Shown: piece by piece, positions 1 through 31,828 of the stretch
Layout of the letters: each line of letters opens with the position of its first letter
How positions within the stretch are numbered: position 1 is the first letter of the stretch
Virus record (IMG/VR): IMGVR_UViG_3300037502_000728
Span: 1 to 31,828 of that record
DNA length: 31,828 nt
Source of the DNA: a virus
Strand: one strand, 5' to 3'
Translations under genes and position numbers: made by a program
Notes under the pieces: model-generated
What the model was told of the DNA's origin: nothing
Database searches by the model: none
The model's input: the letters and a program-made list of their open reading frames with translations, nothing else

Positions 1-106
1 TGAAAATCCCCTTCATATATAGGGATTTTCCATTATGGTCATCCATTGACTCGACCACCATATTTGCGCGGTCAAATGTTAGATGTTCTTTGAGATACAA
101 AGCCAT
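1..106 (-). CDS. 21: Prohead core protease gp21, N-terminal fragment
   Basis: This is the first 35 codons of a minus-strand gene that leaves the window at position 1. The start ATG is at 106-104, and the translation begins MALYLKEHLTFDRANMVVES, followed by a segment ending in LYMKGIF. That opening resembles the N-terminus of T4-like prohead proteases (gp21, peptidase family U9), which cleave the scaffold and capsid precursors during head maturation. The catalytic residues lie outside the window and cannot be checked. The ATG lies 15 nt after the stop of the prohead core gene, and the gap carries GGA and GAG purine runs usable as a ribosome site. The order portal, core, protease matches T4 (20-67-68-21), which supports the call. 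Only the N-terminus is seen, so the identification rests on a short match plus synteny. Confidence 0.75.
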   Translation of the reverse strand, partial: MALYLKEHLTFDRANMVVESMDDHNGKSLYMKGIF

Positions 107-121
107 TTGTTCTCAGTTTCC

Positions 122-973
122 TTACTTAGCAACGATGCTCTTAGTATTTGCTCCGTTGTCGCCCTTCTTAGGAGCGGGAGCCTTGCTTAAGTCAGCACCT
201 TTATGTCCTGGAGCATTCTTAAACTTACCTGCTCCTGGAACTTGCGTTTCACCCTTAGAATATGAGTTGCTTGGACCCTTAGGACTTGTTGGAACTGTTT
301 CTGCTTGTCCAGAGAATTTTACTGGCTTGCTGTCCATTCCTGCTTGTCCACTATTCTGTAACCCTGGGCTCTTTGTTTGAACACCATTGTCACCATGTGT
401 AACGCTAACTTTTTGAAGTTGCACTGCTTCCATCATTGCTTCTTCGCCTTCTTCGTCGGCTGCAACTTCTTCATCACCGCCCATGTCTGCTTCGTCACCC
501 ATGTCATCAGCACCCTCGCCGCCCATGATTTCTTCGAATTCAGCCATCAACTGGTCTAATTTATCTTCGATGCGAATTACAGCATCTTCCATGCCTTCAC
601 CACCTGCATCGCCTTCATCGCCTAAATCTTCTTCACCGTCTGCTTCGAGGTCAAATACTTCTTCGTCCTCTTCTTCGGTTACTCCTGATTCCTCAGCGTT
701 GATTTCGTCAAGAAGATCGCCAACTTGTCCTACCATTTGGCCTTCTTCCATGTCGTCCATTGATTCTTCAATGGCATCAGCATCATCTTCTTCTGCTGAT
801 TCTTCGACTTTTTCATCATCGTTATCTTCTGCTTCCATCATCTCTTCGTCCATAATGGACTCATAGATTTCGCGGCTCTTTTCGACTACGATTTCGTGAA
901 ATAATTCACGTGCTTGTTCTTCATTCTCATTGATAATAAGGTCAATGAGTGTTTCAAATTTTTTGTTATCCAT
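122..973 (-). CDS. Prohead core (scaffold) protein, gp67/gp68-position
   Basis: 283 aa protein in three parts. Residues 1-45 form a predicted helix (ENEEQARELFHEIVVEKSRE) resembling the repeated helix seen at the start of T4-like prohead core proteins. Residues about 45-185 are extremely acidic, with long runs of Glu and Asp. Residues about 185-283 are Lys/Gly/Pro-rich and basic. Highly charged helical proteins of this kind form the core inside the prohead and are later cleaved by gp21. Its place between portal and gp21 is that of T4 genes 67/68, whose products are much shorter (about 80 and 140 aa), so this looks like an expanded or merged version. The start is supported by AGGAG 9 nt upstream and a late box at 1011-1018. 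Family assignment is from position and composition, with the N-terminal helix as the only sequence match. Confidence 0.65.
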   Translation of the reverse strand: MDNKKFETLIDLIINENEEQARELFHEIVVEKSREIYESIMDEEMMEAEDNDDEKVEESAEEDDADAIEESMDDMEEGQMVGQVGDLLDEINAEESGVTEEEDEEVFDLEADGEEDLGDEGDAGGEGMEDAVIRIEDKLDQLMAEFEEIMGGEGADDMGDEADMGGDEEVAADEEGEEAMMEAVQLQKVSVTHGDNGVQTKSPGLQNSGQAGMDSKPVKFSGQAETVPTSPKGPSNSYSKGETQVPGAGKFKNAPGHKGADLSKAPAPKKGDNGANTKSIVAK

Positions 974-1010
974 TGTAATTTTCTCCTGATTAGAAATGGC
1001 TTTGTAGAGT

Positions 1011-1018
1011 TATTTAGT
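1011..1018 (-). promoter_or_regulatory. T4-type late promoter for prohead core gene
   Basis: The minus strand reads ACTAAATA, matching the NNTAAATA box repeated at other late genes here (T4 consensus TATAAATA). It would give a leader of about 30 nt that includes the AGGAG ribosome site. Confidence 0.55.
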
Positions 1019-1073
1019 GAGTAGTCACAAAAAGTGCGTTATAAGTATGTATTTTTAGCATTTTTTGAAGTTT

Positions 1074-1081
1074 TATAAATA
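1074..1081 (+). promoter_or_regulatory. T4-type late promoter for SGNH gene
   Basis: Perfect T4 late box TATAAATA ending 5 nt before the ATG at 1087. In T4 the box spans about -13 to -6, so the predicted first transcribed base is the A of the ATG. Confidence 0.65.
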
Positions 1082-1086
1082 TTTTT

Positions 1087-1770
1087 ATGAATATTTTAAT
1101 GTTTGGGGACAGTTGGGGGGTTAGAGACACATGGGGCAACCCTTCAATCTTAGAAAATTCTAGTAGTTTTTGGCCCGAATTTAAACTGTTTAAGTATGGG
1201 CATTATACATTTAATATATCAAAGTCCAATAATACCAATATAAAAGCACTAGAAGAAGTAATAGAGTACTTACAAAATACTGATGGAAACTTAAAAATAG
1301 ATTGTTTTATTTGGTACTACACTGCACTAATGAGAGACTATAACACAGTTAGCGAGTTAAACATCAACGATTATCAAGTTTTGTTAAATGAAATATCATA
1401 CAAAGTGCAAGAACTATCAACTTCAATTCATAACAAATATCCAAATATCAAATGGATTATCATTGGAGGGGAAGCACCTATACATAATGTTTCACACTAT
1501 AATTGGGCTAGTTATATTATTGAAGATTGGAAATCGGACTTGTTAAACATTAAGTTACCGTATTATCAGGGTTTAGGTAGTTTAGGAATTATACATGAAT
1601 TACGAAAACAGATGGGCACTGAACTTTTAATACAAGAGATGGATAAACTAAAATTTATACAGAATGCACTAAAAAAATCTACACCTAAATTATTTTCAGA
1701 TGGTAGACACCCCAATGCTAAAGTTTCAGGTAGTATAGTTGAAAGATTAAAAGAACAAAAACTTATTTAA
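1087..1770 (+). CDS. SGNH/GDSL-type hydrolase-like protein
   Basis: 227 aa protein of unknown role. The N-terminus has GDSWG at residues 7-11 (candidate nucleophile Ser9, block I of SGNH hydrolases). The C-terminus has DGRHPN starting at about residue 205, matching the DxxH block V that supplies the catalytic Asp and His. A glycine-rich GGEAP around residue 128 sits where block III is expected but lacks the usual Asn. SGNH enzymes hydrolyse esters, commonly on polysaccharides, so a role on host surface glycans or virion glycans is possible but unproven. The gene is antisense to the head genes around it, and its stop overlaps the stop of the 77 aa gene by 3 nt. A perfect late box lies just before the ATG and no Shine-Dalgarno is visible, which suggests late expression. 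It looks like a cargo gene inserted into the head module. Confidence 0.6.
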   Translation: MNILMFGDSWGVRDTWGNPSILENSSSFWPEFKLFKYGHYTFNISKSNNTNIKALEEVIEYLQNTDGNLKIDCFIWYYTALMRDYNTVSELNINDYQVLLNEISYKVQELSTSIHNKYPNIKWIIIGGEAPIHNVSHYNWASYIIEDWKSDLLNIKLPYYQGLGSLGIIHELRKQMGTELLIQEMDKLKFIQNALKKSTPKLFSDGRHPNAKVSGSIVERLKEQKLI

Positions 1771-2000
1771 ACAGAAGGTGCACCTTCTTCGTCACCGGCC
1801 TTAGCCCCGTATTGTTCTCTAACTTTTTTAAGATATTGTTTTTTTTCGTAATTTCTAACATCCATCATTTTACGTAACTTGCGTATTTGTTTTAATGTTA
1901 GTTTTGTTTTACGACTAGTTCTCCACACTGGCTTGCTGTTATCAGCACTTAAGTCTTGATAACCTGCAATAGGAGCATCAAACATTTCAAAAAGTTTCAT
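1767..2000 (-). CDS. Small basic protein between portal and core genes
   Basis: 77 aa protein that begins MKLFEMFDAPIAGY and has a Lys/Arg-rich middle (LTLKQIRKLRKMMDVRNYEK) predicted to be helical. It sits directly after the portal gene, where T4 has gene 67, and small proteins of this kind occur at the same place in marine T4-like phages. Function is unknown; a core or portal-associated role is inferred only from position. The ATG lies 8 nt after the portal stop codon. The late box overlaps that stop and ends 5 nt before the ATG, with no Shine-Dalgarno sequence. The C-terminal codons contain a 16-nt perfect palindrome (1773-1788). Confidence 0.7.
   Translation of the reverse strand: MKLFEMFDAPIAGYQDLSADNSKPVWRTSRKTKLTLKQIRKLRKMMDVRNYEKKQYLKKVREQYGAKAGDEEGAPSV
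1773..1788. repeat. 16-nt perfect palindrome at convergent gene ends
   Basis: AGAAGGTGCACCTTCT is its own reverse complement. It sits where the SGNH gene and the 77 aa gene converge. On the minus strand a T-rich stretch follows about 12 nt later, so it could act as a weak terminator; it also simply encodes the EGAP end of the small protein. Confidence 0.35.
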
Positions 2001-2005
2001 AATAT

Positions 2006-2013
2006 TATTTATG
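2006..2013 (-). promoter_or_regulatory. Late promoter overlapping portal stop codon
   Basis: The minus strand reads CATAAATA, in which the TAA is the portal stop. The box ends 5 nt before the ATG of the 77 aa gene, so the predicted transcript would start at or next to that ATG. Confidence 0.45.
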
Positions 2014-3802
2014 CTGGAGGAGCGGCTCCGCCGGGTGGCGCGGCTGCGGGTGCTGCCCCTGCTTCGGCGCCGGCTACAGGTCCTGCAACTTCTTCAGGAC
2101 CACCTGGGGTTTCTTCTGCCCCTGCTTCAATATCATCAGCAGTTTGTTCATCACTTTCAATATCACTTGTAGATACGCCCACACCACGTAAGTCACTACC
2201 TTTTGGTTCTTCCAAAATGTCTTTTTGATTTTCTTCACGCCACAATTTTTCGTTCTTAGTTATTTCTTCTTCAGTTAATCCTAAGAATCTTTCTAATGCA
2301 AATCGTTTACTAATATACGGAAATGCTTCCATACTAGCAAAAGTGCTTACACGTGCAGTATCTAATTCACTTTGACGATAGGCTGCAAAGTTTTGTGGTG
2401 GATTAAATTGTAGTTGAAATAGTCCACTATCAATATTAAATCCTCTCCAACGCAAGAACAACTTGAATTCTTCATCAAGTTTCATTGCAATATAACTTTG
2501 TAATCTTTCGCAATATTGATTAAAACGGAATTCTTGAATCATCGCAGTTCCAACACGACCATCGCTTAATGGTGTTGTATTGTCATCAGGGCCTGTTGGT
2601 AAGTATGAACTTGGCACACGTAATCCACGTGCTAATCTGTTATTGAAATAACGCAAGTCATCAATCTCACCGAGATTCTGTCCACCAGGTAGAACCTCTA
2701 CAGAAGATCCTCGCCCATCCGCTGTAACAGGGAAGAAGTAATCTTCATTCATTGATAATGGATTATATGTGGCGTCTACTACAGACTGCCCACCGTAAAC
2801 AGATGGGATTCTACGCTGATGGATTTCGTTCTTAATGCGTTCTACGAATGCCATAGCCATGTGACTTGGCATGTTACCAACGTCAATCTTAAACATTCTA
2901 CGTTCAGGAGCACGTTGTACACGATAGATTAGAACAGCATCTTCAAGTAATTCTTTTTGTTTATAAACTTTAAAAATATTTTCTAATACACTTTGTCCAA
3001 AAGGCCAAAATCTATCAAGACCCTCAGTTAAACTTAAGTGTACTATATGTTTTCCGTCAATAGCACTTTCACTTTGCCCTAATGTAAATCTTGAACCTGA
3101 AGTGTTATATGGCATAGCCGGAACAGTATAAGGTGTATTTGTTCCGCCACCAGTGCCACCTAATCCAGTTGCCGGGTTAGCAGCAAAGTCGGTATTAGTT
3201 TTTTGTGCTACTGATAGATTCTGTAAGTTAATATTTAAATCTTTAAGTACGTACTGTTCCGGCTTTTTACCTTCACTTTCGTTGACAATAACTTTAATAA
3301 CTTTGACCATATCGACCCAATATAACTTAAAGTTTTCTGGGTCACGAACAAATACTTGATCACCGTATTTGATAACATTTCTAAATATTTTAAAGATACG
3401 GTTATCAAATTCGTTTAGTTTACACCATTGTTGTAATTGTTTTTGTAGTAGTTCAACTTCATGTGGAGTTGGATCCTCTTTGAATTCAAAGTTAAACGGT
3501 GTCTTATTATGTTCGTTGCGTTGTGTACTGAACTCTGAAATGATATCTAAACATGCGTTGATTTCAGCATCAACATCCATCATTTCATACTGATTATATC
3601 GTTCAATTCTATTTGGGTGACCTGTATAGACTTCGGGAAGTCTACTCATGTAATTTTTATAACCAAATTCAGTGTTATTCCAGCCGCCAGTAGGTAATCC
3701 ATTTTGCCCAGGACTGCCGTTCCAAGCACCCTGGTTACTATTGGCACCGCTTATAGGACTCGATACACCACTTTTATTGAGAAATTTTCTTTTATAGGTC
3801 AT
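2009..3802 (-). CDS. 20: Portal vertex protein gp20
   Basis: 597 aa, close to T4 gp20 (524 aa) with an added C-terminal tail. The protein forms the dodecameric ring at one head vertex through which DNA is packaged and ejected and to which the tail joins. The central stretch (HIVHLSLTEGLDRFWPFGQS, then KELLEDAVLIYRVQRAPERR) is the typical T4-type portal core, followed by the conserved SYLPTGPDD segment. The last about 40 residues are low complexity, Ala/Gly/Pro/Glu-rich (residues about 555-597). It lies 32 nt after the tape-measure stop and 8 nt before the next ATG, so all three are probably co-transcribed. A late box at 3826-3833 may add a gene-specific transcript; no clear Shine-Dalgarno sequence is seen. 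Confidence 0.95.
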   Translation of the reverse strand: MTYKRKFLNKSGVSSPISGANSNQGAWNGSPGQNGLPTGGWNNTEFGYKNYMSRLPEVYTGHPNRIERYNQYEMMDVDAEINACLDIISEFSTQRNEHNKTPFNFEFKEDPTPHEVELLQKQLQQWCKLNEFDNRIFKIFRNVIKYGDQVFVRDPENFKLYWVDMVKVIKVIVNESEGKKPEQYVLKDLNINLQNLSVAQKTNTDFAANPATGLGGTGGGTNTPYTVPAMPYNTSGSRFTLGQSESAIDGKHIVHLSLTEGLDRFWPFGQSVLENIFKVYKQKELLEDAVLIYRVQRAPERRMFKIDVGNMPSHMAMAFVERIKNEIHQRRIPSVYGGQSVVDATYNPLSMNEDYFFPVTADGRGSSVEVLPGGQNLGEIDDLRYFNNRLARGLRVPSSYLPTGPDDNTTPLSDGRVGTAMIQEFRFNQYCERLQSYIAMKLDEEFKLFLRWRGFNIDSGLFQLQFNPPQNFAAYRQSELDTARVSTFASMEAFPYISKRFALERFLGLTEEEITKNEKLWREENQKDILEEPKGSDLRGVGVSTSDIESDEQTADDIEAGAEETPGGPEEVAGPVAGAEAGAAPAAAPPGGAAPPA

Positions 3803-3825
3803 TGATTTTGGTTCAGAATATAAAG

Positions 3826-3833
3826 TATTTAGC
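3826..3833 (-). promoter_or_regulatory. Late promoter for portal gene
   Basis: The minus strand reads GCTAAATA followed by C in the gap between the tape-measure stop and the portal start, giving a leader of roughly 18 nt. Confidence 0.5.
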
Positions 3834-3834
3834 G

Positions 3835-6800
3835 TTAGACAAGCGAATGCTTCAATAACTTGTTTGAAGTTTCATTACCGTCACTTAATTGAGCAATGAC
3901 TTGATCCAATTTAGAAGCCATCATTCCGTAAATTTCCATATTAGACGCTATTATTTCTTTACTCATATCTGAACCTGATTCAGATTTTGACCCTGTAACC
4001 TGACTCATCATTTCTTTACCTTCATTAGATTCTGCTTGTGTTTTTGCTAACTTCATTAATATAGATTCAGTATCTAATGGGGCTGTAATTTCTAGTCCAT
4101 GATGCTCAACTGGATAACCAGTTTCGGGTCCGTCCGCAATCAGTCCACCTGATGCCTGCATAACTCGTTCATCTCTGCCGCCGGCGCTTGGCATTTTTGC
4201 AGAATACATTGCAACTTTTTGCAATACTTCTCCGCCTAAATAACCTTGACCCGGTTTAATTGCAGTACCTGCGATCTGACTTGTTGCTAATAATTGCGCT
4301 TGTTCAGCACTCATGCCTCCCTTAGCATCAAGTCCAAGTTTGCCGGCCATACTTGACTGACCCTTTTGCATGTACCATGCAACAACTTCACTTGCTATTT
4401 TAGGATCATTTACTAAATCTGGATTCTCAATTAATCTATCATCACCAAATATTGCTTTACTTGCGGCAGCATAATTGTTTTTACCAGTCAGCTGTATATA
4501 ACCACGACCTCTGAATTTCCATCCATCGCCGGGCTCAGAGTTGCCCATACCCTTACCAAGTTTAGTACCCGAACCATAAACAGCCTCAGCCATCTTTTCG
4601 GGACTTGATTTCATTTCAGTAATTTCTTCGTCTGTCTTACCTGCTGTAGCAGACTTAAATATGCTTCTTATGCGTTCATTACTTGTTTTACTATAGTTAA
4701 GATTTTCGTTTGTTACCTTACCACCAGACTCTTTCATTACATTACCTAATACAGCGTTAATGTAATTTTGGTCTGTCATTCCGCGTTTCTTCAACGCTTC
4801 AGCAATGCCTCCAAGATTTTCTTTTACATCTTGTTTCATTGGTGGAGGTGCAGCAGGCATACTTGGTGGCATACCGCTCATGATTGGTTTACCACTACCA
4901 TCAGTTACCGCACCGCCGGTTCCTGATGTTACTGCACCAGGTGGTGGAACTGCGCCTGCTACGGCTGAAGCCTGTGTATCTTTAAGTTGACTTCTTATTT
5001 TACCAATATCAATTAAAGCACTACCCAAAACACCCTTAATTTGGTCTTTGACTTCTTTTGTAGCATCTTCAGGACTTACTTCATCTAATGTGCCTTTAAT
5101 TAAACTGTCAAATTTAGTAAAGTTAATAGTCAAGTTGGCTAATGATTTGTTTGATATATCCAACATTTGTTGGAATTGTCTTAAACTATCATTAACTGTT
5201 TTAAGTCCGTCTTGTTCAGTTTTAATTTTACCTTCAGCATGTTTGGCTAATCTTTCTTCAGCCATCTTTCTAACATCTTCTATCCTAGACTCAGGTGAAG
5301 CAGCCGTTGCAGCGGCCATAGCCGGTAACATAGAAGGCTGCTCAATTGGTGCTTTTGGCTTGTTTGGTTCTACTTTCTTTTCTTCTGTTGTCTTTTTATC
5401 TTCAACTTTTTTATCGGCTTCTACGGGTTTTTTCTCTTCAACTTTCTTAGCGGCTTCTGCGGTCTTTTTGTCTGCGGTGTCTGACATTTTAGAAATGCCG
5501 GTTGCTGCCACTTTACCTACAGCCTCACCGCCTTTACTGCCTAACCATCCGCCTAATGCTGCACCTAATGCGCCTCCAATTAATGTACCTACTACTGGAA
5601 CAACGGAACCTATTGCGGCGCCAGCTGCGGCGCCTGCCCATGCACCACCTGCGGCACCTGCTGCTGATCCTACACCACCGCCTACTGCTTCAGTTTTCTT
5701 TTCTTTAGCCTCTTTTTCAGTAATCTCGCCTGCTTTGCGCTTTTGTTCTATATCCTGATATTCGTCATATGCACCCTTGGCTGCTAATCCTGCTCCAATC
5801 ACCGCTCCTGCTACTGGAACAGCCTTAGAAGCACTTGCTAAAGGTGTTGCTAATTTTGCAAGAGTTCCTGTTGCTTTTGCAGCCGTACTTGCGGCGCCCT
5901 TTGCCGCTTCTGTTGCGCCTGCTGCCTTTCCAGGCAACATACTTCCTACTTTACCTAATGCAGCCTTTCCTGCCATTGCAGTTAATGCAGCGGCTGCTAT
6001 ACCTGCTGCTGTTGCAAGTCCTGTAGCCGCAATAGTAGTAACATTAAATCCTTGCATTAACGGATTAGTTGCTAATACTAATTTGTCTAAGGCAACTTGG
6101 GCTGAACGTTCTGTTTCTGCTAACTTAGCACGTGCATCTTGTGCCGGATCTTTTCCGGGCTGTTGCGCAGCCGCTATCTTTGCCCTAGAGGCTTCGTCTT
6201 CTTTTTGTACGTTTTGATCTCTGCGCTTGTTATAATTTTCTAATGCTTGTTCACTAATACCAAAAGCACTAGCGGCTTCCTTACTATATTGAGCAGCAAC
6301 ACCTACGTTTTCAATAGTTTGGCCAAACTTCTTATTATATGCGTCTTGGAATTCTGCTTGTGCCTTTTGTACGTCACCACCTTTTTGAATAGCATTACGT
6401 AGTTTTTGTAGGTCTTCCATAAGACCCATACGTGTAAGTGCTGCGCCTTCTTCTTGGCTAACAGCACCTGTTGCTAAGAATTGTCTTGCACCTTTAGTTA
6501 CTACTTCATTACCAAAACTTGAAATGCTATCTAATACTGCTCGTTGGTCTTTAGCCTGTTTTCTAAAAGCAGCCGCTTCTTCAGTACGACCTTCACTTTC
6601 AGCCTTACGTGCTTTATTTTCTAATTGAATCTGAGAAATTTGCCATTCAACTGAACGTGCTGCTTCCGCTTGTCTCTTCTTAATAGTTTCAACATCTTCA
6701 CCGGATACTTTTGCTAGTACTAATAAATTTTCTGTATATTCTAATGATGCACGTTTTAATGCATCACGGTCTTTTATTTCAGCACGTAAATTTGCGCCTG

Positions 6801-7563
6801 CGGCTGATTGTAATGCAACGTAGTCCGCAGTGTTTTGCATTAACTCTTCTTGGCTTACACCAAGACGTTGCATTGCCATACGCTGTTCTTTAGAGACAGC
6901 GTTCATATTTCCAAATGCTTTTATACTCTCGTCAGCGTTGTCTCCCAAGATCATCATACGTGATCCTAAGGATTGTAACGGTTTCATCATAACATCTAGA
7001 TTTTTAGATGTTAGACCTGCACGATGCCCCATCTCCAATAATTCTTTTGCAGTTTGACCACCTGCACCACCCATCTTAGATAATTGGTCATTTGCTTTTA
7101 ATACATTATCGGTTTGCTGAAATGCGGCATTTGCCAGCATTGTCATGCCTTTGATAGTGGCCCCTATTGCGGTGCCTAATATTCCAAAGTTTTTACCTAA
7201 ATTTAGGGCCGCATCGCCCACACTATCAAGCGTTCTACCGTACTTTGCAAAATTCTTTTCAGTAGTTAATAATGCATTCCCTAAAGATTTTACTGCATCT
7301 ATACTTTGATTAACTGCTAATCTTTCACGTGCCTTTGCTTCATTATATTTTTCTATGGCTTCTGCGGCCAATTCTTCTTGTCTAGTTCTAACAGTTGTAC
7401 GGTCTATTGACGCATTGGTAGCGTCACGCATCTTTCTTTGTGAATCAGCAGACCCGTCAGCGGCTTTGGTACTCCTACCCATGGCCTCGGCGTTTTCACG
7501 CATTGCGTCTGCAAGTTGTTTCATCGCCTCAGAGAGTTCAGGTGGAATATTATTTTCAGCCAT
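3835..7563 (-). CDS. Tape-measure protein with GH19 muralytic domain
   Basis: 1242 aa, the length and make-up of a tail tape-measure protein, which sets tail length and fills the tube. Residues 1-480 are largely helical and charged. Residues about 490-690 are Ala/Gly-rich with hydrophobic stretches that could insert in membrane during ejection. Residues about 690-745 are a Lys/Glu/Pro linker. Residues about 915-1125 form a GH19 chitinase/lysozyme-like domain containing GDGWKFRGRGYIQLTG, with candidate catalytic glutamates in MKESGG (about 945) and NSEPGDG (about 1008). This domain would cut peptidoglycan as the tail passes the cell wall. T4 gp29 is 590 aa and has no such domain. The gene lies upstream of the portal and is divergent from the gp26-like hub gene, with a late box at 7587-7594 upstream. 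Confidence 0.85.
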   Translation of the reverse strand: MAENNIPPELSEAMKQLADAMRENAEAMGRSTKAADGSADSQRKMRDATNASIDRTTVRTRQEELAAEAIEKYNEAKARERLAVNQSIDAVKSLGNALLTTEKNFAKYGRTLDSVGDAALNLGKNFGILGTAIGATIKGMTMLANAAFQQTDNVLKANDQLSKMGGAGGQTAKELLEMGHRAGLTSKNLDVMMKPLQSLGSRMMILGDNADESIKAFGNMNAVSKEQRMAMQRLGVSQEELMQNTADYVALQSAAGANLRAEIKDRDALKRASLEYTENLLVLAKVSGEDVETIKKRQAEAARSVEWQISQIQLENKARKAESEGRTEEAAAFRKQAKDQRAVLDSISSFGNEVVTKGARQFLATGAVSQEEGAALTRMGLMEDLQKLRNAIQKGGDVQKAQAEFQDAYNKKFGQTIENVGVAAQYSKEAASAFGISEQALENYNKRRDQNVQKEDEASRAKIAAAQQPGKDPAQDARAKLAETERSAQVALDKLVLATNPLMQGFNVTTIAATGLATAAGIAAAALTAMAGKAALGKVGSMLPGKAAGATEAAKGAASTAAKATGTLAKLATPLASASKAVPVAGAVIGAGLAAKGAYDEYQDIEQKRKAGEITEKEAKEKKTEAVGGGVGSAAGAAGGAWAGAAAGAAIGSVVPVVGTLIGGALGAALGGWLGSKGGEAVGKVAATGISKMSDTADKKTAEAAKKVEEKKPVEADKKVEDKKTTEEKKVEPNKPKAPIEQPSMLPAMAAATAASPESRIEDVRKMAEERLAKHAEGKIKTEQDGLKTVNDSLRQFQQMLDISNKSLANLTINFTKFDSLIKGTLDEVSPEDATKEVKDQIKGVLGSALIDIGKIRSQLKDTQASAVAGAVPPPGAVTSGTGGAVTDGSGKPIMSGMPPSMPAAPPPMKQDVKENLGGIAEALKKRGMTDQNYINAVLGNVMKESGGKVTNENLNYSKTSNERIRSIFKSATAGKTDEEITEMKSSPEKMAEAVYGSGTKLGKGMGNSEPGDGWKFRGRGYIQLTGKNNYAAASKAIFGDDRLIENPDLVNDPKIASEVVAWYMQKGQSSMAGKLGLDAKGGMSAEQAQLLATSQIAGTAIKPGQGYLGGEVLQKVAMYSAKMPSAGGRDERVMQASGGLIADGPETGYPVEHHGLEITAPLDTESILMKLAKTQAESNEGKEMMSQVTGSKSESGSDMSKEIIASNMEIYGMMASKLDQVIAQLSDGNETSNKLLKHSLV

Positions 7564-7572
7564 TTTTTATCC

Positions 7573-7580
7573 AATAAATA
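7573..7580 (+). promoter_or_regulatory. Late promoter for gp26/gp51 unit
   Basis: The plus strand reads AATAAATAC. It forms the left arm of a near-perfect palindrome with the minus-strand late box, and gives a leader of about 47 nt with AGAGGA 6 nt before the ATG at 7633. Confidence 0.6.
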
Positions 7581-7586
7581 CACTTG

Positions 7587-7594
7587 TATTTATT
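7587..7594 (-). promoter_or_regulatory. Late promoter for tape-measure/portal unit
   Basis: The minus strand reads AATAAATAC, the right arm of the palindrome at 7573-7594, and gives a leader of about 18 nt to the tape-measure ATG. Confidence 0.6.
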
Positions 7595-7632
7595 ATTCGG
7601 AAAAACCCGAAATTTTAACCAGAGGATAATTT

Positions 7633-8463
7633 ATGGATTCAGTCAATAACCCACTCAGACAGTATTTCCGTAGACCAGCAGTCTACTTAAAACTACCCAG
7701 CGGTGGGAAAGGATATACCCCTGATGTGCTTACAATTCCTGAATCAGGGGAAATTCCTGTATACCCAATGACAGCAATTGACGAAATTACTGTTAGAACA
7801 CCGGACGCATTGTTTAACGGCACTGCTATTGCAGAACTTATTAAAAGTTGTGTGCCTGACATTAAAGATCCGTGGAAAATTACTAGTGTAGACTTTGATG
7901 CAGTATTAATTGCGATTAAAGCAGCCGGTGGTACAGGTGAACTTGAAATAGAAAGTTCATGTCCAAATTGTAAAGAGGATGCAAAATATGCATTAAATCT
8001 AATGCGTGTTTTAGCCACTATGGAAGCCGGTGACTATACTAATCCATTAGTTGTCAATGAACTTCAATTTAAGTTTAGACCACTAACTTATAGAGAAATG
8101 AATGAAGCATCTTTAGGACAATTTGAAATCCAAAGGTTATTTGCATCAACTGCTCTTAAAGAAGATGATGAAGAAAAGAATGCAATCATTCAGGATGCAT
8201 ATAAAAAAGTTACTGAATTAACTATTCAATTATTAACTCAAGGCATAGAGTTTATTAAAACTCCAACAGCAATGGTTACTGAAAAAGAGTATATTTTAGA
8301 TTTTCTGAGAAATTGTGATAGAACTGCGTACATAACAGTAAGAGATCACAGTGCAGACCTCAGAATGAAAACTGAAATGAAACCTTTGGATGTAAAGTGC
8401 ATACACTGCAATCACGAATACAAACAGCCATTTACGCTTAACCCAGCAGATTTTTTCGCATAA
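7633..8463 (+). CDS. 26: Baseplate hub protein, gp26-like
   Basis: 276 aa (T4 gp26 is 208 aa), resembling the T4-type baseplate hub/assembly family. The N-terminus has LKLPSGGKGYTP and the middle has IELxxxCPNC-type residues: a CxxC pair at residues 110-113 (CPNC) and a second at 256-259 (CIHC). Together they could bind one zinc ion. The family helps assemble the central hub of the baseplate. ATG 7633 is preceded by AGAGGA and a late box. The reading frame ends GAT TTT TTC GCA TAA: the slippery heptamer T TTT TTC lies just before the stop, and a -1 shift would extend the protein by 76 residues to 351 aa. Ending in the zero frame gives this short form. The gene neighbours match the T4 order 26-51. 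Confidence 0.85.
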   Translation: MDSVNNPLRQYFRRPAVYLKLPSGGKGYTPDVLTIPESGEIPVYPMTAIDEITVRTPDALFNGTAIAELIKSCVPDIKDPWKITSVDFDAVLIAIKAAGGTGELEIESSCPNCKEDAKYALNLMRVLATMEAGDYTNPLVVNELQFKFRPLTYREMNEASLGQFEIQRLFASTALKEDDEEKNAIIQDAYKKVTELTIQLLTQGIEFIKTPTAMVTEKEYILDFLRNCDRTAYITVRDHSADLRMKTEMKPLDVKCIHCNHEYKQPFTLNPADFFA

Positions 8464-8499
8464 GGCTTCTAAGTCTCGGCCCCGAGGGGGTTCAGAAGC
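8451..8499 (+). promoter_or_regulatory. Candidate -1 ribosomal frameshift signal
   Basis: The slippery heptamer T TTT TTC (8451-8457) is in the correct phase of the gp26 frame. A 7-nt spacer holds the zero-frame stop (8461-8463). A stem then follows: GCTTCT (8465-8470) pairs with AGAAGC (8494-8499), enclosing a GC-rich inner hairpin (CTCG 8475-8478 with CGAG 8483-8486, or alternatives using the GGGGG run at 8486-8490). Heptamer, spacer and stem-loop are the three parts of a standard -1 frameshift site. The -1 frame is open from 8457 to a stop at 8685. Confidence 0.8.
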
Positions 8500-8687
8500 T
8501 GATAGAGATGTATGAAAAAGAAGTGGGGAATATAAAAAAGACAGCCATATCCTATGCCTGGTACCTTAGAGGTGGTGTTTCATATGAGGATATACTTAAT
8601 ATGTCCTCAGAAGAAAGAACTTATATTGGTGAATTGATAGAAAATAATTTAGAAATCACTAAAAAATCTAATATGCCTTTCTTCTAA
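8457..8687 (+). CDS. gp51-position frame, read by -1 frameshift from gp26
   Basis: 76 codons in the -1 frame relative to gp26, open right through the frameshift point, beginning RIRLLSLGPEGVQKLIEMYE and ending KSNMPFF. The core (KTAISYAWYLRGGVSYEDIL, then SSEERTYIGELIENN) is a helical segment resembling short frames found after gene 26 in marine T4-like phages. An internal ATG at 8508 could give a separate 59 aa protein, but no good ribosome site precedes it, and protein-like sequence continues upstream of it. The likely main route is therefore fusion to gp26. The arrangement mirrors the G/GT tail assembly chaperones of lambda, made by -1 frameshifting. T4 gp51 is 249 aa, so homology to it is not claimed. 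Confidence 0.75.
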   Translation, partial: RIRLLSLGPEGVQKLIEMYEKEVGNIKKTAISYAWYLRGGVSYEDILNMSSEERTYIGELIENNLEITKKSNMPFF

Positions 8688-8705
8688 GTTGTCCTTCGGA
8701 CAACT
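8687..8705 (+). terminator. Hairpin at end of gp26/gp51 unit
   Basis: AGTTGTCC (8687-8694) pairs perfectly with GGACAACT (8698-8705) around a TTC loop, starting at the stop codon itself. There is no U-run directly after; it probably works together with the next hairpin. Confidence 0.5.
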
Positions 8706-8760
8706 AATACCTTCACTAGTACTCGTTTCACTCGTACTACGTTCGGTATTATTTTATTTC
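8705..8760 (+). terminator. Rho-independent terminator of plus-strand hub unit
   Basis: The outer stem TAATACC (8705-8711) pairs with GGTATTA (8745-8751), and an inner stem AGTAC (8718-8722) pairs with GTACT (8734-8738). A T-rich tail (ATTTTATTT) follows. This fits termination of the gp26/gp51 transcript before the convergent operon. Confidence 0.6.
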
Positions 8761-9120
8761 ATTGGATTATATTGCCGCCTTTGAAGCCATGGTAGTGCTA
8801 TTCAGCACTACCAACGGTTAAGGTACATTGCCACGCCCCTTCGCCATGTGCTATCTGTTCCCCAGTATACTAGCCCGTTTGCTGTATACTGCTACCGGTT
8901 GCCCTGTAAAGTTTATGGGACTGTAGTGAGATACTGTTACATATCTCGGCAACGCATGTTACATATCCGCAAGATAGAGTTAGATATGTACTCATTGAGG
9001 GTTCGCAAACCTGTCGATTGCCCTCTCGGTTTTCCGTAGATGTTATTCTACGCTTACTCCAGATCCGTCGGCACAGCACTACCTGTACTTCCTCAAGGAG
9101 GGTCGAGCACCTCGACCAAA
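8761..9120. ncRNA. Candidate structured noncoding RNA in a convergent gap
   Basis: No credible gene lies between 8688 and 9127. By hand count 172 of 360 bases are G or C (48%), against roughly a third in adjacent genes. Perfect inverted repeats fill the region: GGTAGTGCT 8791-8799 with 8804-8812; CAGTATAC 8863-8870 with 8884-8891; GTTGCC 8898-8903 with GGCAAC 8948-8953, enclosing GAGATA 8928-8933 with TATCTC 8942-8947; ACATATC 8961-8967 with 8983-8989; GAGGG 8997-9001 with CCCTC 9021-9025; CGTAGA 9035-9040 with 9047-9052; CCTC 9091-9094 with GAGG 9098-9101; GGTCGAG 9101-9107 with CTCGACC 9111-9117. The active strand is unknown: the repeats fold either way. It does not read as tRNA, tmRNA or RNase P RNA. 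It could be a phage noncoding RNA or a long 3' structure shared by the two converging transcripts. Confidence 0.45.
9101..9117. terminator. Hairpin just after the resolvase gene
   Basis: GGTCGAG and CTCGACC form a 7-bp perfect stem with a 3-nt loop, 10 nt past the stop of the minus-strand operon. No U-run follows on the minus strand, so it may stabilise the 3' end or cap the candidate RNA rather than terminate alone. Confidence 0.4.
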
Positions 9121-9127
9121 CAAATTG

Positions 9128-9697
9128 TTATACTTGATGTAAAGTTGTTAAAACGTCAGTTGTAATTGTGTTGAGTGGCTTTGTGCCTGTTGTGCCTGAA
9201 TAAGATTTAAGTACGTCTTTGTTGTGTTGAAAGAAGTGATCAAATTCGATAATGAGCCAATCTTTATGTTTACTTGATGTATAATATAAAAATTGATCGG
9301 TTACCCAAGTCATTGTAGTTTGTACTACAACAAATTTACCTTTGCGGTTAAATTTCATGAACAATATGTTCAAGTCATCGGATTCTGATACTGACATAAG
9401 TTGATCTAGCCAACCATCAAGCACTTTGCAGTTACCTGCAAGTACTAGGTGAAAAGGAAAGTCTGCATAAGATTTACATTCTGCGTTGAATTTAGAAAAA
9501 CTTTGTCCTGGAACAATGTCTCCTTTAAAACTACGCACCTGTCCCTCATGTAAGTATTGCTTACGTTCTTGATTTTTACCACCAACGTATGCACCTGAGC
9601 CCGGAGCACGTATAAAACTTTCTCCGTATAGGTTACTTAAGAAGTTTGCAACTTCTCTTTCAAAACTTGATCCTTTTGCTTTTTGTGGACTTGGCAT
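9128..9697 (-). CDS. PD-(D/E)XK nuclease, Holliday-junction-resolvase-like
   Basis: 189 aa. The N-terminal half carries the signature of PD-(D/E)XK nucleases: KGSSFEREV with Glu13, then GSGAYVGG, FKGDIVP with Asp60, and AECK with Glu73 and Lys75. The layout resembles archaeal Hjc/RecU-type resolvases and small phage endonucleases, which cut branched or mismatched DNA. The C-terminal half (about residues 95-189) has no domain I recognise. In T4 branched DNA is resolved by the unrelated endonuclease VII (gp49), so this enzyme may do that job here before packaging. It is the last gene of the operon with gp46/gp47, the recombination nuclease, a fitting context. It starts 36 nt after the radical SAM gene, and a late-like TATAAATT lies 5 nt before its ATG. 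Confidence 0.7.
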   Translation of the reverse strand: MPSPQKAKGSSFEREVANFLSNLYGESFIRAPGSGAYVGGKNQERKQYLHEGQVRSFKGDIVPGQSFSKFNAECKSYADFPFHLVLAGNCKVLDGWLDQLMSVSESDDLNILFMKFNRKGKFVVVQTTMTWVTDQFLYYTSSKHKDWLIIEFDHFFQHNKDVLKSYSGTTGTKPLNTITTDVLTTLHQV

Positions 9698-9702
9698 ATA
9701 TT

Positions 9703-9710
9703 AATTTATA
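9703..9710 (-). promoter_or_regulatory. Late-like box before the resolvase gene
   Basis: The minus strand reads TATAAATT, one base off the T4 consensus, and ends 5 nt before the ATG at 9697. No Shine-Dalgarno sequence is visible. Confidence 0.35.
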
Positions 9711-9733
9711 CTTGAAACTACCTATGTTAAAAT

Positions 9734-10855
9734 TTAATTGGTTAGATACCCTACGCTATAACTTTCGTCGGATACAGAACATTTATTACACTTCTCCTCG
9801 CATTCTATGAATGCTTTATCGGGCGATTTGAAACTGTTAAACAGTTTATCCCAAATATCATCGTTGACAATCTCTTCTAGTGTGCGTGATTTAATATTCA
9901 TTAAGTCAGCATACTTACGAAATAAACTGTCTTGTCCTTTTATTTTCTTCCCTGTTATGAAACTTTCACGTTCATAATACGGAGCCGCTACCCAACTACA
10001 TGGGTAAATCTGTCCGTCAGCATTAAGATAAAGACCGCGATTACCAATCATGCATAGTGGAATCACATAATCATCTTTGTATTCACTTACAATCTCTATC
10101 CATTTTTTCTTATTTGTGTCAAGGTAATTTTGATTGTTTAATACTCTATCACTTAGTGGTATACTATAACGCTCATATCTACCTGACTTACTGATAAACT
10201 CGCTTCTAGGTTCTAAACTATCATAATTATCATCAGTATTGTAAGTACCGAATCTACTTCCAAACTTAATACTTTTAGTAATTTGCAGACTATCACATCC
10301 ATATGCCTTAGCCATGTCTTGTATATTTTGCAAATGATCCTGATTGAAACTGAATACAATAGTAGCCCATGTGACATGAGCCTTTTTATTTGTAGTTACT
10401 GTAGTCAATCCTTCTATGATACTGTCCCAATTGCTGTTAACTCTATACAAATTATTGCTAGCGTTATCATATCCGTCAATACTGAAAGCAATAGTGTCAC
10501 GTTCATTTGATAACTCACGGAACTCTTCCCACCATTCTTTCTTTTTATAACTACCGTTAGTAATTGTATAGATGTGAATGTTTGGATTGGTTTCTTTTAC
10601 ATATCTGCAAATTGCTAGATAGTCTTTGCAGTATATAGGATCACCTACATCACCACACATTGTTAATCGTTGAACTTGTGTCTTTAGTAACTCTTCGCTA
10701 AAGCACTTTTTAAATAAGTCTAATGTTAATTCTTTTTGTAGCCAGGGAATATCTTTTGGCATTTCTGTTCTAGGGCATCGAGGACATTTAACCGCACATT
10801 TACTGCTAGGTTCAATATGCCAATGATAAAACTGAAAGCCATACTTATTTTTCAT
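9734..10855 (-). CDS. Radical SAM protein with SPASM-like C-terminus
   Basis: 373 aa. The N-terminal Cys20-x3-Cys24-x2-Cys27 motif (CAVKCPRC) is the radical SAM cluster that binds a 4Fe-4S centre and S-adenosylmethionine. A GDVGDP segment at about residues 69-74 fits the glycine-rich SAM site, and FSIDGYDN matches the barrel of this family. The C-terminal region has further cysteines (CMIGNRG, YPCSW, CEEKCNKC), as in SPASM/twitch auxiliary-cluster domains that modify peptides or small molecules. The substrate is unknown. The gene overlaps the dehydrogenase-like gene by 11 nt, so the two are probably made together. Radical SAM genes of unknown role occur in marine T4-like phages, but their placement directly behind 46/47 is notable. 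Confidence 0.8.
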   Translation of the reverse strand: MKNKYGFQFYHWHIEPSSKCAVKCPRCPRTEMPKDIPWLQKELTLDLFKKCFSEELLKTQVQRLTMCGDVGDPIYCKDYLAICRYVKETNPNIHIYTITNGSYKKKEWWEEFRELSNERDTIAFSIDGYDNASNNLYRVNSNWDSIIEGLTTVTTNKKAHVTWATIVFSFNQDHLQNIQDMAKAYGCDSLQITKSIKFGSRFGTYNTDDNYDSLEPRSEFISKSGRYERYSIPLSDRVLNNQNYLDTNKKKWIEIVSEYKDDYVIPLCMIGNRGLYLNADGQIYPCSWVAAPYYERESFITGKKIKGQDSLFRKYADLMNIKSRTLEEIVNDDIWDKLFNSFKSPDKAFIECEEKCNKCSVSDESYSVGYLTN

Positions 10856-11369
10856 ACACTGTTAATTCTTTCACAAAAGAATTGTACATAACATATCTAA
10901 CTGCCCTAGCAACTTCAACTGGATTCATTTTAGGTACATCTAAATGTTTAATCATCTCAGTATCAGTTGCACCTGGTACAACAAGTGCTAGTCTACATCT
11001 ATGTGGTTGTTTGACTAACTTTCTAAATGTATCACGCAATGCTCGTTTATGGTCACGATATGGCCAAGGCTGATCGTCCAACTCACGTTCTAGTCTGGGA
11101 TAGTCAGTTACAATACTACCTATGCTAATGATTGTTTTATTAGTATCTTTCCATTCATTATAGAATGCTTCTAATAAATCACGTTGATAGAACCCATCGT
11201 ATGCATTATTAATAAAGATATCTGCATCTTTACCCGCATCTAGTATCTTTTGAATGTCAGAAATTTCATATCCATTGGATTTGCTTAATCCAATTATAAT
11301 ATTTCCTTTAAGATTATCAGTAATTGCTTTACCGATTCCCCTTGTATGTCCTGTTATTGCGATTTTCAT
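10845..11369 (-). CDS. Short-chain dehydrogenase/reductase-like protein
   Basis: 174 aa. It opens MKIAITGHTRGIGKAITDNL, the TGxxxGxG NAD(P)-binding turn of classical short-chain dehydrogenases. INNAYD matches the NNAG motif, and the catalytic set appears intact: Ser in SIGSIV, then Tyr and Lys in YRDHK (YxxxK). Classical members are about 250 aa, so this is a compact form lacking part of the usual length, yet no key motif is lost. It probably oxidises or reduces a small metabolite; the substrate is unknown. Its start overlaps the gp46 stop by 4 nt (ATGA) and its end overlaps the radical SAM gene by 11 nt, indicating coupled translation. The pair may act in one pathway, which is inference. Confidence 0.75.
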   Translation of the reverse strand: MKIAITGHTRGIGKAITDNLKGNIIIGLSKSNGYEISDIQKILDAGKDADIFINNAYDGFYQRDLLEAFYNEWKDTNKTIISIGSIVTDYPRLERELDDQPWPYRDHKRALRDTFRKLVKQPHRCRLALVVPGATDTEMIKHLDVPKMNPVEVARAVRYVMYNSFVKELTVYEK

Positions 11370-13129
11370 TCTATATCATGTGCTGTGTTATATGTAGTGA
11401 ACCCATTCTCTTTAATAACTTTGAGTACGCTAGGTACACGTCCTGCTAATTCTTCTCTATGGCTTACTAACCAAACACTCTTACTACGTCTACGTGACAT
11501 GTCTTTTAATATTGCCATACTGTTCTCTACACCAATCGTATCAAGACCGCTGTCAATTAGTTCGTCAATGAATAATGTGTTAATAGGATAGTATAGATTT
11601 TCCCATACATCACGGAACGCAAAGGATAGACCTAATATCAATCTATTACGTTCACCGCGACTTAAATTGTCAAAGTCAAGTTCACGACCCAACTCTGTAA
11701 TCTCAACTTGCAAATCATTTTGAAATACAACTTGATGTGGCAAACCAATCTTATCTAAGTAATGTGTTAATCTGCTATTGAGATAACTTAAGTTTTGGTC
11801 AATGATTTTCTTACGCACAAAACTATCCTTGCTAGTCAATATATCAAGCAAGAACTTTTGATGTTCACCCAATTTAGTCAATTGGTTAATAGTATCAAAA
11901 CTAACTTCTTGTAGTGCTTGATTTTCCATATCACTGATTTGTTCAGTGTATGGATTAATCTCACGTTCTTTATTATCTATATTAGTGATAAGGTTAGCAA
12001 CTTTATTACGATGCTCAAATGCTTCTTCTTCTGTATCGTAAAATAGTTTTGGTTGCTTACCAATAGCACCTACCAATGTCTTAGCCTCGTTAAGTTGCGC
12101 AAGTAAGTCTGTAAACTCTGACAAGTTCTTCTTACTTTCTTTTAGTGACTTTTCTTTATCTTTTAATACGGCTTTATGTTTTGCATCGTGGAAGTCATTA
12201 CCACAAGTATGACACTTGTGTTCTTTTAATGACAGTATTTCTTTTTCAAATTTGGCAATTTCTTTTTCTTCACGTGCAATATCACTATTGGTGCGTGTTA
12301 TACTTTTATCTAAGTCAGCATGATCCTTCTTACGTTGATTATACGCAACTAGTTCTTTATGACCCAACAACTCTTTATCAATGTCTAATTTTTGAAGTAG
12401 TGCTAAATCTTCTTTTAATTTTTGAATATCTTCAGCCGTCTTTGCATCCCAAAGACGTTGACGCTTTTTCAAACTTTCAATTTGTTCTAGGATTCGTTTA
12501 TTGGCTTCTTCAATTGCTTTGACTTTGAATTCTTCTAATTGAATCTGTTCTTTGTTTTCTTTAAGTAGATTCTTAATTGCATCAGCCTTTTCACTTAACA
12601 ATGTAATGCCCAACAGTTGCTCAATAATGTTACGCTGGTCATTTGTTTTCATGGCTAAGAACGGCTCACTGTAAGTGTTCAATGCAATGATTTGTTTGAA
12701 CATGTCAGTGGTCATGCCAATAGCACGTTCAATTTGAATTTGTGTCTCTTTATTTTCACCCTGCGCATCATCTTGTGTCTCTTGCAGGTTACTGTTTACA
12801 TAAAACTTTAATACGTTTGGTTTACGCCCACGTTCAATCTTATAGTCAACACCATTAGCATTGAACTCTAATGTAACCATCATACCCTTACCATTAGTAC
12901 GATTGATTAAATTATCTTTTCTAATGTTATTAATTGGGCTACCAAATAGTGCGTAACATAATCCCTGTATCAATGTGGTTTTACCAGTGCCATTTCTAGC
13001 ACCGTCACCGCCTAAGTCTAGGTTCTCACCTAAAATTAATGTTAACTCTTTGCTATCAAAATTGACTGCTTGTGTTACTTGACCTATGCTTAAAAAGTTA
13101 CGTAGTGTGATGTTCTTTAGTACAATCAT
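11366..13129 (-). CDS. 46: Recombination nuclease ATPase subunit gp46 (Rad50/SbcC-like)
   Basis: 587 aa (T4 gp46 is 560 aa). With gp47 it forms the complex that resects DNA ends for recombination-dependent replication. Visible parts in order: P-loop RNGTGKTT at residues 45-52; a long coiled coil; the zinc-hook CHTC at about residue 305 at the coil tip; a return coil; the ABC signature LSRGERNRL at about 485; Walker B TLFIDELIDSGLD at about 520; and the H-loop VWLVSHREE at about 553. All the motifs needed for ATP-driven dimerisation are present. The start ATG overlaps the gp47 stop by 4 nt (ATGA), so the two subunits are translationally coupled, as is usual for this pair. Confidence 0.95.
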   Translation of the reverse strand: MIVLKNITLRNFLSIGQVTQAVNFDSKELTLILGENLDLGGDGARNGTGKTTLIQGLCYALFGSPINNIRKDNLINRTNGKGMMVTLEFNANGVDYKIERGRKPNVLKFYVNSNLQETQDDAQGENKETQIQIERAIGMTTDMFKQIIALNTYSEPFLAMKTNDQRNIIEQLLGITLLSEKADAIKNLLKENKEQIQLEEFKVKAIEEANKRILEQIESLKKRQRLWDAKTAEDIQKLKEDLALLQKLDIDKELLGHKELVAYNQRKKDHADLDKSITRTNSDIAREEKEIAKFEKEILSLKEHKCHTCGNDFHDAKHKAVLKDKEKSLKESKKNLSEFTDLLAQLNEAKTLVGAIGKQPKLFYDTEEEAFEHRNKVANLITNIDNKEREINPYTEQISDMENQALQEVSFDTINQLTKLGEHQKFLLDILTSKDSFVRKKIIDQNLSYLNSRLTHYLDKIGLPHQVVFQNDLQVEITELGRELDFDNLSRGERNRLILGLSFAFRDVWENLYYPINTLFIDELIDSGLDTIGVENSMAILKDMSRRRSKSVWLVSHREELAGRVPSVLKVIKENGFTTYNTAHDIE

Positions 13130-14142
13130 AAGTTCCTGTAGATATCTAATAATAACTTTGGATCATAAAACTGACTCTCAATGCTACTGATTTGATCTAT
13201 TATTATCTGATCAACTGATTCAAATTTCAACTCTCCTGGAGCAAGATCCATTGCTACTTGATCCAGTTTCATTGGTATCAATGCCATTTCACGTAATTCA
13301 TGTTTAGGAATTAGTGTTTCACGTATGAAATTGGCTTCTTCATAACTAATGTCAATGTCTAAATGAACACGTACATGACTGCGCGGTAATAACATACCAT
13401 CAGGGTTTTCTAATACTTCGCTCAATTTATATACTCTGAATAACGGCTGCTTAGGCCAACTATGAAACTCTGGATCCTTGCCCCATTCTAATACCATCAT
13501 GCCACGTGCATCATCACTAGCATCTGCGTAGTTGTGTGGGAAGGCATTACCTATGTACCAAATGTTTTTACGTGCCTGTCGCTTATGAAAATGACCACTG
13601 AATACCTGTTCGAAATTAGAAACGTGATTGTCGTTAATTTCGCCGTGATCGGGCATCTCTACCATTGCGTTCATATAGAAATGAGGTAACTCTAAATGCG
13701 CAAATAGGTACTTGCCACTCATCTTCATCAATTTTTTGTAATCATCTTGGACTAGCCAGGGCGAGATGACTACATCACCCTCACTAAACCAATCATTAAC
13801 AATTGTTACATTAGGTAAATGCCTTGCCCACTCAACACTATGAATATCTCTACGGTCACGATAATACAAATCGTGATTGCCAGGGATAAAGTATACATGG
13901 TCAAATGATTCACTCAATCGTTCCAATGCACGTAAGCCAAATTGTAGTGTGTGAATGTTAATGCTTGCTCTGTGGTGATTGTAGTCACCCAAGAACAAAC
14001 ATGTTTCACACCCCTCTTCTTTGGCTTTTGTGATGAACCATTCAACAAATTCTGAACAGTCTAAGTTATGTTGTAGACTGTTGCTTTTCAGACCAAAGTG
14101 TATGTCGGTAAATACCGCTGCCTTCTTAAATAAATTCGCCAT
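13126..14142 (-). CDS. 47: Recombination nuclease subunit gp47 (Mre11/SbcD-like)
   Basis: 338 aa, the same size as T4 gp47 (339 aa). It is the metallophosphoesterase partner of gp46. Metal-binding motifs are in order: DIHFG with Asp13 and His15; GDYNHHR at about residue 51; GNHD at about residue 90; and GHFHKRQ at about residue 184. This full set supports an active Mn-dependent exo/endonuclease. The start follows the gp55 stop by 49 nt, and that gap contains a 10-bp inverted repeat. Confidence 0.95.
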   Translation of the reverse strand: MANLFKKAAVFTDIHFGLKSNSLQHNLDCSEFVEWFITKAKEEGCETCLFLGDYNHHRASINIHTLQFGLRALERLSESFDHVYFIPGNHDLYYRDRRDIHSVEWARHLPNVTIVNDWFSEGDVVISPWLVQDDYKKLMKMSGKYLFAHLELPHFYMNAMVEMPDHGEINDNHVSNFEQVFSGHFHKRQARKNIWYIGNAFPHNYADASDDARGMMVLEWGKDPEFHSWPKQPLFRVYKLSEVLENPDGMLLPRSHVRVHLDIDISYEEANFIRETLIPKHELREMALIPMKLDQVAMDLAPGELKFESVDQIIIDQISSIESQFYDPKLLLDIYRNL

Positions 14143-14151
14143 ATGGGTAGT

Positions 14152-14185
14152 CTAAACTATTTTGTTAACGAAATCAATAGTTTAG
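14152..14185 (-). repeat. 10-bp inverted repeat between gp55 and gp47
   Basis: CTAAACTATT (14152-14161) and AATAGTTTAG (14176-14185) are exact reverse complements around a 14-nt loop. The hairpin fills most of the gap ahead of gp47. It may lower read-through, protect the mRNA, or bind a regulator. Confidence 0.5.
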
Positions 14186-14191
14186 GTTACC

Positions 14192-15085
14192 TTACTCTTC
14201 GTAAGCCATTTTACTACCGCCTTGCATTTGGCGTGAGTAACTTGGGTTTAGTCCATTCATTTCAAGAATGTCATCACGAATGTTTTGGTTGCGCTTTTCA
14301 GTATTCAGTACTCGGCAGAAACTGTTTGTTATGGCCGCTGTATAATATGCAAATGGGTTAGCACTCTTTGCTTCATTGAATCGTAATCCAACGTAAGTCA
14401 ATTGTAAGATAGCACTGTTACGCATCTCATCATTGTAAGTATAACCTCGCCAATTATACTTCATAGCATACTTCTCGCAAAGCATAATGAACATACGTGC
14501 TAGTTTATTTGTGATTTGACCGTGATCCTTGCTGAAATGGCCGGTCTTTACGCCGCCCTTCCAATGACTCTTACCTACGCACACTGCGCTACCGGTATCA
14601 TCAATCTTATAGTGTTGGAACGGCGGAAAGTTAACTTTGGTATGAACCATATCATCAACTTCATCTTTTGTTGACGGATCCTCTAAATCTTCAAACACAC
14701 TGTCATCATCATCCAAAAACTCTATAATATCTTTAGCAGTTTTCTTTTGTACAACTTTGCGTGGTTGTTTGGGACTTACCGGTATATGATCCCATGTCAT
14801 AACTCTGAATACTAGATCAGTATTAGGTATATCTTTTGGTTCAACTGGTTTGCCAGTCTCTACTGAAAGTCTAGCCGCACGATTTTCTTTTGCTTGTTTA
14901 ATGTTAGCGGTTTTAGTAATTTGTGCTAGGCTTTTTTCTAAAGAATCTGTTGGGGTATCAATAATCAAATCATATCTGTTGTATTCGCCCCTAGTAAAAG
15001 AACAATAACTTGTTTTACTGTCATGTATCTCTTTTAAGATATCTTTATTGTTTAAATAATTAACTGGTTTTTTTGTGGTAGACAT
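14192..15085 (-). CDS. 55: Late-transcription sigma factor gp55
   Basis: 297 aa, longer than T4 gp55 (185 aa). gp55 binds host RNA polymerase and directs it to late promoters with the TATAAATA box. The sigma-like core is in the C-terminal half: a helical block with ARMFIMLCEKYAMKYNWRGY, then EMRNSAILQLTYVGLRFNEA and SANPFAYYTAAITNSFCRVL, corresponding to the sigma region 2-like part that reads the -10 box. Residues about 1-170 are an extension with a strongly acidic patch (DDDDSVFEDLEDP, about residues 128-140). The C-terminus is short and polar and may carry the clamp-binding tail. The start has AAGGA 5 nt upstream, and a sigma70-like promoter lies further upstream, consistent with expression before the late genes. 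Confidence 0.85.
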   Translation of the reverse strand: MSTTKKPVNYLNNKDILKEIHDSKTSYCSFTRGEYNRYDLIIDTPTDSLEKSLAQITKTANIKQAKENRAARLSVETGKPVEPKDIPNTDLVFRVMTWDHIPVSPKQPRKVVQKKTAKDIIEFLDDDDSVFEDLEDPSTKDEVDDMVHTKVNFPPFQHYKIDDTGSAVCVGKSHWKGGVKTGHFSKDHGQITNKLARMFIMLCEKYAMKYNWRGYTYNDEMRNSAILQLTYVGLRFNEAKSANPFAYYTAAITNSFCRVLNTEKRNQNIRDDILEMNGLNPSYSRQMQGGSKMAYEE

Positions 15086-15111
15086 ATATTCCTTATAGTT
15101 TGTTTCTTGCT

Positions 15112-15141
15112 ATAATAACAAATTTACCCGCAACTATACAA
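15112..15141 (-). promoter_or_regulatory. Candidate sigma70-type promoter for the gp55 operon
   Basis: On the minus strand, TTGTAT (15141-15136) is followed after 18 nt by TATTAT (15117-15112). This is a plausible early or middle promoter read by host polymerase before gp55 exists. Confidence 0.4.
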
Positions 15142-15154
15142 GTTAAACGGGTAA
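15124..15154. repeat. Operator-like inverted repeat over the gp55 promoter
   Basis: TTACCCG (15124-15130) and CGGGTAA (15148-15154) are exact reverse complements. A nested repeat AACT (15132-15135) with AGTT (15141-15144) lies between them. The repeat straddles the candidate -35 element. Confidence 0.4.
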
Positions 15155-15174
15155 TATTTGGGGGTTTTCTGAGC

Positions 15175-15182
15175 GATAAATA
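15175..15182 (+). promoter_or_regulatory. Late promoter for the baseplate operon
   Basis: The plus strand reads GATAAATAC, about 42 nt before the ATG at 15225, leaving a leader that carries AAGGA. Confidence 0.6.
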
Positions 15183-15194
15183 CAAGTAACAGTG

Positions 15195-15202
15195 TATTTA
15201 GC
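15195..15202 (-). promoter_or_regulatory. Possible late promoter facing the gp55 operon
   Basis: The minus strand reads GCTAAATAC. With the plus-strand box at 15175-15182 it forms an inverted repeat (TAAATAC 15177-15183 with GTATTTA 15194-15200), the same design as at 7573-7594. Confidence 0.4.
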
Positions 15203-15224
15203 ATAGCAATAAGGATCAGAATAA

Positions 15225-16721
15225 ATGGCCACAGTAACATACCAAGTAGGAAGAGCGACACTTATCGCTGGCCAAACACCTTCCGGTTTGTTTTTTATTG
15301 AATTAATATTACCAAGTGGTAGAAAGTTTTCCGATATATCTGGATGGACTAGACAAACATTTGAAAATTTAATAACTGACCCTAGAACATCAGATGATGA
15401 TGCCGCCGCATTACAAGCAATACTTTCAGGCTTTCCTGAAATAGTAGCATATTTAAAAAGTGAATTAAGCAAACTTATTACAACTGTACCCGATGAAGGC
15501 GCGAACCCACTAACTGAACCACCTGGCACAGGGGTACAAGAACCTGAAACAGTTGATGATCCAAACCAACCCAACCCTGACGATGATAATATAGAAAATG
15601 CAGACCCAAAACCAGTAGATGCAGATGAAGATCCGGGTAGTGTTACTGATGATGACAATCAAGAAGAATCAGTAGAGAATAGAAATCCATCAACCGTTGG
15701 AACGGATGAAGCAGGTTCGTATGGTACTGATTATCAAGCAAAGGGTGAACCTGTATTAAGCGAGGATGGAACTCCGTCGGGGTTTCTTAGAAATCCAGAA
15801 ACAGGAGATATCTACGATCCTAACGGCGATCAAGTAGGTGGACAATCAGAACCTAGTGCTTCTTCTGAGGGTAGTTCTAGAGGACTATTTGGTGCACAGG
15901 CCGCGGCAAGAACTGAGGCAAGTGCTCAGGATCAGTCTAACTTTGCAATGAAAGAAGACTGGCGTGTAAGATTAAGTCTTGCACCCGGAGCAAATTATCT
16001 TTACAAGGCACCTGGAGTGCAGGGTATTTTAGCACCATTGGCTGCAACTGACGGGGTAATATTTCCTTATACACCAAATATAACAGTAGGGTATTCTGCT
16101 GCATATGATACAACTTCTCCAACTCATAGTAACTATAAAATTTATCAATACACTAATAGCAGTGTAGACAGTGTAAGCATTACATGTGACTTTACTGCGC
16201 AAGATACCTTTGAAGCAAACTATTTGTTGGCAGTTATACATTTCTTTAGAAGTATAACAAAAATGTTTTATGGTCAAGATCAAAACCCTAAACCCGGAAC
16301 ACCCCCGCCATTAGTATTTTTATATGGATTGGGTGCGTTTCAATTTAATGCTCACCCATTAGTAATTACTAATTTTAATTATAATCTACCCAACGATGTT
16401 GACTATATACGTGCTGCGGTTACAACAACATATGCAGGAGTTAATAAATCAGCGGACACCCCTAGAGGCACTGAATCTAGTACAAGTAGTACAAGATTGG
16501 GAAGCGGAATACTGCCCGGCGGTGTAGTAGCGAGAACGACATTTAATACTGCACCAGGTGGAACTGTAGAACCAACATATGTTCCTACTAAAATGCAGAT
16601 ACAAATTCAAGCACTACCTGTTGTAACACGTAATCAAATTAGTAATGCATTTAGTCTTAAAGATTATGCAACAGGAAAATTAATTGAAGGAACTAAACGT
16701 GCAGGCGGAGGAATTTGGTAA
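15225..16721 (+). CDS. Virion structural protein, tail/baseplate module
   Basis: 498 aa, first gene of the baseplate operon. Residues 1-90 form a small N-terminal domain. Residues about 90-240 are an acidic, Pro/Ser/Asp-rich linker of low complexity. Residues about 240-480 are a beta-rich domain with VRLSLAPGANYLYKAPG, DGVIFPYTPNITVGYSA and YLLAVIHFFRSITKMFYGQD. The last domain resembles virion proteins of marine T4-like phages annotated only as structural. By position before 53 it might do the job of a tail-tube cap or initiator (T4 gp48/gp54), but I see no clear match to either. The start has AAGGA 9 nt upstream and a late box. Its stop overlaps the next start (TAATG). Confidence 0.75.
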   Translation: MATVTYQVGRATLIAGQTPSGLFFIELILPSGRKFSDISGWTRQTFENLITDPRTSDDDAAALQAILSGFPEIVAYLKSELSKLITTVPDEGANPLTEPPGTGVQEPETVDDPNQPNPDDDNIENADPKPVDADEDPGSVTDDDNQEESVENRNPSTVGTDEAGSYGTDYQAKGEPVLSEDGTPSGFLRNPETGDIYDPNGDQVGGQSEPSASSEGSSRGLFGAQAAARTEASAQDQSNFAMKEDWRVRLSLAPGANYLYKAPGVQGILAPLAATDGVIFPYTPNITVGYSAAYDTTSPTHSNYKIYQYTNSSVDSVSITCDFTAQDTFEANYLLAVIHFFRSITKMFYGQDQNPKPGTPPPLVFLYGLGAFQFNAHPLVITNFNYNLPNDVDYIRAAVTTTYAGVNKSADTPRGTESSTSSTRLGSGILPGGVVARTTFNTAPGGTVEPTYVPTKMQIQIQALPVVTRNQISNAFSLKDYATGKLIEGTKRAGGGIW

Positions 16722-17035
16722 TGAGTAATAACAGTATATATCCTGCAACAAGCCCTTATAATACAACTAATGTTGTAGATACAAAATACTTAGATGTAAT
16801 GGACTACCGTCCTATTCCTAGAAAGCCTAGCGATGTATATTATACAATACCTCCCGTATATCAATATCGACCAGATATGTTAGCGTATGACTTATATGGT
16901 GACTCTAAATTGTGGTGGGTGTTTGCAGAGAGAAATCCAAATAGATTAGGTAAAGATCCATACTTTGACTTTGTGGCTGGGTTAGGAATCTATATACCTA
17001 CTCAGGACACATTAAAACAAGTATTGGGTATCTAA
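16721..17035 (+). CDS. 53: Baseplate wedge protein gp53
   Basis: 104 aa, much shorter than T4 gp53 (196 aa). The core (YRPDMLAYDLYGDSKLWWVF followed by AERNPN and AGLGIYIPT) is the LysM-like fold of gp53, which clamps neighbouring wedges together around the hub. ATG 16721 is chosen over an upstream TTG at 16715, because GGAGG at 16707-16711 is well spaced for it and it overlaps the previous stop by one base. The next gene starts at the base after this stop, so the three genes are translationally coupled. Confidence 0.85.
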   Translation: MSNNSIYPATSPYNTTNVVDTKYLDVMDYRPIPRKPSDVYYTIPPVYQYRPDMLAYDLYGDSKLWWVFAERNPNRLGKDPYFDFVAGLGIYIPTQDTLKQVLGI

Positions 17036-19711
17036 ATGGCAACAACAGCCGCAGAAATATTACAATATGTAAGTCAAGCCGAAGAACTGATCAATACTGT
17101 ATCAGGACAAATTAACGGATTTGAATCACAATTCCAAGCGTTGCTGGCCAATCCTAGCCAGCCTAACGCAATGAATCAATTTAATAGTTTAGTAACACAA
17201 AGAACAACAGTTGCAGATACATGGAATAACAATACCGTGTATTCGCAAATGATACAACTTTTTAATAGTGCGCCGCAAGGAATAAAAAATCAGGTTGAAT
17301 CTAGAGTACAATCGACAAGGGCAGCAGCAGAATCTTTAGTAAAGGTAGGAAGAACACAAAAGTTTGAAACTATTCCTAAAACTAAAGAGGCTATTGAAAA
17401 TGCAATCAAAGATAATGAAGAGCAACCACAAGATGATGAAAATGAACAGCCTGGTTCAAACGAACCCGGTACAAGTTCAAAAAATTTAACAGGCGAGGCT
17501 GACGGAGATAGTAGTTCTGAAGAAGATCCTGCGGCAAATCAAACTACTGGCGCAAGTCAAGGTGTAGGCGGTACATCGGCTAGAGTAAACGGTAAAGCCG
17601 CAGCCGATCCCAAATCAAGTCCGGGCCGAAGATTAAAAAATCCTTTAGGATATTTCTCAAGCAGTACATATCAAATATCATTATACATGGTTACACCTGA
17701 TGCATACGATGCATTTATATTATCAGGAAGAAGAAACATTCAAGCCTTACAGCAGGCAGGTGGCGGTAATCAGGGTGCCGGAGCATATATTATTGCACAA
17801 AGTGGCGGTATTAATAACACAACTTCAAAAAGGGCGCCCGGATTTAATTTTGATTATTATATTGATAATTTAAAAATTGAAACAGCAACTAATGGTAAAG
17901 AAACAGGTACGGCAACAAACGTAACTGATATGAGTTTTACTATTGTAGAGCCATATGGTTTTTCATTTATTACTAAACTAAAAAATGCAAGTGCTGCCAT
18001 ACAACAGTATAGTAAAAAATTAGCAGGAGTACAAAATCCTACTAAACAATTTTTTATTTTAGGAATAAGATTTTTAGGCTATGATGAGAATGGTAACATC
18101 ATGACCGGTAAAGAACAATACGATGGATTAGCATTAGATGAAAAAGCAAATCCAAATGGATTGTTTGAAAACTTTTATGATATTCTTTTAACTAGTATTA
18201 AGTTTAAGATTGATGGTAGGGCTACTACTTACAATATTAAAGCAGCAGCAATTTCACCAACAGTATCATTTGGTATCAAGAGAGGTTTTCTAAACAGTAA
18301 TGCAAAAATTCAAGGTGCCACAGTAGAAGATGCACTTGAAGGTCCAGATGGTTTTATAACAAAACTTAACGCTGATCAAGAAAATCTTCTTAGTGCAGGA
18401 AAAATTAAAGAAAAAAATAATTATAAAGTTACTTGGATAGGTGGCGGAGAAGAAATACGTGAGTCATCTATTGTTCTACCAGAAGATTTAGACAAATCTA
18501 AATGGGCAACAAGTAATGCAAAAAATAGTTCTGAATCAAATGATAGTGAAGGTGCTAACGCCGCACCAAACAATACTGTAAGAAATATTCAGTTTAATAG
18601 AGATAGTCCAGCACTACAAGTAATATCACAAATTATAAGTCAAAGTTCATATTTACGTGATGCTTTGCGTGTAGTGTATACTTCTCAAGTTGAACCAAAC
18701 ACTGAAAAGAATTCAGAAAATCAAAATGACCCTAATACTAAGAAAACAATTTCTTGGTATAATTTAAGTGCAGAAGTTACCAATGCACGTTGGGATACTG
18801 TTACTGGTGATTTTGCATATGATATTAATTATCTAATACAACCTTATGAAACTCCTGTACTTGATAGTGCATATGCGAACCCTGGGGTAAAATATTATGG
18901 ACCACATAAACGTTATGATTATTGGTACACAGGAAAAAATTCAGAAATTTTATCTTACGAACAAAATTTAGATAATACTTATTTTAACGTAGTATTAGAT
19001 CCTACTGTAGGAAGTTCTACTGGAATAGCAAATGCAGGTGGCAATGATGTGGCTACGGTTCCAAACAGACCTACAAGTCAAAATAAACAAGGTACGTTGG
19101 ATAAAGGTAAAGAGGCACAGAATAATTATTTGACTACGTTATACGATCCAGGCGCCTACGCTAGAGCAAAAATTACTATTATGGGAGATCCTGACTTTCT
19201 AATTCAGGAAAGTGCAAGTAGTATTAATGCAGTGTATAGTAAATTTTATGGTACAGATGGATTTACTATTAATCCTAATGGTGGACAAGTTTTTATTGAA
19301 ATAGATTTTAAAGAAGCAATCGATTACGATACTCAAAAAGGTTATCTAAGTATAAACGATAGTATTTTATTTTGGAAATATCCAGAGGATATTAGTAAAC
19401 TGGTTAAAGGTGTTAGTTACATGGTTATTAAAGTTATTAGTAACTTTTCATCAGGTAAGTTTACACAATCATTAGAATGCACCATAAATACATTTGGAGA
19501 TTCGGGAACTTCCTCACAAGAAACAAACAATAGAGAAACAACAGGACAAACTACTGGATCCAGTGCTACGACTGCTAACACAGGATTAACAAAGGATAGT
19601 CCTCCTGCTGATACTAAAACAACAACAAGTGATCCGCCAAGTACAAATGATAACGCACCAAGCACTAATACAGGTACCAGCAGTGGAGCAGATGATGATG
19701 GAGGACCATAA
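17036..19711 (+). CDS. Large virion/baseplate structural protein
   Basis: 891 aa. Residues 1-110 are Gln-rich and probably helical. Residues 120-195 are a low-complexity acidic linker. From about 200 (NPLGYFSSSTYQISLYMVTP) a beta-rich domain includes FDYYIDNLKIETA and FTIVEPYGFSFI. The C-terminal domain (about 700-825) has ITIMGDPDFLIQESASSINA and FIEIDFKEAIDYD, and the last 65 residues are Thr/Ser/Asp-rich. Proteins of this type sit beside gp5 in marine T4-like phages and are known virion components. A hub role like T4 gp27 is possible from position next to gp5, but I cannot show homology. It starts directly after the gp53 stop and overlaps the gp5 start (TAATG). Confidence 0.75.
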   Translation: MATTAAEILQYVSQAEELINTVSGQINGFESQFQALLANPSQPNAMNQFNSLVTQRTTVADTWNNNTVYSQMIQLFNSAPQGIKNQVESRVQSTRAAAESLVKVGRTQKFETIPKTKEAIENAIKDNEEQPQDDENEQPGSNEPGTSSKNLTGEADGDSSSEEDPAANQTTGASQGVGGTSARVNGKAAADPKSSPGRRLKNPLGYFSSSTYQISLYMVTPDAYDAFILSGRRNIQALQQAGGGNQGAGAYIIAQSGGINNTTSKRAPGFNFDYYIDNLKIETATNGKETGTATNVTDMSFTIVEPYGFSFITKLKNASAAIQQYSKKLAGVQNPTKQFFILGIRFLGYDENGNIMTGKEQYDGLALDEKANPNGLFENFYDILLTSIKFKIDGRATTYNIKAAAISPTVSFGIKRGFLNSNAKIQGATVEDALEGPDGFITKLNADQENLLSAGKIKEKNNYKVTWIGGGEEIRESSIVLPEDLDKSKWATSNAKNSSESNDSEGANAAPNNTVRNIQFNRDSPALQVISQIISQSSYLRDALRVVYTSQVEPNTEKNSENQNDPNTKKTISWYNLSAEVTNARWDTVTGDFAYDINYLIQPYETPVLDSAYANPGVKYYGPHKRYDYWYTGKNSEILSYEQNLDNTYFNVVLDPTVGSSTGIANAGGNDVATVPNRPTSQNKQGTLDKGKEAQNNYLTTLYDPGAYARAKITIMGDPDFLIQESASSINAVYSKFYGTDGFTINPNGGQVFIEIDFKEAIDYDTQKGYLSINDSILFWKYPEDISKLVKGVSYMVIKVISNFSSGKFTQSLECTINTFGDSGTSSQETNNRETTGQTTGSSATTANTGLTKDSPPADTKTTTSDPPSTNDNAPSTNTGTSSGADDDGGP

Positions 19712-22700
19712 TGGCACAAGACGTATTTAAACCCAAAGGTTCTACAAAATCAAGCAAGCCTGATGCAGGTGGCGCAAACGCACGTACGGTACCGGTATTT
19801 GGTATCGTAAAAGATAATATCGATCCTACACGCAGTGGTAGATTACAAGTCTATATCAGTGACTTTGGAGGTGACGATCCTGACAATAGAGATAATTGGA
19901 TATCAGTAAGTTATATGACACCCTTTTATGGGTATACACAACCTGATGCTAACGAATCAGGATATGGAACATACAAAGATAATCCTAGCAGTTACGGTAT
20001 GTGGTTTGCACAGCCCGATATCGGCACGCAAGTAATATGTATATTCATTAACGGTGACGTTAATTATGGATTTTGGATTGGATGTGTACCTAAACCAGAT
20101 GCATTGACAATGGTTCCTGCTATAGGTGCAACAGATAATATTGTACCTAATCAAGGAGAAGCACAAAGTTACGGCGGCGCAGTTAGATTGCCGGTAAGTA
20201 ATATCAACACTAACAATGAAGAAATGGCAGATAGTAATGATTATATCAATGCTGCCAAACCTATTCATAGTTATGTTGCAGGTATAATGAGCCAACAGGG
20301 TATCATACGTGATCCTGTTCGAGGTCCTATATCAAGTAGTGCGCAACGTGAAACACCTAGCAGAGTTGGTTGGGGTATTAGTACTCCAGGTAGACCAATA
20401 TATGAGGGCGGCTTTGATGATGAATCTATTGCGGCTAACTTAGAAAAAGATAAGTCACAACAACTTAGAGTAGTTGCACGTAGAGGTGGTCATAGCATCG
20501 TTATGGATGACGGTGATATTATTGGTCGTGATCAACTTATCAGAATTCGTACAGCATTAGGTCATCAGATATTGATGAGTGACGATGGTCAAACATTAAT
20601 GGTTCTTCACAGCAACGGACAAAGTTATATTGAGTTGGGTAAAGAAGGCACAGTTGATATCTATAGTACAAATTCAATTAATTTACGCACACAGGGTGAT
20701 TTAAATTTACATGCAGATAATAATGTTAATATTCATGCCACAAAAGATTTGAACATTCAGGGCGAGAATATTAACATTAATACTGAGAAAGACATGAATG
20801 TCCGTAACGGTGTAAACTATAAGCATTATACATTATCTGATTATTTGGTAAAAGTTGATAATGCAATGAGTATGGAATCAGGTGGTGATAGTTCATTTGT
20901 AAGCAAAAATATAACTTACATAAATGGTGAAAAAATTAATCTAAACACTGGAGCAACATCAACCATACCAAAAGAAGTTGATCCAATACCAATTATTGCA
21001 CACACTGACACCTTGTTTGATGACACAAAGGGATTTGCCGCATGCCCAGGTAAATTGTTAAGTATTGTAACACGTGCACCAGCACACACGCCATGGGCTA
21101 ATGCAGGTCAAGGTGTAGACGTTAAGACTGATTTAAGTGCAAAGAGTAATTTACCAGCAACTCCTACTCCGGCACAAGCCGCAGTAAATCAATCTTCTGC
21201 AAGTGTTGCAGGTACTCCTGTATCTGTTGCAACAACTGTATCAATGCCTTCAACTACAGCAGTAAGTGGGGCAATAGACAAAAACACAACAAGCGCAGTA
21301 TTAGGAACAATGGCTAAAAATGCGGCAACTGGTCCACTTGCAGCAGCCACAGCCCAGGGCGCCGCTATAGTTACACAAGGTGCACAAAAAGTTGCGGCGG
21401 TAGGTGCATTTGCTCAAAATCCAACGCAAATGATGACAGCCGGCGTACTAAAGCCTGGAGCAGATAAACTAGTACAGGGTCTAGTACAACAAGGAGCAAA
21501 CATTACTCAAGCATTGCCTTCTTCACTGTTTACTGGTCAAAAGGGCGCAGAAACACTAAGCAATTATATTAATAATACTACTGCTCAAGCAACTGCACAA
21601 GTAGTTAATTTACAAAAAGCACAAAGTGCATTAACTACAGCAGGCGCAATATCAGGAAAAGAATCAGCAGGGCAACTTGCAGGTATAGTAATGGCTGGCG
21701 CCACAACAGGTTTGACAGCAACGTTGGGCGCAATATCAACTGGTGGTACAGGACCTTTAGGCAATACTGGCTTAGCAACATTAAAGGCAATCGGTGCCGG
21801 CAATTTGGCAGCAAGTGTTGCACAAAATGTAACAGGTGGTTTGGGAGGTATATCAAAAGCACTGGGAGCAATGAGTTCAGTACCCGGATTGTCTGGATTA
21901 TTAGATAGTGCTAAGGGTGTAGCAGGGTCAGCATTCAGTGCGATTACTGGATCGTTTAAACCAATGACTGCGGGCATACCACAAAACTTAACAGAGTTGG
22001 CTAAAAAAGCAGCAGAACAAACAGAATCAGCCGCAGCCAAAGTAGGTACCAACGCAGCATCATCTTTAACAAGTGCTGTTACAGGCGCCGTAGCAGGAGC
22101 AGTAAGTACAGTAAATTCATTGTCAGGTGCAGCCTCATCAATCGCTAACCCAACTGCTGGAGCAAATTCTCTAATAGCGTCTGCAAAAAGTGTGGCAGCA
22201 GGTGGTATTGCATCGTCTGCATCTGCACTAGCCAGCGGATTAAGTAATTTACCAGGTGGACAAAAAGCAGTTCAAGCCGTTGTAAACAACGCTCAAGGTG
22301 CTCTAAATGCATTACCCGGAACCGCCGCAATAGGAACCTTAGCACAGCAGGCAGCAACAGCGGCATTGAACAAACTTCCTATTCCACCTATACCCGGCGG
22401 TGGAGGATTAAACTCATTGACTAACTTAGCAACAGCCGGATTGTCAGCAGGTGCGGCAGCGCAACTAACTTCTGCTATTTCTGCATTAAGTTCCGGTGGT
22501 TCTGTTTCGATTAAACTACCAGTTATAGGTGTCAATACAATTGATCGTTCAGGAATAACGTCACAAATTACTAGCGTGTTTGGAGACCCCAAGATACCTA
22601 AACCAAACTTATTAGGGGAGATCAGTGAAACTGCTAAATCTGATGCACAAAAACAATTAGATAAGGTTAGAGAAGATGTTAAGATTGCACAAGAACTAAA

Positions 22701-22944
22701 TGTTTTCCTTGATAAAATTAAAGCCGCTAGAGAAGAATTCTATGCAGCAAAACGTGATTTACCGCAAGGTGATCCTGGTATTGCGGCAGCACGTGACAAA
22801 TGGTTAGCATTGACAGAAGATTCTACCTACTTAGACCTTAGGAAGAAATTAGGCTTAGAAACTCTTGCTGGTTCTAGAACAGCAAGTTCAACAGCAGCAG
22901 CCGGCAGAAATTTGGGTGATTTGGCATCTGGTGTTGGTGCGTGA
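19711..22944 (+). CDS. 5: Baseplate central spike protein gp5-like, no lysozyme domain
   Basis: 1077 aa (T4 gp5 is 575 aa). Residues about 22-150 are the OB fold that seats the spike on the hub (VPVFGIVKDNIDPTRSGRLQ, then PDIGTQVICIFINGD). Residues about 245-370 are short beta-helix repeats (LRVVARRGGHSIVMDDGD through INLRTQGDLNLHADNNVNIH), the needle that pierces the outer membrane. T4 gp5 has a lysozyme domain between these two parts; none is seen here. Residues about 470-1000 are an Ala/Gly/Thr/Ser-rich low-complexity tail, ending in a charged helical segment (about 975-1050). The start overlaps the previous stop, with GGAGG upstream. The muralytic activity has apparently moved to the tape-measure protein. 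Confidence 0.85.
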   Translation: MAQDVFKPKGSTKSSKPDAGGANARTVPVFGIVKDNIDPTRSGRLQVYISDFGGDDPDNRDNWISVSYMTPFYGYTQPDANESGYGTYKDNPSSYGMWFAQPDIGTQVICIFINGDVNYGFWIGCVPKPDALTMVPAIGATDNIVPNQGEAQSYGGAVRLPVSNINTNNEEMADSNDYINAAKPIHSYVAGIMSQQGIIRDPVRGPISSSAQRETPSRVGWGISTPGRPIYEGGFDDESIAANLEKDKSQQLRVVARRGGHSIVMDDGDIIGRDQLIRIRTALGHQILMSDDGQTLMVLHSNGQSYIELGKEGTVDIYSTNSINLRTQGDLNLHADNNVNIHATKDLNIQGENININTEKDMNVRNGVNYKHYTLSDYLVKVDNAMSMESGGDSSFVSKNITYINGEKINLNTGATSTIPKEVDPIPIIAHTDTLFDDTKGFAACPGKLLSIVTRAPAHTPWANAGQGVDVKTDLSAKSNLPATPTPAQAAVNQSSASVAGTPVSVATTVSMPSTTAVSGAIDKNTTSAVLGTMAKNAATGPLAAATAQGAAIVTQGAQKVAAVGAFAQNPTQMMTAGVLKPGADKLVQGLVQQGANITQALPSSLFTGQKGAETLSNYINNTTAQATAQVVNLQKAQSALTTAGAISGKESAGQLAGIVMAGATTGLTATLGAISTGGTGPLGNTGLATLKAIGAGNLAASVAQNVTGGLGGISKALGAMSSVPGLSGLLDSAKGVAGSAFSAITGSFKPMTAGIPQNLTELAKKAAEQTESAAAKVGTNAASSLTSAVTGAVAGAVSTVNSLSGAASSIANPTAGANSLIASAKSVAAGGIASSASALASGLSNLPGGQKAVQAVVNNAQGALNALPGTAAIGTLAQQAATAALNKLPIPPIPGGGGLNSLTNLATAGLSAGAAAQLTSAISALSSGGSVSIKLPVIGVNTIDRSGITSQITSVFGDPKIPKPNLLGEISETAKSDAQKQLDKVREDVKIAQELNVFLDKIKAAREEFYAAKRDLPQGDPGIAAARDKWLALTEDSTYLDLRKKLGLETLAGSRTASSTAAAGRNLGDLASGVGA

Positions 22945-22950
22945 TAAATA
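22943..22950 (+). promoter_or_regulatory. Late promoter for gp25
   Basis: GATAAATA overlaps the gp5 stop and ends 5 nt before the ATG at 22956. The predicted transcript start coincides with that ATG. Confidence 0.5.
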
Positions 22951-22955
22951 GTTAC

Positions 22956-23414
22956 ATGGCAAACTACATCGGTTTTAGTACAATTAATGCAGATAAACCC
23001 AAAATTACTAATCCTATAAGTAATTTAGGAAGAGATTACGGCGCCGCCGGCATAACACGTCCATATGTCTTTGGGAAGAAATTTAAACTAACTGACAGTC
23101 AATTAGTGATTCAAGATTTAGTAAATGCATTGAACATACAACAAGGTCAAAAAGTAGGGCAACCTGGGTACGGAACAACACTTTGGTCATTTGTTTTTGA
23201 GCCAAACACTGCGGATGTGCAGTTTCAACTAGAAAATGAAATACGTAGAGTAGCAAGTTTGGATCCTAGAATAGAATTGAACTATGTAAAAGCGTTCCCT
23301 AAAGAGAACGGCATTCTAATTGAGATAGAACTAGCAGTAAATCCCTTCAATAGCGCAACAACATTGAGTTTGTTTTTCGATAACAGAACAAACACTGCCT
23401 CTCTTCAACAATAA
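22956..23414 (+). CDS. 25: Baseplate wedge protein gp25
   Basis: 152 aa (T4 gp25 is 132 aa). It belongs to the GPW/gp25 family, a sheath-polymerisation initiator at the inner baseplate wedge. The C-terminal half shows the family core: PGYGTTLWSFVFEPN, then ENEIRRVASLDPRIEL and ILIEIELAVN. I choose ATG 22956 (MANYIGFSTIN) over the upstream GTG at 22941, because the latter overlaps the gp5 stop and adds only five residues, and this start resembles the usual N-terminus of the family in marine T4-like phages. There is no clear Shine-Dalgarno; a late box ends 5 nt before the ATG. Confidence 0.9.
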   Translation: MANYIGFSTINADKPKITNPISNLGRDYGAAGITRPYVFGKKFKLTDSQLVIQDLVNALNIQQGQKVGQPGYGTTLWSFVFEPNTADVQFQLENEIRRVASLDPRIELNYVKAFPKENGILIEIELAVNPFNSATTLSLFFDNRTNTASLQQ

Positions 23415-23426
23415 CAAAAATCGCTT

Positions 23427-23451
23427 TTTTAAGTATGATAAATACTTAAAA
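23427..23451 (+). repeat. 10-bp hairpin enclosing the gp6 late promoter
   Basis: TTTTAAGTAT (23427-23436) and ATACTTAAAA (23442-23451) are exact reverse complements separated by GATAA. The late box spans the loop and part of the right arm. Confidence 0.65.
23437..23444 (+). promoter_or_regulatory. Late promoter for gp6
   Basis: GATAAATAC lies 17 nt upstream of ATG 23462, leaving a leader of about 12 nt with an AAGAG purine run. Confidence 0.6.
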
Positions 23452-23461
23452 GAGATTAACT

Positions 23462-26400
23462 ATGGCTACAAGTTCAAGACAATCAGGATTGTTCGGCGTA
23501 AACGATTGGAAAGCCATCTATCAGACCTTTCGTGAAGCCGACTTTAGAAGTTACGATTATGAAACATTACGTAAAAGTTTCATAGATTATCTACGTCTTT
23601 ACTATCCTGAAACCTTTAACGACTATATTGAGAGTTCAGAATTTATTGCTCTGTTAGACGTTATGGCGTTTATGGGTCAAGGTCTTGCGTTCCGTAATGA
23701 CTTAAACGCACGTGAAAACTTTATCGATACTGCTGAACGTAGAGATAGCGTTATTAAACTTGCGGATTTAGTAAGTTACACCCCAAAGCGCAACCTTGCA
23801 GGACAGGGTTATCTCAAAGTAACAAGTATACAAACTACTCAAAATATATCAGATATTAATGGTATTAACTTAAGTAACATTCCTATACTTTGGAATGACC
23901 CTGCTAACCCAAATTGGTTAGAACAGTTCAATACAATCATTAACGCTACACTTATCAATACGCAACGTGTTGGTAAACCCGGTAACGTAGCAGATTTGTT
24001 AGGTGTAACTACAAGCGAATATACAATTCAGATTCCACAAGGCACATTGCCGATTGTTCCGTTCAATAGTTCAGTAGACGGGCAAAACATGAATTTTGAA
24101 TTGGTTAGTGTAACCAGTGTAGATGAGGATTATATCTATGAGATTCCTCCTGCACCAAGTCAAAGATTCAACATACTATATCGTAATGACAAATTAGGAT
24201 ATGGTAGCCCCGAAACAGGTTGGTTCTTTTATTTTAAACAGGGTTCATTACAAGCCGCAGATTTTAAATTAGAACAGCAAATTGCTAACCAAACTGTTGA
24301 TATTGATATTCAAGGTATTAACAATACTGATACATGGTTATATCAATTAAATGACAACAATGGTGACAGATTGTTATGGCGCAAAGTTGATAATGTTTAC
24401 GCTGATGCATATCTACAAACTGAAACATCATTTAAAAAGATTTTTAGTGTTAACTCACGTTTTAATGACCAAGTAACATATGTATTTGGTGATGGTGTGT
24501 TTAGCGAAATCCCAGTTGGACAATTTAGAGCATATGTACGTGCAGGTAATGCACTAACATATACAATTGATCCTAGTGAAATGCAAGGAATTTCTGTCAC
24601 ATTTACATACATTAATAGAAATGGTAAAACAGAAAACTTAACAGTTGGCTTAGAATTACCATTAGCAGTATCAAATGCACAACAAAGAGAATCTGTACAA
24701 GAAATAAAACAACGTGCTCCTACTCGTTACTATACACAGAATCGTATGGTCAATGGTGAAGATTATAACAACTTCCCATATACATTATACAGTTCTATTA
24801 TTAAGAGTAAGGCGATAAATCGTAGCAGTATAGGTGTTAGCAAGAACTTAGACTTACTTGACCCAACAGGGAAATATAGTAGCACTAATGTTTTTGGTGA
24901 TGACGGTGCATTATATCAAAACAATACTGACAGTTATCTAACATTGTTTATTACTAATGTTAATGATATTCGTGCGTTTTTAACTTCATCATTAGCAAAT
25001 GCATTAAACAGTAATAAAGCCACTCAATATTATATACAAAATTATCCAAGATATAATACGAACACAGCAAGCGGTGACGGTGTTGTATACTGGCAAACAA
25101 GTAGAGTGGATGCAAACAGTGAGTCAGGATATTTTTACAATATAAGTGGCTCACAAAATGTACCTATCCCATTGGGTATATACTCAAACAAGAATGCAAA
25201 GTATGTAACAACGGGTGCATTATGTAAATTTACTGCGCCAACTGGTTATTATTTTGACAGTAATAATAGATTAGTTTCAGGTATACCTGGACCAACAAAT
25301 CAAACATATATTTGGTCAACAGTATTAAATGTTGTGGGTGATGGTTATAATAACGGTGAAGGTGCGTTCCCCAATGGTACTGGCCCCGTAACGTTAAACG
25401 GATACGTTCCTAACGGTGCTATTCTTTCACAAGTTATTCCGGTTTTCGATAATTCATTATCACAAGAAGTTATTGATGAATGTGTAATAAGAATGGAATT
25501 AGCACAAGACTTTACTTTAGTCTTTAATAATTCATTACCTATTAATCAAGAACGTTGGAGTATTAATCCATTTACAGAAACAGGTTATTTTGTTAAGTTT
25601 ACTAGTGTAGGGGCAAATCGTTACACAGTAAGTTATCGCTCATTAACATATTATTTTGGTAGTGTATCTGACACTAGATTTACATTATCACCTAACGAAT
25701 TAGTTTATGATCCGTTCTCAGGTAAAATATTGCAAGACTATGTAAGCGTATTATCTACTAATAGTCAACCTAATACAAATTATCCTTTTGGTAGAGATAC
25801 TAGAGTTAATATATTAGGACAAACAGTTGAAAGTGACGGTTACATCAACGACTTCCAAGTAGAAGTTGCGGCGACCGATGTTAATAACAGAACATTAATT
25901 CTTAACCCAGATTTCTTTAATGAAGTAACTGGATATGTCAATGGCGGCGCCAATATTGGTGTATATGTTTTCTTTGAATTACTAGAAGATGCAATTAATT
26001 TATCCAGAGAACAAATTGTACCATCAACTGATGTTGTGTACACATATGCAAACAAAACACAAATTGAAGTTGTAAAATATGATTATCCTGAAGGACAACT
26101 GTTCTACGCATATACAGACAATGTATTTTACAGATCATTACAAGATAATACAATCAATACGCCTTATTATGTATTGACTCCGCAGCCACAATATAGTGTA
26201 AGACCTGGGCGTCAAGGGTTAAGTTTCCAGTATCGTCATAATAGTAATAATACAACACGCATTGACCCAACAACTACAAACATTATTGATTTGTATGTCG
26301 TGACACAAAGTTATTATACTGCTTATCAAAATTGGATACAAGATTCAACTAATACAGTAATGGAACCTGATCGTCCTACTATAAATGAACTAAATCAAGA

Positions 26401-26833
26401 ATACGGTCAAGTCAACGATTTCAAAATGTTGAGTGATTCAGTTATATTAAATAGTGTAGTGTTCAAGCCTTTGTTTGGTGCTAAAGCAAATTCTGCATTA
26501 AGAGGAACTGTTAAAGTCATCAAGGCAAGCAACACTAATGCTAGCGATAGCGAAGTTAGAAGTGCTGTACTTACTGCAATGAACAAATATTTTAATATTA
26601 ATAATTGGAACTTTGGAGACACATTCTTTTTCTCTGAATTAAGTGCATTCTTACACAATGAGTGTGGAGAATTAATTAGTTCAGCAGTACTTGTACCAAA
26701 CGACCCCACTAAACCTTTTGGAGACTTATATGAAATTAAGTGCATGCCATACGAAATTTTCGTAAACGCTGCTACAGCAGAAGATGTATTGGTCGTACCG
26801 GCACTGACCCCGGCTGAATTACAAATAAGATAA
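23462..26833 (+). CDS. 6: Baseplate wedge protein gp6
   Basis: 1123 aa, against 660 aa for T4 gp6. gp6 forms the dimeric ring that ties the wedges together. The N-terminal 140 residues carry the strongest family match (SFIDYLRLYYPETFNDYIES, MAFMGQGLAFRNDLNARENF, then LADLVSYTPKRNL), and the extreme C-terminus (LSAFLHNECGELISSAVLVP) matches the gp6 end. The middle (about 450-900) holds the added length, beta-rich and Asn/Tyr-rich, probably extra surface domains. The start is fixed by synteny and an AAGAG purine run. The next gene starts 6 nt after the stop. Confidence 0.9.
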   Translation: MATSSRQSGLFGVNDWKAIYQTFREADFRSYDYETLRKSFIDYLRLYYPETFNDYIESSEFIALLDVMAFMGQGLAFRNDLNARENFIDTAERRDSVIKLADLVSYTPKRNLAGQGYLKVTSIQTTQNISDINGINLSNIPILWNDPANPNWLEQFNTIINATLINTQRVGKPGNVADLLGVTTSEYTIQIPQGTLPIVPFNSSVDGQNMNFELVSVTSVDEDYIYEIPPAPSQRFNILYRNDKLGYGSPETGWFFYFKQGSLQAADFKLEQQIANQTVDIDIQGINNTDTWLYQLNDNNGDRLLWRKVDNVYADAYLQTETSFKKIFSVNSRFNDQVTYVFGDGVFSEIPVGQFRAYVRAGNALTYTIDPSEMQGISVTFTYINRNGKTENLTVGLELPLAVSNAQQRESVQEIKQRAPTRYYTQNRMVNGEDYNNFPYTLYSSIIKSKAINRSSIGVSKNLDLLDPTGKYSSTNVFGDDGALYQNNTDSYLTLFITNVNDIRAFLTSSLANALNSNKATQYYIQNYPRYNTNTASGDGVVYWQTSRVDANSESGYFYNISGSQNVPIPLGIYSNKNAKYVTTGALCKFTAPTGYYFDSNNRLVSGIPGPTNQTYIWSTVLNVVGDGYNNGEGAFPNGTGPVTLNGYVPNGAILSQVIPVFDNSLSQEVIDECVIRMELAQDFTLVFNNSLPINQERWSINPFTETGYFVKFTSVGANRYTVSYRSLTYYFGSVSDTRFTLSPNELVYDPFSGKILQDYVSVLSTNSQPNTNYPFGRDTRVNILGQTVESDGYINDFQVEVAATDVNNRTLILNPDFFNEVTGYVNGGANIGVYVFFELLEDAINLSREQIVPSTDVVYTYANKTQIEVVKYDYPEGQLFYAYTDNVFYRSLQDNTINTPYYVLTPQPQYSVRPGRQGLSFQYRHNSNNTTRIDPTTTNIIDLYVVTQSYYTAYQNWIQDSTNTVMEPDRPTINELNQEYGQVNDFKMLSDSVILNSVVFKPLFGAKANSALRGTVKVIKASNTNASDSEVRSAVLTAMNKYFNINNWNFGDTFFFSELSAFLHNECGELISSAVLVPNDPTKPFGDLYEIKCMPYEIFVNAATAEDVLVVPALTPAELQIR

Positions 26834-26839
26834 AACGAA

Positions 26840-29800
26840 ATGGCTACAACAAGAATTAGAACACTAAATTTCTTACCAGAAATCTTTCAAACTCCAACTA
26901 ACAGTCAGTTCTTAGGAGCAACGTTAGACCAACTAGTAAATCCCCCATTAACAAAAAGGATTGAGGGTTATGTAGGCAGTAAGTTAGGATATGGCGTAAA
27001 TGCTAAAGACTACTATGTAACAGAACCTACTAAGGTAAGAACGGATTATCAGTTAGATCCGGGTGTAGTGTTTACTAAAAAGAATGAAAGTGTAGCACAA
27101 GATTTTATAACATATCCAGGCATCATTGACTCACTGCGTTTAGAAGGCGGGGTAACCAATAATAATGATCGCATGTTTGAGAGTCAATTCTATTCATGGG
27201 ATTCATTTACAAACTTAGATAAGATTATTAACTTTAATCAGTACTACTGGTTACCAGACGGTCCTCCCGCTGTTCAAGTTGCGGCTGCAACAGTATTTGC
27301 AACAAACGATTATATCGTTACAGACTTAGCAAATGGATACAACATCAGAACATTAGGTACTGGTGCAGGATCAATCAACCCAACATTAATATTACTACGT
27401 GGTGGTACATATAACTTTTATGTAAATCAGAGTTCACAGTTTTGGATTCAAACAGCACCGGGTACTAGTGGATATAACCCAACACAACCTAACGTTTATA
27501 CTAGAGATGTGTTTGGTGTATCTAACAACGGTGCTGAACAAGGTATAGTAACATTCACTGTACCTTCAAAAGATGCACAAGATCAATTCAATTTTCCAGG
27601 TAATAATTTAGTTGATGTTGTAAGTACTTTACCATTTAATCAAGTTAACGGACAGTTGCTATCAACTGTAGGTGGCATAGATGGTGTAACTGCACTTAAC
27701 GGACTAACCGTTATGTTCTATGACACAGGAGTGCCTAACGAAACAGGTTATACCTCACAATACTTTGGTGAGGGAGAGTACGATACTAATATTAACTTAG
27801 TAGCACCATTGACAGTTAGTGTTACAAGTACCAACGTATCAGGTGCAATAACATGTAATTCAACTGCAAATATAACAGTAGGACAAACTGTAACGTTTGA
27901 CGGTGTTCCTTTTGGTGGATTGGATTCATATTCAGTATCAGGAACAATTTATTATATTGATAGTATTTTAAGTTCTACACAATTTACAGTTACATCATAT
28001 CAAGCAGGAAATCCTACACCACAACCAGTGACATTAACAACTGCTAGTGGTACAATGACTGCAAACATAAATCAAGGTTTGCTAGAAGAAGGTTATTCAA
28101 GTTTAGTAAGTCAAAACTTTTATCAAATTAGTTATGTTGGTGATCCTAGTGATCCAGTATTAAGATTAACTCCAGTGGCAACTATACCAACAGAACAGAG
28201 AATTACCCCTGTATATGGTGCTAATTGGATTAACAGAGGTTTTTATAGAAATAATTTAGGTGTTATTTCATTGATTCCTGCAATCACTGCACCACTGGAT
28301 ACATTATATTATCAAGATGGTAGCAGTCCAAATAAAGTTGGCGTTATCAAAATTATCGAAAGCAACATTACAAATACACTTAATGTTGAAACTGATATTT
28401 TGGGCAGACGTAACTTTACATCAACTAATGGAATAGTATTTACAAACGGTCTAAAAGTAGAATTTGATGGGGACGTAATACCTTCAAGTTACTTGCAAGG
28501 ACAGTATTATGTTGAAGGTGTAGGTACGGCTATACAATTGATACCGGTTGATACACTAGTATGCCCCGAAGATTTTACTGAGGGTAATTATATACCATAT
28601 GACACCGCACCGTATGATATAGGTAACTATGATAGCAATTTGTATGTGCCTGTGTTACCCGATTATATTACTATTGCAAGAAATGCAATTAATAAAAATG
28701 CATGGTCACGTAGTAATCGTTGGTTCCATGTTGAAGTTATAAATGCCACAGCAGAATACAATAACAATCCTGAAATTGTTAATCAATATGCTACAGCAGA
28801 TGCTAAAGCAAAACGCCCTATCATAGAATTTTATCCAAACTTGAAACTTTTTGATTCAGGTATAGTTGGAAAGAATGCTATAGACTTTATTGATTTTAAA
28901 TCAACTGATGCATTGTCGCAAGTTGCAGGACAAACTGGCTTCTATCCAGACGTAGAAACATATACAGACTATACCGGAACATTGAACGGGGTCGCTGCCG
29001 GAACATCTACAACTGCTACAATTTCAACAAATGGCATTATTGGTTCATTTGAAATTGGTCAATATATTACTGATTTGCGATTTAGCACAAGTACAGTAAC
29101 ATATCCTACTGTTTTACCATCTGATGCACAAATCACAGCCATTAGCGAAACTAGTGGTGTAACGACCATAACAATTGGTTGGGGAGAAAATCTAACATTT
29201 TCAACTATAACTAATGTACAATTTGTTGCTGATGACCAACAGAATGATAATTTTAAAGTATTTGACGGCGCAAGAATTGTATTTGCGTCAGACACAAATA
29301 CAAATGTTAAGAACAAAATTTATATTGTTAATTTCTCAACAGTAACATCTAGTCTGCTTCCAGTCATAACATTAACTGAAGCACCAGACGGAGAAGTGCT
29401 ACCCGAAGATCAAACAGTTGTGCTAAGAGGTTTTAACTATCAAGGCGACACCTATTATTACGATGGTCTCATTTGGTCAAAGGCACAGCAAAAAACTGAT
29501 GTAAATCAACCTCCATTATTTGATGTAGTAGATAGTAATAATATAAGTTTTGGTGACTCTGAAGTATATCGTGGCACAACATTTATTGGTTCAAAATTAT
29601 TTGCATATGGAATAGGTGTTGGACTAGATGATACCATATTGGGTTTCCCAGTACGTTTTAGTGCAATCGATAACGTAGGTGATATAAGTTTTGATGTATC
29701 ATTGAATACAGACACGTTCGATTATGTAAGTGGCACTGATCCTATAACATTAAAAGTTAATACAGGTTACGTATTAAATTACGACAGCAGAACAGTATAT

Positions 29801-31828
29801 GAGCGTGAGTTGGGCTGGCAAACTGCTATTGGGCCTAGTGTACAATATCAAGTCTTTAGTTTTGACTATTTTGTTACCAACCCACCGGCAAATTATGTTT
29901 GCGACATTGCTAAACTGAATGACACAGAAAGTGCATGGCCTACAATACAAGTCTATATTAATAACGTACTTCAAACTTCAGACGCATATACAGTGTCAGT
30001 TGGAAGTGACAGCACTACAGTTACATTGAATAGTATTCTTAATGTTGATACCGTAGTTCAAATCTTATTATTAAGTGACCAAGTAAGTCAAACATCATAC
30101 TATACAATACCAATTAATTTAAATAATAATCCATTAAATCAAGATTTAACCACTGCCAACATTGGTGATATCCGCGCACATTATCAAACCATATATTCTA
30201 ATAATCCTAACTTCCAAGGACCAATGTTTGGTTCTAACAACTATAGAGATTTAGGAAATCTTGTTCCATATGGTACAAAGATAATTCAGAACAGTGCCGC
30301 ACTAGTGTTACCGGGCGCATTTATGCGCAAACAAAACCATAATCTATTTGATGCTTTACTCTTCAATAGTAGAGAGTATATTAAGTTTAAGACATTATTA
30401 ATAGACACAGTTAACAATGCAGATTATTCACAAAGATTTACACCATCATATATTTTAGATGATGCGTTGGATCAATTATCTGCGGCTAAGAGTGAAAGTC
30501 AAGCCTTCTTTTGGTCTGACATGCTACCAAGCAAAGCACCGTATATAACAAACACATATACGTTTAATAACGATTTAGATACTAGCGTATATCCATTAAG
30601 TAGAATTTATGATTTTTCAACTGCAAACTACTATGGTGTATTAGTTTACTTGTCTAGGGTCATCGATGGTACTGTAGTACAGCGACAATTAATCAAAAAC
30701 GAAGAATACGTTGTAAGTACGGATAATAGTTCATTAACAGTAACTATACCTTTACAACCTGCGGATCAGATTATAGTTAAAGAATACAATCAGACATACG
30801 GATCATATGTACCAAATACACCTACTAAGTTGGGTCTATACCCTGCGTTCATACCAGGCGTTGTATTAGATAGCGACTATACACAACCTACATATTTCAT
30901 CAAAGGTCATGACGGATCATATACTAAATTATATGGCGACTATGATTCTACCTTAGGTGTGCTAGTTGATTTTAGAGACCAAGCATTGCTTGAGTTTGAA
31001 ACAAGAATTTATAATAATCTAAAAATAAGTAGTGCTATACCAATTCAAGCATATGAAGTTACTCCTGGATTCTTCAGAGATAGTGATTACACTTATGAAG
31101 AATATCTGACAATTTATGAAAAGAATTTCTTAAATTGGATTGGGCAAAATAGATTAAATTATAAGAGACAGTTCTATGATAAGAACAATCCCTTCACATT
31201 TAACTATAGAAACTCTGGCAATAAACTTAACAAACAGCCCATCGAACAAGGTTATTGGAGAGGCATATACGAATACTATTTTGGTACAAGCACTCCAAAC
31301 GAAACACCATGGGAACTATTAGGGTTTGTAAATCAACCAAGTTGGTGGACTGATAGATATGGTCCAGCACCATATACTAGTGATAACTTAATATTGTGGG
31401 GAGACCTTGAAGCCGGTATTAACTGGAATAACGGAGATCCATATGTTATACCTGAAGAGGTAAGACCTGATCTATTAAAGGTATTACCAGTGGACAGTAA
31501 TGGTGCTTTGTTGTCTCCGTTAGATGCAATTGTAGGCAACTATAATGCATTCACATTCCAAAATGAATGGGACATAGGTGATGATGCTCCGGTAGAATTG
31601 AGTTATCGTAGAAGCAGTACTTGGCCCTTTGATTTAATGCGAATATTAGCATTAACAAAGCCTGCAAAATTCTTTAATTTGGGTGTTGACTTAGACAACT
31701 ACAAATATAGTACTGAGTTTAACCAATACCTTGTTAACGATAGAAGTCATTTAATAATCAGTGATATTCAAATATATGGTACCGGTACTCCTAAGACTTC
31801 ATACATCAACTGGATAGTTGATTATGAA
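26840..31828 (+). CDS. Giant baseplate wedge/virion protein, gp7-like, 3' truncated
   Basis: At least 1663 codons, open to the end of the window. The N-terminus (TTRIRTLNFLPEIFQTPTNS, then FLGATLDQLV) and the motif INFNQYYWLPDGPPAV resemble the large virion protein that follows gp6 in marine T4-like phages. FFWSDMLPSKAPYITN (about 1220) and the terminal YINWIVDYE also fit. T4 gp7 is 1032 aa and follows gp6, so a gp7-type wedge role is likely by position, although the sequence may not be a true gp7 homologue. Repeated beta-rich stretches with Thr/Ser/Asn richness suggest stacked surface domains. I checked the frame at several points along the gene and found no break. The C-terminus is outside the window. 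Confidence 0.8.
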   Translation, partial: MATTRIRTLNFLPEIFQTPTNSQFLGATLDQLVNPPLTKRIEGYVGSKLGYGVNAKDYYVTEPTKVRTDYQLDPGVVFTKKNESVAQDFITYPGIIDSLRLEGGVTNNNDRMFESQFYSWDSFTNLDKIINFNQYYWLPDGPPAVQVAAATVFATNDYIVTDLANGYNIRTLGTGAGSINPTLILLRGGTYNFYVNQSSQFWIQTAPGTSGYNPTQPNVYTRDVFGVSNNGAEQGIVTFTVPSKDAQDQFNFPGNNLVDVVSTLPFNQVNGQLLSTVGGIDGVTALNGLTVMFYDTGVPNETGYTSQYFGEGEYDTNINLVAPLTVSVTSTNVSGAITCNSTANITVGQTVTFDGVPFGGLDSYSVSGTIYYIDSILSSTQFTVTSYQAGNPTPQPVTLTTASGTMTANINQGLLEEGYSSLVSQNFYQISYVGDPSDPVLRLTPVATIPTEQRITPVYGANWINRGFYRNNLGVISLIPAITAPLDTLYYQDGSSPNKVGVIKIIESNITNTLNVETDILGRRNFTSTNGIVFTNGLKVEFDGDVIPSSYLQGQYYVEGVGTAIQLIPVDTLVCPEDFTEGNYIPYDTAPYDIGNYDSNLYVPVLPDYITIARNAINKNAWSRSNRWFHVEVINATAEYNNNPEIVNQYATADAKAKRPIIEFYPNLKLFDSGIVGKNAIDFIDFKSTDALSQVAGQTGFYPDVETYTDYTGTLNGVAAGTSTTATISTNGIIGSFEIGQYITDLRFSTSTVTYPTVLPSDAQITAISETSGVTTITIGWGENLTFSTITNVQFVADDQQNDNFKVFDGARIVFASDTNTNVKNKIYIVNFSTVTSSLLPVITLTEAPDGEVLPEDQTVVLRGFNYQGDTYYYDGLIWSKAQQKTDVNQPPLFDVVDSNNISFGDSEVYRGTTFIGSKLFAYGIGVGLDDTILGFPVRFSAIDNVGDISFDVSLNTDTFDYVSGTDPITLKVNTGYVLNYDSRTVYERELGWQTAIGPSVQYQVFSFDYFVTNPPANYVCDIAKLNDTESAWPTIQVYINNVLQTSDAYTVSVGSDSTTVTLNSILNVDTVVQILLLSDQVSQTSYYTIPINLNNNPLNQDLTTANIGDIRAHYQTIYSNNPNFQGPMFGSNNYRDLGNLVPYGTKIIQNSAALVLPGAFMRKQNHNLFDALLFNSREYIKFKTLLIDTVNNADYSQRFTPSYILDDALDQLSAAKSESQAFFWSDMLPSKAPYITNTYTFNNDLDTSVYPLSRIYDFSTANYYGVLVYLSRVIDGTVVQRQLIKNEEYVVSTDNSSLTVTIPLQPADQIIVKEYNQTYGSYVPNTPTKLGLYPAFIPGVVLDSDYTQPTYFIKGHDGSYTKLYGDYDSTLGVLVDFRDQALLEFETRIYNNLKISSAIPIQAYEVTPGFFRDSDYTYEEYLTIYEKNFLNWIGQNRLNYKRQFYDKNNPFTFNYRNSGNKLNKQPIEQGYWRGIYEYYFGTSTPNETPWELLGFVNQPSWWTDRYGPAPYTSDNLILWGDLEAGINWNNGDPYVIPEEVRPDLLKVLPVDSNGALLSPLDAIVGNYNAFTFQNEWDIGDDAPVELSYRRSSTWPFDLMRILALTKPAKFFNLGVDLDNYKYSTEFNQYLVNDRSHLIISDIQIYGTGTPKTSYINWIVDYE

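Follow-up and report, generated by a model that had tools for sequence, protein, structure and literature searches.

Reading frames and protein products of the locus

We analysed a 31,828-nt window, the whole of virus record IMGVR_UViG_3300037502_000728. The T4-type structural and replication genes of this 31.8-kb record specify a portal, a tape measure protein, baseplate wedge and hub proteins, nucleases resembling gp46/47, and a late sigma factor. On the plus strand, a gp26-like ORF (7633–8463) encodes a 276-aa protein of family PF12322 (T4_baseplate), predicted to be the 0-frame tail assembly chaperone TAC-N, and the sequence AGAGGA at 7621–7626 (+) is its probable ribosome site. The protein scored 46 bits against PF12322 (curated Pfam cut-off, 24.5) and 2e-12 against PHROG 150.

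The 3' end of the ORF reads GAT TTT TTC GCA TAA. As the first-pass annotation had stated, the slippery heptamer T TTT TTC (8451–8457, +) is in the gp26 phase and just ahead of the stop; the 0-frame TAA (8461–8463, +) lies 3 nt past it. A -1 slip would continue with CGC ATA AGG... to a TAA at 8685–8687. The -1 frame extension (8457–8687, +) comprises 76 codons plus the stop, is predicted to be the C-terminal domain of TAC-NC, and would give a protein reading F-F-R-I-R-L-L... after the slip. The frames thus bear out the products proposed earlier, a 276-aa protein and a 351-aa fusion. The predicted fusion-specific tryptic peptide is QPFTLNPADFFR, and the predicted C-terminal peptide of the short form is QPFTLNPADFFA. 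The first ATG in the -1 frame (8508–8510, +) is probably not a start codon; it is unconserved, has conserved residues upstream and, in agreement with the initial observation, is preceded by no Shine-Dalgarno-like sequence.

Structure prediction (AF2) gave a model of the gp26-like protein with a pLDDT of 88, and the extension was confidently modelled as a helical domain (pLDDT 90). Two Cys pairs in the gp26-like protein, C110/C113 and C256/C259, were invariant. Of the 107 residues of 2ob9, the tail assembly chaperone of HK97, 102 could be aligned with the predicted gp26 fold; the Z score of 5.7 is weak and lies in the noise range. A Foldseek search of PDB folds with the gp26 model returned no significant match. 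Searching PDB sequences with the short protein and the extension gave no match, a structure search with the extension model found no viral match, and the window extension matched no PHROG or Pfam family. Profile comparison of the extension with the C-domains of T4-like gp51 (PHROG 634) gave a moderate hit (hhalign E 1.5e-4, probability 52%), and a PHROG 634 search of the jumbo-phage extensions returned no match.

The divergent neighbour of the gp26-like gene (3835–7563, -; 1242 aa) is a tape measure protein candidate with an endolysin-like part and the presumed client of the chaperone. It matched tape measure family PHROG 794 (4e-15) and endolysin family PHROG 181 (1e-34), the latter at approximately residues 670–1068. 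Its homologue had the same position and orientation in 20 relatives. Between the two genes lie back-to-back ATAAATA motifs resembling late promoters (7574–7593; + strand, 7574–7580; - strand, 7587–7593). Of 62 relatives, 34 had ATAAATA on each strand, where 0.2 were expected, a pattern which suggests that the expression of chaperone and client may be linked late in infection.

Slip site, coding selection and RNA structure among relatives

We fetched 80 viral contigs that encode related proteins; together with the window, they collapsed to 63 distinct sequences. The string TTTTTTCG was found at the slip site in all 63, the window included. Extensions were 76 aa long in 61 of the 62 complete relatives and 77 aa in the remaining one, and the 0-frame stop lay 3 nt from the heptamer in 46 relatives and 12 nt in 17. 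Under a null model that draws on 0-frame codon usage and leaves the amino acids unchanged, the probability of finding xxT TTT TTC in all 38 groups (defined by less than 75% identity in the extension) was ~1e-37, a value that is overstated because shared ancestry is ignored, although its direction is not in doubt. The alignment of relatives that the first-pass annotation had proposed as a check thus supported it for the heptamer, the stem and the open -1 frame, and no relative of the frameshift type lacked the heptamer and carried -1 stops. At the loci with the 12-nt stop distance (L024, L025, L056 and others), the end of the short protein lies four codons later, for example at GCC GCC TCC stop.

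We found that the -1 frame is under coding selection from the heptamer onward. Over extension codons 1–17, from the heptamer to the ATG at 8508, pN/pS in the near group was 0.54 in the -1 frame, compared with 0.88 in frame 0 and 1.30 in frame +1; after this ATG, it was 0.36, compared with at least 0.88 in the other frames. All 61 full-length extensions were free of -1 stops from the heptamer on and contained frame-0 stops. The earlier view that the -1 frame is open from 8457 and protein-like ahead of the ATG therefore held. The motif FFRxRLL, directly after the slip, was conserved in the -1 frame, and three relatives (L002, L003 and L008) had no ATG, GTG or TTG within the first 32 extension codons.

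A stem-loop that is probably a frameshift stimulator (8464–8500, +) follows the heptamer after a spacer of 6–7 nt. The coordinates given previously, a 7-nt spacer (8458–8464) and then a GCTTCT/AGAAGC stem, proved correct; the arms lie at 8465–8470 and 8494–8499, with an additional G.U pair at 8464–8500. In the window itself, the 76-nt stretch was ordinary relative to dinucleotide shuffles (z -0.26) and gave a z of -1.9 against synonymous shuffles. As the window's own structure is unremarkable, the case for the stem comes from the relatives.

We therefore folded the first 77 nt past the heptamer in each locus and compared them with recodings that kept the -1 frame amino acids. Of 59 loci, 58 had a lower minimum free energy than their synonymous recodings; z averaged -2.2 over the 16 near relatives and -3.0 over the 43 that are more distant. 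The helix of the near group, GGCTTCT/AGAAGC(C/T), begins 6–7 nt after the heptamer; 88% of cells were paired, and paired changes gave ACTTCT/AGAAGT (L003) and GACTC/GAGTC (L023). The same 5' arm can pair ~48 nt further on in many distant relatives; the stem partner also lies ~48 nt downstream in the loci with the 12-nt stop distance (L024, L025, L056 and others). RNAalifold found no consensus helix among the 16 near relatives. The reason is that the partner and the register of the pairing differ between groups: replacement of AAG (Lys) by AGC or AGT (Ser) moves the 3' arm by one base, so a consensus in fixed columns fails. Column-shuffle tests, with outcomes of 64/2000 and 2/2000, were applied to a helix that had been chosen from a scan, and we therefore relied on the synonymous-recoding test. 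On this sequence evidence, we take the downstream RNA to be a selected structure and a putative stimulator of frameshifting.

Occurrence in T4-like phages and interpretation

Among cultured phages, TTTTTTC with an open -1 frame was present in Atu_ph07, RaK2, PA5oct, SCTP-2, 121Q, GAP32, Hallingskeid, Phosso and Vibrio phage 2.275, and the same arrangement with the heptamer TTTTTTT was found in XacN1 and CM1. When used in a scan, the gp26 of Atu_ph07 matched no record but its own, and the gp26 of RaK2 matched its own record and two relatives. The -1 frame was also open into gp51-like sequence in KVP40, where the junction reads GAT TTT TTC GTA TAA, in the cyanophages S-PM2 and P-SSM2 (TTTTTTC), and in HTVC008M, Cr30 and phiM12 (TTTTTTT), the T run of HTVC008M being T8. 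The cyanophages thus resemble the window in having TTTTTTC at the same place, but their extension is shorter, and an ATG follows the slip site. In P-SSM2-like contigs (L114–L191), TTTTTTC with an ATG three codons later was found in 60 of 60 distinct loci, so that both a fusion and a free gp51 are possible in these phages.

T4 itself has a degenerate junction, GAG TTC TTT GAG, without a slippery heptamer. Its gp26 belongs to PF12322, and its gp51 is a full-length paralogue, with PF12322 over residues 1–201 followed by a C-terminal region that can be compared with the -1 extension. Among the phages searched, T4 carries two PF12322 genes and the other eight carry one each. The two T4 genes are separate and lie on opposite strands, in contrast to the single gene of the window with its probable frameshift. 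We consider it about an even proposition that the gp26/gp51 frameshift is ancestral and the commonest arrangement in the T4 supergroup, with T4 derived by gene duplication and the cyanophages making a free C-domain as well as the fusion.

The tail assembly chaperones of T4-like phages are, in our reading of T4, gp26 and gp51. These proteins are best read as TAC-N and TAC-NC, and the frameshift would therefore be of the lambda G/GT type. For this reason, the comparison with lambda drawn in the first-pass annotation was apt and goes beyond analogy. Its term 'hub protein' needs correction: 'baseplate hub protein' is an old label, and the protein is probably the chaperone TAC-N.

In lambda, the tape measure protein becomes coated with gpG, and recruitment of the tube protein falls to gpGT, the product of the -1 frame; this programmed -1 frameshift (Xu, Hendrix & Duda 2004) is reviewed in PMC5009743, which describes the tail-chaperone frameshift as widely conserved in long-tailed phages 'except T4'. 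The window and lambda are alike in that the chaperone gene has a slippery heptamer at its 3' end, that a short product is paired with a long one carrying an extra C-terminal domain, and that the tape measure gene is adjacent. They differ in that there is no sequence similarity, T TTT TTC replaces lambda's heptamer, the tape measure gene is divergent here and downstream in lambda, and the TAC-N of the window has zinc-ligand-like Cys pairs. The TAC-N to TAC-NC -1 frameshift in Vandenendeviridae and Andersonviridae (PMC12846349) follows the same logic, with a poly-T site (GTTTTT) and a misannotated downstream ORF, but in another phage group.

Vladimirov, Gautam & Davidson (2022, Virology 566:9) identified the TAC genes of T4-like phages and favoured a mechanism that does not involve frameshifting. 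The PRFect paper (PMC10885494), in its passage on that study, describes a short gene alongside a longer fusion gene for some T4-like phages, and PMC12846349 cites Vladimirov et al. (2022) as a source on poly-T slippery sites in the TAC-N of T4-like phages. In view of that citation, the earlier supposition that a frameshift at genes 26/51 is undescribed is doubtful. Text searches of the literature outside the full text of Vladimirov et al. (2022) returned no direct description of a gp26/gp51 frameshift. The kind of event, a -1 frameshift in a tail chaperone gene, is already known, and its occurrence in T4-like TAC-N may be in the 2022 paper, given how PMC12846349 cites it. So far as checked, what is new is a jumbo-phage family without an alternative start, the heptamer throughout its 63 sequences, the evidence of selection on the RNA structure, and the way in which the family differs from T4 and the cyanophages.

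The downstream frame could be a separate small gene whose translation needs no frameshift and starts at an ATG within it, or by reinitiation once ribosomes have terminated at the gp26 stop. Public records annotate it in this manner, since SCTP-2, GAP32, 121Q and Vibrio 2.275 list the extension as a separate hypothetical gene, although with differing starts. The ATG shortly after the slip site in all the cyanophage loci would also suit a separate gene, as would an ATGA overlap at codon 1 in ten jumbo-type loci. However, the ATG at 8508 lacks a ribosome site and sits inside conserved sequence, several relatives are start-less over their first 32 codons, FFRxRLL is conserved in the -1 frame right after the heptamer, and reinitiation has no need of an invariant heptamer. 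We therefore regard a separate gene as very improbable.

Transcriptional slippage on the T6 run, which reaches T8 in HTVC008M, could also change the frame, but we consider it very improbable. A T6 run is short for transcriptional slippage. The run is broken by C in nearly all loci and was never lengthened among the 63 sequences, and a selected RNA structure at fixed spacing suits ribosomal slippage instead. Two adjacent frames of one protein could also resemble a gene split by a recent frameshift mutation or a sequencing error. The arrangement recurs, however, in dozens of independent assemblies and in cultured phages, with selection on both sides, and this conservation refutes a split gene, to which we assign next to no probability.

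A programmed -1 frameshift, as originally proposed, is supported by the conserved heptamer, the open and selected -1 frame and the RNA structure of the family. Judged from sequence, the locus is very probably the TAC gene of a T4-related jumbo-type phage, in which a -1 slip on T TTT TTC, aided by the stem, would yield forms of 276 and 351 aa; we infer the slippage, its rate and the chaperone role of the products. Most ribosomes would stop at 8461 and produce the 276-aa gp26-like short form, while a minority would slip on the heptamer with the help of the downstream stem and produce the 351-aa form with its extra helical domain of 76 aa. By analogy with lambda G/GT, the role of the short form would be to coat the tape measure protein, and that of the rarer long form to bring in the tail tube protein.

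The window thus presents a very clean putative frameshift cassette in the distant jumbo relatives of T4, lacking an alternative start and with a heptamer common to cyanophages and KVP40, which makes the question of frameshift first and duplication in T4 directly testable. The long form is absent or misannotated in many public records; in those of RaK2 and PA5oct, the extension is unannotated. The records concerned by a missed frameshift or a separate-gene annotation are L082, L091 and L092–L098.

Sequences beyond the -1 stop

The final base of the -1 stop is also the first of an 8-bp palindrome (8687–8705, +) that likely marks the transcript end. A simple terminator scan did not call this hairpin; hairpins of at least 6 bp within 60 nt of the -1 stop were present in 34 of 62 relatives. 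Paired short palindromes follow the -1 stop in the window (8687–8760) and also in L001, L011, L024, L057, L075 and others. The first has an 8-bp stem and a 3-nt loop, for example AGTTGTCC TTC GGACAACT, and is followed by the second hairpin. The stems of these palindromes vary among loci yet pair perfectly. Farther along in the structural region, the minus strand encodes a radical SAM protein (9734–10855) beside recombination nuclease genes, and the adjoining unassigned 174-aa ORF (10845–11369) resembles a short-chain dehydrogenase by eye.
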